Shown one piece after another: positions 1 to 64,000 of a stretch of DNA of 64,000 nt. Numbering within the stretch: the first letter of the stretch is position 1; each line of letters begins with the position of its first letter. The position numbers and the translations under genes were made by a program. The notes below the pieces were generated by a model. It saw only the letters and a program-made list of their open reading frames with translations. It was not told the origin of the DNA and made no database searches. Source of the stretch: Paracoccaceae bacterium. GTDB lineage: Bacteria > Pseudomonadota > Alphaproteobacteria > Rhodobacterales > Rhodobacteraceae. Where the stretch lies: contig JAQWNW010000038.1 of the NCBI GenBank assembly GCA_029246285.1, positions 1 through 64,000 of the forward strand, in the 5' to 3' direction.

Positions 1-990
1 GTTGAATATGCATATTTAGCGGAGGAAATGGGCAAAGCACATATTGGAGCAGAAGTGTTTAATTGTAGTGCACCAGATACGGGCAACATGGAAGTCTTTG
101 AGAGATATGGCACACCCGCTATGAAGGAACGCTGGTTAAAACCACTTTTAAACGGTGAGATAAGATCATCCTACCTCATGACCGAACCAGATGTGGCTTC
201 TTCTGATGCAACAAATCTTTCATTATCATGTGTGAAGGATGGAAATAGCTACATATTAAATGGCGAAAAGTGGTGGGCCTCAGGAGCTGGTGATCCCAGA
301 ACAGCTGTTTACATTGTAATGGTTCGAACACCAAATGATGGACCAAAACACAACCAACATTCGATGATTGTCGTAGATCCTAAAACCACAGGAATTGAGA
401 AGCTCCGCCCAATGGAAGTTTATGGCCATGATGATGCTCCACATGGACATTTTCATATCAGATTTACAGATGTAAGAGTTCCAGCGGAAAATTTACTCTT
501 GGGTGAAGGGAGAGGTTTTGAAATTTCTCAAGGTAGATTAGGACCTGGGCGAATCCACCACTGCATGCGAGCAATTGGACAAGCGGAAAAAGCACTCGAA
601 TTAATGACCCGAAGATCTTTAGCAAGAGAAGCGTTTGGTAAGCCAATAGCAAAATTAGGTGCAAATTACGATATCATTGCTAATGCTAGACAAGATATCG
701 AAATGGCAAGATTACTTTGCCTTAAAGCAGCATGGATGATGGACCAAGGAGATAAAAGAGCTGCAGCACCATGGATTAGCAAAATTAAGGTTGTAGCGCC
801 TCTTGTGGCGCTAGAAGTTACAGATCAAGCAGTGCAGATGTATGGTGCGCAAGGAATTAGCCAAGACACCCCTCTGGCTCGACAGTGGGCAGGATTAAGA
901 ACATTACGGTTAGCGGACGGCCCAGACGCGGTTCACCGCAGACAGGTTGCTCGAGCGGAACTGCGAAAATATACTCAAGAAAAAGTATAA
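1..990 (+). CDS. Acyl-CoA dehydrogenase, ACAD10/11-like (5' truncated by window edge)
   Basis: FAD-dependent alpha,beta-dehydrogenation of an acyl-CoA. The reading frame is open from base 1 ([11 protein letters not shown]), so the start lies outside the window. The first internal ATG at 28 is not the real start. About 329 residues are present, and roughly 80 are missing compared with a normal family member of about 410. The [13 protein letters not shown] flavin/substrate segment, [20 protein letters not shown] and the C-terminal [13 protein letters not shown] are the signature of the ACAD10/11 branch rather than of short-chain enzymes. That branch prefers long or branched substrates in animals. 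The substrate here is unknown. It is followed by an unrelated sulfur-transport pair, so the operon context is upstream of the window. Confidence 0.85.
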
Positions 991-1067
991 AAATTACTGT
1001 GTTTGATGTATTAATGGGTGTAAAATAATAATACGACATAGCTTAATAACGCTGAAAGGACTTTACT

Positions 1068-1493
1068 ATGAACCCTGACTGGATAAGTGGCCTAGTGGGT
1101 GGACTAATGATTGGCGCTGCAGCAAGTGCATATCTGTTAATGAATGGTCGAGTAATGGGGGCAAGTGGAATTTTAGGCGGCTTAGTAGATCTAACAAGCC
1201 GTACAAATGTACCAGAACGTATAATTTTTTTGTTAGGTGTAGTTCTCAGTCCTATTTTGTTAATTCAATTTACAGGTGTTCATGATACCCATCTAACTTC
1301 AAACGTTTTTGTAATTATCTCAGGTGGGCTTCTGGTTGGGATAGGCACTAGATTAGCAAATGGTTGCACTTCAGGTCATGGTGTATGCGGTATTTCTAGG
1401 CTTTCACTTAGAGGCATAATTGCGACTATATTTTATTTACTTAGTGGAGCTATATCTATCATCATATTCAAGAATTTACTTGGAGTAATTTGA
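1068..1493 (+). CDS. YeeE/YedE-family membrane protein, N-terminal half-transporter
   Basis: Small integral membrane protein of 141 residues with about four hydrophobic segments, in the YeeE/YedE sulfur-transport family (thiosulfate or related sulfur species in characterised members). The conserved TRLANGCTSGHGVCGISR segment near residues 95-112 carries the cysteines thought to handle the sulfur substrate. AAGGA lies seven bases before the ATG. The stop overlaps the start of the next gene by one base (TGATG), so the two are translationally coupled and probably form one transporter from two half-size subunits. Frequent partners such as a persulfide dioxygenase or a sulfide-sensing ArsR regulator are not visible here. 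The substrate is inferred only from family. Confidence 0.8.
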   Translation: MNPDWISGLVGGLMIGAAASAYLLMNGRVMGASGILGGLVDLTSRTNVPERIIFLLGVVLSPILLIQFTGVHDTHLTSNVFVIISGGLLVGIGTRLANGCTSGHGVCGISRLSLRGIIATIFYLLSGAISIIIFKNLLGVI

Positions 1494-1909
1494 TGAAAAA
1501 CCTAGTTGCACTTCTTTGCGGCGGCTTATTTGGATTAGGCCTTTTTATTTCTGGAATGACAGATACCACAAAAGTCCAAGGATGGCTTGATATCTTTGGT
1601 AATTGGGACCCAACACTGGCGTTTGTACTCGGTGGAGCAATAATTCCTATGGCTCTAACTTGGAGGCTATCGAGTAAAATAAAAAAACCAGTATTTGAAG
1701 ACAATTTCCCCAAAGAAATTGAACAAAAATTAGATAAATCACTTATTATTGGATCTATATTTTTTGGAGTGGGCTGGGGACTTTCAGGATTATGTCCGGG
1801 CCCAGCAATTGCTTCATTAGGTTTTGGAGGCTGGCAAGGATTAATGTTTTTCTTTACTATGGCCATTGGTATGATACTCACACCCTTTATAGCCAAATAT
1901 TTAAATTAG
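1493..1909 (+). CDS. YeeE/YedE-type membrane protein (DUF6691-like), C-terminal half-transporter
   Basis: A 138-residue membrane protein starting at the ATG at 1493. A TTG three bases upstream is in frame, but the ATG makes the neat TGATG overlap with the preceding gene. It has a hydrophobic N-terminus (LCGGLFGLGLFISGM), the family segment TDTTKVQGWLDIFGNWDPTL, and a GWGLSGLCPGPAIASLG loop with the single conserved cysteine. This matches the second subunit of split YeeE/YedE transporters. Together with the previous gene it gives the six to eight membrane spans of a full-size family member. The role in uptake of inorganic sulfur is inferred from family, with no local enzyme to confirm it. Confidence 0.78.
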   Translation: MKNLVALLCGGLFGLGLFISGMTDTTKVQGWLDIFGNWDPTLAFVLGGAIIPMALTWRLSSKIKKPVFEDNFPKEIEQKLDKSLIIGSIFFGVGWGLSGLCPGPAIASLGFGGWQGLMFFFTMAIGMILTPFIAKYLN

Positions 1910-1970
1910 ATTGATATCGAGACTAAAAGGCCTATTTAAAAACTCACGCAAAAATTGATCGGATAAGAAA

Positions 1971-3194
1971 ATGACGACTGAACAACCAAAGCTTAAATCC
2001 AAAGATGCTCCAGACCTTTCGAGATTTGATTGGAACGACCCCCTTCGCTTTGAAGATCAATTAAGTAATGACGAAATAATGATAAAAGATAGTGCGAAAT
2101 CCTACGCAACCCAAAGCCTTCAACCACGGATTACCGAAGCCTTCGCTAATGAGACGACAGATCAAAAAATCTTTACTGAAATGGGAGAAATGGGTTTGTT
2201 AGGTGTGACAATCCCTGAAGAATATGGGGGTTTAGGTAGTTCATATGTTTCATATGGATTGGTTGCACGAGAAATTGAACGCGTTGATAGTGGCTATCGA
2301 TCAATGATGTCAGTTCAGAGCTCATTAGTAATGTATCCAATTTATGCGTACGGTTCAGAAGCACAACGTAAGAAATATTTACCTGACTTATCCAGTGGAA
2401 ACCTAATAGGATGTTTTGGCTTAACCGAGGCTGAAGCCGGTTCAGATCCTGGATCCATGCAAACACGCGCAATAAAAACAAAAACTGGGTATAAGATCAC
2501 GGGATCAAAAATGTGGATATCCAATGCACCGATAGCAGACGTCTTTGTAATATGGGCAAAGTCTGAGGAACATGGTGACGCAATAAAAGGATTTATTTTA
2601 GAGAAGAATATGAAAGGTTTAAGTGCACCAAAAATCCAAAATAAGATGAGCCTTAGAGCCTCAATTACTGGTGAAATAGTTATGGATGGTGTCGAGGTTG
2701 GAGAAGACGCTCTGCTACCACATGTCTCTGGATTAAAAGGACCGTTTGGGTGTCTTAATCGTGCAAGATATGGTATCAGTTGGGGTGTACTTGGGTCAGC
2801 AGAAACATGTTGGCATGCAGCTTTGAATTACGGTCTAAATAGAAAGCAATTCAAAAAACCCTTGGCAAGTACTCAATTATTTCAGAAAAAACTTGCAGAC
2901 ATGATGACAGAGATAAGCCTTGGATTACAAGCGAGCCTTCAAGTTGGTCGGCTAATGGATGAGGCTAAAGCGGCACCTGAGATGATTTCTATTGTAAAGA
3001 GAAATAACTGTGGAAAAGCACTCGATATTGCTCGAAATGCACGTGACATGCATGGTGGCAATGGCATAAGTTTAGAGTATGAAGTTATTCGACACATGTT
3101 AAATTTAGAGACAGTTAATACTTACGAAGGGGCTCATGACGTACATGCTTTAATTCTAGGTAGAGCACAAACAGGTATACAAGCATTTTTTTAA
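1971..3194 (+). CDS. gcdH: Glutaryl-CoA dehydrogenase
   Basis: Converts glutaryl-CoA to crotonyl-CoA and CO2 in lysine and tryptophan degradation, using FAD and passing electrons to ETF. The protein has 407 residues, the normal length. Arg110 in the [11 protein letters not shown] segment corresponds to the arginine that binds the gamma-carboxylate of glutarate. Glu386 in [17 protein letters not shown] is the catalytic base. The [15 protein letters not shown] segment and the C-terminal [10 protein letters not shown] are diagnostic of GcdH within the acyl-CoA dehydrogenase superfamily. No GcdR-type regulator or CoA-transferase lies next to it, and it appears to be transcribed alone. The downstream gene is convergent. 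Confidence 0.93.
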
Positions 3195-3238
3195 CTTCAT
3201 ATTATTCACATTAAGCTAAAAGTTACGACAAAAGCCAG

Positions 3239-5662
3239 TTAACCGCGCAACCTATCACCCAATGGATCAAACGGTGCTTCTTTCAACATAACAGCATCAT
3301 GATTTTGACCAATTACCGCGACATGAAATTCATTTCCATCGATAGCATGATCTGTCTTAATCATACATATTGCGAGTGACTTGTCACAAGTATAACCATA
3401 TGCTCCTGACGTCACCCTTCCAACTGGCGTTCCATCTTTCAAAAATACTGGCTCTCCGCCTGCTGGATCAGCATTTCTATCCGCATTAACCTCTAAAACT
3501 ACTAACTTCTCTCTGGGTTTTTGATCCTTGATCTTCAGATAAGCCTCTTTACCTAAAAAACTTGGTTTATCTAATTTTATCAGCCTATCTAACCCGACCT
3601 CTTGTGGCCAATACTCAGGTGAATACTCTCTTCCCCAAGAACCATAACCCTTTTCAACTCTGAGACTTAACAACGATCTTCCACCAACTGGTTTCACACC
3701 TAAATCTGCTCCAGTTTCAAGTAGAGCCTCAAATAATTTCACTTGATTTTCAGTTTTTACATAAATTTCCCAGCCCAAATCACCCGTAAAACTAACTCTT
3801 ATAGCGACAGCATCAATTCCAGCAATCGTTATTGATCGAGATCGCATAAATTTCCAGGTTTCATTCGATAAATCCTCTTGGGTCATCCTACTCAATAATG
3901 TTCTAGATTTTGGACCAGCAACATTAAATCCACACATTTCCTCAGTCAAACTTTGAAAACTAACAGTATTTGGACGATCGATCATTTCAAAAAACCGAAT
4001 ATGGTATCTCTCCGCCATACCTGATCCAACAATGAAAAAATGCTCCTCATTTAACTTCGTAACAGTAAAATCACCGGCAACCCCACCCCTAATACCAATT
4101 AGCGGCGTAAGGCATGATCTTCCAATTTCTTTGGGCACATTATTTGCGATAATTTTATCAATCCACTCTGAAGCACCCTGCCCTTTCACTTCGTATTTTC
4201 CAAAATTCGATACATCTACAATACCAACGTTTGTTCTTAAATTATCACATTCAGATTTAACATGATGCCACCAGTCTTGCCGTTTAAAACCATAATCCTC
4301 TTTTGGTTCAACTCCTTCTGGGGCAAACCATAAGGGATGCTCCCAACCATAATTAAGCCCAAAGACACAACCTAACTCTTTTTGCTTTTGATAAACTGGA
4401 CGGGTCTTTAACGGTCTTCCAGCATCTCGTTCTTCATACGGCATGTGTATCTTAAAACGATTACCATACTGATCACGAACACGTTCTTTAGTGAAAGCCT
4501 TATTTGCCCAATTTCCATACCGCGCGAGATCCCAAGGAAACATATCATATTCAGGTTCTCCATCTATAATCCACTGAGCCGACATTAAACCTAGACCTCC
4601 GGACTGAGAAAACCCTGGAATGATGCCGCAACAACAGAAGTAATTTTTTAGTTCAGGTACTGGTCCAAACAACGCTGAACTATCAGGAGACCAAATCATT
4701 GGGCCATTTATAACTCTTTTAATACCAGCGTCCGCGGCCACTGGCACGCGATCCATCGCTCGCATTACATTATCCATAATGCGCTCTAAATCATCAGCAA
4801 ACAATTCATGACCAAAGCCTTGAGGCGTGCCATCTTCGGCCCAAAATCTTACATCTTTCTCATAAGCCCCAATAAGCAAACCATTACCCTCTTGACGTAA
4901 ATAATATTCCCCATCTCGATCTGCAACTGATGGTAGTCGTCTACCTATATTTTCTATTTCACTAATTGTTTCAGTAACAAAGTATTGATGCTCTGTGGGT
5001 TGCAAAGGCAACTCAAAGCCAGCTAAAGCTGCTACCTCTCTTGCCCACAGACCCGCTGCATTAATAACCCAGTCAGTTTTAATATTTCCGTTTGGTGTTT
5101 CGACGAGCCATGTACCATCTTTGTTGTAAGATGTCGCTGTGACTGGGGTGAAACGATGAATTTCTGCACCCATTTTTCTGGCTCCCGCCGCATATGCTTG
5201 GGTGACTCCCGATGGATCAACATTACCTCCATCCCCCTCAAACATAATGCATCTTACACCATCAAAATTAACTAGTGGATGCAATTCCTCAGCTTCGTCG
5301 CGACTAATTTCATGAAAGTCCACATCAAAATAACGAGCCTTTTTTTCTTGTAGCCTTAATTGATGTTCCCGATCCTCTGTTTGAGCCAAATAAAGTGAAC
5401 CAGGTTGAAAAACGCCGCAACCCTGCCCCGTTTCAGTTTCTAAATCCTTATAAAGCTTCATCGTGTAATACTGAAGTTTCGAAATATTGTTATTATCATG
5501 AAGCCCATGCAGTCCAGCAGCAGCATGCCACGTCGATCCAGACGTAAGTTCATCTCGTTCTAAGAGAACAATATCGGTCCAACCGAGTTTTGCCAAATGA
5601 TATAAGATTGAGCAGCCTACTAGCCCCCCACCAATTACGACAGCTTGAGCATGTGTCTTCAT
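3239..5662 (-). CDS. Dimethylglycine dehydrogenase-like FAD/GcvT two-domain oxidoreductase
   Basis: Oxidative demethylase of 807 residues. The N-terminal DAO-type FAD domain has VVIGGGLVG at residues 8-16, and GSTWHAAAG places His46 where mitochondrial DMGDH attaches FAD covalently. A linker with IWSPDSSALFGP leads to a C-terminal GcvT (aminomethyltransferase) domain, from about residue 430 to the end, that would transfer the methylene to tetrahydrofolate. I chose the ATG at 5662 because GGAGG lies eight bases upstream. An in-frame start at 5680 lies upstream of this site. Likely substrate: dimethylglycine, giving sarcosine, which the soxBDAG enzyme in this window would finish. Related proteins of this build act on other N-methyl compounds, so the exact substrate is uncertain. 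A divergent LysR gene probably controls it. Confidence 0.82.
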   Translation of the reverse strand: MKTHAQAVVIGGGLVGCSILYHLAKLGWTDIVLLERDELTSGSTWHAAAGLHGLHDNNNISKLQYYTMKLYKDLETETGQGCGVFQPGSLYLAQTEDREHQLRLQEKKARYFDVDFHEISRDEAEELHPLVNFDGVRCIMFEGDGGNVDPSGVTQAYAAGARKMGAEIHRFTPVTATSYNKDGTWLVETPNGNIKTDWVINAAGLWAREVAALAGFELPLQPTEHQYFVTETISEIENIGRRLPSVADRDGEYYLRQEGNGLLIGAYEKDVRFWAEDGTPQGFGHELFADDLERIMDNVMRAMDRVPVAADAGIKRVINGPMIWSPDSSALFGPVPELKNYFCCCGIIPGFSQSGGLGLMSAQWIIDGEPEYDMFPWDLARYGNWANKAFTKERVRDQYGNRFKIHMPYEERDAGRPLKTRPVYQKQKELGCVFGLNYGWEHPLWFAPEGVEPKEDYGFKRQDWWHHVKSECDNLRTNVGIVDVSNFGKYEVKGQGASEWIDKIIANNVPKEIGRSCLTPLIGIRGGVAGDFTVTKLNEEHFFIVGSGMAERYHIRFFEMIDRPNTVSFQSLTEEMCGFNVAGPKSRTLLSRMTQEDLSNETWKFMRSRSITIAGIDAVAIRVSFTGDLGWEIYVKTENQVKLFEALLETGADLGVKPVGGRSLLSLRVEKGYGSWGREYSPEYWPQEVGLDRLIKLDKPSFLGKEAYLKIKDQKPREKLVVLEVNADRNADPAGGEPVFLKDGTPVGRVTSGAYGYTCDKSLAICMIKTDHAIDGNEFHVAVIGQNHDAVMLKEAPFDPLGDRLRG

Positions 5663-5774
5663 TATAGTCCTCCAAATCAAGATTGTGCGTAGACTGACAT
5701 CAAAAAAAGAAAAGATCTTTTTAAAATTATATTATTAACTTTATTTATATTTAATATAATAATATATAATACTA

Positions 5775-6728
5775 ATGCGAGACCCAGATTCAATACTTTT
5801 AGAAACATTTCTTACAGTGGCTGAGACACAAAACTTGTTTTCAGCCGCAAGCATATTAAAAGTTAGCCAACCAACTCTCACACAACGATTAAAAAAACTT
5901 GAGCAATTTTTAGGTGCTCCATTATTTGACCGCGATAGTAGGCCAATGAAGTTAACAAATTTGGGAAGAAATTTAGTAGTGAGCGGAACAGATTTACTTA
6001 AACAAAATAAAGAGTTTTGGAAAAATATTAAGAAACATACAAAACAACCTGAAACATTACTAAAGCTTGGCATGCCAGATAGCTTATCAGAAATAATGGG
6101 TGCAGAATGCTTAACTGCTTTATCCGACTTAGCAGATAGAATCGAATTAAAATCAGGAATCTCTCCATGGTTAGAAAATTCTTTTCAAACTCAGAAATTT
6201 GATTTGGCCATAGACACAGAACCTTTCACAAAAGATCCAAATAATGAAGTAATACCACTTTTCAAAGACCCATTTATTCTTGTGACGCCAATTATTTGGG
6301 AAAAAATTAGTTTAGAAGAGTTAGTTTCTACAAAGCCTTTGGTTGGTTATGGTAGGACGTCAAAATTTGGGAGCAATTGTACCGAAATTGTGACAAACCT
6401 TGGAGTCAACTATCAACCTCGATTTAGTTTTGATAGTACACAAAGCCTTTTGCGATTCGTCCAAGCAGGACACGGCTGGGCTGCCACATCAGCTTTATGT
6501 CTATTCCAATCGCCAAATGCTTTAAAAGATATTTCCATTAGAAGATGCCCAAAATCCGAATTTCGAACCTTCTCATTACTTCACAGAACCAACGACTCTG
6601 AGTTGGCAAGTCAAGCATCCAAAAAATTTATTAAAGTGTTTCATAAACTGACAAAAGGACCGTGGGCAACATTAAGCAAGAATGTAACACAGATGCTTAA
6701 CACGACAAATTATTCTTCTCTGCCGTAA
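5775..6728 (+). CDS. LysR-family transcriptional regulator
   Basis: A 317-residue regulator with the winged helix-turn-helix at about residues 5-62 (FLTVAETQNLFSAASILKVSQPTLTQRLKKLE, split here as two parts of one motif) and a co-inducer-binding domain after it. It is divergent from the DMGDH-like gene, with a 112-base AT-rich gap between them, the standard layout for a LysR protein that controls its divergent neighbour. There is no good Shine-Dalgarno sequence before the ATG (the upstream 20 bases are only A and T), so translation may be weak or nearly leaderless. The 3' end overlaps the convergent 75-residue gene by 19 bases. The inducer is unknown. A methylated amine would fit the neighbours. 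Confidence 0.85.
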   Translation: MRDPDSILLETFLTVAETQNLFSAASILKVSQPTLTQRLKKLEQFLGAPLFDRDSRPMKLTNLGRNLVVSGTDLLKQNKEFWKNIKKHTKQPETLLKLGMPDSLSEIMGAECLTALSDLADRIELKSGISPWLENSFQTQKFDLAIDTEPFTKDPNNEVIPLFKDPFILVTPIIWEKISLEELVSTKPLVGYGRTSKFGSNCTEIVTNLGVNYQPRFSFDSTQSLLRFVQAGHGWAATSALCLFQSPNALKDISIRRCPKSEFRTFSLLHRTNDSELASQASKKFIKVFHKLTKGPWATLSKNVTQMLNTTNYSSLP

Positions 6729-6937
6729 TTTATTAATATTGCCCGCGCATCTTCCGCTTCAGTGAGACCAGCCTCTAAACAAAAAACATATGCCGCCGTC
6801 AAAAGAAAGCAGGCGTGATCAATATCGCCCTTATCAACAAAGAGCTTCCCTGCCTTTAAATATAAATGACCAAGTGAAGGCACATCTTTAATTTCATGCG
6901 CTTTCAGTATTTTTTTGTTCAAACATTCAAGTGTCAT
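6710..6937 (-). CDS. Small helical protein of unknown function, companion of the Rieske oxygenase
   Basis: A 75-residue protein I cannot assign. The sequence is predicted-helical with alternating hydrophobic positions (SLGHLYLKAGKLFVDKG, then HACFLLTAAYVFCLEAG) and resembles a pair of TPR-like helices without being a clear TPR. It starts eight bases after the stop of the Rieske oxygenase gene on the same strand, so the two are almost certainly co-transcribed. It has no signal peptide or membrane span. A role as an assembly or interaction partner of the oxygenase is only an inference from position. The gene ends inside the convergent LysR gene (19-base overlap), which supports a compact genome rather than an artefact, because codon use looks normal. 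Confidence 0.6.
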   Translation of the reverse strand: MTLECLNKKILKAHEIKDVPSLGHLYLKAGKLFVDKGDIDHACFLLTAAYVFCLEAGLTEAEDARAILINYGREE

Positions 6938-6945
6938 TTTGGCCT

Positions 6946-8109
6946 TTATAAGGACCTTGATTGATCAATTTTTTTGGCTACCCAATCATGAAAGACAAAT
7001 GTTGGACTGTCCATTACGGGAGCAAATTTTCCACCATCAAAATGCACACCTTTTCTACCCTTTTGCATTCCTTCAACAACAAAAATATCCTCTTCCAAGA
7101 CACCCTTCCAAAGTTTGGCATTCTGGCTTATCAAATCCTGAAGATCTGGTCTTTCTTTAGGATCAAATGAATAAAATATTTCATTTCTTTCAATTGTTCT
7201 GTTTGGGCCTTGGGGTAACAAGATAATTGCATAGGCATGATCTCTTTGGGCCGCAAATAATACATTTGGGAAGAATGCAACATACTCTGCTCCTTTATTC
7301 CAAAAATCAGACAAACCTTCAAAATCTGGGAATTTCAAGCCATCATTATCTTCAATTTGCCGGTAAACTTTAGTACCTTGCCCGGCAAAGTTTCCTGGCT
7401 CTTCAATATGATAGTGATCTTCAAGACGTGAATAACTATTCAAACCTGGATGAATCCAAGGCAAATGATAACTTTCACAATAATTCTCTACTGCTAACTT
7501 CCAATTACAAGCAACGTCAAAAGGAAAAGAACTCTCCTTTCCCCCATGAAATAATGGCTTTTCATGCTCTCGCCATCTATTAATTAATTTTGAAGCGTAA
7601 TCGACGAAAGGGGGAGCATTACCTGATATATTTACAAAAACCACCTCTCTGAAAACATATGAGTTGATTTTGATTAATCCAAGCTGTTTCCTATCCAAAC
7701 TCTTGTCAAGATTCCTTCCAGGCCCGCCAGCATGAGGTGTAGAACGCAATTTACCATCCAAACCGTAGCACCAGCTATGGTAGGGACATCGAATGGTACC
7801 TCTTACATTTCCTGCCTTCTCAATTAAGATCATGCCACGATGTCGACATGTATTTTGATAAACACTAACGCTGTTCTTAGCTTCTCGAACAACGAGTAAT
7901 GGCATACCAGCGAATTCAACAGGAAAAACATCACCAAGATTTGGAACGTCCGATGAAATACCTATCCCAACCCAATTATCAAACAAAACAACTTTTTTTT
8001 CTTCGTCAAACACTGCATCATCAATATAATGCTCGTTAGGCAATCCCCGTGCTTGCCCAATAGGCTTAAGCGTCGCACTTAGGTCAGAATTAACTCCACT
8101 CATAGTCAT
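6946..8109 (-). CDS. Rieske non-heme iron oxygenase, alpha subunit (GbcA/CntA-like)
   Basis: Ring-hydroxylase-type oxygenase of 387 residues. The Rieske [2Fe-2S] ligands are C88-x-H90 and C108-x2-H111. The mononuclear iron site is NWK...ENYCESYH..WIH with His215 and His220. Glu212 stands where many ring dioxygenases have the bridging Asp, a feature shared with carnitine monooxygenase CntA. A later Asp in LEEDIFVVEGMQ is the third ligand. The nearest described relatives cleave quaternary amines: glycine betaine monooxygenase GbcA and CntA. With the DMGDH-like gene nearby, betaine to dimethylglycine is the most attractive reaction. The reductase subunit (GbcB/CntB) is not in this window. The start could be the ATG at 8109 or the one at 8103. 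Confidence 0.82.
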   Translation of the reverse strand: MTMSGVNSDLSATLKPIGQARGLPNEHYIDDAVFDEEKKVVLFDNWVGIGISSDVPNLGDVFPVEFAGMPLLVVREAKNSVSVYQNTCRHRGMILIEKAGNVRGTIRCPYHSWCYGLDGKLRSTPHAGGPGRNLDKSLDRKQLGLIKINSYVFREVVFVNISGNAPPFVDYASKLINRWREHEKPLFHGGKESSFPFDVACNWKLAVENYCESYHLPWIHPGLNSYSRLEDHYHIEEPGNFAGQGTKVYRQIEDNDGLKFPDFEGLSDFWNKGAEYVAFFPNVLFAAQRDHAYAIILLPQGPNRTIERNEIFYSFDPKERPDLQDLISQNAKLWKGVLEEDIFVVEGMQKGRKGVHFDGGKFAPVMDSPTFVFHDWVAKKIDQSRSL

Positions 8110-8219
8110 TCACTCTTTTTCTTATTTCTTATGTTTGATTTTTAAACATCTCATGCCAAATTTAAACTAAATCACCGACAAATTATGTCGTTTTTTGAAA
8201 ATTATGCAAAGCTAAAAAA

Positions 8220-8981
8220 CTAACTTTTTATTCCTAATCTTTTCTCTAGCAGCGCCAAACCATCTGAAAGAGCAGAATAAGTTCCTTTTTCCTCCATATG
8301 AGCTCTTAATGTGGAATTTAAACCACCTTCAGTTGATAAGCTATGTAAAGCAGCAGCAAACCTTTCACGCTCACTATCCGGCATAAAATCTAAATAACCC
8401 TTAAATAGATGTGTCAGGTAAATTTCAGATTGCAAATCATTTCCTGTTTTGGATCCAAGCCATTTAGACGCCATGTCAAAAAGAAAGAAAACTGGTGATA
8501 ACATTGCTGAAATAACAAAATGGGGGGCAATATGATCTGCACTTTCAAGAACGATGATTGAATTATTTGCACCATACAAAACTTTTAAAGCATCACTATG
8601 TGGATAAACAGGTAATGGACACCCGCCCTTTGCAACAAAAGGCAAAGGAATAGTAATACAAACATTTTTTGCAGGGAGACAATAGCTTTTCAGCTCATCA
8701 CGATTAATATGAGCCATGACTGAAACGATCTGGTGATCTGTCCTAAAATTTAATTTGGGAAGTATATCCCGCGCTACAGAAGCCATTAGACAGATAAATA
8801 TAATGTCTGAGCTTGAACACACTTCATCATTTTCACAGGCAATTACTTCGGAATATTCTTCAGAAAGTCTTTGTGATCTCAAGTTACTTCTATTTGAAAC
8901 ATAAATCTTATGCCCTTGACCCGTTATGCCTTCAATTAAAGCTTCCGCAATCTCGCCCGTACCTATAAAACCAACATTCAT
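8220..8981 (-). CDS. ProC-like / F420-type NAD(P)-binding dehydrogenase
   Basis: A 253-residue protein with an N-terminal Rossmann fold (VGFIGTGEIAEALIEG, residues 3-18) of the pyrroline-5-carboxylate reductase superfamily. The SNRS motif after the second beta strand suggests NADP rather than NAD. The C-terminal helical domain (SLSTEGGLNSTLRAHMEE) resembles the ProC dimer domain. The ATG at 8981 is preferred over the in-frame TTG at 8996 because GGGGA lies upstream. It is on the same strand as the Rieske gene, 110 bases upstream of it, so the two may be co-transcribed. The substrate is unknown. Housekeeping ProC is usually about 270 residues, so this could be ProC itself or a specialised imine or ketone reductase. 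Confidence 0.65.
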   Translation of the reverse strand: MNVGFIGTGEIAEALIEGITGQGHKIYVSNRSNLRSQRLSEEYSEVIACENDEVCSSSDIIFICLMASVARDILPKLNFRTDHQIVSVMAHINRDELKSYCLPAKNVCITIPLPFVAKGGCPLPVYPHSDALKVLYGANNSIIVLESADHIAPHFVISAMLSPVFFLFDMASKWLGSKTGNDLQSEIYLTHLFKGYLDFMPDSERERFAAALHSLSTEGGLNSTLRAHMEEKGTYSALSDGLALLEKRLGIKS

Positions 8982-9075
8982 GTAATCTGTCCCCAAAACT
9001 CAATAAACGCTATTCGTTATCAAACTTTTATAATAATTGAGTCAATATCTATTGACGAAAATGTAGACTGAGGGC

Positions 9076-9423
9076 ATGAGAAAGCTCATGATATATAAAA
9101 TTTTAAGACAAAATGAATGGATGGAATTAAAAAGCAGAGGATCCACCTCTGGTGCACCAATCGATGTGCAAGATGGATATATCCATTTTTCAACAGCCTC
9201 GCAGGTCGCAGAAACAACTGAAAAATACTTTAAAGGATTAGAGGACCTTTTTATTGCAGCCGTGGACGATAGTAAAATCAGTGATGAATTGATTTGGGAA
9301 CCTGCTCGGAATAATCAACTTTTTCCGCATCTTTATCGAAATCTTCAACTAACAGAAATAATATGGTGTAAAGCTCTTAAACTCAGAAATGGTAAGCATG
9401 TATTACCGTCAAAAATAATATGA
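9076..9423 (+). CDS. DUF952 domain protein
   Basis: A 115-residue protein of the DUF952 family, whose biochemical role is not established. The family signature is visible: GYIHFSTASQVAETTEKYF, then the VDDSKISDELIWEPARNNQLFPHLYRNL segment in pieces. A second ATG at 9088 (MIYKILRQNEW) is also a good start and may be the true one, because family members usually begin just before IYKI. Its last four bases overlap the start of pyrD (ATGA), giving translational coupling. The order DUF952-pyrD-arsC is familiar from Rhodobacterales and supports the taxonomic guess. Confidence 0.8.
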   Translation: MRKLMIYKILRQNEWMELKSRGSTSGAPIDVQDGYIHFSTASQVAETTEKYFKGLEDLFIAAVDDSKISDELIWEPARNNQLFPHLYRNLQLTEIIWCKALKLRNGKHVLPSKII

Positions 9424-10478
9424 AATTTTACGAAAAACTCGCATTACCAATTTTAAAAACTTTGAACTCTGAAATTGCCCATGATCTTTCAATATTAATT
9501 CTTAAAAGTAATTTAATTTCTGGACCCGGTAACTTAACTTCAGACAGGCTTAAAACTGATATTTGCGGATTAACATTACCAAATCCACTGGGCTTGGCAG
9601 CTGGATATGACAAAAATGCAAAAGTTGTAACACAATTAGCTAAACTGGGTTTTGGTTTTATTGAAGTGGGAGCAGCAACCCCCCTACCTCAAAAAGGCAA
9701 TCCAAAACCTAGAGTTTTTAGATTAGAAAAAGATTTAGCAATAATTAATCGCCTTGGATTTAACAACGAGGGTATGCATAAGATAAAAAAAAGATTAGCA
9801 AAATACTCCGGACAGGGAATAGTTGGTATTAATATTGGAGCGAATAAAAATAGCAATAATCAGTCTGAAGACTTTTGTAAGGTACTGACTGAAATTCACT
9901 CATATGTAGATTATGCAACTATCAATATCTCCTCTCCAAACACAAAAAACCTTAGACAGTTGCAGAACCAAAACTCTTTAAAAAAACTGTTACAAAAAGT
10001 TGAGAGTACTAAAAAAAATTTAATAAACACACCCCCTATTTTTCTTAAGATTTCTCCTGAACTTACGTCAAGTGAGATTAAAGAAATTTCTGCTTTAGCC
10101 CTAGAATTTAACGTGAATGGAATTATCGCTACGAATACTACCTTAGATAGAACAAAGCTATTAAGCAAAAATCAAATCCAAGAAGGCGGCCTCTCGGGAA
10201 AACCATTATTTTTAAAATCCAACAAAATCTTAGCGCAATTCTCTGAAGAGTTAGATGGAAAAATTCCTTTGATTGGAGTAGGAGGAGCTTCCTCCGCATT
10301 GGAAGTTTACTCAAAGATTAAAGCTGGTGCGAGCGCCGTTCAACTTTATTCAGCATTGATATATAACGGTTTCTCATTAGTTGAAAAAATTATAAAGGAA
10401 CTAGATTTACTTGTGAAAAAGGATGGTTATGAAAATATAAAGCAAGCCGTTGGTGTGGAAAGAAAAAAATGGTTATAA
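9420..10478 (+). CDS. pyrD: Quinone-dependent dihydroorotate dehydrogenase (class 2)
   Basis: Oxidises dihydroorotate to orotate in pyrimidine synthesis, with FMN and a membrane quinone as acceptor. The protein is 352 residues, the normal class 2 length. The N-terminal helical region (residues 1-40) for membrane association precedes the barrel. LGLAAGYDKNAKV and NISSPNTKNLRQLQ are present. The serine in the latter motif is the class 2 catalytic base (class 1 has Cys). C-terminal IGVGGASSALEVYSKIKAGAS binds the FMN phosphate. It overlaps DUF952 by four bases and the arsC-like gene by ten, so the three form one operon. Confidence 0.95.
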   Translation: MKFYEKLALPILKTLNSEIAHDLSILILKSNLISGPGNLTSDRLKTDICGLTLPNPLGLAAGYDKNAKVVTQLAKLGFGFIEVGAATPLPQKGNPKPRVFRLEKDLAIINRLGFNNEGMHKIKKRLAKYSGQGIVGINIGANKNSNNQSEDFCKVLTEIHSYVDYATINISSPNTKNLRQLQNQNSLKKLLQKVESTKKNLINTPPIFLKISPELTSSEIKEISALALEFNVNGIIATNTTLDRTKLLSKNQIQEGGLSGKPLFLKSNKILAQFSEELDGKIPLIGVGGASSALEVYSKIKAGASAVQLYSALIYNGFSLVEKIIKELDLLVKKDGYENIKQAVGVERKKWL

Positions 10479-10819
10479 GTACTTCAATTTGGCACAATCC
10501 TAGATGTTCAAAGTCTCGACAGGCATTAACCTATCTGAATCAAAAAAATATAAGACCAGTAATCAGATTATATCTCGAAGAACCCCCAACAACGTCCGAA
10601 CTAGAAAACATACTTTTACTTTTAAATCTAAGAGCTATCGAGCTTACGCGAACAAAAGAGATGGAATTTAAAACGTTTCCATCATATGTAATCAATAATG
10701 AGAGTCTTTTGATAAAAGCTTTAGTGAAGCATCCAAAATTAATAGAGCGACCAATAATTATAAAAGGTGATAGAGCCGTTGTAGGTCGAACAATTTCTAA
10801 AATAGACGAATTACTTTAA
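10469..10819 (+). CDS. arsC: Glutaredoxin-coupled arsenate reductase family protein
   Basis: A 116-residue thioredoxin-fold protein. HNPRCSKSR puts the catalytic Cys at residue 13 with the following basic residues that bind the oxyanion. RTKE, LIERPI and DRAVVGR supply the arginines conserved in the E. coli plasmid ArsC type, which reduces arsenate to arsenite with glutathione and glutaredoxin. Family members near pyrD are common in marine alphaproteobacteria and some (YfgD/Spx-like) may not act on arsenate in vivo. It overlaps pyrD by ten bases and the convergent MATE gene by four. It lies about 40 kb from arsJ in this window, so the arsenic genes are not clustered. Confidence 0.85.
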   Translation: MVISTSIWHNPRCSKSRQALTYLNQKNIRPVIRLYLEEPPTTSELENILLLLNLRAIELTRTKEMEFKTFPSYVINNESLLIKALVKHPKLIERPIIIKGDRAVVGRTISKIDELL

Positions 10820-12129
10820 GAGTCGGTCAAATGTTCAATAGAAAAATATCGGACGAATAGAGTAATTGCTCGCACAATAAACATGACCATCAATGAAGCC
10901 CAAAGCCCTTGATTTCCGAAGGGCTCATAAAGCAACCAAACAGCCAAACAATAAATACCAAAAGAAATAACCATACAGTTTCTCATATCTTTAGTGCGAG
11001 TAGCCCCTATAAAAATTCCATCCAAAATAAAAGCAGGAGCCGCTAATATTGGCGCCATTATTACCCAGTAAACATACATTTTTGAAGTTTCCCGAAGTTG
11101 ATCTGAAGTTGTCATCAGAGCAATTAAAAAGCCCGAACCAAAATAAAAACATAATGTTAAAACGATGGCCGCTAAAAGTGCCCAAAAAGCTGCAAAAATT
11201 GAAACTCTCCGTACGCTAGCTACCGATTTTGCTCCAAAAGCTTGACCAATTAAAGCCTCAGCACTGAAAGCAAACCCATCCAACGCATAGGCTGATATAC
11301 TAAGGAATTGCAATAATATTTGATTAATTGCTAAAATATTGTCATTAATATCAGAGCTTAAAAACATAAATAATATAAATGCTGCTTGCAAAAACAGTGA
11401 TCGAATCAAAATATCAAAATTTACCACAGCCATTTTTGAAATTTGTTTTTTGTTAAGAACGAGATAAAATGACCGCCAAGCACTACCAATAAAGGCGGAC
11501 CTGCATATTAAAATACCTAGAAAAAAAGAAGAAATTTCAGCAAAGACTGTAGCCAATGCAACCCCCTCAACGCCCCAATTGAATCCAATTACAAACAGAA
11601 AGTCTAATAATATATTGGAGCCATTCATCCAAATCTGTAAGAGCAAGACCATCCGCGTACGCTCTTGAGCAATCAACCATCCTAAGATTCCAAAAATTGA
11701 TATCGCTGCTGGAGCAGAATAGATCCTTATTTTCATATAACTATAAGCTAAATCTTCGACCTCTTTAGAAGCGGGTGAAACCTTGAAAGCACACCAAAAT
11801 ATGAGATCCTTAGTAAGTATCAATATTAATCCAGCCGAGATCCCAATCAACAATGTTCGGCTCAGTAAAGCGACAATTTCTTGACTATCCTTTTTGCCAA
11901 CAGCCTGAGCAGTTAGGCCAGTAGTCCCCATTCTTAGAAAACCAAAAATCCAATAGATAGCGGATATAATGAGAGCTCCAATCCCAACCGCCCCAATTGG
12001 CGCAACTTCTCCCAGCTGGCCAATAACCGCAGTATCTACGAGCCCCAATAAGGGAATAGTGACATTAGATAAAATTATTGGAATCGAGATTGCTAAGATA
12101 CGTTTATGAGTAATATCGGAGCTATTCAT
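10816..12129 (-). CDS. MATE-family multidrug/organic cation exporter (DinF-like)
   Basis: Integral membrane antiporter of 437 residues with about twelve hydrophobic segments in two six-helix halves. The first half starts ILAISIPIILSNVTIPLLGLVDTAVIGQLG (in part), the MATE hallmark, and GTTGLTAQAVG follows in helix 2. The second half has DGFAFSAEALIGQAFGAKS. The branch is DinF-like. It is likely Na+ or H+ driven, and the substrate is unknown. Its start overlaps the upstream thioesterase gene by eight bases, so it belongs to a three-gene operon with the two PaaI-type thioesterases. Its 3' end overlaps arsC by four bases in convergent orientation. Confidence 0.88.
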   Translation of the reverse strand: MNSSDITHKRILAISIPIILSNVTIPLLGLVDTAVIGQLGEVAPIGAVGIGALIISAIYWIFGFLRMGTTGLTAQAVGKKDSQEIVALLSRTLLIGISAGLILILTKDLIFWCAFKVSPASKEVEDLAYSYMKIRIYSAPAAISIFGILGWLIAQERTRMVLLLQIWMNGSNILLDFLFVIGFNWGVEGVALATVFAEISSFFLGILICRSAFIGSAWRSFYLVLNKKQISKMAVVNFDILIRSLFLQAAFILFMFLSSDINDNILAINQILLQFLSISAYALDGFAFSAEALIGQAFGAKSVASVRRVSIFAAFWALLAAIVLTLCFYFGSGFLIALMTTSDQLRETSKMYVYWVIMAPILAAPAFILDGIFIGATRTKDMRNCMVISFGIYCLAVWLLYEPFGNQGLWASLMVMFIVRAITLFVRYFSIEHLTDS

Positions 12130-12637
12130 TGGTATGCGGCATTAAGAAATGACCCGAAGCCTGGGCGTAGAGTTTTTTCTTATCATTCTGCCAAGCCTCA
12201 ACATAAACTGAAGCATATCTTCGACCAGCACGTTTAATTTCGGCTCGAGCGTAAGCATCTTTTGGCAAGCCTGGCCGAAGATAATCTACTGTAAAGTCAA
12301 TCGTCTTGGGAATTTGATTGTGGGAAAACTCATCCATCTGTGTTATTTTCGATAGACCGTTAAATCCCTTTTGGTGATTTTTCGAAATTGAAGCCCAATA
12401 AAGCTCTAAAACCGCAGATATTTCAAGAAAAGATGCAGTCACACCACCATGAATAGCGGGAAGTGCTGGATTGCCGACCAATTTAGGACTGTAGGGTAGT
12501 AATGATGTTAGCAAGTTATCTTTTAAAGTTATATTGATCCCTAGAAAAGTTGCATAAGGCAAGTCAGATAAAAAATCTTTTAGAATAGTACTCTGAGAAT
12601 AGGTTTTTTGCTTTATAGAGGTATTCTTTATTGTCAT
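12122..12637 (-). CDS. PaaI-type hotdog-fold acyl-CoA thioesterase (second of a pair)
   Basis: A 171-residue single hotdog domain, longer than the usual 140 because of an N-terminal extension of about 25 residues. The AIHGGVTASFLEISAVLEL helix matches the HGG segment of PaaI/YdiI thioesterases, and TIDFTVDYLRPGLPKDAYARAE is the central strand. The acidic catalytic residue is in the ASFLE helix. It cleaves acyl-CoA thioesters in characterised relatives, but the substrate is not predictable. It overlaps the next thioesterase by four bases and the MATE gene by eight. It pairs with that thioesterase as two tandem paralogues that may form a heteromer. Confidence 0.8.
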   Translation of the reverse strand: MTIKNTSIKQKTYSQSTILKDFLSDLPYATFLGINITLKDNLLTSLLPYSPKLVGNPALPAIHGGVTASFLEISAVLELYWASISKNHQKGFNGLSKITQMDEFSHNQIPKTIDFTVDYLRPGLPKDAYARAEIKRAGRRYASVYVEAWQNDKKKLYAQASGHFLMPHTNE

Positions 12638-13080
12638 TTAAGATTTCTTTTTGATTCGACAGTAAAGGCACCCGTAGCTGTAGCAACCGGCCGACTTTCG
12701 TCCTCATCAAAGGCTGTTGCTCTGACAAATGCTACAGATCTTGTAACGTGATAACATTCAGCTTTTGCTGTAATTCGTTGATTAGGAGTCGCTGAACGCA
12801 TATAATCTATCCTAAAATCTAACGTAGACGTGATTGCCGGAACAGATGGGTGAGACATAACCGCTGCTCCCCCACAAGTATCTAAGAGAGATGATACTGC
12901 ACCTCCATGTATGACCCCCGTATGTGGGTCTCCAATAAATCGTTTATCATAAGGCATAGAAATAATTGCATTACCATTTTCGATGAAATCCAATGACATC
13001 GACAGTTCAGCAGAAAATGGGATTACTTGCATGAATTGTGTTGCTATCTCTGATTTATCTTTAATGCTGATTTTTGCCAT
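12634..13080 (-). CDS. PaaI-type hotdog-fold acyl-CoA thioesterase (first of a pair)
   Basis: A 148-residue hotdog thioesterase. The motif TGVIHGGAVSSLLDTCGGAA carries the conserved HGG and the Asp of the central helix that is the proposed nucleophile or base in PaaI-like enzymes. TLDFRIDYMRSATPNQRI is the core strand. It is the first gene of the operon thioesterase-thioesterase-MATE, and the 219-base gap upstream is shared with a divergent MerR gene. The adjacency to a fatty-acid degradation block suggests release of CoA from dead-end acyl-CoAs, which is inference only. Confidence 0.82.
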   Translation of the reverse strand: MAKISIKDKSEIATQFMQVIPFSAELSMSLDFIENGNAIISMPYDKRFIGDPHTGVIHGGAVSSLLDTCGGAAVMSHPSVPAITSTLDFRIDYMRSATPNQRITAKAECYHVTRSVAFVRATAFDEDESRPVATATGAFTVESKRNLK

Positions 13081-13299
13081 AATTTTCCTATCAAGCTAAT
13101 CGTATAATTAGTCTAGATACGTTTTATCAAGTAAAAAGTTTGATTGATCTAGGAAACTATTTTATTTCAAAAAATAAATATAGGGTTATTAATTGGTTTT
13201 GGTTTTTGAAACTTAGGATTTGCAAAAAGGCCGAAAACTTGAAATTTAAGCAAAATACGCTAATTTAAGTCTTATAGTTAATACATTAGATTATTAGAG
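13081..13299. promoter_or_regulatory. Divergent intergenic region between thioesterase operon and MerR gene
   Basis: This 219-base gap carries the promoters of both divergent transcription units. It is AT-rich. I see a short inverted repeat CGTAT...ATACG around 13100-13120 that could be an operator for the MerR protein. No convincing -35/-10 pair stands out, and I see no small ORF or structured RNA. Confidence 0.35.
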
Positions 13300-13698
13300 A
13301 TGAAACAAATGATTGAAAATTGTCTTAGCTTTAAACAGATGTGCGAAAAATTTGAATGTACAGCGCGCACTCTGAGGCATTATGAAGAAATTGAGCTACT
13401 ATTTCCCCTGAAAGAAGACCGCAGTCGTTGGTACGGTAAGCGGGAGATAACTCGAATGAAGCTTATAATGAAAGGCAGGCGTTTTGGATTTCCTTTAGAA
13501 GGAATCCGCAGGTGGCTTTTGATGTATGAGAGCGATAAGAATAATGACGAACAAATCTTGGCTTGGATTGAAATGGCCACTAATCAGATAGAAGAACTAA
13601 AAGCAAAACGAATGAACCTTGATCAAAGTATTAAAGAATTAAAATCGTTGCGCGATTATTCCGTAAAATCAATAAAAGATGGTAGCCCCTCACTTTAA
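13300..13698 (+). CDS. MerR-family transcriptional regulator (first of a tandem pair)
   Basis: A 132-residue regulator. The N-terminal MerR winged helix spans about residues 8-75, with FKQMCEKFECTARTLRHYEE as the helix-turn-helix and RRFGFPLEGIRRWLLMYES as the second. The C-terminal helix (IEMATNQIEELKAKRMNLDQ) is the dimerisation coiled coil. There is no metal-binding cysteine cluster at the C-terminus, so a metal sensor is unlikely. The neighbours point to an acyl-CoA or fatty-acid signal, as for LiuR-type regulators. It is about half identical in feel to the second MerR gene 91 bases downstream, a tandem duplication. Confidence 0.85.
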   Translation: MKQMIENCLSFKQMCEKFECTARTLRHYEEIELLFPLKEDRSRWYGKREITRMKLIMKGRRFGFPLEGIRRWLLMYESDKNNDEQILAWIEMATNQIEELKAKRMNLDQSIKELKSLRDYSVKSIKDGSPSL

Positions 13699-13707
13699 AA
13701 TTTACAC

Positions 13708-13728
13708 TTAACGTTAACGTTAACGTTA
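13708..13728. repeat. Palindromic hexamer array (TTAACG x3 + TTA) between two MerR genes
   Basis: Three perfect tandem copies of TTAACG followed by TTA. Because TTAACGTTAA is its own reverse complement, the array is a nested palindrome. It is followed at 13742-13757 by GTTAACACTCGGTAAC, which repeats the GTTAA core with an imperfect dyad. The position, about 60-80 bases before the second MerR start, suits an operator for one or both MerR proteins. The binding protein is inferred. Confidence 0.55.
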
Positions 13729-13789
13729 GGTAATCTCTTGTTAACACTCGGTAACACGTTATTTTAGATGTACGGGGGAAGGATATTTT

Positions 13790-14206
13790 ATGTCAGAAAA
13801 ATTCATGACAATACGAGAAATGTGTGAAGAATTTCAGGTAACCGCGAGAACCTTAAGATTTTATGAAGCAAAAGAATTAATATCCCCGATCAGAGTTGGA
13901 CAAACTAGACAATACACCCATAAGGACAGAGGTAGATTAAAATTAATTCTTCAGGGTAAGAGATTTGGATTTGCACTTGAAGAAATTCGTCAACTTTTAG
14001 ATCTCTATAATTTAGGCGACCAGCAATATACCCAATTTGTCAAAACTTATGAAAAGGCAAAAGAAAGATTAAATGTTATGATCTCCCAACGAGATGAACT
14101 TACAGAAGCGATTGAAGATTTAAGAAGGCATCTTGATTTAGGCAAAAAGGAACTAGATAGAATGCAGAAGACCCGAATGAAAAACAATGTAGAGATAATG
14201 CTATGA
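13790..14206 (+). CDS. MerR-family transcriptional regulator (second of a tandem pair)
   Basis: A 138-residue MerR protein with helix-turn-helix [20 protein letters not shown] (residues 11-30), second helix pair [18 protein letters not shown], and a long C-terminal coiled coil ending at the stop. A GGGGGAAGG sequence lies upstream of the ATG. Its last four bases overlap the start of the downstream acyl-CoA dehydrogenase (ATGA), so it is co-transcribed with the beta-oxidation genes it likely controls. It lacks metal-sensing cysteines. It is paralogous to the preceding gene, and the motif [22 protein letters not shown] is nearly shared. Confidence 0.87.
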
Positions 14207-15981
14207 CTTCTTATACTGCTCCTACGAAAGATATGGCATTTATTTTACACGAGCTCTTGGAAATTGAGCATAAAGACATTCCAGGTTATTGCGACATGTC
14301 TCCAGATTTCACTAAGGCAATACTAGAAGAAGCTGGAAAACTAAACTCAGAAATACTACATCCTTTAAATGCTGTTGGTGATTCAGTAGGTTGCAAACTT
14401 GAAAATGGAATTGTGTACACTCCACCTGGTTTCAAGGAGGCTTTTGATCAAATCAGAGCTGGAGGTTGGCCGGGTATAGACTGTGACCCTCAATATGGTG
14501 GTCAGGGAATTCCCGCTGTAGTAGCAATGCAAACCTCTGAAATGTTTGCTTCCTCAAACCAAGCTTTGGCAATGTATCACGGCCTTACTCACGGCGCACA
14601 ATCGGCAATAATGGCACATGGGTCTGACGAACAAAAGAATAAATATTTGCCAAATATGATCTCCTGTGAATGGACAGGAACAATGAACTTAACCGAACCA
14701 CAATGTGGGACAGATCTAGGTCTAATGCGTACTAAAGCAGAACCCAGTGGTGATGGAGCATATAAAATCTCAGGTCAGAAAATTTTTATATCTGCTGGAG
14801 AACATGACTTATCAGAAAATATAATTCATCTTGTTCTTGCTAAGATCCCCAATGGTCCTGCGGGAATAAAAGGAGTTTCATTATTCATTGTTCCTAAATT
14901 CTTGATAAATGAAGACGGTTCGTTGGGTGCCCGGAATAGTTTAAGTGTCGGCAGCATTGAGGAAAAAATGGGTATCCATGGAAACTCAACCTGCGTCATG
15001 AACTATGATGAAGCAACTGGATTTCTTTTAGGCGAAGAGCATAAAGGAATGCGAGCAATGTTTACCATGATGAATGAAGCAAGGCTTGGAGTCGGTCTTC
15101 AAGGGTTAGCTCAAGCTGAGGTAGCCTATCAAAATGCTGTTCTTTACGCGAAAGAGAGGTTGCAAGGTCGAGACATTACTGGCGCAAAAGAACCAAGCAA
15201 AGCTGCAGACCCATTGATTGTACATCCTGATATCAAAAGAAATCTTCTGAATCAAAAAAGTTTTCTTGAAGGAGCGCGTGCTTTCACTTCATGGTGCGCC
15301 ATGCTTTTGGATCAATACGAAAGACAAGATGACAAAAAAGCTGATGGACTGGTCAGTTTACTAACACCAGTCGTCAAAGGTTTCTTGTCAGATATTGGTT
15401 ATGAAATGACTATCCAAGCACAACAAATCTATGGTGGGCATGGCTATATTGAAGAACATGGTATGAGCCAATTTACCAGGGATGCAAGGATCGCCATGAT
15501 TTATGAAGGCACAAATGCAATCCAAGCAATGGATTTAGTTGGGCGGAAGTTAGGGAAAGACAACGGACAACATGCAATGGCCTTTTTTGAAATGGTTATC
15601 TCATTCGTCAAGGACAACAAAGACAATACACCTTTAAACGAGCATTTTTTGGAACGGCTCAAAATCGGGTCTAAAAACCTGCAAGCTGCTTCTATGTATT
15701 TTATGCAAAACGGTCTAAAAAATCCATATGATGCTTTAACTGGATCTTATGACTTTATGCACATGATGGGTCATGTTTGCCTCGGATTTATGTGGTCAAA
15801 AATGGCAAAAATATCGATGGAAAAAATTGAAAATCAGTGTGATAATCTAACGTTTTATGAAAATAAGATTAAAACTGGTAAATTCTACATGGAACGATGG
15901 ATGCCTCTGACTGAAGTACATCTCAACAGAATTCAATCTGGTTCAAAAACTATAATGTCGATGAGCCCCTCAGATTTCTAA
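14203..15981 (+). CDS. Long acyl-CoA dehydrogenase with C-terminal extension (FadE/DmdC-type)
   Basis: A 592-residue acyl-CoA dehydrogenase. It has an N-terminal cap (residues 1-40), the core ACAD fold, [20 protein letters not shown] for FAD binding, Glu435 in [16 protein letters not shown] as catalytic base, and a C-terminal helical domain of about 130 residues. This architecture is shared by FadE-type enzymes and by DmdC, the 3-methylmercaptopropionyl-CoA dehydrogenase of the DMSP demethylation pathway. Sequence alone does not decide between fatty acid and methylmercaptopropionate. It is first of the structural genes after the MerR pair, and a ligase of possible DmdB type lies at 22364. Confidence 0.87.
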
Positions 15982-16068
15982 GCAATTTAACTTTCGTAAA
16001 ACCAAAATATAAGCTAACCACAAGGAGAAAAGAAACAAATAATTTTTTCTTTGTATCGGAGGAGCCAA

Positions 16069-17223
16069 ATGACATTTTCAAATTTGAAATCTGACTGGAT
16101 GAGTGATGAACATAAAATGATTTCAGAAATGACTGCTAATTTTATAAATACTGAGTGGGCTCCAAAGTTTGAAAAATGGAGAAAGCAAGGAGAGATGGAT
16201 AGAAGCACCTGGAATGAAGCAGGTGAACTAGGACTGCTATGCCCTTCTATCCCAGAACAATATGGTGGCGCTGGAGGTGATTTTGGCCACGAAGCTGCCA
16301 TTTTGATTGAAGGTAGCAAAGCAAATTTAGCAAGTTGGGGTCACGCTATACATTCAGGAATTGTTGCACATTATATCCTTCATTGCGGAACAGAAGAACA
16401 AAAACAACGCTGGTTGCCAAAAATGGTCACAGGAGAACTTGTTGGAGCACTAGCCATGACAGAGCCTTCTGGTGGTTCAGATCTTCAAGCGATCAAAACT
16501 CGAGCAATTAAAGATGGAAATTCGTATAGGCTAACTGGTCAAAAAACCTTTATAACAAATGGGCAACATGCAAACCTTATTATCGTTGCTGCAAAAACAA
16601 ATCCTTCAGAAAAAGCACGTGGAACATCATTAGTTGTTGTAGAAACCGATGGAGCAGATGGTTTCACTCGTGGTAGAAATTTAGAAAAAATTGGAGCTAA
16701 AGCCGCAGATACATCAGAACTTTTTTTTGACAACGTAGAAATACCCCCAGAAAATATTCTGGGAGTAGATGAAGGTCAGGGGTTTTATCAAATGATGCAA
16801 CAGTTGCCTCAAGAACGGCTTATTATCGGGTGTGGGGCAGTTGGAGCCATGGAAGGCGCTGTTCAAAGGACAATAGATTACTGCAAAGAAAGAGAAGCAT
16901 TTGGAAAACCTATAATACATTTCCAAAATACAAAATTTAAATTGGCCGAATGCAAAACACGCACAGTTGTGGCTAGGAGTTTTTTAGATACTTGTATAGC
17001 TGCTCACCTAAAAAATGAATTATCTGTAGAAACTGCTGCAATGTGCAAATATTGGCTTACTGACGAGCAAAATCAAGTAATTGATGACTGTTTGCAGCTA
17101 CATGGTGGATATGGATTTATGCAAGAATATGCGATAGCAGAGATGTGGACCGATGCTAGGGTTCAACGCATTTATGGTGGTACGAATGAAATAATGAAAG
17201 AATTGATTTCACGTAGCCTTTGA
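16069..17223 (+). CDS. Acyl-CoA dehydrogenase, LCAD/IVD-like active site
   Basis: A 384-residue enzyme starting at the ATG at 16069, with CGGAGGAG just upstream. An in-frame TTG at 16051 is discarded. The usual C-terminal catalytic YEGT is [16 protein letters not shown] here, so the base is missing at that site. Instead Glu249 in LPQERLIIG stands where long-chain and isovaleryl-CoA dehydrogenases place theirs. [15 protein letters not shown] is the FAD segment. It therefore probably acts on long or branched acyl-CoA and complements the preceding FadE-type enzyme. The 87-base gap before it contains a purine-rich stretch. The next gene follows after ten bases. Confidence 0.88.
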
Positions 17224-17233
17224 GGAGAAATTT

Positions 17234-17866
17234 ATGAGCATTATTTTGCATTGTTTCGGTGAAAGTGGAAATTCATATAAAGCAGCGCTCACACTAGAGT
17301 TGTCTAACTTAACATGGAAACCAGAAAAAGTTGATTTTTTTAAGGGCGCAACCCGAACTTCAGGCTTCAAGTCCTTAAATTTAATGGGTGAGGCACCGGT
17401 AATGGTTGATGGCGAGGTGATATTAACCCAGTCCGGCGCTATCCAGCAATATGCTTCAGATAAATCTGGCAAACTTAGCGGCCTTACTAAAGATAAATAT
17501 GAGATATTAAGATGGATGTTTTTTGATAATCATAAAATGTCATCTCAAGCAGGTAATACTAGATTTATGATGAACTTTTTACCAGAAAAACATAGAAATA
17601 AAGAAGTCATTCATTTCATGCAAGGAAGGTTAAGTGCTGCATATGATATCTTGAATAATGCTTTAGAAGATAAAGATTGGTTGGTTGGGACATCTATAAC
17701 GATTGCTGATGTAGCGAATTGTGGATATCTTTTTTACCCAGAGCCTTTTGGCTTTGAAAGGAAGAAATGGGTAAATATCGACAGATGGTTATCCAACATA
17801 GAACAAACCCCAGGATGGAAGCACCCTTACGATTTGATGCCGGGCAATCCCTCAGATAGACTTTAA
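17234..17866 (+). CDS. Glutathione S-transferase family protein
   Basis: A 210-residue soluble GST. The thioredoxin-like N-terminal domain (residues 1-75) has ILHCFGESGNSYKAALTLEL and the cis-Pro loop GEAPVMVDGEVILTQSGAIQ that binds glutathione. The all-helical C-terminal domain contains WLVGTSITIADVANCGYLFY, the typical N-capping box. It lies ten bases after an acyl-CoA dehydrogenase and thirteen before the thiolase, so it is part of the beta-oxidation operon. The substrate is unknown. Enoyl-CoA or other electrophilic intermediates are a plausible but untested target. Confidence 0.87.
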   Translation: MSIILHCFGESGNSYKAALTLELSNLTWKPEKVDFFKGATRTSGFKSLNLMGEAPVMVDGEVILTQSGAIQQYASDKSGKLSGLTKDKYEILRWMFFDNHKMSSQAGNTRFMMNFLPEKHRNKEVIHFMQGRLSAAYDILNNALEDKDWLVGTSITIADVANCGYLFYPEPFGFERKKWVNIDRWLSNIEQTPGWKHPYDLMPGNPSDRL

Positions 17867-17879
17867 TTTGGAGTAGAAA

Positions 17880-19088
17880 ATGTTAGACGCTTATATTTAT
17901 GATACTGTACGCACACCTCGAGGTAAGGGGAAAAAAGATGGGACTTTGCATGAGGTCACTGCAGTGGGGTTATCATCTCGAATTCTAAACGAATTAGCAA
18001 AAAGAAATAACTTATCTGGTCATGCGGTTGAAGATGTGATTTGGGGTAATGTTACGCAAATTGGGGAGCAAGGAGCTTGCTTAGCCAGATCCGCTGTTCT
18101 TGGTTCAGATCTTGATGAAAGTATACCGGGTGTTTCAATTAATCGTTTCTGTGCAAGTGGTTTAGAAGCTGTAAACATGGCTGCAAATCAAGTAAGAGGT
18201 GGCGCGGGCGATGCCTTTATTGCTGGTGGTGTTGAAAGTATGTCACGTGTGCCTATGGGAACAGATGGTGGGGCAATAGCAATTGATCCTGAATTAACCA
18301 TGAAAAATTACGTCGTACCACAAGGTATTTCTGCAGATATAATTGCGACAAAGTTTGGCTTTTCTCGTGATGATTGCGATGCTTACGCTGTGGAAAGTCA
18401 AAATAGAGCAGCATTAGCAGAAGCTGAAAATCGTTTTTCCAAATCAAGGATTTCTTTGAAGGATCAAAATGGCATACCGATTTTAGCTAAAGATGAGATG
18501 ATAAGAAAAACAGATATGCAGTCTCTGGGCTCTTTAAGGCCATCATTTAAAGATATGGGTGAGGTCATGCCCGGATTTGATAAGATTGGGATTATGAGAT
18601 ATCCTGAACTAGAAAAAATAAACCATGTACATCACGCAGGAAATTCATCTGGAATAGCCGATGGATCAGCTGCTATTTTAATTGGTACCGAAGAATATGG
18701 TAAAAAATATAATTTAAAACCTCGTGCTAAATTTAAAGCTACCAGTAGGATTGGGACTGATCCCACTATCATGCTAACAGGACCAATTCCAGCAACCGAG
18801 CGTGTTCTCAAATCTGCAGGTATGGAAATTGGAGATATAGATTTATTTGAGGTTAATGAAGCCTTCGCATCTGTAGTTCTTAGGTTTATGCAAGCATTTG
18901 ACGCCGACCATAATAAAATAAATGTAAATGGTGGGGCGATAGCTATGGGACACCCATTGGGTGCAACAGGAGCAATAATTTTGTCGACATTACTTGATGA
19001 AATGGAACGTTCTGACAGAGAAACTGGTCTGGCTACCCTTTGCATTGGGTCTGGAATGGGTGCCGCCACAATTATCGAGCGGGTATAA
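17880..19088 (+). CDS. Acetyl-CoA C-acyltransferase (thiolase)
   Basis: Cleaves 3-ketoacyl-CoA with CoA to release acetyl-CoA, the last step of beta-oxidation. The protein is 402 residues. The nucleophile is Cys91 in NRFCASGLEA. His358 in AMGHPLGATG and Cys388 in LCIGSGMG complete the active site. The LDAYIYDTVRTPRGKGKKDG start is typical of the FadA/PhaA-like group that partners a separate FadB/J protein. The next gene is that partner, 48 bases downstream on the same strand. An acetoacetyl-CoA-specific biosynthetic role is possible but the context favours degradation. Confidence 0.93.
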   Translation: MLDAYIYDTVRTPRGKGKKDGTLHEVTAVGLSSRILNELAKRNNLSGHAVEDVIWGNVTQIGEQGACLARSAVLGSDLDESIPGVSINRFCASGLEAVNMAANQVRGGAGDAFIAGGVESMSRVPMGTDGGAIAIDPELTMKNYVVPQGISADIIATKFGFSRDDCDAYAVESQNRAALAEAENRFSKSRISLKDQNGIPILAKDEMIRKTDMQSLGSLRPSFKDMGEVMPGFDKIGIMRYPELEKINHVHHAGNSSGIADGSAAILIGTEEYGKKYNLKPRAKFKATSRIGTDPTIMLTGPIPATERVLKSAGMEIGDIDLFEVNEAFASVVLRFMQAFDADHNKINVNGGAIAMGHPLGATGAIILSTLLDEMERSDRETGLATLCIGSGMGAATIIERV

Positions 19089-19136
19089 GATACCCAAGTG
19101 AATTAAGTTTTAACAAATAAATCGCAGGAAAACATA

Positions 19137-21341
19137 ATGACCGAATTTAAATATTCAATTGACTCTGATGGCGTGGCAATCATTTCTTGGGACGTACCTA
19201 ATAAAACAATGAATGTAATGTCTCTCGAAGGTTTAAATGAACTGGATAAGCATTTTGATTCAGCATTATCTGATGACAAAGTAAAAGGTATTGTAGTCAC
19301 ATCTGGAAAACGTGATTTTGCTGGGGGAATGGATTTAAATGTTTTGGCTGACATGAAGACAACACAAGGAGAAAATCCAGCGCTAGGTTTATTCAATGGA
19401 ATAATGCAAATTCATAAACTTTTACGTAAAATCGAACTCGCAGGAATGAACCCGAAAACCAAAAAAGGTGCCAAACCAGTAGCAGCAGCTATAACTGGTA
19501 CGGCAGCCGGGATAGGACTAGAACTTCCACTCGCGTGTCATCGCATCTTTGCCATAGATAATGAAAAATCAAAGATAGGTTTACCAGAAATTTTAGTAGG
19601 GATTTTTCCAGGAGCTGGTGGAACAACCCGTTTAGTAAGAAAATTAGGAGCTATGAATGCTGCCCCATTCTTATTAGAAGGCAAAATGCTGTCCCCTTCA
19701 AAAATGAAATTAGCTGGTATTATAGATGAACTCACTGACAAAAATGATTTACTTTCTCGTGCGAAAGCATGGGTGCTTAATGCCACTGATGCAGACTGCA
19801 TAAAACCCTGGGATGATAAAAGTTATAAAATGCCGGGAGGGGAACCCTACCATCCCAATGGATATATGACATTTGCTGGAGCCTCAGTAATGGTTAACTC
19901 TAAAACTCAAGGGGCTTTCCCTGCTGCAAAAGCTTTACTATCGGCTGTTTATGAAGGGGCTCAAGTACCCTTTGAAACAGCTCTAAAAATTGAAGCAAGA
20001 TGGTTTACGAAAATTTTAATGAACCCATCATCAGAATCAATGATTAGATCTCTGTTTATAAATAAAGAAGCCTTGGAAAAAGGTGCCGTAAGGCCCAAAG
20101 ACATACCAAACCAAAAAGTTGAGAAGATTGGAATTATAGGTGCTGGTATGATGGGTGCTGGCATTTCGTATGTATCAGCTCTTGCTGGAATTAAGGTTGT
20201 ACTTCTAGATATGAAAGAAGAAGACGCTCAAAAGGGTAAATCACATGCTGAAAACCTCTTAAATATCGGAGTTAAGCGAAAGAAAATAGATGAAAAGAAA
20301 AAATCTGTAGTATTAGATTTGATAACTCCAACCACCAAATTTGAAGATTTGAAAGACTGTGACTTAATAGTAGAAGCGGTGTTTGAAGACCCAGCAGTAA
20401 AAGCAGAGGTTACCAAAAAAGTAGAAGCCATCATTGATAAAAACTGTATTTTTGCGTCAAACACCTCCACGCTACCAATTACATCTCTTGCAAGCGCTTC
20501 AAAAAGGCCTGAACAATTTATTGGAATCCATTTTTTTAGCCCAGTTGACAGAATGTTACTGGTAGAAATTATCAAAGGTAGCGTAACTGGAGATATGGCC
20601 GTTGCAAAAGCATTAGATTATGTTCGACAAATTAAGAAGACACCAATTGTAGTTAATGATGCACGTTTTTTCTATGCAAATAGATGTATCATTCCATACG
20701 TGAATGAAGGTGCAATGATGGTCTCAGAGGGAATAACGCCAGCCTCAATTGAAAATGCAGCAAAACAACTTGGCTTTCCTTTAGGGCCTCTTCAGTTAAC
20801 TGATGAAACATCCATTGACCTTGGGGTGAAAATTATAAAGGCAACCAGGGCCGCAATGGGAAATGAGTACCCTGAGAAAAACGGAGATGAAGTTAGCTTT
20901 AAATTATTTGAAGAAGGAAGGCTTGGCCGAAAAACGAACGCTGGTTTTTACGATTATGATGAAAAGGGAAAAAGAACCTACCTTTGGAATGGTCTGAACG
21001 AGACTTGGCCAGTAAAGAAACATCAACCTAAGTTTGAAGAAATAAAAAATCGCCTTATGTTGAGTCAGGTGCTAGAGGCTGTGAAAGCCTTTGAGGAAGG
21101 TGTACTAGAAGATATACGAGAAGGTGATGTTGGAGCTATTTTAGGTTGGGGCTTCGCTCCATGGTCAGGAGGGCCTTTTGGATGGGTGGATATGGTGGGC
21201 ATACAGAATGTTGTAAACATGTGTAATACTTTATCTGTATCTGAAGGACAACGATTTGCGGCACCTCAGATCTTACTAGATATGGCTAAAAATAATGAAA
21301 CATTCTACGGAAAATTCATCAAGAATAAAAATGCAGCTTGA
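19137..21341 (+). CDS. Bifunctional enoyl-CoA hydratase / 3-hydroxyacyl-CoA dehydrogenase (FadJ/FadB-like)
   Basis: A 734-residue multifunctional beta-oxidation protein. The N-terminal crotonase domain covers about residues 1-280, with FAGGMDLNVLADM (oxyanion-hole side) and LPEILVGIFPGAGGTTRLVRK carrying the catalytic Glu. The Rossmann domain begins at about residue 331 (IGIIGAGMMGAGISYV) and binds NAD. IHFFSPVDRMLLVEI carries the dehydrogenase His. The C-terminal helical repeats follow to the end. It forms a complex with the preceding thiolase in related bacteria. The gene ends nine bases before the convergent EamA transporter stop. Confidence 0.93.
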   Translation: MTEFKYSIDSDGVAIISWDVPNKTMNVMSLEGLNELDKHFDSALSDDKVKGIVVTSGKRDFAGGMDLNVLADMKTTQGENPALGLFNGIMQIHKLLRKIELAGMNPKTKKGAKPVAAAITGTAAGIGLELPLACHRIFAIDNEKSKIGLPEILVGIFPGAGGTTRLVRKLGAMNAAPFLLEGKMLSPSKMKLAGIIDELTDKNDLLSRAKAWVLNATDADCIKPWDDKSYKMPGGEPYHPNGYMTFAGASVMVNSKTQGAFPAAKALLSAVYEGAQVPFETALKIEARWFTKILMNPSSESMIRSLFINKEALEKGAVRPKDIPNQKVEKIGIIGAGMMGAGISYVSALAGIKVVLLDMKEEDAQKGKSHAENLLNIGVKRKKIDEKKKSVVLDLITPTTKFEDLKDCDLIVEAVFEDPAVKAEVTKKVEAIIDKNCIFASNTSTLPITSLASASKRPEQFIGIHFFSPVDRMLLVEIIKGSVTGDMAVAKALDYVRQIKKTPIVVNDARFFYANRCIIPYVNEGAMMVSEGITPASIENAAKQLGFPLGPLQLTDETSIDLGVKIIKATRAAMGNEYPEKNGDEVSFKLFEEGRLGRKTNAGFYDYDEKGKRTYLWNGLNETWPVKKHQPKFEEIKNRLMLSQVLEAVKAFEEGVLEDIREGDVGAILGWGFAPWSGGPFGWVDMVGIQNVVNMCNTLSVSEGQRFAAPQILLDMAKNNETFYGKFIKNKNAA

Positions 21342-21350
21342 AAACTGTAA

Positions 21351-22289
21351 TCATTCATCTCGTTCGCCAGCTCTCAATATAATAATTATCCCTGCTGACG
21401 CGATTAATATGACACCTATCAAAGCTGTAAAATCAAGTAATTCGCCAAACAACATGTAACCCCAAAAACCCGCACTTATTAAAAATGCATACTCAAATAC
21501 AGAAACATAAGAGGCGTCAGCGACTTGATATCCTCTCGTTATCAATGCAACTCCTACAACAGAGACAACAGCCTGTACTAATACAATCAAATTAAAATTT
21601 AGACTTGGCCAAACCAAACCTTTTGTCAAAAAAGTACTTTGACCAGAAATAGGGAAAATAGTAAAATACGTAAGTCCTAAAAATCCAAAAATGCCTAAAG
21701 CAACAAAAAAGCCTAAGGTTAGAACCTCTGTACTTTCATCTGAACACAAGTGTCGAGTGGTTAAACCCAACATACCGTAAAAAAACCCTGAAATTACGGG
21801 CAAGAAAGAGAAATAACTCAATTCCTCTAGGTCCGGCTTCAAGACAAGGAGTACACCAATAAAACCTATAAATACCGCTAATATCCTCCAAACTCCAATC
21901 CTTAAGCGGAAATAAACGCTTGATATAATTAATACAAAGATTGGTGCCGTAAATAACCCAGCTCCTGCTTCGGCAATAGGAATAACAGATAATGAACTAA
22001 AATAGATTATCATTGAACTAGCGCCAAAAAAACTTCGAATTGCAACAGGAAGGATTTTTTTTGGCCGTAAACTTAATTGGTAAATCCTAGAAAAAAATAT
22101 TAAAATCATACAAATAATTAACGATCTACTTGCATGAAACTGCCAAACACTTCCACCCTCTCCTATGTACTTTATAAAATTATCGACTAGGCCAATCATT
22201 GACATGGCGGTTACCACTAGAATACCAGCCAAAACTAATCGATTTTGCTCTAGTCTTTGCAAGAAAAACCTTCCATTTCTAGTTGCCAA
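21351..22289 (-). CDS. EamA/DMT-family transporter
   Basis: A 312-residue membrane protein with ten hydrophobic segments arranged as two EamA repeats (residues about 20-145 and 165-305), the RhaT/DMT export fold. GGSVWQFHASRSLIICMILI and SVVGVALITRGYQVADASYV are within the two repeats. The frame begins with TTG at 22289, and the next ATG at about residue 26 would cut into the first helix, so TTG is taken as the start. It is convergent with the FadJ-like gene and divergent from the acyl-CoA ligase. The substrate is unknown. Confidence 0.82.
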   Translation of the reverse strand: MATRNGRFFLQRLEQNRLVLAGILVVTAMSMIGLVDNFIKYIGEGGSVWQFHASRSLIICMILIFFSRIYQLSLRPKKILPVAIRSFFGASSMIIYFSSLSVIPIAEAGAGLFTAPIFVLIISSVYFRLRIGVWRILAVFIGFIGVLLVLKPDLEELSYFSFLPVISGFFYGMLGLTTRHLCSDESTEVLTLGFFVALGIFGFLGLTYFTIFPISGQSTFLTKGLVWPSLNFNLIVLVQAVVSVVGVALITRGYQVADASYVSVFEYAFLISAGFWGYMLFGELLDFTALIGVILIASAGIIIILRAGERDE

Positions 22290-22363
22290 AATTATGCAAA
22301 TATATAAACATAACAGGCTAATACTGACGTATTAATGGGTAGAGTTAAAACTGGAGGAACACA

Positions 22364-23989
22364 ATGGGTTGGATGCGAGATGAAAATGGGCTCGAAAAAA
22401 ATAATGCCAATTATATACCTCTTACCCCACTGTCGCATATAAATAGAGCAGCAGAGGTTTTTCCTAATCGAGAAGCGGTAATTTATGGGAACCATAGAAA
22501 AACTTGGTTAGAAACGAAGCATCGCTGCTCCAAATTAGCTGACGCTTTAAGTAAAATGGGAGTGAAGCCCGGTGATGTCGTCGCTACAATAATACCTAAC
22601 CTTCCAGCTCAGGTTGAAGCACACTTTGGGATACCAGCCTGTGGAGCAGTCTTAAACACTATAAATACTCGGTTAGAGAAACAAACCATTAGTTACATTT
22701 TAAGCCATGGAGAGGCTAAAGTTGTTTTAGTTGATTCTCAGTTCTTAAGTGTTGTTGAGCAAGCGATAGAGATGATGGAAGGAATTGGTCCAAAGATAAT
22801 TGAGGTTGCTGATTTAGAAGCTGGTATTGTTAAGTCTGGTAAATACCCTGAATATGAAGATTTAATAAACTCAGCATCTTCAAATTATGAATGGATCATG
22901 CCTAAAGACGAATGGGAGAGCATCTCCCTAAACTATACCTCTGGAACAACTGGAAGACCTAAAGGCGTCGTTAGTCATCATAGGGGGTCTTACTTAATGA
23001 CAATGGGGACTGTCATTAGTTGGAAAATGACGCTTTACCCAAAATATCTGACGATTGTTCCTTTGTTCCATTGTAACGGCTGGAATCATACTTGGATGAT
23101 GCCTTTACTTGGTGGAACCATAGTATGCTGTAGAGATATAACAGCCAAAGCCATTTACGCTGCGATTGCAAACGAAGGTGTTACTCATTTTGGTGGGGCA
23201 CCCATAGTATTAAATACAATTATTAATGCTTCAGATGATGATCGACAAACTTTTTCCCATAGAGTTGAGATTTTTACAGCTGGCGCGCCTCCAGCTGCAG
23301 CAACTTTAGCAGCTATTGAAAAAATCGGTTTTAATGTTACTCAGGTTTATGGATTAACTGAAACTTATGGTCACGTAACAGAATGCTTATGGAATGAGGA
23401 AGACTGGGGCGAATTACCAGAGCCTGAAAAGGCATCTATAAAAGCCAGACAAGGTGTTTTGTTCCCTATGATGGAAGAAATTACTGTCATCAATAAAGAA
23501 ACCTTAGAAACTACTCCTAGAGATGGCAAAACTCTGGGCGAAATTGCAATTCGAGGCAATTCCGTCATGAAAGGATATTACAAAAACACAGAAGCTACAA
23601 AGGAAGCTTTTGAGGGTGGTTTTTTTCACTCTGGTGATATAGCAAAAATTTATCCTGACGCACATATTCAGATAGCTGATCGCGCAAAAGACATCATTAT
23701 ATCTGGTGGGGAAAATGTAAGTTCAGTTGAAATAGAAAGTGCCTTGATGAATCATCCATTAGTTAGTTTGTGTGCGGTTGTCGCAATGCCTGACAAAAAA
23801 TGGGGTGAAGTTCCCTGCGCGTTTATAGAGTTAAAAGAGAGTAGTGTCTGCTCAGAAGAAGAAATTATCACATTTGTCAGATCGCAACTCGCCGGATTTA
23901 AAACTCCAAAAAAAGTAATCTTCCAAGAGTTACCTAAAACTTCGACAGGAAAAATTCAAAAATTTCAATTACGTGACCAAATAAAATAA
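22364..23989 (+). CDS. AMP-forming acyl-CoA synthetase (medium-chain or DmdB-like)
   Basis: Activates a carboxylic acid to its CoA thioester with ATP, through an acyl-adenylate. The protein is 541 residues. The P-loop is YTSGTTGRPKG near residue 191, AGAPP and QVYGLTETYGH are the adenylate-binding motifs, SGDIA and DRAKDIIISGGENVSSVEIE lie at the hinge, and the catalytic Lys is in PKTSTGKIQKFQLR. GCGG...GGAGGAACACA upstream includes a GGAGG site before the ATG. The sequence resembles the branch that includes DmdB (methylmercaptopropionate-CoA ligase) and medium-chain ligases, and these cannot be told apart by eye. It supplies substrate for the beta-oxidation block just upstream. Confidence 0.9.
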   Translation: MGWMRDENGLEKNNANYIPLTPLSHINRAAEVFPNREAVIYGNHRKTWLETKHRCSKLADALSKMGVKPGDVVATIIPNLPAQVEAHFGIPACGAVLNTINTRLEKQTISYILSHGEAKVVLVDSQFLSVVEQAIEMMEGIGPKIIEVADLEAGIVKSGKYPEYEDLINSASSNYEWIMPKDEWESISLNYTSGTTGRPKGVVSHHRGSYLMTMGTVISWKMTLYPKYLTIVPLFHCNGWNHTWMMPLLGGTIVCCRDITAKAIYAAIANEGVTHFGGAPIVLNTIINASDDDRQTFSHRVEIFTAGAPPAAATLAAIEKIGFNVTQVYGLTETYGHVTECLWNEEDWGELPEPEKASIKARQGVLFPMMEEITVINKETLETTPRDGKTLGEIAIRGNSVMKGYYKNTEATKEAFEGGFFHSGDIAKIYPDAHIQIADRAKDIIISGGENVSSVEIESALMNHPLVSLCAVVAMPDKKWGEVPCAFIELKESSVCSEEEIITFVRSQLAGFKTPKKVIFQELPKTSTGKIQKFQLRDQIK

Positions 23990-24083
23990 TCTGAGCTATT
24001 CTTTCTATATCTATCTTTCATTTATAATTCAGATATTATCTATCTGAAAATAAAGCTAAAATCATAATTAAGATCTGAATACT

Positions 24084-25094
24084 ATGACTGCATTAGACCA
24101 ATATGAGCGCCTCGAAGCGACAGGCCTTTGGCGAGAAACCAAAACTAGTCAGAATATTGAAGTTTTGATTACCTTTGGAAATGCATCATTAATATTGTCT
24201 GACTTTACTGGAAATCCCCTTACACACTGGTCGCTACCAGCGGTGGCAAGACTAAATAAGGGCAAAACACCCGCAATATATAGCCCAAATTCTTATGGTA
24301 TTGAAACTTTAGAAATAGACGACGAAGCGATGATAATCGCAATTGAAGAAGTTAGAAAAACTATTAAGAGTCGGCGACCTCGCAAAGGTAGATTACGAAT
24401 TTTAACTTTTCTGACAACCTTACTCATTATTTTACTATTAGCAATTTTTTGGTTACCAAATATTCTCATTCAACACACAAGTAGTTTAGTCTATGCCGAG
24501 CAACGAAAACAAATTGGCTTTCAATTAATAGATCATATTTCAAAATTTATTGGACCTAATTGCGCAACTGATAGTGAAATAAATCCTCTAAACCAACTAG
24601 AGAGCCGATTATTTCCTAATAGCGATATTAAGATTTATGTTTTTTCAGGTGGAATTAAATCGGCAATCCACTTACCCGGACAATTCATTCTGTTAAATCA
24701 ATTCATTGTGGAAGATTTCGAAACTCCTGACGTGGTTGCCGGTTTCTCAATAATAGAAAAAATAAAAATGGACAAGCATGACCCTATTGAGCAATTGTTA
24801 TCTTTCGCAGGAACTCGAGCTGTTTTGAAATTTCTAACAACTGGAAGGTTAAGTCAAATTACTCTAGAGCAATATGCAAAATATATTCTATCTTTGGAAC
24901 CAGTTAAACTTGAAACCGAATTGATCATTTCAGAATTTAAATTAAGAGATGTTAATCTTGACCCTTATGCTTATGCGATTGATGTTACTGGAGAAACAAC
25001 TTCAGAATTAATCGAGCAAAACAGTAACTTTGAAAATCGACAAATCTTAACCAAACAAGAATGGCTGAACTTACAGAGCATCTGCGAAAGATAA
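24084..25094 (+). CDS. Membrane-anchored protein of unknown function, possibly degenerate M48-like
   Basis: A 336-residue protein with one strong membrane helix at about residues 107-127 (ILTFLTTLLIILLLAIFWLP), preceded by an Arg/Lys-rich cytoplasmic stretch (KSRRPRKGRLR). The following domain, with SSAIHLPGQFILLNQFIVEDFETPDVVAGF-like arrangement (seen in part), resembles the fold order of M48 peptidases. However, no HExxH zinc motif is present, so peptidase activity is unlikely. Such genes are often found beside lolD/lolC in Rhodobacterales, but I do not know a function. Its 3' end overlaps the convergent lolD gene by 24 bases. Confidence 0.65.
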   Translation: MTALDQYERLEATGLWRETKTSQNIEVLITFGNASLILSDFTGNPLTHWSLPAVARLNKGKTPAIYSPNSYGIETLEIDDEAMIIAIEEVRKTIKSRRPRKGRLRILTFLTTLLIILLLAIFWLPNILIQHTSSLVYAEQRKQIGFQLIDHISKFIGPNCATDSEINPLNQLESRLFPNSDIKIYVFSGGIKSAIHLPGQFILLNQFIVEDFETPDVVAGFSIIEKIKMDKHDPIEQLLSFAGTRAVLKFLTTGRLSQITLEQYAKYILSLEPVKLETELIISEFKLRDVNLDPYAYAIDVTGETTSELIEQNSNFENRQILTKQEWLNLQSICER

Positions 25095-25763
25095 AAGCCC
25101 ACCTTTCAAATTTAGTGTTCGATCCATTCGATCAGCTAAATCAAGATCATGTGTCGCTACAACTGTGGATATCTGAAGTTTCCTCGTCATCTCTTCAATC
25201 AGACTGTATACATTCAACGAGGCGTCAAAATCCAGATTTCCAGTAGGCTCATCTGCAAGCAAGACCATAGGATTGTTAACTAGTGCTCGACATAACGCCA
25301 CTCTCTGCTGTTCTCCGCCAGACAGTTCCCCAGGCCTATGCAATATGCGTTCACTTAATCCAACTTCTTCTAGAAGTTCCCTTGCAGCACGCAGAGCTTG
25401 TTTATGCTCCTTACCAGAAGCAAGTTGGGGTAATGCAACATTATCAAGGGCGGTAAATTCAGAAATTAAATGGTGAAATTGATAAACAAAACCTATTTTT
25501 TCTCGCCTTATAAATGTCCGTTCTTGCTCTGAGCAGTTTCTCACCGACAACCCGTCAATTAGGACTTCACCACCATCGAATTCGTCTAATAGACCAGCAA
25601 TGTGTAAAAGCGTTGACTTGCCCGCCCCAGACGGTCCTGTTAAAGAAACAAGCTCTCCTTGGCTTACAGATAAATTCACTTCTTTAAGTACCTGAATTTT
25701 ATTTGACTTAACCATTTCATATGATTTTGTGACTTCGCAAAGTTGCAAATTAAATTTACTCAT
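25071..25763 (-). CDS. lolD: Lipoprotein-releasing ABC transporter ATPase LolD
   Basis: A 230-residue ABC ATPase. Walker A is GPSGAGKST near residue 41, the Q-loop is VYQFHHLISEFTALDNV, the signature is LSGGEQQRVALCRAL, and Walker B is LLADEPTGNLD. The Lol-type sequence after the Q-loop (HHLISEFTALDNVALPQL) distinguishes it from MacB. It energises transfer of outer-membrane lipoproteins from the inner membrane to the carrier LolA. It follows the LolC/E gene with an eight-base overlap, so both are co-translated. The 3' end overlaps the membrane protein gene on the other strand. Confidence 0.9.
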   Translation of the reverse strand: MSKFNLQLCEVTKSYEMVKSNKIQVLKEVNLSVSQGELVSLTGPSGAGKSTLLHIAGLLDEFDGGEVLIDGLSVRNCSEQERTFIRREKIGFVYQFHHLISEFTALDNVALPQLASGKEHKQALRAARELLEEVGLSERILHRPGELSGGEQQRVALCRALVNNPMVLLADEPTGNLDFDASLNVYSLIEEMTRKLQISTVVATHDLDLADRMDRTLNLKGGLLSFADAL

Positions 25764-27039
25764 CTCTCAAGGCCTCTACTGGATTTAATTTAGAAGCCCG
25801 CCTTGCTGGAAAGAACGTGACAACAAAAGAAAGAGTAATTGAAAGTGAACTAGCGAGTAAAATATCACTTAATTCTAAACGTGCTGGCAATTTAGAAAGG
25901 TACCTTACCGAGGGGTCCCAAATATCTGCACCCCTCAAGTCACTTATAATATTAAAAATCGGATCAATATTTAAAATAAAAATGCAGCCAATAAAAACAC
26001 CACAGATGGTACCTAAAACACCAACTACGGCTCCACATATGAAAAATATCCTCAAAATAGAACGTTGTGTCAAACCAATGGTTCGTAAAATACCTATATC
26101 CCTGCCTTTATTCTTAACCAACATGATCAGTCCAGAGACAATATTTAAGGAAGCTATTAGGACAAGTATTGAAAGTATCACAAACATTACGTTATCTTCA
26201 ACTTTCAAGGCATTTAGAAACGCGCCTGATCTATCCTTCCAAGTCCAAAATAATGATCCTGGATTAACTAAACTCTTAAGCTCAATAACAACTTCATCAA
26301 TATTATCCGGCTCTGAGACAAAAACCTCTATCTCGTCAACCCCATTAGACTTGTTAAAATAAATCTGTGCCTGGCCAAGGGGCATATATATTCTGGTATT
26401 ATCAATATCATATCTACCGACCTCAAAAATATATATCACTTCAAAAATTTCAACTTTGGGAATTGTTCCAAATACTGTCTTTAATCCATTTGGAGAAATT
26501 AGTTTTATAGTATCGCCAGGTATTACTTGTAATTCCCGTGCAATCCCACTTCCGAGTGCAATCCCAGCACGAAAATTAGAAATATCGCCTATCCCAATTT
26601 TAGGATTAGCAATTAAGGGTATTTCCAACAAGTCTTTAGATCTTATCCCTAAAATTTGAACTCCAACATTTTTATCGTTTGCCGTTGCCATAACTTGACT
26701 TTTTATTATTGGAGAGGCCAAATTAATATTTTCTATTGAAGAAATTCTATGAACGAGTTCATCATAGTTCTTAATTAGGCGGCTTTTCGCCCCATTTTCG
26801 GAAATATATGAGGGATTATAAATAGTAACATGAGAATTGGCTCCCAGGATTGTTTGTAGGAATTCATAACGAAATCCGGACCGCACAGCTAATGTAACAA
26901 TCAATGCAAAAACAGCCAAAGTTATTCCAAAGAATGAGATAATTGTCATTATAGAAATGCCACCATCTCTTTTCTTGGCCCTTAAATAAGCCCATGCTAA
27001 CTGCCATTCGTATTTTGCAAAAGGTTTTGATACACTCAA
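25756..27039 (-). CDS. Lipoprotein-releasing system transmembrane protein LolC/LolE
   Basis: FtsX-family permease of 427 residues. The N-terminal helix (about 27-50, ISIMTIISFFGITLAVFALIV) is followed by a periplasmic MacB-like domain of about 230 residues and then three C-terminal helices (VILSILVLIASLNIVSGLIM, a second, and a third near 390). NIVSGLIMLVKNKGRDIGILRTIGL is the coupling region for LolD. Only one permease gene is present, so the complex probably is a homodimer of the LolF type or uses another subunit elsewhere. It lies 35 bases downstream of proS on the same strand. Confidence 0.9.
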   Translation of the reverse strand: MSVSKPFAKYEWQLAWAYLRAKKRDGGISIMTIISFFGITLAVFALIVTLAVRSGFRYEFLQTILGANSHVTIYNPSYISENGAKSRLIKNYDELVHRISSIENINLASPIIKSQVMATANDKNVGVQILGIRSKDLLEIPLIANPKIGIGDISNFRAGIALGSGIARELQVIPGDTIKLISPNGLKTVFGTIPKVEIFEVIYIFEVGRYDIDNTRIYMPLGQAQIYFNKSNGVDEIEVFVSEPDNIDEVVIELKSLVNPGSLFWTWKDRSGAFLNALKVEDNVMFVILSILVLIASLNIVSGLIMLVKNKGRDIGILRTIGLTQRSILRIFFICGAVVGVLGTICGVFIGCIFILNIDPIFNIISDLRGADIWDPSVRYLSKLPARLELSDILLASSLSITLSFVVTFFPARRASKLNPVEALRDE

Positions 27040-27074
27040 AAGAAATACCTTATTATCTAAATTTTCATTTTTAC

Positions 27075-28418
27075 TTAATCAGCTTGCTCATAAATCTCTG
27101 TAATTTTTCTAATTGCAAGTTCTGGTGACAATTCAATGCTTTCTCCAGATTTTCGGGATGTAACCTCTACTACCCCATTTTTGACTCCTCTTGGGCCAAC
27201 AGTAATGCGCCACGGAATCCCTATCAAATCCATAGTCGCAAATTTACTACCTGCTCGTTCGTTTGTATCATCATAAAGACAATCATATCCAAAATCAGAA
27301 AATGTTTTATAAATACTTGAACAAACATTGTCAGTCTCTTCATCTCCTTGTTTTAAATTGATAATACCAACTTGAAATGGAGTTACATTTTCTGGCCATA
27401 TAATTCCTTTATCATCATGACTTGCTTCAATTATAGCACCCAATAGACGACTAACTCCAATTCCATGGCTTCCCATATGGACAGGTATTTTCACTCCCTC
27501 AGAATTATTAACATTTGCGCCCATTGCTTCAGAATATTTGGTACCAAAATAAAAAATTTGACCAACTTCAATGGCACGACTGGTTATTTGCTGATCTTTT
27601 GGAACCATTTTATCAAAGCTTGCATTATCGTGAGTTTCATCTGTTCGTGCATAAGGGCTTGTCCATTCATTAAAAATTTCTTGACACTGATCTTTATTTT
27701 CAAAGTCAACCTGGCGATCTCCTAAGCTTAAGTTTAATATGGACTTATCAAAAAATACTTCAGACTCTCCAGTTTCCGCCAATACTAAAAACTCATGCGA
27801 ATAGTCTCCACCAATAGGCCCTGTATCTGCGCGCATTGGAATAGCTTTTAGTCCAAGTCGTTCGTATGTTCTCAGGTAACTAATAAGATGCCGGTTATAA
27901 GAGTGCAGCGCATTGTCTTTATCTACATCAAAATTATAACCATCTTTCATATAAAATTCTCTTCCTCTCATCACTCCAAATCTTGGTCGCCTCTCGTCTC
28001 TAAATTTCCACTGAATATGATATAATGTTAATGGCAAATCTCTGTAACTATTAACATGTGACCTAAATATATCTGTAATTAGTTCCTCATTTGTTGGCCC
28101 ATATAAGAGATCTCGACTATGACGATCTTTTATACGCAGCATTTCTTCACCATAATCTTCATATCGCCCGCTTTCCTTCCAAAGTTCTGCAGATTGCAAG
28201 GTGGGCATAAGCATAGGAATATGCCCAGCTAATTTTTGCTCTTGATGCACGATATTTTCAATCTTTTTCAAAACCTTAAAACCCATTGGAAGCCATGAGT
28301 AAATTCCAGATGATGACTGCTTGATCATTCCCGATCTTAGCATCAAACGGTGACTAATAATTTGTGCCTCGGCTGGATTTTCTTTTAATAATGGCAGAAA
28401 GTAACGACTTAAACGCAT
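27075..28418 (-). CDS. proS: Prolyl-tRNA synthetase (short, without editing domain)
   Basis: Class II synthetase of 447 residues that attaches proline to tRNA-Pro. The motifs are visible: [15 protein letters not shown] and [19 protein letters not shown] (motif 2), and [18 protein letters not shown] (motif 3). The editing INS domain seen in the 570-residue E. coli enzyme is absent, as is usual for alphaproteobacteria. The C-terminal anticodon-binding domain is [10 protein letters not shown] to the end. It is followed by lolC/E and lolD on the same strand, an arrangement common in Rhodobacterales. Confidence 0.94.
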
Positions 28419-28540
28419 TCAAAAACTCCAAATTGTAATTTTATTTAACTTAAGCGATTGACCGGATATGAGCAAGCAAAGTCAATCTAAATTACAAAAA
28501 CCTTATTGTGTTAAAAGACACCAACGATTATTAATTGAGA

Positions 28541-29611
28541 ATGGAATATGATTTTATAATTATTGGGGGTGGGATTGCTGGACTATCGGTCGGTGGGAGA
28601 TTGGCTACGTCTGGTTCTGTATGTGTTTTGGAGGCAGAAGATGTTATTGGCTATCATGCTAGTGGACGCTCTGCAGCCATGTTCTTAGAAAATTATGGTA
28701 ATAATATAGTAGTTGAGCTCAATAAAGCGAGTGCGCAATATCATAAAACTGGTGGTTACTTGTCTGATCGAGGTTTAATGAGTTTAGCTCGGCAACAAGA
28801 TAAAGAAGCTTTTTACAACGAATTAGATGGCTTAGGTCTCGACCAAATCAGCGTAGATGAAGCTTTACAATTACTGCCAATAATCAATAAAAAGAAGGTG
28901 AAATATACTAGTTTCTTAAAAGAAGCACCTGAACTAGATACTGATAAAATACTACAAGATTTTGCAAAAAATATTCGACAGAACCAGGGAGTCATTAAAA
29001 CAGAAGCTAAAGCAAAAAAGATAGAACGTAACGCAAAATTGTGGCAAGTAATCACGGATGTTGGAGCCTTCGAAGCAAAGGTTTTGATAAATGCTGCAGG
29101 ACCATGGGTTGATAATATCGCAGCAATGGCAGAGGTTACTCCTTTAAATTTCACCCCAATGCGAAGGTCAATAGCCCGCGTACCCGCGCCAAACTCAGAT
29201 ACCGGTAACTTTCCAATGGCTCATGGGGCTGGTGATCGTTGGTATGCTAAGCCGGATGCTGGCGCTTGGTTGATTTCACCCTGTGAAGAAGAACCAATGC
29301 CCCCACATGATGCTTATGCCGATGATATGGTTTTAGCTGAAGGCATTGATCGTTATAATGAAATGGTAGATCACAAAATTACTAGAATGCAAACAAATTG
29401 GGCTGGTTTAAGAACATTTGCACCTGACCGGGCCTTGGTAATTGGTTTTGATAAAAGTGTTGAAAATTTTTTTTGGTTTGCTGGACAAGGTGGGTACGGT
29501 TTCCAAACCGCTCCAGCGGCCTCTCAACTAGCGTCAGAATTAATCCTAAATAAGTCAGTTAGTTTCTCAACCAATCTCTTAAAAGGATTGTCTCCAAACA
29601 GATTTTGTTAA
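28541..29611 (+). CDS. DAO-family FAD-dependent oxidoreductase
   Basis: A 356-residue flavoprotein of the D-amino-acid-oxidase fold. The FAD Rossmann motif is IIIGGGIAGLSVGGRLA at residues 6-22, followed by the adenine-binding acidic VLEAE, the GRSAAMFLENYGN loop and the C-terminal GQGGYGFQTAPAASQL. I chose the ATG at 28541 rather than the in-frame TTG at 28535. The substrate is unknown. D-amino acids, glycine-type amines or hydroxy acids are all possible. There is no covalent-flavin His/Cys signature like that of SoxB or DMGDH. It stands alone between proS (divergent) and the ImuA-like gene. Confidence 0.82.
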   Translation: MEYDFIIIGGGIAGLSVGGRLATSGSVCVLEAEDVIGYHASGRSAAMFLENYGNNIVVELNKASAQYHKTGGYLSDRGLMSLARQQDKEAFYNELDGLGLDQISVDEALQLLPIINKKKVKYTSFLKEAPELDTDKILQDFAKNIRQNQGVIKTEAKAKKIERNAKLWQVITDVGAFEAKVLINAAGPWVDNIAAMAEVTPLNFTPMRRSIARVPAPNSDTGNFPMAHGAGDRWYAKPDAGAWLISPCEEEPMPPHDAYADDMVLAEGIDRYNEMVDHKITRMQTNWAGLRTFAPDRALVIGFDKSVENFFWFAGQGGYGFQTAPAASQLASELILNKSVSFSTNLLKGLSPNRFC

Positions 29612-29653
29612 ACAATCGCTTGAATTAGTTTATAAAACACTTGAGAACAAAAA

Positions 29654-30277
29654 GTGAACATAGTAGTTATAGTTATGCCAAACATACACCCGTATCTTAA
29701 TAATATATCACAGACTTTACCCTCTATTAATTTTGTAGGCCATTTACACTTATCCTCTGGCAAAATTCACGAAATATATGGAAACTCTCGTACAACATTT
29801 GCTTTAATTGTTGCTCAAAAAATGCAAGGGCATATTTTTTGGATTCGCACAGAAACAAACCCTAACCTTTTAAATGCTGATGGAATTATGGATTTTATAA
29901 ACCCAGGGCGCTTAACATTTATAAATGTAAAGACATTTAATGACATACTCTGGAGTATGGAAGAAACTTTAAGAGCAGGTTGTATTCCTTTGGTTATAAG
30001 TGATTTACCAGAGATTCCAGATTTTACTACCGTGAGAAGACTACATCTAGCACTAAAATCAAGAATTAATAATGACAAAATCTGCTTAGGACTACTACTG
30101 ACCCCGCAACAGGGTGGCGTAAGAGGAGTTGAAAGTAGATGGCAATTTAACGCCAATCATACACAATTTGACACAGCATGGTTGCTAGAATGCAGCAAAG
30201 CTAAGAACATAAAACAGGGTAAATGGAAAGTAATAAAACAGAGCAAATCAATTGATTTAGTGTCAAAAAAACTATAA
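29654..30277 (+). CDS. ImuA-like (RecA/SulA-related) protein
   Basis: A 207-residue protein resembling the ImuA family, inactive RecA-like partners of mutagenesis polymerases. The segments HLSSGKIHEIYGNSRTTFA, GHIFWIRTE, LWSMEETLRAGCIPLVISDL and VRRLHLALKSR follow the family order. It has no Walker A GxxxxGKT. The usual partners imuB and dnaE2 are not next to it. Instead a TerB/J-domain gene follows after 108 bases. The assignment is at the family level and moderately sure. If imuB/dnaE2 are elsewhere, this may act with them in translesion synthesis. Otherwise the role is unknown. Confidence 0.55.
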   Translation: MNIVVIVMPNIHPYLNNISQTLPSINFVGHLHLSSGKIHEIYGNSRTTFALIVAQKMQGHIFWIRTETNPNLLNADGIMDFINPGRLTFINVKTFNDILWSMEETLRAGCIPLVISDLPEIPDFTTVRRLHLALKSRINNDKICLGLLLTPQQGGVRGVESRWQFNANHTQFDTAWLLECSKAKNIKQGKWKVIKQSKSIDLVSKKL

Positions 30278-30385
30278 TAGACCAATAAACCTTGTTTAAA
30301 AAAATACCACTTAAGAATAATAAGTTGGATAACATCATTTTGAAAAATAATGTAAATAATCAAAACAAAAGCTAATTGGAAAAAA

Positions 30386-31066
30386 ATGTCACTTTGGTCT
30401 CGGATAGCAAATGCCATATCATCATTAACAAGAGGTGAAAGCTTATCTGATGTTTTTGAAAAGTTAAAAACACCTCCCGAAAGGACCGTTGCATTTGCAA
30501 TTGCTATAATCGCTCTCAGTGCAAAAATGGCAAAAGCTGATGGAGAAGTCACAAAAAATGAAGTGACGGCATTCAGGGAAGTGTTTCACATTCCTAAACG
30601 CAACGAACAACAAGCAGCCAATGTTTTCAATTTAGCACGACAAGATGTGGCAGGGTTTGAGTCATATGCAAAAAAAATTTCTACCATGTTCAGAAATGAC
30701 AAACAATCACTTCTCGATCTTATGGAGGGTTTATTTCATATCGCAGTCTCGGACGGAAGTTATCATCCAGCAGAAAATGAATTTCTCAAAAAAGTCTCCG
30801 AAATTTTTGAAATATCTGAACTTAACTTCAGTCGGTTAAGATCACGTTTTGTGCCAGATTCACCCAGAGATCCTTTTGAGGTATTAGGCATAAGCTCAGA
30901 TGCACCCTTAGATGTAATTAGGAATAGATGGCGAAAACTTGTCCGAGAGACACATCCAGATCAAATGATCTCAAGAGGTGTTCCGGAGGAGGCGATACGG
31001 ATTGCCACAAAACGATTAAGCGATATAAACATCGCTTGGGAGTCTATAAATGAAGAATTCACATAA
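30386..31066 (+). CDS. TerB-J-domain co-chaperone (DjlA-like)
   Basis: A 226-residue soluble protein. A TerB-like helical domain (about residues 35-150, AKADGEVTKNEVTAFREVF and VSDGSYHPAENEFLKK with paired acidic motifs) precedes a C-terminal J domain (DPFEVLGISSDAPLDVIRNRWRKL) with the essential HPD in RETHPDQM. It stimulates a DnaK-type ATPase. E. coli DjlA has an N-terminal membrane anchor. Here the N-terminus (SLWSRIANAISSLTRG) is too short and polar, so the protein is probably cytoplasmic. DnaK itself is not in the window. Confidence 0.87.
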   Translation: MSLWSRIANAISSLTRGESLSDVFEKLKTPPERTVAFAIAIIALSAKMAKADGEVTKNEVTAFREVFHIPKRNEQQAANVFNLARQDVAGFESYAKKISTMFRNDKQSLLDLMEGLFHIAVSDGSYHPAENEFLKKVSEIFEISELNFSRLRSRFVPDSPRDPFEVLGISSDAPLDVIRNRWRKLVRETHPDQMISRGVPEEAIRIATKRLSDINIAWESINEEFT

Positions 31067-31133
31067 TTTTTGCGGAAGTTAACTAAATATTTCCATCCAA
31101 ACCTTATCAAATACTCCTTGAAATCACTAAATA

Positions 31134-33011
31134 ATGCTTCATATGAAAGTAACGCAATCACCTAAAGAGAATAAAATGAATTTATATCTGAATAAATCTA
31201 CCAAGTTAAACTTTCCTCAAGACAAAGATAAGTATCAATCGACTACTATCCCTAATTTACCATCATGGAATTTAGACGATCTTTATAAGAGTACTGAGTC
31301 AAAAGAATTAACCTTAGATTTAGAATGGTTGAATGAAGAATGTGTTAATTTTGAAAATGACTTTAAAAGTAATTTAAGCAAATTATCAGCTGATAGTTTT
31401 CTTCATTGCTTAACGAGATACGAAAAAATTCAGAACATTACAGGAAGAATTATGTCCTTTGCTGGGTTGAGATATTACCAATCAACAACTGACTCAGATC
31501 GGACAAAATTTTTGTCTGATATGCAAGAAAAAATAACAATTTATTCTAGGCACTTAGTCTTCTTTTCACTTGAAATAAATCAAATAGACGATGAAAGACT
31601 AGAAGCTTTACTCAAAAGCAACAAAGCACTTAACCGATACAAGCCAGTCTTCGATAATTTGCGTAAATTGAAAAGTCATCAATTAAGTGACGAGTTAGAA
31701 GAATTTCTTCATGATCAATCTGTAGTGGGCTCAACAGCTTGGAATCGATTATTTGACGAAACTATAGCGGCCTTGAAATTTACTGTTAATGGAGAAGAAT
31801 TAAATATCGAAAGCGCACTAAACCTCATGTCAGATAATAACCGTGAGAACAGAAAGGCTGGTGCGGAAGAAGTTGCAAAAGTTCTTGGTGAAAATATAAG
31901 TATATTTTCAAGAATTACTAACACCCTCTCCAAAGAAAAAGAAATTGAAGACCGTTGGAGAAAAATGCCCAGTCCACAAACTGGTCGCCACCTTTCCAAT
32001 GATGTTGAGCCAGAAGTGGTAGAAGCTCTTAGAAACGCAGTAGTAAACTCTTACTCCAATACTTCCCATAGGTATTATCAATTAAAAGCGCAATGGATGG
32101 GTTTGGATAAGATGGAAATATGGGACAGAAATGCTCCGCTACCAAATCATGATGAAAAGTTCATTACCTGGGATGAAGCTAAAGAAACGGTTTTGAGTGC
32201 ATATGAGGACTTCTCTCCAGAAATCGCGGAATCTGCAAAGCCATTTTTTGAGAACGGGTGGATTGATGCTGAAGTTAAACCCGGCAAGGCACCCGGTGCC
32301 TTCGCTCATCCAACAGTTACGAATGTTCATCCCTATATTTTGATTAACTATTTGGGGAAACCCCGAGATGTAATGACGCTCGCACATGAGTTAGGACACG
32401 GTGTACATCAAATCTTAGCAGCGAAACAGGGCGAGCTACTTAGTTCGACCCCACTGACATTAGCGGAAACTGCTTCAGTATTTGGGGAGATGTTAACCTT
32501 TAACAAATTATTAAGTCAGGTCAATAATAATACAGATCGAAAGATATTGTTAGCAAGAAAAGTTGAAGACATGATAAACACGGTAATTCGACAAATTGCT
32601 TTTTATGATTTTGAATGTAAGCTTCATGATGCCCGACGCGCAGGCGAACTAACTTCAGGCCAAATAAATGAAATTTGGATGAGTGTTCAAGAAGAAAGTT
32701 TAGGTCCTTGTTTTAATTTCATGCCAGGTTATGAGACTTTTTGGTCTTATGTTCCCCACTTTATTCATTCTCCATTTTACGTATATGCTTATGCTTTTGG
32801 TGACGGCTTGGTGAACGCTTTATATTCAACTTACGAAGAAGGCGTGCCCGACTTTCAAAAAAAATATATTAAAATGTTAGAAGCTGGAGGTACTAAACAT
32901 CATTCTGACCTACTTAAACCCTTCGGTCTTGACGCACGTGATCCGAAATTCTGGAACAAAGGTTTAAACGTGATAGCTGGAATGATAGATGAGTTAGAAA
33001 AGATTGGGTAA
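31134..33011 (+). CDS. pepF: Oligoendopeptidase F (M3 metallopeptidase)
   Basis: Cytoplasmic zinc peptidase of about 625 residues that cuts short peptides. The zinc motif HELGH is at residues 418-422, with the third ligand Glu in PLTLAETASVFGEML about 28 residues later. The C-terminal PFYVYAYAFGDGLVNALY and GGTKHHSDLLKPFGLD are family signatures. Three in-frame ATGs (31134, 31143, 31176) are possible starts, and AAAGAGA before the last makes 31176 plausible. The gene is convergent with rpoH, and a perfect 9-bp inverted repeat lies between their ends. Confidence 0.92.
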   Translation: MLHMKVTQSPKENKMNLYLNKSTKLNFPQDKDKYQSTTIPNLPSWNLDDLYKSTESKELTLDLEWLNEECVNFENDFKSNLSKLSADSFLHCLTRYEKIQNITGRIMSFAGLRYYQSTTDSDRTKFLSDMQEKITIYSRHLVFFSLEINQIDDERLEALLKSNKALNRYKPVFDNLRKLKSHQLSDELEEFLHDQSVVGSTAWNRLFDETIAALKFTVNGEELNIESALNLMSDNNRENRKAGAEEVAKVLGENISIFSRITNTLSKEKEIEDRWRKMPSPQTGRHLSNDVEPEVVEALRNAVVNSYSNTSHRYYQLKAQWMGLDKMEIWDRNAPLPNHDEKFITWDEAKETVLSAYEDFSPEIAESAKPFFENGWIDAEVKPGKAPGAFAHPTVTNVHPYILINYLGKPRDVMTLAHELGHGVHQILAAKQGELLSSTPLTLAETASVFGEMLTFNKLLSQVNNNTDRKILLARKVEDMINTVIRQIAFYDFECKLHDARRAGELTSGQINEIWMSVQEESLGPCFNFMPGYETFWSYVPHFIHSPFYVYAYAFGDGLVNALYSTYEEGVPDFQKKYIKMLEAGGTKHHSDLLKPFGLDARDPKFWNKGLNVIAGMIDELEKIG

Positions 33012-33025
33012 AATAATATAATGAA

Positions 33026-33048
33026 TTAGAATTACATAATAATTCTAA
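33026..33048. terminator. Perfect inverted repeat between convergent pepF and rpoH
   Basis: TTAGAATTA - CATAA - TAATTCTAA, a 9-bp perfect dyad with a 5-base loop, covers the last bases of rpoH and the space after pepF. It could form a hairpin on both strands and act as a shared transcript end or 3' stabiliser. It is AU-rich and lacks a strong T-run, so an efficient intrinsic terminator is doubtful. Confidence 0.4.
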
Positions 33049-33941
33049 ACGTTTTCAACTAACATACCCTTATCCATTGCTAATTCCCGCATCTTAGTTT
33101 GTAGTTTTTCGAAAGCCCTAAATTCTATTTGTCTAATTCTTTCACGACTAACATTATAAGAAACCGATAGTTCCTCGAGAGTTAATGGAGGTTCTTCTAA
33201 TTTTCGCTTCAGGATAATATCCTGCTCACGCTCATTTAGAATTTTTAACGCTTCACTCAACAATTCTTTTCGACTATTTAACTCATTTTGCTCTTCATAA
33301 TTGGCAGCTTGATCAGCATTTTCGTCCTCCAACCAATCCTGCCATTCAGCCGCTCCTTCTCCATCGGTTACAACCTGCGCATTTAAGGACGCATCAGACC
33401 CTGACAAACGACGATTCATAGAAATCACCTCATCTTCCGTCACATTTAGATCTTTTGCGATTTTTTCAACATTACCTTTGCGTAAATCCCCTTCCTCAAG
33501 GGCCCCAATTCGATTTTTCGCCTTACGTAAATTAAAAAACAATTTCTTCTGAGCACTTGTCGTACCCATTTTAACCAATGACCATGAGCGTAATACATAC
33601 TCTTGGATACTGGCTCTTATCCACCACATAGCATAAGTTGAAAGCCTAAACCCTTTATCCGGATCAAATTTTTTAACGGCTTGCATCAATCCAACATTTG
33701 CTTCTGATACTATTTCAGATGTTGGCAAACCATAACCTCGATAACCCATCGCGATCTTTGCCGCCAATCTAAGGTGGGAAGTTACTAATTTATGAGCAGC
33801 TTGACTATCACTATGGTCAACCCACCTTTTTGCTAAAACAAACTCCTCTTCAGGCTCTAACATTGGAAATTTCTTAATTTCCTGAAGATATCGGCCCAAG
33901 CCATGTTCTGGCGATGGCGCTGGTAAGTTTCTATAACTCAT
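33045..33941 (-). CDS. rpoH: Heat-shock sigma factor RpoH (sigma-32 family)
   Basis: A 298-residue group 3-like sigma factor starting at the ATG at 33941 (SYRNLPAPSPEHGLGRYLQE). An upstream TTG would add four residues. Region 2 is SHLRLAAKIAMGYRGYGLPTSEIVSEAN..., with the core-binding and -10 helix FRLSTYAMWWIRASIQEYVL. The Q-RpoH box region follows. Region 4 is [28 protein letters not shown]. The sequence fits the main alphaproteobacterial RpoH (RpoHI). It directs heat and oxidative stress genes. It lies downstream of rluD on the same strand (65-base gap), as in many Rhodobacterales. Confidence 0.93.
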   Translation of the reverse strand: MSYRNLPAPSPEHGLGRYLQEIKKFPMLEPEEEFVLAKRWVDHSDSQAAHKLVTSHLRLAAKIAMGYRGYGLPTSEIVSEANVGLMQAVKKFDPDKGFRLSTYAMWWIRASIQEYVLRSWSLVKMGTTSAQKKLFFNLRKAKNRIGALEEGDLRKGNVEKIAKDLNVTEDEVISMNRRLSGSDASLNAQVVTDGEGAAEWQDWLEDENADQAANYEEQNELNSRKELLSEALKILNEREQDIILKRKLEEPPLTLEELSVSYNVSRERIRQIEFRAFEKLQTKMRELAMDKGMLVENV

Positions 33942-34006
33942 AAAAGATTCCAAATTAATTTAAGACTTCATGTATTTAATCACTTGAAAGGGAAATTCCA
34001 AGAGAA

Positions 34007-35044
34007 TTAACTAATTTTTTCCAAAATTTGCTCTAATTTCTGAAGATCTTCTGGAAGATCACTTTTAAATGAAACTAGCTGTTTGGTAACGGGATGTTCA
34101 AAAGATAATGTTCTTGCGTGTAAAGCTTGTCTTTTAAAATCACCCAAAAATTTTTCTTCTACTTCATTTAAGTTTTGTGTTCTTAATTTTCGACGGCTAC
34201 CATAAACAGGATCACCAATCAGTCCATGCCCAATGTGTGCCAAATGGGCTCTAATTTGATGTGTTCGTCCAGTTTCCAACCAACAATCTAATTTTGAAGC
34301 AATATTTCCATAAAACACTTCAGTTTTTGCCCGGGTAACTGCCGATCTACCAATATTCGAATAGATTGCCATTTTTTTTCGATTAAATCGATGCCTGGCT
34401 ATATTTCCTGAAATTCTAAGGAGGTTAGAGCTTTCAAATGAAGCTTCCTGCAAACTTTTAAGCCGTGGGTCTAAAATACCTATTACGCCATAACAAAATG
34501 CAGTATAATGGCGCGAAACGGTATGTGCTTCAAATTGAGTTGCTAACCCCGCATGAGCTACATCTGATTTGGCTATTACGAGCAAACCACTAGTATCTTT
34601 ATCAATTCTATGAACAATTCCAGGACGTTTTTTACCACCAATCGCAGATAGTTCAGCTCCAAAATGGTACATTAAGGCATTAACCAGTGTGCCATTTGGA
34701 GAGCCCGGAGCTGGATGAACAACCATACCAACTGATTTATTTATCACAATAAGATGATTATCTTCATAAATAATCTGAATTGGGATATTTTCTGGTTCCA
34801 TATTAATAGTTTCAATACTACTCAAGGTTATATCCCAGTTACTCAGGGGTACAGCTTTCGTCTTTGACGTGGCAACCAGACCATTATCAGATGAAACCAC
34901 ACAACCGATTTCTATAAGTCTCTTTATACGAGAACGAGATAATGAATATTTTTCTGGAACTGCATCGGAAAGAGCCTTATCTATTCTTTTTGAGGGGTCC
35001 TGTGACAGACTGACTTCTAGAACCTGGGAAGGCTTAAAACTCAT
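34007..35044 (-). CDS. rluD: RluD-type 23S rRNA pseudouridine synthase
   Basis: A 345-residue pseudouridine synthase of the RluA family. The N-terminal S4 RNA-binding domain (SKRIDKALSDAVPEKY, RSRIKRLIEIG) precedes the catalytic domain with the catalytic Asp in HRIDKDTSGLLV. GRTHQIRAHLAHIGHGLIGD is the conserved C-terminal element. I start at the ATG at 35044, which has GGAGGAG eight bases upstream. A longer frame to 35164 would read through the divergent gene. The start codon overlaps that of the divergent DUF6476 gene within a single CATG. Confidence 0.92.
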   Translation of the reverse strand: MSFKPSQVLEVSLSQDPSKRIDKALSDAVPEKYSLSRSRIKRLIEIGCVVSSDNGLVATSKTKAVPLSNWDITLSSIETINMEPENIPIQIIYEDNHLIVINKSVGMVVHPAPGSPNGTLVNALMYHFGAELSAIGGKKRPGIVHRIDKDTSGLLVIAKSDVAHAGLATQFEAHTVSRHYTAFCYGVIGILDPRLKSLQEASFESSNLLRISGNIARHRFNRKKMAIYSNIGRSAVTRAKTEVFYGNIASKLDCWLETGRTHQIRAHLAHIGHGLIGDPVYGSRRKLRTQNLNEVEEKFLGDFKRQALHARTLSFEHPVTKQLVSFKSDLPEDLQKLEQILEKIS

Positions 35045-35351
35045 GACAAAAACTCCTCCAGAATTGATCGAACCCAAAAATTTAAAGTTTCTTCGCCTAC
35101 TAGTAATTGTACTTACGATCACAATGATTTGCGGCATTATAACTCTAGTACTTATGATTGTCATTAAAATGCCAAACTACAATAATACTTTTTCAATTCA
35201 ATTGCCTGAAGAGATAATATTACCCGATAATATGAAAGTAGAAACATTTTCAATTGGATCTAACCATTATTTAATTGTCACCAAGAATGATGAAGTCCTA
35301 ATTTATGATCGCAAAACCAATATTTTAAAACAACGCTTAAAGATCAAATAA
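35043..35351 (+). CDS. DUF6476-like small membrane protein
   Basis: A 102-residue protein with one membrane helix at about residues 17-43 (FLRLLVIVLTITMICGIITL), N-terminus in, and a periplasmic domain of about 55 residues with alternating beta-like stretches (KVETFSIGSNHYLIVTKNDE). Function unknown. The ATG at 35043 overlaps the divergent rluD start by two bases, so its promoter must lie within rluD. The frame is open upstream to 34869, but that part is antisense rluD. The family is found next to rluD in Rhodobacterales. A weak GGGAAGG is 13 bases upstream. Confidence 0.7.
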   Translation: MTKTPPELIEPKNLKFLRLLVIVLTITMICGIITLVLMIVIKMPNYNNTFSIQLPEEIILPDNMKVETFSIGSNHYLIVTKNDEVLIYDRKTNILKQRLKIK

Positions 35352-35391
35352 AGCACTTGCCCTCTTTAAAATCTAAATGGATAATACTAAA

Positions 35392-37308
35392 ATGTCATTA
35401 CCTGCCGGATTTCTTGATGAATTAAGAGCTCGCGCCTCAATAGCCCAGGTAGCAGGGCGTAAGGTTGCTTGGGATCAAAAAAAGACAAATATTAATAAAG
35501 GCGATTATTGGGCTCCCTGCCCCTTTCATCAAGAAAAAACAGCTTCGTTCCATGTAGATGATAAGAAAGGTTTTTATTACTGTTTCGGATGCCAAGCAAA
35601 GGGCGATGCCCTAGGATTTATAAAAGAGACAGAAAATGTTAGCTTTATGGAAGCTGTAGAAATCCTTGCGCAAGAATGCGGCCTGCAAATGCCTGCTCAA
35701 GATTTGAAATCTAAAGAATTCTCAAAAAAACAAGAATCGCTTTTCGATATCGTCGAGGAAGCAAGTAAGTTTTATAAAACACAACTCCATAATAATAATG
35801 GAAATGCTGCACAAGATTATTTAAATAAAAGAAACTTAACAAAAGATTTACAAAATTATTTTGAAATTGGGTTTGCCCCAAATATCCCAAATCATCTTGA
35901 AAAATATCTTCTCGCAAAAAATATACCACTTCAAAAAATAATAGATGCCGGCTTGGTGGCAGAATCAGACGACGGTTCGCAATCTTACGATCGTTTCAGA
36001 AACCGTATCATTTTTCCTATAAAAGACTTTAGAGGAAGAACAATTGCCTTCGGAGGAAGAGCATTAGATCCTAAAACACCAGCCAAATATATCAATTCAC
36101 CAGAAACTATGCTCTTTGACAAAGGAAAAACACTTTATAATTATAGATTGGCACGAAATAACCTAAACAAACAAAATAAATTGATTGTGGCTGAAGGCTA
36201 TATGGATGTTATTGCACTTAATGGAGGAGGTTTTGATACGGCAGTAGCTCCATTAGGAACAGCTATTACCGAATATCAATTAAGACTTTTATGGAGATTA
36301 ACTGATGAGCCTATTGTAGCTCTAGATGGTGATAAAGCCGGAATCAATGCCGCGATGCGCGCAATAGATCTAGCCTTACCAATACTATCAATTGGAAAAT
36401 CACTACGATTTGCGATGTTGCCTCAGGGTCAAGATCCAGACGACATAATACAATCACAAGGTGCAGAAAAAATGAAAGAAATAATTAACAATGCGGTACC
36501 TATGATTGACTTGCTTTGGCAAAGAGAACTGGAAGTTCAGACACTTGATAGTCCAGACCGCAAAGCTGCATTTGACGCATCTCTTAAACGCATAACAAAA
36601 AGAATAGTGGAGCCATCTATTCGCGACCATTACTTTGCTGCATTTAAATCCAAACGAGCACAATTGTTAAATACAAGTAATCTCAGAACAGCAAGGAATA
36701 GAAAAGGTGCCTCAATTAACGCATTTGCCACATTAGGCACAAAAGCATCAGCACTGGCTTTGGACTCATCAAATACAAGATTGATTAGGGAAACTGTTAT
36801 ATTAGCAATACTAATATCTTACCCCGAATTAATAGAAGAATTTTCCTACCATATTGAAAAAATGGATTGGCAAAATATTACTTATAAAGAATTAATAGAA
36901 ACCCTACTTTCTTTATCTGATGAACAGCCTTCTGAAATAAGGGATAAATTAAATGAGAGCTATCAAGAGCAAATATTGATCATATTAGACAATCCACACG
37001 CTAAAATATCTCCAGCTCTAAGAAAGACTGGAAAAAAAGAAATTGCGATTAAAACGTTAAGAGAAGAATTTATGAAACTCGAAACATATGCAGGCATGCA
37101 AAAAGAAATACGTGATGCGATCGATGACCTAAACTCAGCATCTGGCGAAAGCTTAACATGGCGACTTAATCAAGCAACAAAAGCGAGAACTAATGCAGAA
37201 AAAAGTACCTTAGATGAGATTGAATCGGCTGGTGAGGACAAGACAGCTATGACTGATTTTTTGCAAAATCTGATTGATAATGAAGTTTGGGTTAAAAAAA
37301 ACAAATAA
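35392..37308 (+). CDS. dnaG: DNA primase DnaG
   Basis: A 638-residue primase starting MSLPAGFLDELRARASI. An in-frame ATG at 35377 adds five residues, but the shorter form matches the family. The N-terminal zinc ribbon has C43, H46, C64, C67 (CPFH...CFGC). The TOPRIM domain has VAEGYMDVIAL and LDGDKAGINAA, and the C-terminal DnaB-binding domain lies from about residue 460. It makes RNA primers at the replication fork. dnaB itself is partly present at the end of the window. A 7-bp inverted repeat and then rpoD follow, the classical macromolecular-synthesis order without rpsU. Confidence 0.95.
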   Translation: MSLPAGFLDELRARASIAQVAGRKVAWDQKKTNINKGDYWAPCPFHQEKTASFHVDDKKGFYYCFGCQAKGDALGFIKETENVSFMEAVEILAQECGLQMPAQDLKSKEFSKKQESLFDIVEEASKFYKTQLHNNNGNAAQDYLNKRNLTKDLQNYFEIGFAPNIPNHLEKYLLAKNIPLQKIIDAGLVAESDDGSQSYDRFRNRIIFPIKDFRGRTIAFGGRALDPKTPAKYINSPETMLFDKGKTLYNYRLARNNLNKQNKLIVAEGYMDVIALNGGGFDTAVAPLGTAITEYQLRLLWRLTDEPIVALDGDKAGINAAMRAIDLALPILSIGKSLRFAMLPQGQDPDDIIQSQGAEKMKEIINNAVPMIDLLWQRELEVQTLDSPDRKAAFDASLKRITKRIVEPSIRDHYFAAFKSKRAQLLNTSNLRTARNRKGASINAFATLGTKASALALDSSNTRLIRETVILAILISYPELIEEFSYHIEKMDWQNITYKELIETLLSLSDEQPSEIRDKLNESYQEQILIILDNPHAKISPALRKTGKKEIAIKTLREEFMKLETYAGMQKEIRDAIDDLNSASGESLTWRLNQATKARTNAEKSTLDEIESAGEDKTAMTDFLQNLIDNEVWVKKNK

Positions 37309-37316
37309 TAATCATT

Positions 37317-37333
37317 GCGAATCCTTGATTCGC
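37317..37333 (+). promoter_or_regulatory. Inverted repeat in the dnaG-rpoD gap
   Basis: GCGAATC - CTT - GATTCGC, a perfect 7-bp dyad with a 3-base loop, sits right after dnaG in the 83-base gap before rpoD. Two further copies of GATTCG follow at 37340 and 37360. No T-run follows, so it is probably an mRNA hairpin or processing/protein site rather than a strong terminator. In E. coli the dnaG-rpoD junction is cut by RNase E, which is a suggestive parallel only. Confidence 0.4.
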
Positions 37334-37391
37334 GCGGTCGATTCGGATCTAAAGCATCTGATTCGTTTAAAAGAGAATTCTAGGAGTTACA

Positions 37392-39368
37392 ATGGCTGCC
37401 AAAGACACTGACTTAGCAAAAAATGACGATCAAAGTGATGGTAACAACTTAGATATAAGCCAAGCAGCAATCAAAAAAATGATTTCTGAGGCTCGAGCCA
37501 GAGGGTATATAACTTATGATGAATTGAACAAAGCTTTACCGCCCGAGCAGGTAAGCTCTGAACAAATTGAAGACGTCATGTCAATGCTCTCAGAAATGGG
37601 GATAAATATCATTGAAGATGAAGATTCTGATGAACCTGAAAATGCTGTGGTAGTAGTCGAAGAAGGCGCTCGTGAGGTTGCCCTAGCGGGAGCGTCCACA
37701 GAAAAACTTGATCGAACAGATGACCCAGTAAGAATGTATCTTAGAGAAATGGGCTCTGTGGAATTACTTAGCCGTGAGGGTGAAATTGCTATCGCCAAGA
37801 GAATTGAGGCTGGCAGAAATACTATGATATTGGGGCTTTGTGAAAGCCCTCTAACCTTTCAAGCTATTACGATATGGCGTGACGAGTTGCTGGAGGAAGA
37901 AATTTTATTGAGAGATGTTATTGATCTCGAAACTACTTTTGGCAATACGTTGGATGAAGATGATGAAAATAGTATAATTCCCAACGTTTCCGCTACTCCA
38001 TCTCCATCAAAGACAGAAGAAAAGCAAGCTGAATATGACGCTGATGGAAACCTTATTCATTCTGATGATGAAGATGATGAGGATGAAGATCAAGCGAACG
38101 TATCACTTGCAGCAATGGAAGATGCTCTCAAACCAGAAGTTTTAGATACTTTGGCTCAAATCGCGAAGAACTATCAAGCTCTAGCTGAAATGCAAGAAAC
38201 TAGAATGTCTGCAACTCTCAACGAAAAAAATAAATTTTCGGAAAAAGCCGAAGATAAATATCAATCACTTCGTCTAAAAATAGTTGACCTCGTTAATTCA
38301 CTACATCTTCACACAAATCGAATTGAAGCTCTGATTGATCAGCTCTACGGCATCAACCGAAGAATAATGTCGATTGACAGCCAAATGGTAAAATTGGCTG
38401 ATCAAGCGAGAATTAATAGAAGAGAGTTTATAGAAGCTTATCGAGATCGCGAACTTGATCCAACTTGGTTAAAAGATATCGCAAGCAAGACAGGAAAAGG
38501 ATGGTCTGCGTTAATCGAAAGATCAAAACCAAAAATAGAGGATCTTCGCGGAGAAATGGCTCAAGTAGGCCAATATATCGGTCTGGATATTTCTGAGTTT
38601 AGAAGAATTGTCAATCAAGTACAAAAAGGTGAAAAAGAAGCACGGCAAGCAAAAAAAGAAATGGTCGAGGCAAACCTAAGATTGGTTATTTCAATCGCAA
38701 AAAAATATACAAACCGGGGTTTGCAGTTTCTTGATCTGATCCAAGAGGGTAACATTGGCTTAATGAAAGCAGTCGACAAATTTGAATATAGAAGAGGTTA
38801 TAAGTTTAGCACCTATGCTACATGGTGGATAAGGCAAGCGATAACAAGATCAATTGCGGATCAAGCACGCACAATTCGTATACCAGTCCATATGATAGAA
38901 ACTATAAACAAATTAGTACGCACTGGCCGACAAATGTTACACGAAATTGGCAGAGAACCAACTCCTGAGGAGCTGGCAGAAAAGTTACAAATGCCTTTGG
39001 AAAAAGTTCGCAAAGTTATGAAGATTGCAAAAGAACCTATCAGCCTAGAGACACCAATTGGTGATGAAGAAGATAGTCAACTTGGTGACTTTATAGAAGA
39101 TAAAAATGCTATTTTGCCACTAGACTCAGCCATTCAAGATAATTTGAAAGATACAACCACAAGGGTCCTATCATCTCTAACTCCCAGAGAAGAGCGAGTG
39201 TTGAGAATGAGATTTGGAATTGGTATGAATACCGATCACACCTTAGAAGAGGTTGGACAACAATTTAGCGTGACGCGAGAGAGAATTCGGCAAATTGAAG
39301 CAAAAGCCTTAAGAAAACTAAAACACCCGAGCAGATCAAGAAAAATGAAAAGTTTCCTTGAGCAATAA
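37392..39368 (+). CDS. rpoD: Primary sigma factor RpoD (sigma-70)
   Basis: The housekeeping sigma factor, 658 residues. Region 1.1 is at the N-terminus ([27 protein letters not shown]...), with an acidic linker around residues 205-240 rich in Asp/Glu. Region 2 contains [20 protein letters not shown] and [20 protein letters not shown]. Region 3 is near [12 protein letters not shown], and region 4 ends with [39 protein letters not shown] in parts. AGGAG lies seven bases before the ATG. The gene ends two bases before the convergent GT39 gene's stop. Confidence 0.96.
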
Positions 39369-39370
39369 AA

Positions 39371-40765
39371 TTAACAGTAAGGGCTTTCAATTAACTTACT
39401 AAAATTTCTAATTTTATAGGACATTAATTTGGTGTCTCCAATATTACGATCTAAGTAAATATCGGGATCTTTACCACTGTTAACAAGTTCGGTTTTATCA
39501 TCTCTACCATAAAACTTCTCAATTAAAATACCTGGAGTTAAGCAAAGATCAGAAGGAAACTCCGATCTAAAGTGATACCTCATAGGTTCATTAATCGCCC
39601 ATATTTTCTCTGAAGAACCAGAAAGCCATGTGAGCCGGCCAATCATTGAATATTCAGACACTGCAACCCAATTTGCTGAGTCGATATGGGACAGGAGCTT
39701 ATCTTCAACTGATTGCCAACCCTTCATCTGATTAAATGGATTGTCTCCAGAAAATATCACATATTGTGGGCTCAATCCTAAAAACAATATGGAAATACTA
39801 AGAAATAGACCTGTAAACATAGTTAATTTTCGCCATAAAGTATGGGCACGTTTCAAACCAACAGCTGCCAGGATTGCAAGCCATGGGAAAAATATAATTA
39901 TCCAATTTCCCTGTATACGCTCTGTTAAAGAATGGTTTAAAAAATAAATTAGGCTCGGCAAATAAACCCAAAGTAATAGCTTTTTATATTTATGAGGCTT
40001 AAAAAGCCCTGTTATGGCGAAGAAAAACAATAATGGTGTAGAGAAAATTATTATAGAAATCAAAAATTCATAAAAAAATGAAAACCCAATCGTTTCGTTC
40101 AATAAGCGACTAAATTGTTTTTCAAGACCTAACCAACTATTCTTATAGTTCCATAAGATATGAGGCAAAAGGAGAAGCCCCCCTAAAAAAGCACCTAGCC
40201 AAATAAAAGGAGACCTTAAAGTCTCTCTCCCTTCTCTGGTAGAAACGCACCAAACAAACAAACCTAATATGAAAAATAACGCATTATATTTAGACAGCAC
40301 AGAAAATGCCAAAAATACCCCCACCAACAACCAAAACCACGGGTTACTTCGATATAAGCCTTCCAAAGTGGCCCATAAAGCAGATGTCCAAAATAATAAC
40401 AAAGGTGCGTCAGGTGTTGAGATAAAACCCAAACCCATTATAGGCATCGTAATGTTGAATAATAGGACTGACAAAGCAGCATTCTTATTCCCGCTAACTA
40501 AAACCGCAATTCTTCCAACCAACAAACTAACAAAGAAAAAGCTAAGTACCGGAAAAAATCTAACGCCCAGAGTAGTAGAACCAAAAATTAATTTCCCCAA
40601 ATAAATCCACCAGGCTATCATAGGCGGATGGTCATAATAACCTAAGGAAATATAAGTAGACCAAAAATTATAATACGCCTCATCATCAATCAACTCAAAT
40701 AACCCGGCCAATATCAAATGCAAAACCAAAAAACTGGTTGCAATTATGAATACTTTATTCACCAA
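39371..40765 (-). CDS. GT39/ArnT-like membrane glycosyltransferase
   Basis: A 464-residue integral membrane protein with about ten to eleven helices. The first extracytoplasmic loop has DDEAYYNFWSTYISLGYYDHPPMIAW, with the acidic pair typical of the GT39 (protein mannosyltransferase/ArnT/DUF2029-like) superfamily. SPWGF-like helices and a soluble C-terminal domain of about 100 residues follow. It uses a lipid-phosphate sugar donor to modify a lipid or protein on the outer face of the membrane. The acceptor is unknown. The gene is convergent with rpoD and divergent from nrdR. Confidence 0.8.
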   Translation of the reverse strand: MVNKVFIIATSFLVLHLILAGLFELIDDEAYYNFWSTYISLGYYDHPPMIAWWIYLGKLIFGSTTLGVRFFPVLSFFFVSLLVGRIAVLVSGNKNAALSVLLFNITMPIMGLGFISTPDAPLLLFWTSALWATLEGLYRSNPWFWLLVGVFLAFSVLSKYNALFFILGLFVWCVSTREGRETLRSPFIWLGAFLGGLLLLPHILWNYKNSWLGLEKQFSRLLNETIGFSFFYEFLISIIIFSTPLLFFFAITGLFKPHKYKKLLLWVYLPSLIYFLNHSLTERIQGNWIIIFFPWLAILAAVGLKRAHTLWRKLTMFTGLFLSISILFLGLSPQYVIFSGDNPFNQMKGWQSVEDKLLSHIDSANWVAVSEYSMIGRLTWLSGSSEKIWAINEPMRYHFRSEFPSDLCLTPGILIEKFYGRDDKTELVNSGKDPDIYLDRNIGDTKLMSYKIRNFSKLIESPYC

Positions 40766-40844
40766 ATAAACAGCCCTTTAGAAAAACCCAGTCAGTGTTC
40801 CAGATAAATCTGCAATATAACTGTGATTAACAAAAAATAAAACT

Positions 40845-40873
40845 CTACACAAAATCATATTGGTTGCATATAC
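40845..40873 (+). promoter_or_regulatory. Candidate promoter for nrdR-rib-nusB
   Basis: TACACA, a 17-base spacer and TATACT lie about 40-68 bases before the nrdR start, in a 147-base gap shared with the divergent GT39 gene. The -10 fits the sigma-70 consensus well, and the -35 only partly (4 of 6). No clear NrdR box is seen here. Confidence 0.35.
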
Positions 40874-40912
40874 TGTGTCTAAATATTTTAAAAGCTATCA
40901 AGGAAGTTCGAA

Positions 40913-41377
40913 ATGAGATGTCCGTTCTGTGGAAATGTTGATACTCAAGTGAAAGACAGCCGACCTGCTGAAGATCACGTCGCAATAAGGAGGAGGCGGT
41001 TTTGCTCAGCATGTGGAGGCCGCTTTACAACTTACGAACGTGTGCAATTAAGGGATCTAGTCGTCATCAAGAGAAGTGGAAAACGAGAAGATTTTGACAG
41101 AGATAAATTAGAAAGATCAATAAGGATCGCCCTTCAGAAACGACCAATTGAAATTGATCGAATAGATCAAATGATTAGTGGAATTGTCAGACGGTTGGAA
41201 AGCATGGGTGAAACAGATATCTCTTATGAAAAAATTGGAGAGATTGTTATGGAATCTTTAGCACGGATAGATACTGTCGCGTATGTCAGGTTTGCAAGCG
41301 TATATAAGAATTTCCAAGCGGCTGATGATTTTGAAGATTTTGTTCATGAATTGCGGCCACCTACAACTGACGAATAA
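40913..41377 (+). CDS. nrdR: Transcriptional repressor NrdR
   Basis: A 154-residue repressor of ribonucleotide reductase genes. The N-terminal zinc ribbon has C3, C6, C31 and C34 (CPFC...CSAC), followed by the ATP-cone domain (about 49-139, [20 protein letters not shown]) that senses ATP/dATP. The length is exactly that of the family. Its stop overlaps the ribD start by one base (TAATG), so it heads the nrdR-ribD operon, the usual alphaproteobacterial order. The nrd genes it controls are outside the window. Confidence 0.96.
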
Positions 41378-42486
41378 TGTCAATTCAAAATACGATAGAT
41401 GAAAAATGGATGAGAGTGGCACTATCCTTATCAAGAAGGAACAAAGGAGCCACTTGGCCAAATCCACATGTCGGATGCCTAATCATAAAAGATGAAAAAG
41501 TTATTGGTCGTGGCTGGACTGCTAAATCAGGCAGACCTCACGCGGAAACTCAAGCATTACTTCAAGCCGGAAAAAATGCAAATGGAAGCACTGCTTATGT
41601 AACTCTAGAGCCCTGTGCACATATTGGTCATACAAAACCATGCGCAGAATCTCTTATAAATGCTAAAGTAAACAGAGTCGTCGTATCCACGCGCGACTTA
41701 GATCCCAGAGTAAGTGGAACGGGTATAACCATGTTAGAAAATGCAGGAATCCAAGTTACCGAAGGTGTATTGGAGGCAGATTCGTGCTATGAACATTTGG
41801 GGTTCTTCAATCGAATTCTTACCGGTAGGCCGCAAATTACAATAAAATTAGCCTCTTCACTAGATGGTCATATAGCTAACAAAAATAATGAAAGTAAGTG
41901 GATCACGAGTATAAAATCCAGAAAACTTACTCATCTCTTTCGCATGTACAGCGACGCCGTAATGATTGGCGCAGGTACAGCTGAATTAGATGATCCAGCT
42001 TTGGATGTAAGACATATAAAAACAAATCAACAACCAGCAAGAATTATAATTGACTCTAATTTAAGAACATCTTTTAACAGCAAAATATTCAAATCTATGA
42101 GTAATTTCAAAACGTTCGTATGTTGTTTGAACAATGTTAAACCAAGTGTAGTCAAAAAATGGGAAAGTAACGGGGCCAAGATAGTTAAATGCAAAAACAC
42201 CCCTGATGGAAAAGTCGATCTAAAAGATGCCCTTAGTAATTTGGGCTCCTTGGGGTTTAATAATATCTTTTGCGAAGGGGGCAGCAGAATAGCAACAAAT
42301 CTTATTTATAATGACTTAGTTGAAGAATTGATTTTGATAAAATCTGGCCTGTTGATTGGGGAAAATGGAAAATCAATGGTAGGTAAATTCCCCGAAACGC
42401 CATTCTTAGAGCTCCCTAAGTTAAATTTAATAGAAACTTACCAGTACGGTGGAGATAGCGTCTCAATATGGAGTAAAACGAAGTGA
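41377..42486 (+). CDS. ribD: Bifunctional riboflavin deaminase/reductase RibD
   Basis: Second and third steps of riboflavin synthesis. The N-terminal cytidine-deaminase-like domain has the zinc motif GRPHAETQALLQAG and LEPCAHIGHTKPCAESL (residues about 49-95). The C-terminal reductase domain starts near ITIKLASSLDGHIANKNNES and includes GAGTAELDDPALDVR and FCEGGSRIATNLI. Length 369 is normal. It overlaps nrdR by one base. ribE follows after 91 bases. Confidence 0.95.
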   Translation: MSIQNTIDEKWMRVALSLSRRNKGATWPNPHVGCLIIKDEKVIGRGWTAKSGRPHAETQALLQAGKNANGSTAYVTLEPCAHIGHTKPCAESLINAKVNRVVVSTRDLDPRVSGTGITMLENAGIQVTEGVLEADSCYEHLGFFNRILTGRPQITIKLASSLDGHIANKNNESKWITSIKSRKLTHLFRMYSDAVMIGAGTAELDDPALDVRHIKTNQQPARIIIDSNLRTSFNSKIFKSMSNFKTFVCCLNNVKPSVVKKWESNGAKIVKCKNTPDGKVDLKDALSNLGSLGFNNIFCEGGSRIATNLIYNDLVEELILIKSGLLIGENGKSMVGKFPETPFLELPKLNLIETYQYGGDSVSIWSKTK

Positions 42487-42577
42487 GAAAACTAGGAGAG
42501 GATGAAAGACCTTTCTTGCTCTTTGAGAGTTCGCGATGTAATCACCGTAGTATCTTTTTCATAAGCATGAGGAAAAT

Positions 42578-43201
42578 ATGTTCACTGGAATTATTTCAGA
42601 CATTGGCGAAATTTCACAAGTAACCAACAATGGCGACATAAAAGTACGTATAAATTGCAGTTATTTATCAACTACTATCGATCTTGGAGCATCAATAGCT
42701 TGCGACGGCGTTTGCCTTACGGTGGTAGATCGAGGATTGGATGAAAAAAATTGGTTTGAGGTCGAAGTCTCGGCGGAAACTGTTTCGAAAACTAATATTT
42801 CTTCACCGCAAAACAAATGGGAAACTGGTCGAAAATTAAATTTAGAGCGCGCGTTGAAGGTTGGTGATGAACTGGGAGGACACATTGTTTCCGGGCATGT
42901 AGATGGAATTGCCACCATAAAAAATATCACGATTGAAGGTGACAGCACACGCATATCCTTCACCACATCTTCAGAACTAGCTAAGTTTATTGCTCCAAAA
43001 GGTTCAGTTTCGTTAAATGGCACTTCGTTAACAGTCAATGAAGTTGATAGAAATACTTTCGGAGTAAACTTAATTTCTCATACAAAAACGGTAACTACTT
43101 GGGGGGATTCAAAACTAAATGACCTAGTAAACCTCGAAATTGATACGTTAGCCAGATATGTTGCTAGATTGGCTGAAGCACAAAAAGAAAATAAAGGATA
43201 A
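42578..43201 (+). CDS. ribE: Riboflavin synthase alpha subunit
   Basis: Dismutates two 6,7-dimethyl-8-ribityllumazines into riboflavin. The protein is 207 residues with the usual tandem lumazine-binding barrels (MFTGIISDIGEI at 1-12 and GHIVSGHVDGIATI at about 97-110 starting the second). The N-terminal MFTGI is strictly conserved. GAGGAAAAT precedes the ATG. The neighbours ribBA (or ribB) and ribH, which normally follow it in Rhodobacterales, are absent; nusB comes next after 64 bases. No FMN riboswitch is seen in the 91 bases upstream. Confidence 0.94.
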   Translation: MFTGIISDIGEISQVTNNGDIKVRINCSYLSTTIDLGASIACDGVCLTVVDRGLDEKNWFEVEVSAETVSKTNISSPQNKWETGRKLNLERALKVGDELGGHIVSGHVDGIATIKNITIEGDSTRISFTTSSELAKFIAPKGSVSLNGTSLTVNEVDRNTFGVNLISHTKTVTTWGDSKLNDLVNLEIDTLARYVARLAEAQKENKG

Positions 43202-43265
43202 ATTCTTTAGTCAAAAGGAAAGTCAGGCCGCACTTTACTCAAAGGCGTTCTAACGCATTACAAAA

Positions 43266-43712
43266 ATGAAAAATACGACATTACACATGAAATCTGCAGC
43301 TCGTTTTTACGTTGTCCAAGCTTTATTTCAAATGGAAGCAATACATCAAGATTTAAGCGAAATAAAAGATGAATTTGAGAATTTTAGAATTGGTGCGGAA
43401 CAAGATGGCATCAAATACAACGATGCCGACAAAAAATATTTCAGGAAAATTTTAGACGTTGCAGTACAAAATCAATCCCGAATAGATAAATTGACTGACC
43501 AAGCGTTAGTTGAAAAATGGCCAATTGATAAAATTGACCCTACTATCAGAGCTTTATTTCGTGGCGGGATCGCAGAATTACTGATAAAAAAGACCCCAGT
43601 TAATGTTGTGATTAATGAATTTGTTGATATCGCAAAGGCCTTCTTTCCAGAAGGTAAAGAAACAAAATTTGTTAATGCGGTCTTGGATCATATCTCAAAA
43701 GATATTTCCTAG
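43266..43712 (+). CDS. nusB: Transcription antitermination factor NusB
   Basis: A 148-residue all-helical factor that binds boxA RNA with NusE during rRNA transcription. The N-terminal KSAARFYVVQALFQMEA (residues 10-26) and the central KWPIDKIDPTIRALFRGGIAELL are the family hallmarks, with TPVNVVINEFVDIAKAFFPEG near the end. The first ATG at 43266 is taken. A second at 43290 would leave a shorter but still functional N-terminus. It closes the rib/nus operon and is followed by a weak AT-rich dyad. Confidence 0.94.
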   Translation: MKNTTLHMKSAARFYVVQALFQMEAIHQDLSEIKDEFENFRIGAEQDGIKYNDADKKYFRKILDVAVQNQSRIDKLTDQALVEKWPIDKIDPTIRALFRGGIAELLIKKTPVNVVINEFVDIAKAFFPEGKETKFVNAVLDHISKDIS

Positions 43713-43727
43713 ACAAATTTAATTTAA

Positions 43728-43760
43728 GTCAAAAAAATGTAAAAAACGACTCTTTTTGAC
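43728..43760 (+). terminator. Weak candidate terminator after nusB
   Basis: GTCAAAAA and TTTTTGAC form an 8-bp perfect dyad with a 17-base loop. The stem is mostly A-T, and the arm itself provides the T-run. It is a possible transcript end for nrdR-rib-nusB, low confidence because of the large loop. Confidence 0.3.
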
Positions 43761-43815
43761 GAAAAATTACAACAAAAAATCTTTAATCTATCCATTTTAA
43801 GCAAAGAGGTGTTCG

Positions 43816-45027
43816 TTGCGTATTATTGTTTCATTTGCTGCCTTAATGCTTTCAGTTATTTTTTTACAATTAAGCACTGGTGGCCTTGGCCCTTTAGATG
43901 CTCTTTCAGGAGTGAAGATGGGCTTCAATTCATCGGAAATAGGACTTTTAGGTTCAGCACATTTTTTAGGATTTTTTATTGGATGTTGGTGGGCACCTAG
44001 ACTTATGGGCGCAATCGGTCATAGCCGAGGCTTTGCAACATTTACAGCATTAGGATTAGTTGGCATTATAGGTCATACTTTATCACATGACGCTACAATC
44101 TGGATAACATTAAGAGTTTTTTCAGGACTATCTGTAGCGGGATGCTATTCAATTATTGAGGCATGGCTTCAGGCTAAGATCGAAAACCAAAATAGAGGCA
44201 AATCACTTGGAGCCTATAGATTAGTAGACATGGGCGCATCTCTTTGTGGTCAACTTTTAATAAGTATATTAGAACCGGCACACTATATATCGTATAACAT
44301 CTTAGCTTTGATTTGCACTGCAGCTTTGCTTCCGCTTACTTTAACACGCTTAAAGCAACCAGAACTCCCTTTAACGCCCAAGCTAAGGCCAATTGCTGCT
44401 TACAAACTATCTCCATTAGCTATCATCGCGGCTATAGTAGCAGGCTTGACAGGCGCATCATTCAGAATGATTGGGCCCATTTATGGATTGCAAGTTGGCT
44501 TGGAGATAAATCAGATAGCATTGTTTTTGGCTGCCTTTGTTTTGGGCGGTGCATTAGCTCAGTATCCAGTCGGTAGGTTAGCAGATGCATTTGACCGAAG
44601 ATGGGTTTTAATCTTCCTTTCCAGTGCAGCTATCTGTTCTTCAGTGCTGACAATAATTATCAGTAATCAAGGCACGACAGCTGTATTTTTTGCCGCTTTT
44701 GCTTTCGGCTTTATAACTTTCCCAATTTACTCCGTTGCGTCCGCTCACGCAAATGATTTTGCAACACCCAATCAAAGTGCTGAATTAAGTGCAGCCTTGA
44801 TTTTTTTCTTTGCTACCGGAGCAATTGGCAGTCCAGTTTTGTCAGCAATTTTAGTGGAAATTTACGGAGCCAACGCTCTATTTGTTTTTATTGCATCGGC
44901 TCATGTTATATTAGTAATAATTAGCCTGACAAGAATGAGTGTAAGACCAACTAATGAGGTTAAAACAAGCTATAGATATACTCCAAGAACTAGTTTTGGT
45001 ATTGCTAAATTAATTCGAAAAAAGTGA
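43816..45027 (+). CDS. MFS transporter (YcaD-like)
   Basis: A 403-residue major facilitator with twelve hydrophobic segments. The motif-A like segment is LLGSAHFLGFFIGCWWAPRLMGAIGHSRGF, and LGGALAQYPVGRLADAFDRR is its second-half repeat, typical of the YcaD/UhpC-like sugar or organic-acid branch. The frame starts with TTG at 43816, preceded by AGAGGTG, and there is no earlier ATG in frame. The substrate is unknown. It lies between nusB and metG on the same strand, likely its own unit. Confidence 0.85.
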   Translation: MRIIVSFAALMLSVIFLQLSTGGLGPLDALSGVKMGFNSSEIGLLGSAHFLGFFIGCWWAPRLMGAIGHSRGFATFTALGLVGIIGHTLSHDATIWITLRVFSGLSVAGCYSIIEAWLQAKIENQNRGKSLGAYRLVDMGASLCGQLLISILEPAHYISYNILALICTAALLPLTLTRLKQPELPLTPKLRPIAAYKLSPLAIIAAIVAGLTGASFRMIGPIYGLQVGLEINQIALFLAAFVLGGALAQYPVGRLADAFDRRWVLIFLSSAAICSSVLTIIISNQGTTAVFFAAFAFGFITFPIYSVASAHANDFATPNQSAELSAALIFFFATGAIGSPVLSAILVEIYGANALFVFIASAHVILVIISLTRMSVRPTNEVKTSYRYTPRTSFGIAKLIRKK

Positions 45028-45098
45028 ATTTTATTGAAACTGCTGGCTCTTTCTATATCAGTTCGTTATTTGTAACCGAACAGAAAATCTGAGGACAT

Positions 45099-46817
45099 AT
45101 GGCCCGTATATTAATAACTTCTGCAATTCCGTATATTAATGGGATAAAACACTTAGGTAATTTAATAGGTAGCCAGTTACCAGCTGATCTTTATGCGCGT
45201 TATAATAGATTGCGAGGAAACGAAGTAATGTTTATTTGCGCTACGGACGAACATGGCACGCCCGCCGAGCTCGCCGCAGCCAAAGCAGGTAAGCCAATAG
45301 AAGAATTTTGTGCAGAAATGCACGAAATACAGAGAACATTGAGCGAAGGTTTTAGTCTATCTTTTGATCATTTTGGAAGATCATCTTCTGATGAAAATAA
45401 GAAACTCACTCAATATTTTGCAGGCAAATTAAATGAAAATGGCTTCATAAAAGAAGTTAATGAAGAACAGGTGTACTCTAATACAGACAAAAGATACTTA
45501 CCAGACCGATATGTCGAGGGAATTTGTCCTGAATGTAAATATGAAAATGCACGAGGTGACCAATGTGAAAACTGCACCAAGCAATTAAATCCTACTGACT
45601 TAATTCAACCTAGGTCCGCTATTTCAGGGTCCAAAGATTTAGAGACACGCAAAACAAAACATCTTTATCTTTTACAATCTAAATTAAGAAATGAGCTAGA
45701 TAATTGGATTAAAAATAAAACAGACTGGCCGATCTTAACCACCTCTATTGCCCAAAAATGGCTGCACGACGGTGAGGGACTTCAAGATCGGGGTATTACG
45801 AGAGATTTAGATTGGGGTGTGCCTGTAAAAGATGGAGAAAAGTCATGGCCTGGAATGGAAGAGAAAGTATTTTACGTTTGGTTTGATGCTCCGATTGAAT
45901 ACATAGCTGCTACAGTTGAATACACAAATAAGTTTAAACTTGGTGACAAAGCTTGGGAAAGATGGTGGCGCACAGATAAGGGTGCTGATGACGTTCACTA
46001 TGTGCAATTCATGGGAAAAGATAATGTACCATTCCATACTTTATCGTTTCCTAGCACGCTGATTGGGTCTGGCGATCCATGGAAATTAGTCGATTATATA
46101 AAATCATTTAACTATTTGAATTATGATGGCGGACAATTCTCAACAAGCCAGGGCCGAGGGGTCTTTATGAATCAAGCACTAGAAATTCTACCAAGTGATT
46201 ATTGGCGATGGTGGCTACTTAGTCATGTTCCAGAAAATTCAGACAGTGAATTTACTTGGGAAAACTTTCAATCAAGTATCAATAAAGATCTAGCAGACGT
46301 TTTGGGCAATTTTGTTAGTAGGGTGACTAAGTTTTGTAGATCAAAATTTGGTGAGTCAATTCCCGAAGGTCAGTTAAATTATTCTGTACACCAAAACTTA
46401 GTAAATAACCTTCAAGAGCAAGTAGATAATTATCAGGCTCACATGGAAGCATTGGAAATCAGGAAAGCAGCATATGAATTACGTAAAATATGGGTGGCTG
46501 GGAACGAATTTCTTCAGAAAACAGAGCCTTGGGCTCAATTTAAAACTGACCCGAAAGCTTCTGCGGGAATATTACAAGCCGCGATAAACCTAATAAGGAT
46601 TTATGCTATTTTATCCGAACCTTTTATCCCTGAAACCTCGAAAAAACTTATGGAAAGTTTAAATTGCAATGATTGGGAATGGCCTAATAATGTAGATTTA
46701 GCACTAAGAACATTACCATCCAAGCATCGCTTTAATGTGCCTGATGTTCTTTTTAAGAAAATCACAGATGATGAGCGTGATACTATGCAAGAAAAATTTT
46801 CAGGTACTCAAAAGTAA
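45099..46817 (+). CDS. metG: Methionyl-tRNA synthetase
   Basis: Class I synthetase of 572 residues. The HIGH-like element is [14 protein letters not shown] (residues 12-25), the zinc knuckle is [17 protein letters not shown], and the DRGI...[11 protein letters not shown] motif follows. The KMSKS loop is replaced by [19 protein letters not shown]. This degenerate form (FSTSQ) is also seen in other alphaproteobacterial MetRS of this length, so activity is expected. The C-terminal tRNA-binding EMAP-like domain of some enzymes is absent. SD is GAGGA before the ATG. tRNA-Leu lies 89 bases downstream. Confidence 0.92.
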
Positions 46818-46854
46818 AAATCAAATTTTTAGTAAAATATTGTTATTAAAAGGA

Positions 46855-46882
46855 TTGCGTAAACCAAACAAATCGCTATGAA
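46855..46882 (+). promoter_or_regulatory. Candidate promoter for tRNA-Leu
   Basis: TTGCGT, a 16-base spacer and TATGAA end 24 bases before the tRNA 5' end, a typical distance for a tRNA promoter. Both boxes match the sigma-70 consensus at 4 of 6 positions. Confidence 0.4.
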
Positions 46883-46906
46883 ATATGAATCAGATACCAA
46901 ATAATC

Positions 46907-46991
46907 GCGGGCGTGATGGAATGGTAGACATAACAGACTTAAAATCTGTGGGCCTTGTGCCGTGGGGGTTCAAGTCCCCCCGCCCGCACCA
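46907..46991 (+). tRNA. tRNA-Leu (anticodon TAA)
   Basis: An 85-base tRNA with a long variable arm, as expected for a class II leucine tRNA. The 7-bp acceptor GCGGGCG pairs with the terminal CGCCCGC, the anticodon arm ACAGA-CTTAAAA-TCTGT reads TAA, the T arm is GGGGGTTCAAGTCCCCC, and CCA is encoded. It decodes UUA (and UUG by wobble), codons that are common in this AT-rich genome. No integrase or repeat is next to it, so there is no sign of an integrated element here. Confidence 0.96.
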
Positions 46992-47019
46992 AAATTCAGG
47001 TTTGAAACATTACCTTTGA

Positions 47020-47070
47020 GGTCTTATTTTTCACATACTTCGAGGAAATGAAAATAAAAATCCTAAGACC
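47020..47070. terminator. Inverted repeat between tRNA-Leu and the convergent aminopeptidase
   Basis: GGTCTTA at 47020-47026 and TAAGACC at 47064-47070 form a 7-bp dyad, and inside it TTTTTCA and TGAAAA add more pairing. It lies in the convergent gap, so it could serve both the tRNA transcript and the aminopeptidase mRNA. The loop is long and the stem AT-rich, so confidence is limited. Confidence 0.4.
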
Positions 47071-47082
47071 GATTTTGTTAAC

Positions 47083-48321
47083 CTAAGCCCACTCACCTTT
47101 ACGAAAAACAGCGATCCGGGTTCCGTCTGATTGAACCCCATCAATATCAATATCTTTTGAACCGATCATCCAATCAATATGAATCATACTAGAATTCCCA
47201 CCCTTATTTGATATTTCAGTTTTTGAAAGATTTTCTTCACCTTTAAAACATTTTGAATAACACTGGCCAAGCGCAATATGGCAAGCCGCATTCTCATCAA
47301 ACAAAGTATTATAAAATAACAACCCAGACTGAGAAATAGGAGAGCTATCTGGCACCAAAGCAACTTCACCAAGTCGGCGCGCGCCATCATCAGAATCTAA
47401 TATTTTGAGCAACACCTCTTCACCCTTTTCAGATTTAGCATTTACGATCTTACCACCCTCAAATTTTACACGAATTTTATCAATAAGAGACCCTTGATGT
47501 GAGAGCGGCTTTGTAGAACTCGCCCATCCATCTACTTTGAACGCATGAGGTGTTGTAAAGACCTCTTCAGATGGAATATTAGGATTACAAGTTATACCGT
47601 TTTGTGCGACTGAAGCACCACCCATCCACTCGTGTTCATCTGCAAGTCCAACCATCAAGTCGGTTCCTGGACCCACAAAATGTAAACTTGAGAAGTTTTT
47701 TTCATTTAGCCATTCGCACTTTCTTCGTAAAACCTTGTTGTGCCTCTTCCAATCCTCGACGGGGTCATCTGCTGAGACGCGAGAGGCATCAAAAATTGCA
47801 TTCGCTAAACTTGATTGAGCTTCGTTTGGTGGTAAATCAGGAAACACTCGCTTTGCCCAGTCCAAACCCGGCCATGCTATGATGTTCCAATTAATGTTAA
47901 ATTGTGTGATTCTTTCGCGTGCTGGTTTATAAGCGATCGAATTAGCTTTATTTGCTCGGCCAATCTTTTCCGGGTCTTGGTTTGCAAGAAGCATTGGATC
48001 ATCTCCAGCAATTGCCATTCTTGCTGTATTGTTATCAAATGCTTTACCTATCCCATCATAGAGCCAATTGGTTGCCTTATCAAAGGACTCATTATTTCCA
48101 TATTTATATCGAGCTAATGTCAGCTCACCATCAGAAAATAAAGGAGTTACTAAGCCTGCTCCAGCTTCATACGCATGTACTGCTACTCGACGGACCAGCG
48201 GTAAAGCCTCGATTGGTGCCGTTAAAAGCAAATCTTGTCCCGGCTGTAATCCCAAACCAGTGTTTACAGCTAATTTAGCTAACTTATCAATTTTATCTTC
48301 GTCAATTAATTGTTGCGTCAA
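47083..48321 (-). CDS. M29 aminopeptidase (AmpS/PepS family)
   Basis: Cytoplasmic metallo-aminopeptidase of 412 residues. GPGTDLMVGLADEHEWMGGAS, PNIPSEEVFTTPHAFKVDGW and the C-terminal CHIALGQCYSKCF, MIHIDWMIGSKDIDIDGV are family hallmarks, with the Glu, His and Asp ligands of the two-metal site in those segments. It removes N-terminal residues from peptides. The gene is alone on the minus strand between tRNA-Leu and the divergent monooxygenase gene. The 172-base gap to the latter is AT-rich with no visible structure. Confidence 0.9.
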   Translation of the reverse strand: MTQQLIDEDKIDKLAKLAVNTGLGLQPGQDLLLTAPIEALPLVRRVAVHAYEAGAGLVTPLFSDGELTLARYKYGNNESFDKATNWLYDGIGKAFDNNTARMAIAGDDPMLLANQDPEKIGRANKANSIAYKPARERITQFNINWNIIAWPGLDWAKRVFPDLPPNEAQSSLANAIFDASRVSADDPVEDWKRHNKVLRRKCEWLNEKNFSSLHFVGPGTDLMVGLADEHEWMGGASVAQNGITCNPNIPSEEVFTTPHAFKVDGWASSTKPLSHQGSLIDKIRVKFEGGKIVNAKSEKGEEVLLKILDSDDGARRLGEVALVPDSSPISQSGLLFYNTLFDENAACHIALGQCYSKCFKGEENLSKTEISNKGGNSSMIHIDWMIGSKDIDIDGVQSDGTRIAVFRKGEWA

Positions 48322-48493
48322 GTCTCGATCTCCATTGCTTATTTTAATTTTTCAAACAGATGCACTTATTACAAAAGTAAATTCTTAATCTCTCATAATT
48401 CTTGTTTCATCAATACCTAAAAATCGATTGCTCTATATGAACAACTCAATTTATACTTTTATAAATTTTAAATTTATGTGAATCTGACGATAA

Positions 48494-50104
48494 ATGGAAC
48501 ATTTTGATGCTATAATCATCGGAGCCGGTTTTGCGGGTCTATATCAACTACATATCTTAAGAGATCAGTTGGATTTAAAAGTCAAAGTACTTGAAACAGC
48601 TGATGGAGTCGGTGGTACTTGGTATTGGAATCGCTATCCTGGAGCTCGCTGCGATACCGAAAGTAAAGCATACTCATATTATTTTTCTAAAGAGCTTTAT
48701 GAATCATGGGATTGGTCTGAGAGATATCCTACTCAACCTGAGATTGAAAGATACCTTAATTTTGTATGTGATAAACTAGACTTACGTAAAGATATTCAAT
48801 TTAAGTCTGAAGTCTCTGATTTAATTTATAGCGAAAAAAAGAATATTTGGTCTATTCAACTTAAAAACGGCAATAAAGTTTCAGCAAAATACGTTGTTGC
48901 AGCAGTAGGTTGCTTATCTTTTACTAACAAACCAAAAATTCCTAATGAAAAAATATTTAATGGCGAAATATATCATACGGGAAATTGGCCTAAAAAAAGT
49001 CCAGCGTTCCAAAATAAAAGGGTTGGAATTATTGGCACTGGTTCTACTGGAATTCAAGTAATACCCGAAGTAGCCCAAATTGCAAAGAAACTAACTGTTT
49101 TTCAAAGAACTCCTAATTATAGTGTCCCTGCAAAAAATTATAAACTTACTAAAAGTGATCAAATTAACGCCAATAAAGAATTTGAAAAACTTGAGCGACT
49201 TATGCTTCATCATCGTGGTGGCCACCCTTGGACTCATTCGAATATCTCTGCCAAAGATACGAACGAAATTAAACGCAATGAATTATATGAGCGCGCTTGG
49301 AAAAATGGAGGTTTGAGTTTTCGCGATACATTTTCAGATTTAAGCATCAATATTGAATCCAATGAAACAGCTTCTCATTTTATTAAAGATAAGATCAAGA
49401 ATATCGTTAATGATAGCAAAACAGCAAACTTACTTACGAATTTCGATCATCCCTTTGGATCTAAGAGGCCCCCAATCGATACAAACTATTATGAAACTTT
49501 CAACCGCAAGAATGTAAAATTAATCGATATTCGTGAGAATCCAATCATCTCATTTACAAAAAATGGCATTCAAACAAGCAAAGACGAATATGACCTTGAT
49601 GCACTCGTTCTTGCCACTGGATTTGACGCTCTTACCGGCACATTATTAAACATGAAAATTAGGGGGAAAAACAATATTACTTTAAATGAGTATTGGAAAG
49701 CTGGCCCATTAACTAATTTAGGGCTATCAATTCCAAATTTTCCAAATCTTTTTATGATTACAGGACCTGGAAGTCCCGCAGTTCTAACGAATATGCCCCG
49801 GGCAATCGAACAGCATGCTGAATGGATCAGTGATTGTATAAAATTTATGATTGTTAATGCACATGATACCATTGAGGCGACCCAAAAGTCAGCCGAAACA
49901 TGGATAGAAAGCGTACACGAAGCAGTAGAAGGTAATTTCTTCTTATCTGCCAAACACTCTTGGTACTTAGGTGGAAATATTCCCGAAAAACCTAAGGTAT
50001 TTATTCCATACGCTGGGGGACTCGATAAATATCGTCAAATATGCGACGCAGTATCTAAATCTGATTATAATGGCTTTGTATTTACAAAATCTATAAATCA
50101 TTAA
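48494..50104 (+). CDS. Baeyer-Villiger-type flavin monooxygenase
   Basis: A 536-residue FAD/NADPH monooxygenase. The first Rossmann motif is IIIGAGFAGLYQLH (residues 7-20), followed by the class-typical GVGGTWYWNRYPGARCDTES. The type I BVMO fingerprint FNGEIYHTGNWP matches F-x-G-x3-H-x3-W-P exactly (residues 155-166). The NADPH motif is VGIIGTGSTGIQVIP. It resembles cyclohexanone monooxygenase more than the short ArsO flavoprotein of some arsenic operons. The substrate is unknown: a ketone, sulfide or organoarsenical. The downstream phosphatase gene starts 13 bases after its stop, so they are co-transcribed. Confidence 0.88.
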   Translation: MEHFDAIIIGAGFAGLYQLHILRDQLDLKVKVLETADGVGGTWYWNRYPGARCDTESKAYSYYFSKELYESWDWSERYPTQPEIERYLNFVCDKLDLRKDIQFKSEVSDLIYSEKKNIWSIQLKNGNKVSAKYVVAAVGCLSFTNKPKIPNEKIFNGEIYHTGNWPKKSPAFQNKRVGIIGTGSTGIQVIPEVAQIAKKLTVFQRTPNYSVPAKNYKLTKSDQINANKEFEKLERLMLHHRGGHPWTHSNISAKDTNEIKRNELYERAWKNGGLSFRDTFSDLSINIESNETASHFIKDKIKNIVNDSKTANLLTNFDHPFGSKRPPIDTNYYETFNRKNVKLIDIRENPIISFTKNGIQTSKDEYDLDALVLATGFDALTGTLLNMKIRGKNNITLNEYWKAGPLTNLGLSIPNFPNLFMITGPGSPAVLTNMPRAIEQHAEWISDCIKFMIVNAHDTIEATQKSAETWIESVHEAVEGNFFLSAKHSWYLGGNIPEKPKVFIPYAGGLDKYRQICDAVSKSDYNGFVFTKSINH

Positions 50105-50117
50105 ATAAGGCTCAATC

Positions 50118-50660
50118 ATGATCCATCCCAATCATTTTCCAATATCATGGATACCTATTCCAAATGGGAATAATATAAAGAAATTGGGTATTTCCTACTG
50201 TCCTGGGAAACAACCGATTGAGTCAACCAATAAGTCTAATCTTCAGAATGACTTAAAAAGTATTTCTAATCAGGAAATTAAATGCATCGTGAGTTTATTA
50301 ACATCTGCTGAACTGTCTGTGTTAAAAATAAAAGACTTTAAAAAAAATATCAAAATGCAAGGCTTTCAACATTATACAGAAGAAATAGAAGATCTTGGCG
50401 TTCCATCACAAATCCAAATGAATTCATTCAAAAAATTAATTAAAAATATAATTTCAGAGATTAGAAGAGATAACAATGTTTTGATACATTGTAATGCTGG
50501 CATGGGTAGGTCAGGACTAGTTGCCGGAGTCATATTGCGAGAAATGACTGAACTTCTTGAGCCAATAGAATACGTCCGTAAATTTCGCAAGGGTGCGATT
50601 GAAACACAAATACAGGAGGAATTCATAAAGTTTTGGTATATTAACAACGATTTAACGTAA
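50118..50660 (+). CDS. KAP/CDKN3-like dual-specificity phosphatase
   Basis: A 180-residue cysteine phosphatase. The P-loop is HCNAGMGRSG, with nucleophile Cys125 and Arg131, and Asp92 in EEIEDLGVPS is the likely general acid. The C-terminal RKGAIETQIQEEFIKFW aligns with the GAIQT segment of the human cyclin-dependent kinase phosphatase KAP. Bacterial members exist but their substrates are not established. It is co-transcribed with the BVMO gene and overlaps the 3' end of convergent arsJ by nine bases. A role in arsenic or phosphoester metabolism (for example on a 3-phosphoglycerate-like compound) is speculation. Confidence 0.82.
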   Translation: MIHPNHFPISWIPIPNGNNIKKLGISYCPGKQPIESTNKSNLQNDLKSISNQEIKCIVSLLTSAELSVLKIKDFKKNIKMQGFQHYTEEIEDLGVPSQIQMNSFKKLIKNIISEIRRDNNVLIHCNAGMGRSGLVAGVILREMTELLEPIEYVRKFRKGAIETQIQEEFIKFWYINNDLT

Positions 50661-51890
50661 GTTTCTTGTTAATAACCAGCTTGCAAATAACATCATCGAA
50701 GCAGTTAATAGGCAGAATACTATCCCGCCAACCTGATATGTAAGCCCCGAAAGTAAGGTTCCCAAGAATCTCCCAAGGGCGTTAGCGGTATAGTAAAACC
50801 CCACATCAAGAGTAACTCTATTATCGTCTGTAAAAGCCAGAATAAGATATGAATGCAAACTAGAAATTATTGCAAATATTGCCCCAAAAATAAGTAACCC
50901 TATGATAAGAGTTATGCTGGCTATCAGGTTTTGCTGATTAAAAACTAACAAACATACTGCTAAAAAGACTGGCACAACCGTCAACCTTTGCATCCATACT
51001 TTTAATATATCTAATATTTTGCTGCCATTAACACCCTCCAATCCTAAAAGCTTAGGAGTATTAGCTTGAACTATTCCATATAATATTATCCAGATAGCAA
51101 GAAAGCCACCAACTATAAAGAAAGCAAAACCGTTATTGGTAACTAGATTGTTAGACACAGTTGAATATAAATATAATGGAACTCCCACAACAAACCAAAC
51201 GTCCCTGGCACCAAACAAAAACAACCTAGCCAACGAAAGGTAATTTACATCATTATTTTTTGTAAAAATTTTTCTGAATAATATTGATTTGTTACCTTTT
51301 GGTAAATTATTGGGCATACTCAAGAAAATTATAAGGAGGATTGAAATAAGGGCGGCTGCCATAATTAACAATGACGTGCCAAATCCAAAAACCCAAAGTA
51401 AAAGAGCTCCGACAAAAAAACCAAGCCCTTTAATACTATTTTTTGAACCAGTTAGAAAAGACACCCATTTTAATAAATCTTTTTCAACATCTGATGTAAG
51501 TATTTTAACAGCAGATTTCGCACTCATTTTTGTGAAATCTTTAGCAATACCAGACAATCCTTGAACTAACATTACAAAAACTACCGAAATTGCAATACTC
51601 CAAGCTAGATTAAGCTGTGATAGCGCTAAAAGGGAAAATATTTGTAAAATTAAACCCGTATAAAGTGTAGATTTTAAGCCAAATCTTGCGGCGAACCATC
51701 CAGCAGTCAAATTTGCGATTGCCCCGGCAATTTCATATATCAAGAAAAGATATGCAAGTTGTAAGGGCGAATAACCCAAAACATGAAAATGCAACAGGAT
51801 TAGCATCCTCAGCGCGCCATCCGTGAGCATGAATACCCAGTACGCTAACGTTACAAATAAATATGCTGTGCGAGCATTTTGTTGCGTCAA
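50652..51890 (-). CDS. arsJ: Organoarsenical exporter ArsJ (MFS)
   Basis: A 412-residue major facilitator with twelve hydrophobic segments. ArsJ expels 1-arseno-3-phosphoglycerate, which then breaks down to arsenate outside the cell. The family signature segments [21 protein letters not shown] (in part) and [21 protein letters not shown] are present. There is no in-frame ATG. The start is TTG at 51890, overlapping the GAPDH stop (TTGA, four bases), with GGTGGG about ten bases upstream. The overlap makes translational coupling with the GAPDH gene likely. No ArsR is adjacent. Confidence 0.9.
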
Positions 51891-52885
51891 ATTTTATTTC
51901 CCACCATTTCAACAATATCCACTAATCGATGGGTATAACCAACCTCATTATCATACCAAGCATAAATCTTAACCTGGGTATCATTAATTACCATTGTGGA
52001 TTGGGCGTCAATTATACAAGATCGGGGGTCATTTACGTAATCACTCGAAACTAAGGGTTTAGTTTCATATCCAAGAATATTTTTTAAGTTACCTTCTGCA
52101 GCTGCTTTAAATAAGCTATTTACCACTTCAACGTCAGTGGCCTGCTCTAACTCAAATACACAATCAGTAAGTGAAGCGTTCAAGAGCGGTACTCTTACAG
52201 CATGACCATTTAATTTTCCATTAAGTTCTGGATATATCAATGTGATCGCCGTTGCCGATCCGGTAGAAGTTGGAATTAATGAGTTCAAAGCAGACCTTGC
52301 GCGTCTTAAATCTTTCGCAGGACGATCAACAATTGTCTGAGTATTGGTAACATCATGAATAGTTGTTATGCTGCCATGCTTTATTCCCAAGTTCTCATGA
52401 AGCACTTTTACAACTGGGGCAATGCAATTTGTCGTACAGCTTGCAGCTGTGACGATATCATATTCCTTAGCCCTGTATAGATCGTGATTAATCCCATATA
52501 CAATATTTATCGCTTCTGGATCTTTTACAGGAGCCGAAACAATCACTTTTTTTACCCCCTTTTCAAAATAAGCTCTTAATTTTTCAGATGTCTTAAATGC
52601 TCCTGTGCAATCTATAACAACATCAATTCCTTCAAATGGTAAATCAACAATTTTTTCTTTTTGGTGTACGATGATTTCATGACCATCCACTATGATTGAA
52701 TTGTTGTTAACGTTAATATTGGCTTTCCAGCGACCATGCACTGAGTCAAATTCCAAAAGGTGAGCATGTATTTCCGCATCTCCGGTAATATCATTAATCC
52801 AAGAGATTTTTATTCCACGATCGAGAAGAACTCTTAACGCTAATTTTCCAATTCTGCCAAATCCATTGATTGCGTAGCTAGTTAT
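51887..52885 (-). CDS. ArsJ-associated glyceraldehyde-3-phosphate dehydrogenase, apparent ATA start
   Basis: Forms 1-arseno-3-phosphoglycerate from glyceraldehyde-3-phosphate and arsenate, the substrate of ArsJ. The catalytic Cys150 is in [12 protein letters not shown], and the conserved [10 protein letters not shown] segment is intact. An internal TTG at 52756 would give only 289 residues and delete the NAD Rossmann motif [14 protein letters not shown]. Reading upstream in frame there is no ATG, GTG or TTG before the TAA stop. ATA at 52883-52885, with AGGAG four bases upstream, gives [12 protein letters not shown] and 332 residues, exactly the family length. So the start codon is ATA, or the codon has mutated. 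It precedes arsJ in one operon. Confidence 0.82.
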
Positions 52886-53119
52886 TTCTCTCCTCTTTAT
52901 TTATCTTTGCGTCTTTATTTAAAACTCATCAACCTACTCAAGTACACCCTGGTAAGTATCAGTAAAAGATAATTATTACAGAATTACTACAAATGTAATG
53001 TTTCAAATGTAACAATAAAAATTGGGGTTCAAAATATTTCCTAATTGAAGATGGGTACATATTATAAGTTTTTTAAATGAAACTAATAAATGGAGGGCTT
53101 ACTCCCATAAATTAAATCA
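52886..53119. promoter_or_regulatory. Regulatory gap upstream of gapdh-arsJ with direct repeat
   Basis: A 234-base gap between the arsenic genes and the 3' end of selO. CAAATGTAA occurs twice, at 52990 and 53004, spaced by 14 bases, about 105-120 bases upstream of the GAPDH start. This could be a binding site for an ArsR or PhoB-like factor, which is inference. The rest is AT-rich and no small ORF is convincing. Confidence 0.35.
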
Positions 53120-54583
53120 TCATGTACCACAAAAAGTTTTGTAACTTTCATTAATCACTTCAGGCGGATTAGCAAAACACTCTAAATTGTTCGAAAGTTC
53201 ATATGGATTATTTAGTATTTCAACCAACTTTTTTAATGGCTCTAGCTCACCATCATATGCCTTCGCGATTACTTCTTCAACAAGATGATTTCGTGGAATA
53301 AAAATAGGATTAACTAATTCTTTATTTTTATCATTTAAGTTTTTCTCTTTTCTGCGGTTTAGTTTTTGAAACCAGTCTACAGCACGCATATCATTGTTAA
53401 CCGAATTGAGAAAACTTTCTGATCCTTCCTCATTAACAATTAAGAAACTCTTGGTGAAATCTAATTTATTTGTTTCCAAAATCTCTAGAAACTCAGTAGC
53501 TAACGAGTGATCTTCAGAAAGTTTATTATTTATACCGAGCTTCCCTCTCATACCATCCAACCAATATTTATCGTAACTTACGATAAATTTCTCTACGACT
53601 TCTGTAGCCTTTGAAATTGCTTTTTCTAGATCCTCATCGATCAATGGCAATAATGTTTCCGCCAACCTCGCTATATTCCACTGACCAACAAATGGTTGGT
53701 TTTTAAATGCATATCTACCACCGGTATCAATAGAACTAAACACTCTTGAAGAAAGGTATGAATCCATAAACGCACAAGGGCCATAATCAATAGTTTCACC
53801 CGAAATTGACATATTATCAGTATTCATAACACCATGAATAAATCCGATATTCATCCATTTAGCTATTAGTGAAGCCTGTTTATCAGAAACTTCCTTTAAA
53901 AACTGTAAGTACGGATTATTATCTCCCCAAATATCTTTGAAATGTCTATTAATCGCATAATCAGCCATTTTCTTTAACTTTTTTTTATCACCTAGAGATG
54001 CGATATATTGAAATGTCCCCACTCGTATATGACTAGAAGCTACTCTTGTTAGAACCGCTCCAGGTAACATTTTTTCTCTATAAACTTGCTCCCCAGTCGA
54101 TACTGCAGCAAGAGATCTTGTAGAAGGAATTTTCAACGCATTCATTGCTTCCGAAATTATGTACTCACGCAAAACAGGTCCAACTGCTGCCTTTCCATCT
54201 CCACCCCGAGAATATGGTGTTCGACCAGAACCTTTTAATTGTAAATCAAATCTATTGCCTTCCTTATCAAAGATCTCACCAAGTAAAACTGCTCTGCCAT
54301 CACCTAATTGAGGTGAATAACCACCGAATTGATGTCCAGCATAGACTTGAGATAACGTCTGAGCTCCATCTGGCTTTATATTACCTGAAAATAATTGCGC
54401 TCCTTCAGGAGTATCAAAATATTTTGAACTTAAATCAAATTTATCACCTAAAATATTATTAAAACAAATTAACTTAGGATCTGGAACATGTATCGGATTT
54501 ACTGGACTGTAAAAACCAGATAATTCGCGAAAATAAGTATTATCGAACTTTATATTAGTTCTCACGTAATCTAAATTATCCAT
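53120..54583 (-). CDS. selO: Protein adenylyltransferase SelO
   Basis: Pseudokinase-fold AMPylase that transfers AMP from ATP to protein Ser/Thr/Tyr, linked to redox stress. The protein is 487 residues, normal for bacterial members. VYAGHQFGGYSPQLGDGRAV, LKGSGRTPYSRGGDGKAAVG, GFIHGVMNTDNMSISGE and DYGPCAFMD (metal-binding Asp) are all present, and the C-terminus ends YKTFCGT with the conserved redox Cys. The start overlaps the soxG stop by eight bases, so it is translated as the last gene of the sarcosine oxidase operon. The functional link to sarcosine oxidation (H2O2 production) is inference. Confidence 0.93.
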   Translation of the reverse strand: MDNLDYVRTNIKFDNTYFRELSGFYSPVNPIHVPDPKLICFNNILGDKFDLSSKYFDTPEGAQLFSGNIKPDGAQTLSQVYAGHQFGGYSPQLGDGRAVLLGEIFDKEGNRFDLQLKGSGRTPYSRGGDGKAAVGPVLREYIISEAMNALKIPSTRSLAAVSTGEQVYREKMLPGAVLTRVASSHIRVGTFQYIASLGDKKKLKKMADYAINRHFKDIWGDNNPYLQFLKEVSDKQASLIAKWMNIGFIHGVMNTDNMSISGETIDYGPCAFMDSYLSSRVFSSIDTGGRYAFKNQPFVGQWNIARLAETLLPLIDEDLEKAISKATEVVEKFIVSYDKYWLDGMRGKLGINNKLSEDHSLATEFLEILETNKLDFTKSFLIVNEEGSESFLNSVNNDMRAVDWFQKLNRRKEKNLNDKNKELVNPIFIPRNHLVEEVIAKAYDGELEPLKKLVEILNNPYELSNNLECFANPPEVINESYKTFCGT

Positions 54584-55124
54584 TTGCGCCCTTCTGTGCG
54601 GCGACTGACTTTATTGCTATCTCAATCTCATTCACAGCGCTTTCAATCATTGAACGCATAAAAAATAATTCAGCACCATTTTCAGTAAAAAAAACTATGG
54701 ACATCATTCCCGCCAACTTTGTTCTTACAACCGTTTCAACAATAGGTTGAACAGGACATAATCGAGCGAGAACATCCTTATTCTGAGTATCAATCAATGA
54801 CATTTTTATCCAACCATCAGATTGATCTGTTATTGCGGCGTCATCAGAAATTAAATGAAATAAGTCAACATCACCGGAATTTATAATAAACCATTGATCC
54901 AGCCCAACCCAATAAATACTTACTTCCCCTTTAAACGTTCTCAAATTAGGGCCAGGTAGATCGATATTAAATTCTTCTTTTAATCTTGACGCTATTTTAC
55001 GATGCTTTCCCTTGAAAGGCATAATTGAAAAGATTGTGTTAGTAACTTCTTGCGACAAGCTCAGATCACCATGCTTAATAGGTAGATTGACAGTCAATTC
55101 TGATTTTCTCAAACTATCAACCAC
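54576..55124 (-). CDS. soxG: Sarcosine oxidase gamma subunit
   Basis: A 182-residue gamma subunit of heterotetrameric sarcosine oxidase, GcvT-like in fold and without cofactor. I start at the GTG at 55124, which overlaps the soxA stop by eight bases. A longer TTG frame at 55148 would overlap soxA more. WIKMSLIDTQNKDVLARLCPV and TKLAGMMSIVFFTENGAELFFMRSM are typical segments. It stabilises the complex. It follows soxA and precedes selO by an overlap, so B-D-A-G order is complete. Confidence 0.85.
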   Translation of the reverse strand: MVDSLRKSELTVNLPIKHGDLSLSQEVTNTIFSIMPFKGKHRKIASRLKEEFNIDLPGPNLRTFKGEVSIYWVGLDQWFIINSGDVDLFHLISDDAAITDQSDGWIKMSLIDTQNKDVLARLCPVQPIVETVVRTKLAGMMSIVFFTENGAELFFMRSMIESAVNEIEIAIKSVAAQKGANG

Positions 55125-58050
55125 GGACCCTACTCCCCGTTTTATCAAAAAACACTGGTGAGGTTACATTAACAATTATTTCTGAATTTCTTAAATGATC
55201 TACCATTTTAAATTTTTCACCAATGCGTTTTTGACCATTTTTTACAAGCGCCAATCCAATTGATGACTTTAAACTGGGAGAGTAACAAACACTTGTAACA
55301 TGGCCTTGATTATTAACACGCTTTGGCGCTTCATCTAAACAATATATATGAGCCCCAGCCAATAGAACCTCATCTTCATTTAAAGGTTTTATACCAACAA
55401 GCTGCTCTCTTTGATCTGAGATGAGTCCTGGTCGATTAGCCATAGCCTTTCCGATGCAAGTCTTATCCGGACTGATCATGTTCAACATGCCAATATCTTT
55501 TGCTGCAACTCGTCCATCAATTTCCGCATGAGTGATAAAGCCCTTTTCAATCCTAAGCACATTTAATGCCTCCATACCGTAAGGACCACCACCAAACTTT
55601 TTTGCTTTGGAAACCAACAATCTTATCATGGCATCCCCATAACTTGCCGGAACAGCAATTTCATAGGCATGCTCCCCCGAAAAAGATATTCTAAACAAAC
55701 AAGCTGAAATATCGCCAATTGAAACAGAAAGAGTGCTCATGAAAGATATCGTTTCCTCTGATATCTCTTCGTTACAAGTTTCATTTAAAAGATCTCTCGA
55801 CCTAGGGCCAGCTATTGAAAATTGTGCCCATTGCTCAGTTACAGAAATAACTTGTGCATCTATATCCGGCCTGAGAACTTGCAAAACAAATTCTAAATGT
55901 CTCATTACCTGCCCTGCAGCGGCTGTCGTAGTGGTAATAATGAAATGATTACTACCAAGTCGCGCACATGTTCCATCATCCATAACGAGGCCATCTTCGC
56001 GTAACATCAAGCCATATCTTATTTTCCCCAACTTAAGTGAGGATATTTTGTTTGTATAAACGAAATCCAAAAGAGCAGCAGAATCTGGGCCTTGAACATC
56101 AATCTTTCCAAGAGTGGAAACATCGCAAACACCAACTTTTGAACGCACCATTTCAACTTCCCGATCGCAAGACTGGCGCCAAGATGTTTCTCCCTTTTTA
56201 GGAAACCAATTCGGTCGATACCATAGCCCAGCCTCGACGCTGGGCGCATTATTTTCTTCATTAAAATGATGTGATGTGGTTAACCTTGTTGGGGCAAATC
56301 TTTTTCCAGAGCCTCCTGCTCCCATTGCTCCGATAGATACCGGAACAAAAGGAGGTCGAAAAGTCGTTGTCCCAGTGGATTCAATTTCCCGTCCTGTTAA
56401 TTCAGACATTACACCTATCGAATTAACATTAGAATTTTTTCCTTGATCCGTCGCCATCCCTTGGGTCGTGTAACGCTTCATATGTTCTACAGAGATCATA
56501 TTTTCTTGAACAGATTGTTTTAAATCTTTCACAGTTACATCATTTTGAAAATCTAACCATGCCCTACCACTTCCTTTTACATGCCATAAAGGTTCACAAT
56601 TATAATTTTCATCTTCGGTTTCAGGAACATCAATATGCTCATATTTTATATCCAAACTTTTCAGAACTTCGCGAGCTCTAAAAACCCCTGATTTCATTGC
56701 CATCCGAGTACTAAAAACACCATTAGCAGCACCTGCAATTTCCATGTCAGGCACTGCTTTGGGTTGGGGGACAAAGCAGCTTATAGCCTCATTCCAAATA
56801 GGTTTACTTCCCAAATGAGAAGTAAGATGTATTGTTGGATTCCAACCCCCTGAAATAGCCAAACAATCACATTTTAAGAATGTTGTGATATCTCCAGTTT
56901 TGATGGTAATCCCGGACAATAAGTTAACGCCATGAGTGTTAATGACTACACTATTAATAAAAGACGTTACCTTTGGAATTTTTTCAACATCTTTACGACT
57001 ATCTACATATGCGATCACCTTGACACCCTTAGCTTGCAAATCAAACACAGTACGTCTTGCATCATCATTATTCCCAAAAACAATGATTCTCTTACCAGGA
57101 GTAACCCCAAATCTATTTAAGTAAGTCCGAACAGCACTAGCCATCATAATTCCAGGCCTATCATTATTCCTAAAAGCGATTGGTCTTTCAATTGCTCCAG
57201 TACACAAGATACATTTCTTTGAAACTATTCGCCAAAATACACTATCAGGTAAGTCTTCATTGGGATTTTCTAAATACTCTCCTACCTTTTGAATACCAGC
57301 ATAATTATTACCATCATAAAGACCCACAATAGTAGTTCTACTAAAAACCCTAACATTTGGCATCAATCTTAGTTTAGATACATTTATCTTAGCCCATTCA
57401 AAAGCTGCCTTACCATCTACTTTAAATGTCTCACTATTGAGTCTACCGCCACAAATAAAATCCTCATCTACTAAGATAACTTGAGCTCCAGACAATGCCG
57501 CTGTCATAGCTGACATTATCCCAGACGGCCCAGCACCAATCACTAAGATATCACAAAATGCAAACGCTTTTTCATGCTTAGAATTATCAGCAACAGGAGA
57601 GAGTCGCCCTAAACCCGCCGCTTGGCGAATAATAGGTTCATACAATTTTTCCCAAAAGCTCTTTGGCCACATAAAAGTCTTATAGTAAAATCCCGCCCCT
57701 AAGAACGGTGATAAAAAATCATTTATTCGGAGAATATCAAATTTTATAGATGGCCATCGATTTTGAGAAAAAACTTCTAAATTATTATATATTTCAACTT
57801 CTGTGGCTCTAAGATTTGGTGTGAGCTGACCGTGCTTTAAAATTGAAACAAGCGCATTGGGCTCTTCAGAGCCTGCGGTCAATACACCTCTTGGACGATG
57901 ATACTTGAATGATCGACCTAAAAGTTTGACGTTATTAGCTAACAATGCTGATGCCAATGTATCACCAGCATATCCAAATAATCTTTTCCCATCAAATTTA
58001 AATGAGATCTGATTACTTCTATCCAAGAGACTTACTGTACTTATTCTCAA
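55117..58050 (-). CDS. soxA: Sarcosine oxidase alpha subunit
   Basis: A 977-residue subunit. The N-terminal Fer2-like domain (residues 1-100, YAGDTLASALLANNVKLLGRS) precedes a Rossmann FAD/NAD domain (DILVIGAGPSGIMSAMTAAL near 165-185 and IIVFGNNDDARRTVFDLQAKG), then a C-terminal GcvT-like domain from about residue 600 (VGVCDVSTLGKIDVQGPDSA) that binds tetrahydrofolate and receives the methylene. The complex converts sarcosine, O2 and THF into glycine, methylene-THF and H2O2. It overlaps soxD by four bases. The length is normal (about 970-1000). Confidence 0.95.
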   Translation of the reverse strand: MRISTVSLLDRSNQISFKFDGKRLFGYAGDTLASALLANNVKLLGRSFKYHRPRGVLTAGSEEPNALVSILKHGQLTPNLRATEVEIYNNLEVFSQNRWPSIKFDILRINDFLSPFLGAGFYYKTFMWPKSFWEKLYEPIIRQAAGLGRLSPVADNSKHEKAFAFCDILVIGAGPSGIMSAMTAALSGAQVILVDEDFICGGRLNSETFKVDGKAAFEWAKINVSKLRLMPNVRVFSRTTIVGLYDGNNYAGIQKVGEYLENPNEDLPDSVFWRIVSKKCILCTGAIERPIAFRNNDRPGIMMASAVRTYLNRFGVTPGKRIIVFGNNDDARRTVFDLQAKGVKVIAYVDSRKDVEKIPKVTSFINSVVINTHGVNLLSGITIKTGDITTFLKCDCLAISGGWNPTIHLTSHLGSKPIWNEAISCFVPQPKAVPDMEIAGAANGVFSTRMAMKSGVFRAREVLKSLDIKYEHIDVPETEDENYNCEPLWHVKGSGRAWLDFQNDVTVKDLKQSVQENMISVEHMKRYTTQGMATDQGKNSNVNSIGVMSELTGREIESTGTTTFRPPFVPVSIGAMGAGGSGKRFAPTRLTTSHHFNEENNAPSVEAGLWYRPNWFPKKGETSWRQSCDREVEMVRSKVGVCDVSTLGKIDVQGPDSAALLDFVYTNKISSLKLGKIRYGLMLREDGLVMDDGTCARLGSNHFIITTTTAAAGQVMRHLEFVLQVLRPDIDAQVISVTEQWAQFSIAGPRSRDLLNETCNEEISEETISFMSTLSVSIGDISACLFRISFSGEHAYEIAVPASYGDAMIRLLVSKAKKFGGGPYGMEALNVLRIEKGFITHAEIDGRVAAKDIGMLNMISPDKTCIGKAMANRPGLISDQREQLVGIKPLNEDEVLLAGAHIYCLDEAPKRVNNQGHVTSVCYSPSLKSSIGLALVKNGQKRIGEKFKMVDHLRNSEIIVNVTSPVFFDKTGSRVRG

Positions 58051-58325
58051 TCTAAAGATCCTTTAGTTTTCACATCTCTTGCCAGATCTATTGATAAAAT
58101 TTTATGAGTGTTTGTATCTCTACAAATCAACAGCCACGCCCTGCAACCGTACTCGTGAGACCAAAGCTCATTATTAAGACCAGCCGGGTTTGACCTAATG
58201 TGAAGGTAATCATGAAAAGCGTCCATGTCATTTTCGTCTTTAGGTCTCGCCATTAATTTAGAGGAGCCTTCATAATGGAATTCTACCAAGTCACGCTCAC
58301 CGCAAAGGGGACAATTAATTCTCAT
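58047..58325 (-). CDS. soxD: Sarcosine oxidase delta subunit
   Basis: A 92-residue zinc subunit. Ligands C5, C8, H57 and C61 reproduce the C-x2-C...H-x3-C pattern of the Corynebacterium delta subunit (Cys6, Cys9, His59, Cys63). NPAGLNNELWSHEYGCRAWL is the family signature. It lies 12 bases after soxB and overlaps soxA by four. Confidence 0.93.
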   Translation of the reverse strand: MRINCPLCGERDLVEFHYEGSSKLMARPKDENDMDAFHDYLHIRSNPAGLNNELWSHEYGCRAWLLICRDTNTHKILSIDLARDVKTKGSLD

Positions 58326-58337
58326 TAAATTTGCACC

Positions 58338-59588
58338 TCAATGTAGATTAGGCGTTGCACCAGTCGCCTCTTCATCTAATAAGTAACCTTTTTCAAATCG
58401 GTCTAATGTATATTTTTCAGCCACCTCGTGGTGTTCATCAGTCGCTAATAAATGTGCAAAACACCATCCTGATGCGGGCGTTGCCTTAAACCCTCCATAA
58501 CACCAACCTCCATCTAAATATAATCCATTAATGGGTGTTTTATCGATGATTGGAGAGCCATCCATGGTCATATCTACTATACCACCCCAACTTCTCAACA
58601 CTTTAGCTCTCCCAATCATTGGCATCAACGCCATGGCAGCTTCCATAACATTCTCTATAGCCGGTAAATTTCCTCTTGCTGCGTAGGTATTATACTTATC
58701 AATGTCACCTCCAAAAACTAACCCTCCCTTATCTGATTGTGAAATATAAAAAAGTTCTGCACCCCAACTAATTTCACAATCCACGCAAGGCTTTAATCCC
58801 TCTGAAACAAAAGCCTGTAAAACATGGCTTTCTATTGGAAGTTTTAATCCAGCCATATCTGCTACCTGACTTGTCCGGCCCGCTACCGCCATCCCTATTT
58901 TATCCGCTTTTATTTTACCTTTTGTAGTTTGAACTCCCGATATAGTTTTATTGTTCACGATCATCCCAGTGACTTCGCAATTTTGAATAATATCGACGCC
59001 TAGGCGATCTGCTGCTCTGGCATATCCCCAGGCAACAGCATCGTGACGAGCAGTACCTCCTCGCCTATGTAAAAGCCCTCCATAAATTGGAAATCTTGGA
59101 TCAGTTTGATTAACATATGGCACATAATCCCTTAATTCTTCAGCCGACAATAATTCGGCATCGTCACCCTGACTAATCATCATGTTTCCTCGCCGTGCTA
59201 ATGAGTCCATTTGACCATCAGAGTGACCCAAACTTAAAATTCCACGCTGCGACATCATTGTATTAAAATTTAGCTCTTGCTCCATGCTCTCCCATAATTT
59301 TAGAGAATGAGAAAAGAATTGCGAATTTCCATCCAGCAGATAATTTGCTCTTACAATCGTGGTGTTTCTCCCAACATTTCCTCCGCCAAGATACCCTTTC
59401 TCAATAACGGCAATATTCTTTAAAGCATGATTCTTTGCCAGGTAGTAAGCGGTTGCCAACCCATGGCCACCACCACCGATTATAATAATGTCATAACTTT
59501 TTTTTGGTTCCTTAGAATGCCACAAGGGTCTCCAATTCTTACCACCCCGAAGACCGTTTTTTAAAATTTGCCATGCAGAGTAATTCAT
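58338..59588 (-). CDS. soxB: Sarcosine oxidase beta subunit
   Basis: A 416-residue catalytic flavoprotein. The DAO-type FAD motif is IIIIGGGGHGLATAYYLAKN (about residues 34-53). His182 in TARHDAVAWGYA corresponds to the beta-subunit His that carries covalent FMN. GGWCYGGFKATPASGW closes the FAD site. It oxidises sarcosine, transfers electrons via FMN to O2, and is the first gene of soxBDAG-selO. The 159-base gap to gdhA holds both promoters. Confidence 0.94.
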   Translation of the reverse strand: MNYSAWQILKNGLRGGKNWRPLWHSKEPKKSYDIIIIGGGGHGLATAYYLAKNHALKNIAVIEKGYLGGGNVGRNTTIVRANYLLDGNSQFFSHSLKLWESMEQELNFNTMMSQRGILSLGHSDGQMDSLARRGNMMISQGDDAELLSAEELRDYVPYVNQTDPRFPIYGGLLHRRGGTARHDAVAWGYARAADRLGVDIIQNCEVTGMIVNNKTISGVQTTKGKIKADKIGMAVAGRTSQVADMAGLKLPIESHVLQAFVSEGLKPCVDCEISWGAELFYISQSDKGGLVFGGDIDKYNTYAARGNLPAIENVMEAAMALMPMIGRAKVLRSWGGIVDMTMDGSPIIDKTPINGLYLDGGWCYGGFKATPASGWCFAHLLATDEHHEVAEKYTLDRFEKGYLLDEEATGATPNLH

Positions 59589-59747
59589 ATACTGCCCTTA
59601 ATAATTTATTGAAGGTCAATTCAATCGATTCATTGTATCATCTATATGTTTAGAGTTCATAAAAAAATAGATACATCTAAAAAATATGTTAGCAATAGCT
59701 GAGAAACAAAGTGAGTCGAAAATTATTTTGAGAAGAGGAAAGATTTC

Positions 59748-61178
59748 ATGTCTACAAACAGCGATATTTCATTCAGAGATAGTGTCGACCAAATGTTTAA
59801 TCAGGCAATTAACTTAATGGATCTACCCGCTGGCTTAGAGGAAAAAATAAGGGTTTGTAATGCGACTTACACTGTCAGATTCGGTGTGAGATTGCGAGGG
59901 TCTATACACACTTTCACTGGGTATCGCTCAGTACACTCAGAACATATGGAACCTGTAAAAGGAGGGATACGCTATGCTTTAAGCGTTAATCAAGACGAAG
60001 TTGAGGCACTTGCTGCGTTAATGACATTTAAATGTGCACTGGTAGAAACGCCATTTGGTGGATCAAAAGGTGGCCTATGTATCGATCCAAAACAATGGAA
60101 AGAACATGAATTAGAGCAAATCACGAGAAGATTTGCCTATGAATTGGTTAAAAGAGATCTAATCCATCCTAGTCAGAATGTGCCAGCCCCAGATATGGGT
60201 ACTGGCGAACGCGAGATGGCTTGGATTGCCGATCAATATCAAAGAATGAATACAACCGACATAAATGCTAAAGCATGTGTAACTGGTAAACCCCTTAATG
60301 CCGGAGGAATTGAAGGCAGGGTAGAAGCTACTGGAAGGGGAATTCAATACGCATTACGCGAGTTTTTTAGACATCCTGAAGATGTCTCATTGGCAAAATT
60401 AGAAGGTACATTAGATGGTAAAAAGATCATCGTTCAAGGATTCGGAAACGTGGGCTTTCATGCAGCAAATTTTCTGAGCAATGAAGATAACGCTAAAATC
60501 ATTGCAGTAATAGAGCATGATGGAGCAGTAGTTGATGCCGAAGGAATTAATATTGAAAATCTCTCTAAATTTGTAAAAAAGCATGGGGGTGTAAGAGGAT
60601 TCAAGGATGCAGCATTTGTAGAAAAAGCAGAAAGTGTCTTAGAATTAGAGTGTGACATTCTAATTCCTGCCGCAACAGAGGGGGTTATACATCCAGGCAA
60701 CGCCCAGAAAATAAAAGCTCCCTTAATTATTGAAGCAGCCAATGGCCCAATTACAGCAAAAGCAGATGCTATTTTACAAAAGCGCGGAACAGTAATTATT
60801 CCAGATATGTACGCTAATGCTGGCGGAGTTACAGTAAGTTACTTTGAGTGGGTAAAGAATCTTAGTCATATAAGATTTGGAAGAATGCAAAGGCGGCAAG
60901 AAGAAGCTAGGCATCAATTGCTTGCGGATGAAATTAATAGATTAATGAGAGCTTCGGGAATAAAGGAACAATTGTCTTCTTCATTTACAGAGGCTTACTT
61001 AAAGGGAGCCGGTGAATTAGAACTTGTTCGCTCAGGCTTAGATGACTCTATGCGGACCGCATATCAGTTTATGAGAGAAACGTGGCACAGTAGATCCGAT
61101 GTTAAAGACTTAAGAACCGCCGCATATTTGGTGGCTATTGAACGTGTAGCAGATAGCTACCGGACCAAAGGGCTTTAA
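59748..61178 (+). CDS. Glu/Leu/Phe/Val dehydrogenase (glutamate dehydrogenase)
   Basis: Reversible oxidative deamination of glutamate to 2-oxoglutarate and ammonium. The protein is 476 residues. PVKGGIRYA (Lys71) and PFGGSKGGL (Lys107, the catalytic lysine) are present, and the NAD domain has VQGFGNVGFHAANFL. PAPDMGTGEREMAWIADQY is the substrate-binding loop. AGAGGA precedes the ATG. It is divergent from soxBDAG and would take up amino groups released downstream of glycine. NAD versus NADP preference is not clear. A hydroxyacid-type dehydrogenase is convergent after nine bases. Confidence 0.92.
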   Translation: MSTNSDISFRDSVDQMFNQAINLMDLPAGLEEKIRVCNATYTVRFGVRLRGSIHTFTGYRSVHSEHMEPVKGGIRYALSVNQDEVEALAALMTFKCALVETPFGGSKGGLCIDPKQWKEHELEQITRRFAYELVKRDLIHPSQNVPAPDMGTGEREMAWIADQYQRMNTTDINAKACVTGKPLNAGGIEGRVEATGRGIQYALREFFRHPEDVSLAKLEGTLDGKKIIVQGFGNVGFHAANFLSNEDNAKIIAVIEHDGAVVDAEGINIENLSKFVKKHGGVRGFKDAAFVEKAESVLELECDILIPAATEGVIHPGNAQKIKAPLIIEAANGPITAKADAILQKRGTVIIPDMYANAGGVTVSYFEWVKNLSHIRFGRMQRRQEEARHQLLADEINRLMRASGIKEQLSSSFTEAYLKGAGELELVRSGLDDSMRTAYQFMRETWHSRSDVKDLRTAAYLVAIERVADSYRTKGL

Positions 61179-61187
61179 CCTTTGAAC

Positions 61188-62147
61188 TTATGACATGTTT
61201 TTTGGTAAGACTTCAAAACCAATCTCTTCAGGCTCGTCATCAGTCATCTCCGCTGGAAAACCAGGCGCACGAATATCTAAACCTGTTTTATCTTCAAGCC
61301 GCCGAATGATGTTAGGTGATAATTCACGTGGTCCATATTTTTCTATGCCATCTTTAAAAATATTAATCATCATAGGATTAATTTCCAAAGGGACATTAGC
61401 TCGGTTGGCAACTTCCTGAAAAATACCAATGTCTTTTAAGACTAAGTCCATGGTAAAGCTTATATCCCTACTCCCATTTAAAATCACTTGGCTTTCAGTT
61501 TCATGAACAAAAGAAGTGCCTGAACTGATTCTTATTGCTTCATAAGCAATATTTAGATCCATTCCAGCGCCCTTGGCCACAGTTAAGGCTTCTGAACAAG
61601 TGATCAAATTCGCTGTTGCAAGATAATTTGTTAGTACTTTGAGTATAGAAGCTGATCCAATGGGGCCAGTATGTAAAATTCGGCGACCCATCTTCTTTAA
61701 TAGTGGTAGGATTCTATCGAAAACGGTCCGATCACAGCCTGCAAAAATACTAATGTTCCCAGTATCCGCCCTATGACAACCTCCGGATACGGGGCAGTCT
61801 ACCGAGGAACCGCCCTTAGCCCTTACTAAAACATCTAATCGCCTCACCTCAGCTTCATCAGTTGTCGACATTTCCATCCATATTTTTCCTGGCTTGATCT
61901 CACCGAGCAACCCATCTTTTCCTTCCATTACTTCAGCTGATACATTTGGTGACGGCAAACAGGTTATTACGATTTCACAATTCTTCATAACCTCTTTTGG
62001 AGTGTTAGCCACTTTGGCACCTAAGGTTTTGAATTCTAATAACAATTCGTCACTAAGATCATGCACATACAAATCTACACCATTTCGTAATAAGCTGCCA
62101 CTTAATTTGCTACCTACGTTACCAAGCCCAATAAATCCTACTTTCAT
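61188..62147 (-). CDS. Beta-hydroxyacid dehydrogenase family protein (HIBADH-like)
   Basis: A 319-residue NAD(P)-dependent enzyme of the 3-hydroxyisobutyrate/tartronate semialdehyde/6PGDH family. GFIGLGNVGSKLSGSLL (residues 4-20), VDCPVSGGCHRADTGNI (substrate loop) and ILKVLTNYLATANLITCSEA (catalytic Lys and Asn) are seen. I start at the ATG at 62147 with GGAG upstream, discarding the TTG at 62159. The substrate is unknown. It lies 43 bases after the nitroreductase gene on the same strand, so the two may be one unit. Confidence 0.87.
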   Translation of the reverse strand: MKVGFIGLGNVGSKLSGSLLRNGVDLYVHDLSDELLLEFKTLGAKVANTPKEVMKNCEIVITCLPSPNVSAEVMEGKDGLLGEIKPGKIWMEMSTTDEAEVRRLDVLVRAKGGSSVDCPVSGGCHRADTGNISIFAGCDRTVFDRILPLLKKMGRRILHTGPIGSASILKVLTNYLATANLITCSEALTVAKGAGMDLNIAYEAIRISSGTSFVHETESQVILNGSRDISFTMDLVLKDIGIFQEVANRANVPLEINPMMINIFKDGIEKYGPRELSPNIIRRLEDKTGLDIRAPGFPAEMTDDEPEEIGFEVLPKNMS

Positions 62148-62190
62148 TTTGATCTCCAATTAAAAATATACAGTTGCGAAACCTAAATTC

Positions 62191-62883
62191 TTACTCATGA
62201 ATTGTCATAATTTCATCATCCTTTTTCTTTTGTTTTGCCACTACGGGAACTGTGGCATGCAAAGATGGCTCTCCAACTGCAAGTATCATTATGGGCTTTT
62301 CAGATTTAGGTCGTCCAAGCAACTCATTCAAAAATCGCATTGGATTTGGTGTATGAGTTAAGACAGACAAACCGGCATGATGAAGAGAAGCAATTAAAAA
62401 ACCTGAGGCAATGCCTACGCTTTCTGGGACATAATAGTTCTTGTAACGAGTACCATCTTTAAAAAACCCATACCTTTGAGCAAAAACTACTATCAACCAA
62501 GCGGCATCCTGAAGATGTGGTTTACTTTCATCTGTGCCCATTGGCTCCAAAGCCTTCAACCATTCATCACCTGCTCCACCAGAATAAAACTCTTTCTCTT
62601 CTTGTTCAGCTGCTTTGCGGATTTTACTTTTTATTGCCGGCTTACTTATTGCAACAAAATGCCAAGGTTGATGATTTGCTCCACTTGGTGCCGTCCCGGC
62701 AGCGCGAATAGCATTTTCAATTATTTCTTTATTTATTCTAGTTTTTTTGAAATCTCTTACTGAATGACGCTTTGACATCCAATTATAGAAACTCCTCGAT
62801 TTTGCTAATCTTTCTTTCTCCCCCCAATCAAACCGATCTGGAAGAGGTAAAGCTCGATATTCTAAACTATCTTTAAAAAACAT
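62191..62883 (-). CDS. Iodotyrosine-deiodinase-like nitroreductase
   Basis: A 230-residue FMN flavoprotein of the nitroreductase superfamily. RHSVRDF and GTAPSGANHQPWHFV are FMN contacts. The substrate-lid residues E96, Y100 and K121 have the same spacing (4 and 21) as E157, Y161 and K182 of human iodotyrosine deiodinase, and the C-terminal NPMRFLNELLGRPKSEKPIM and VGEPSLHATVPVV match that family. It probably reductively dehalogenates halotyrosines. I choose the ATG at 62883 over the TTG at 62895. The next gene is the beta-hydroxyacid dehydrogenase. The divergent dnaB lies 164 bases away. Confidence 0.85.
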   Translation of the reverse strand: MFFKDSLEYRALPLPDRFDWGEKERLAKSRSFYNWMSKRHSVRDFKKTRINKEIIENAIRAAGTAPSGANHQPWHFVAISKPAIKSKIRKAAEQEEKEFYSGGAGDEWLKALEPMGTDESKPHLQDAAWLIVVFAQRYGFFKDGTRYKNYYVPESVGIASGFLIASLHHAGLSVLTHTPNPMRFLNELLGRPKSEKPIMILAVGEPSLHATVPVVAKQKKKDDEIMTIHE

Positions 62884-62969
62884 ATGCTCACCCAAATAAA
62901 ACCATCTAAAAAGTTTTAATCACCAACTACAAAAATATGAAAGAAAAAATTAATTATCTTAAATGGTTT

Positions 62970-62989
62970 TTACCCACAGGTCATCCACA
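62970..62989 (+). promoter_or_regulatory. Pair of DnaA-box-like 9-mers upstream of dnaB
   Basis: TTACCCACA at 62970 and TCATCCACA at 62981 each differ from the DnaA consensus TTATCCACA by one base and are 11 bases apart, one helical turn. They are 58-78 bases before the dnaB start, a position suited to regulation of dnaB by DnaA. A wider origin is not suggested, since no more boxes or AT-rich repeats stand out. Confidence 0.45.
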
Positions 62990-63047
62990 GGATTTCCAGA
63001 TTGCGAAACTCTTTGAGTTAGTTCATAGACAGTAGTAGGAGGAATAA

Positions 63048-64000
63048 ATGTCCGAGATTTCCAAACTTCCAAGTTCAGCAAATGTTCCGAACACAACAAG
63101 TGAATTAAGTGAGTCTGCTCCCCACAATATAGAAGCAGAACAAGCTCTACTTGGTGCATTAATGGTAAATAATGATGTTTTCGATAGAATTGATAATATT
63201 GTAAATGAGGCTCATTTCTTTGACCCCGTTCATCAGAAAATTTTTGAAGTCGCCGCCGTGCGTATAAAAAACAACTCTCTTGCGTCTCCGGTTACGCTTA
63301 AAGCTTTTTTAGAGGATGATCCTGGACTAAATGAATTAGGGGGCGGCGCTTACCTTGTTAGACTCGCCGGTGCCGCAATTTCAATTTTTGCAGCGCGTGA
63401 TTATGCTGAAATGATTCGAGAACTTGCGACCAGAAGATCACTTATAGAAATTGGCAACAACATTTCAGGTCAAGCTGGAAAGATAGAAGTCGATCATGAC
63501 CCAAAAGATCAAATTGTTGAAGCAGAACAAAAACTATATGAATTAGCAGAAACAGGTCAAACCGGATCTGGATTTCAGAGCTTTCTAAAAGCAGTGACAG
63601 ATGCTGTAAATGTTGCAAATTCGGCATACCAACGAGAAGGTGGATTAGTAGGCCCATCTACTGGATTTCAAGATTTGGATAAAAAGCTAGGTGGTTTACA
63701 TCAGTCCGATCTTTTGATTCTCGCTGGCCGACCATCAATGGGGAAAACAGCACTTGCAACTAACATAGCTTTTAATATCGCAAAAAAGTACTCTAAAGGC
63801 TTATTATCTGACGGATCAGAAGGAGCGGTTGATGGTGGAGTCGTCGGATTCTTTTCGCTTGAAATGAGCGCAGAACAGCTTGCAGCTAGAATTCTCTCTG
63901 AGGTATCTGAAGTACCATCAGATCAAATCCGCAGAGGAGATATGACTGAAAAAGAATTTAGAAAATTTGTTGAAGCTGCAAAATCCCTTGAAGCATGTCC
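63048..64000 (+). CDS. dnaB: Replicative DNA helicase DnaB (3' truncated by window edge)
   Basis: The first 317 residues of the hexameric replication helicase. The N-terminal domain (about 23-125, NIEAEQALLGALMVNNDVFDRI) binds primase, the linker follows, and the RecA-like ATPase domain begins near residue 200 with Walker A GRPSMGKT at 227-234 and SLEMSAEQLAARIL later. After Walker A there is a Gly-rich insert (SKGLLSDGSEGAVDGGVVGF) of the sort found in Rhodobacterales DnaB. GTAGGAGGA precedes the ATG. The remaining 150 or so residues lie beyond the window. Confidence 0.95.
   Translation, partial: MSEISKLPSSANVPNTTSELSESAPHNIEAEQALLGALMVNNDVFDRIDNIVNEAHFFDPVHQKIFEVAAVRIKNNSLASPVTLKAFLEDDPGLNELGGGAYLVRLAGAAISIFAARDYAEMIRELATRRSLIEIGNNISGQAGKIEVDHDPKDQIVEAEQKLYELAETGQTGSGFQSFLKAVTDAVNVANSAYQREGGLVGPSTGFQDLDKKLGGLHQSDLLILAGRPSMGKTALATNIAFNIAKKYSKGLLSDGSEGAVDGGVVGFFSLEMSAEQLAARILSEVSEVPSDQIRRGDMTEKEFRKFVEAAKSLEAC

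Follow-up and report, generated by a model that had tools for sequence, protein, structure and literature searches.

Described AUA starts and the var operon

Weak ATA start codons are already known in other bacteria, and the closest precedents for the gene described here are citZ of Staphylococcus aureus and rsbW of Listeria monocytogenes. In S. aureus, the genes infC, ccpN and citZ have AUA starts that in poor medium give about 10% of the output of AUG; for ccpN the figure rises to as much as 30% when the medium is rich, and the AUA of citZ is found in strains of one lineage (PMC13009471). In L. monocytogenes, a change of the rsbW start from ATG to ATA has been described in selected mutants as well as in two natural strains, with translation that was reduced but measurable (PMC13068326). 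Autoregulation of initiation factor IF3 has been linked to the non-canonical start of its gene infC, which is ATC in Streptomyces and ATT in E. coli, and sigR of Streptomyces starts with GTC (PMC5472188).

For the function of the gene, the closest described system is the var operon of Vibrio cholerae, arsR-varG-varH-arsJ, in which the glyceraldehyde-3-phosphate dehydrogenase (GAPDH) VarG makes 1-arseno-3-phosphoglycerate and in which lacking ArsJ is the more damaging defect (PMC9601151). VarH, topologically very similar to human KAP, is involved in the breakdown of 1-arseno-3-phosphoglycerate and is called rather exclusive to Vibrionaceae in the same report (PMC9601151).

The 64,000-nucleotide window (the whole stretch of DNA that was analysed), which comes from a marine bacterium, carries an ArsJ-associated GAPDH gene that appears to start with ATA behind a strong Shine-Dalgarno sequence, as do citZ, ccpN and infC of S. 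aureus, of which citZ is likewise a metabolic gene; whereas the S. aureus starts are backed by retapamulin ribosome profiling and reporters, the ATA of this alphaproteobacterial arsenic operon is known from sequence alone (PMC13009471). The start change is the same G-to-A change as in Listeria rsbW, where, however, the mutants came from applied selection and the comparison took in about 60,000 genomes, while the GAPDH ATA was read in the DNA of one genome (PMC13068326). With infC and Streptomyces sigR the gene shares a start codon of the kind that IF3 discriminates against, but the infC and sigR starts serve regulation, whereas the ATA of GAPDH is without conservation (PMC5472188). As in the V. 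cholerae var operon, the GAPDH gene stands with arsJ and a KAP-like phosphatase gene lies beside arsJ; in contrast to varH, which is inside the operon, the phosphatase gene is convergent with arsJ, and the genes identified on either side here are selO and the phosphatase gene, neither of them the arsR of the var operon (PMC9601151).

The GAPDH gene and its initiation signals

The GAPDH gene is encoded on the minus strand (51887..52885) and comprises 332 codons and a stop when read from the ATA at 52883..52885. The 332-residue protein scored 550.1 bits against NCBIfam NF033735 (ArsJ-associated GAPDH, cut-off 450) and matched the Gp_dh_N and Gp_dh_C domains, and its orthologues in two congeners are 95% and 77% identical. 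It carries the N-terminal NAD-binding motif INGFGRIGK, and the Cys of its motif SCTTNC, which we take to be the catalytic Cys motif of the GAPDH active site, is residue 150.

Read on the minus strand, the 5' region is TAA(52903-52901) ATA AAG AGG AGA GAA ATA(52885-52883) ACT AGC TAC GCA ATC AAT GGA TTT GGC AGA ATT GGA AAA. The in-frame TAA (52901..52903, minus strand) closes the frame upstream, and no ATG, GTG or TTG occurs in the frame ahead of TTG 52756; as would be expected of a genuine AUA start, the frame thus offers no canonical codon from which the conserved protein could be made. A second in-frame ATA at 52900-52898 lies upstream of the Shine-Dalgarno sequence AGGAG (52890..52894, minus strand), which ends 4 nt before the ATA at 52885. 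The initial annotation had proposed this ATA as the start of a 332-residue protein, with AGGAG four bases upstream and without an earlier canonical codon, and both the sequence and the family profile agree with that proposal.

The duplex energy of the GAPDH Shine-Dalgarno sequence with the 16S tail (-8.4 kcal/mol) ranked sixth strongest of 44 compared genes, five of the 43 others being stronger; the value for GAPDH of the congener G002 was -7.2 kcal/mol, and those for the genes at 13745-14206 and 16018-17223 were -8.6 and -9.5 kcal/mol. A strong or extended Shine-Dalgarno sequence, as found here, is expected of a genuine AUA start, although not strictly, since that of infC in the same genome reaches only -4.9 kcal/mol. 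The spacing of 4 nt in GAPDH is shorter than the 7 nt of infC. Both the Shine-Dalgarno sequence and the ATA are unpaired in the predicted fold of the GAPDH start region, and no folding beyond that of shuffled sequences was seen around the start. Promoter-like sites near the start were no commoner than in shuffles, and no terminator was found near it.

Apparent ATA start codons in infC

The infC gene of the same genome, coding for IF3 (minus strand, L122, G000:C1:31174-31671), also has an apparent ATA start, with the Shine-Dalgarno sequence AAGGA 7 nt upstream. The region reads AAG GAA TCA ACA ATA GCC CGA AGA CCT. Eight codons ahead of the ATA the frame is closed by a stop, and between this stop and the conserved N-terminus canonical codons are absent. 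The presumed infC start was taken as the Shine-Dalgarno-linked codon nearest the conserved N-terminus, a codon lying 12-18 codons before the GPR motif and having the Shine-Dalgarno sequence 5-10 nt away, a rule chosen after viewing the loci. Under this rule ATA is the presumed infC start in all three genomes of the genus, including both congeners (L153, L154). The best 30 family loci (L123-L152; 57 matching genomes among 61) gave 28 ATA and 2 ATC, and the best 30 class loci (L156-L185; 56 matching genomes among 58), one of which, L156, belongs to the window's own family, gave 24 ATA and 6 ATC, with no ATG, GTG or TTG in either set. When the first Shine-Dalgarno-linked codon was taken instead, the counts were 26 ATA and 4 ATC in the family, and 22 ATA, 5 ATC, 1 CTG, 1 GTG and 1 ATT in the class.

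No canonical in-frame codon stands upstream of the infC ATA or ATC in 12 of the 30 family loci and 21 of the 30 class loci; in the other 18 and 9 an in-frame ATG, GTG or TTG is present upstream, and a longer start is possible there. The G+C content of the family infC loci is 55-74%, and ATA is a codon that is otherwise rare at such G+C. Among the loci examined, infC thus seems as a rule to start with ATA. Because infC of the same genome and most of the family and class loci appear to start with ATA, AUA initiation is probably usable in this organism. The view of the initial annotation that AUA initiation is very rare in bacteria therefore needs qualifying for infC here and in most of the family and class loci examined. 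Among the publications listed in our literature search, none reported an ATA start in alphaproteobacterial infC; work by Babic in 1997, which reportedly dealt with IF3 of Rhodobacter sphaeroides, may well hold one. A 2017 study by Hecht is said to have dealt with all 64 start codons.

The start column in related genomes

Across the best 80 of 589 matches to GAPDH, a set that includes the congener G002 itself (L036), the start column held ATG in 71 loci, GTG in 9 and no other codon. Our statement on the start column rests on this set; a smaller family set that shares genomes with it (L007-L035, 19 of 29 loci framed) gave 17 ATG, 1 GTG and 1 TTG. Both congeners have ATG, in the contexts GAA ATG ACA ACC TAC GCA ATC AAT (G002) and GCA ATG ACA ACT TAT GCG (G001). 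Conservation of ATA, or its confirmation in several genomes of the lineage, would mark a genuine AUA start; it was sought in both congeners and in the related loci examined and was not found. Because all 80 related loci have ATG or GTG and both congeners ATG, the ATA is private and not conserved. By this comparison it occupies the ancestral start position and differs there by a G-to-A change of the third base that is private to this genome.

The initial annotation had named ATG in close relatives as the sign of a sequence error, and ATG is indeed what both congeners carry. The nearest of them, G002, shares only about 90-93% DNA identity with this genome and is probably a different species, so its ATG cannot tell a real private mutation from an error.

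Two further differences from G002 were observed. The intergenic stretch between selO and GAPDH (window 52886-53119, 234 nt) aligns poorly with its counterpart in G002, which exceeds it by about 160 nt, while the DNA flanking it on either side is 90-93% identical. A segment of about 1.24 kb at window 43737-44975 is absent at the same place in G002; it holds most of an open reading frame (ORF) at 43816-45027 that by eye is MFS transporter-like. A screen of viral contigs with GAPDH peptide patterns revealed no matching stretch.

Integrity of the gene and of the assembly

The comparison of GAPDH with its G002 orthologue gave a dN of 0.019, a dS of 0.316 and a dN/dS of 0.059 (0.146 for arsJ). Polarised with G001, the changes in GAPDH amount to 3 amino-acid and 17 silent changes on the branch of this genome and to 6 and 15 on that of G002. 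Among the 189 columns that are nearly invariant in the other 80 proteins, the GAPDH of the window departs at 8; 7 of these departures recur in G002, and the one at residue 105 is found in this genome alone. Neither dN/dS, nor the branch changes, nor the invariant columns gave any sign of decay in GAPDH, and a recent start loss would leave none.

As a control, 44 ORFs of at least 80 aa with more than 70% identity to G002 were compared (window 10816-64001). The canonical start is kept in 43 of them, GAPDH being the sole exception; 41 have a canonical codon in common with G002 among the first 16 of the open frame, and in two (13745-14206 and 16018-17223) a conserved ATG was recognised on reading. 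No frameshift or early stop was seen in the 44 shared ORFs, a comparison that does not measure substitution errors. No ORF of G002 is split over two ORFs of the window, and long unaligned C-termini occur in three ORFs only, all at the end of a G002 contig, of a retrieved stretch or of the window. The window holds no ambiguous base. The source genome, probably metagenomic, is a draft of 87 contigs that is 92% complete.

The arsJ gene and the neighbouring phosphatase

The arsJ gene (50652..51890, minus strand; NF033734, 495 bits), coding for an MFS arsenical efflux transporter, adjoins GAPDH as expected of an ArsJ-associated GAPDH. Its TTG start overlaps the GAPDH stop (TTGA), as the initial annotation had noted, and since both G001 and G002 have the same overlap, this TTG is not peculiar to this genome.

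On the plus strand, a dual-specificity-type phosphatase gene of KAP/CDKN3-like type (50118..50660) is convergent with arsJ and overlaps its 3' end by 9 nt. Its product matched PF22785 (45 bits) and then PF05706, CDKN3 (43 bits), and aligned with human CDKN3 (1fpz) over residues 8-168 with an E of 3.8e-7, several other phosphatases of known structure matching slightly better by sequence. A KAP-like phosphatase gene thus lies beside GAPDH-arsJ, as in a var-type locus, and it adjoins arsJ, convergent with it, in all three genomes of the genus. Of the 80 related loci, inspected with flanks reaching at most 3 kb, 79 contained arsJ and only one, that of G002, the phosphatase gene. Two of 13 plasmid matches of the phosphatase were inspected: on a Methylophaga thalassica plasmid, a distant homologue (24.9% identity) stands directly before GAPDH-arsJ in an arsenic gene cluster, and the other match lies beside arsenic genes with no arsJ within 4 kb. 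By analogy with V. cholerae, the phosphatase is a possible VarH-like partner. A VarH-like step outside Vibrionaceae is plausible because a KAP-like phosphatase gene adjoins arsJ in the genus and a homologue precedes GAPDH-arsJ on the Methylophaga plasmid.

Interpretation of the ATA start

The explanation that we favour, with somewhat better than even confidence, is a real AUA start at the ancestral position of the family, reached by a private change from ATG to ATA and giving intact GAPDH at a reduced, IF3-sensitive rate. A private G-to-A transition would have turned the ancestral ATG of GAPDH into ATA; the initiator tRNA would read AUA poorly, aided by the strong, unstructured Shine-Dalgarno sequence, and intact GAPDH would be made at a fraction of the ancestral rate, in an IF3-sensitive manner. 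If the base is right, reduced and IF3-sensitive GAPDH output is probably to be expected because of the analogy with the AUA starts of S. aureus and Listeria. The arsJ start lies within the GAPDH stop, so that less ArsJ may be made too, provided that arsJ is translationally coupled to GAPDH. Here we infer that organisms in nature carry this base and use AUA, and likewise the extent of the reduction, the coupling and any advantage.

It is possible, but clearly less probable, that the ATA is an artefact, the true base being G and the A stemming from faulty sequencing or consensus calling, or from a minor strain variant chosen in a metagenomic assembly. The restriction of ATA to this genome beside the ATG of both congeners agrees with such an origin, as do the draft state of the assembly with its 87 contigs and a further private difference, at the nearly invariant residue 105 of GAPDH. 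On the other hand, only one of the 44 starts is affected, and the codons beside the start (ACT AGC here, ACA ACC in G002) differ between the two genomes in an ordinary-looking way; the lack of ambiguous bases in the window and of frameshifts in the shared ORFs points in the same direction, although neither gauges substitution errors.

We consider it quite unlikely that the start codon was lost on the way to a pseudogene, in an operon that is no longer usefully translated and whose decay has not yet begun. Although the sole canonical start was removed, and a private change fits a recent loss, the 332-codon frame is intact with its low dN/dS, the arsJ frame is intact too, and this branch gained fewer amino-acid changes than its sister did, although a very recent loss would look the same. 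Translation from elsewhere in the frame is highly improbable. The internal TTG 52756 is the first canonical codon and would be the choice of a start-codon-restricted gene finder, but, as the initial annotation had held, it is unsuitable: the NAD-binding profile match from it begins only at position 44 of 101, and its Shine-Dalgarno sequence is weak (-0.3 kcal/mol). ATA 52900 lies upstream of the Shine-Dalgarno sequence, ATC 52870 falls inside the conserved AINGFGRIG stretch, 19 nt after that sequence, and the position of the start does not vary among the relatives examined.

The suggestion of the initial annotation that low GAPDH output could be selected fares less well, since ATA is absent from every relative examined and a change confined to a single genome does not speak for selection; what it retains is plausibility only. 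In its fullest form, which we regard as unlikely, the ATA would be fixed in the species and adaptive, placing the arsenate GAPDH, and ArsJ through the overlap, under an infC-like, IF3-dependent AUA control; in sea water poor in arsenate, less glyceraldehyde-3-phosphate would then be drained off, and the system would still be there for use.

Should the favoured AUA start of GAPDH be real, the short list of known AUA starts would gain a lineage-specific case from a resistance operon of an alphaproteobacterium. Genes with AUA starts are truncated by gene finders limited to ATG, GTG and TTG. If the apparent retention of ATA or ATC in infC holds, these genes would offer a conserved natural system in which to test AUA initiation and feedback by IF3, which may outweigh the GAPDH case.
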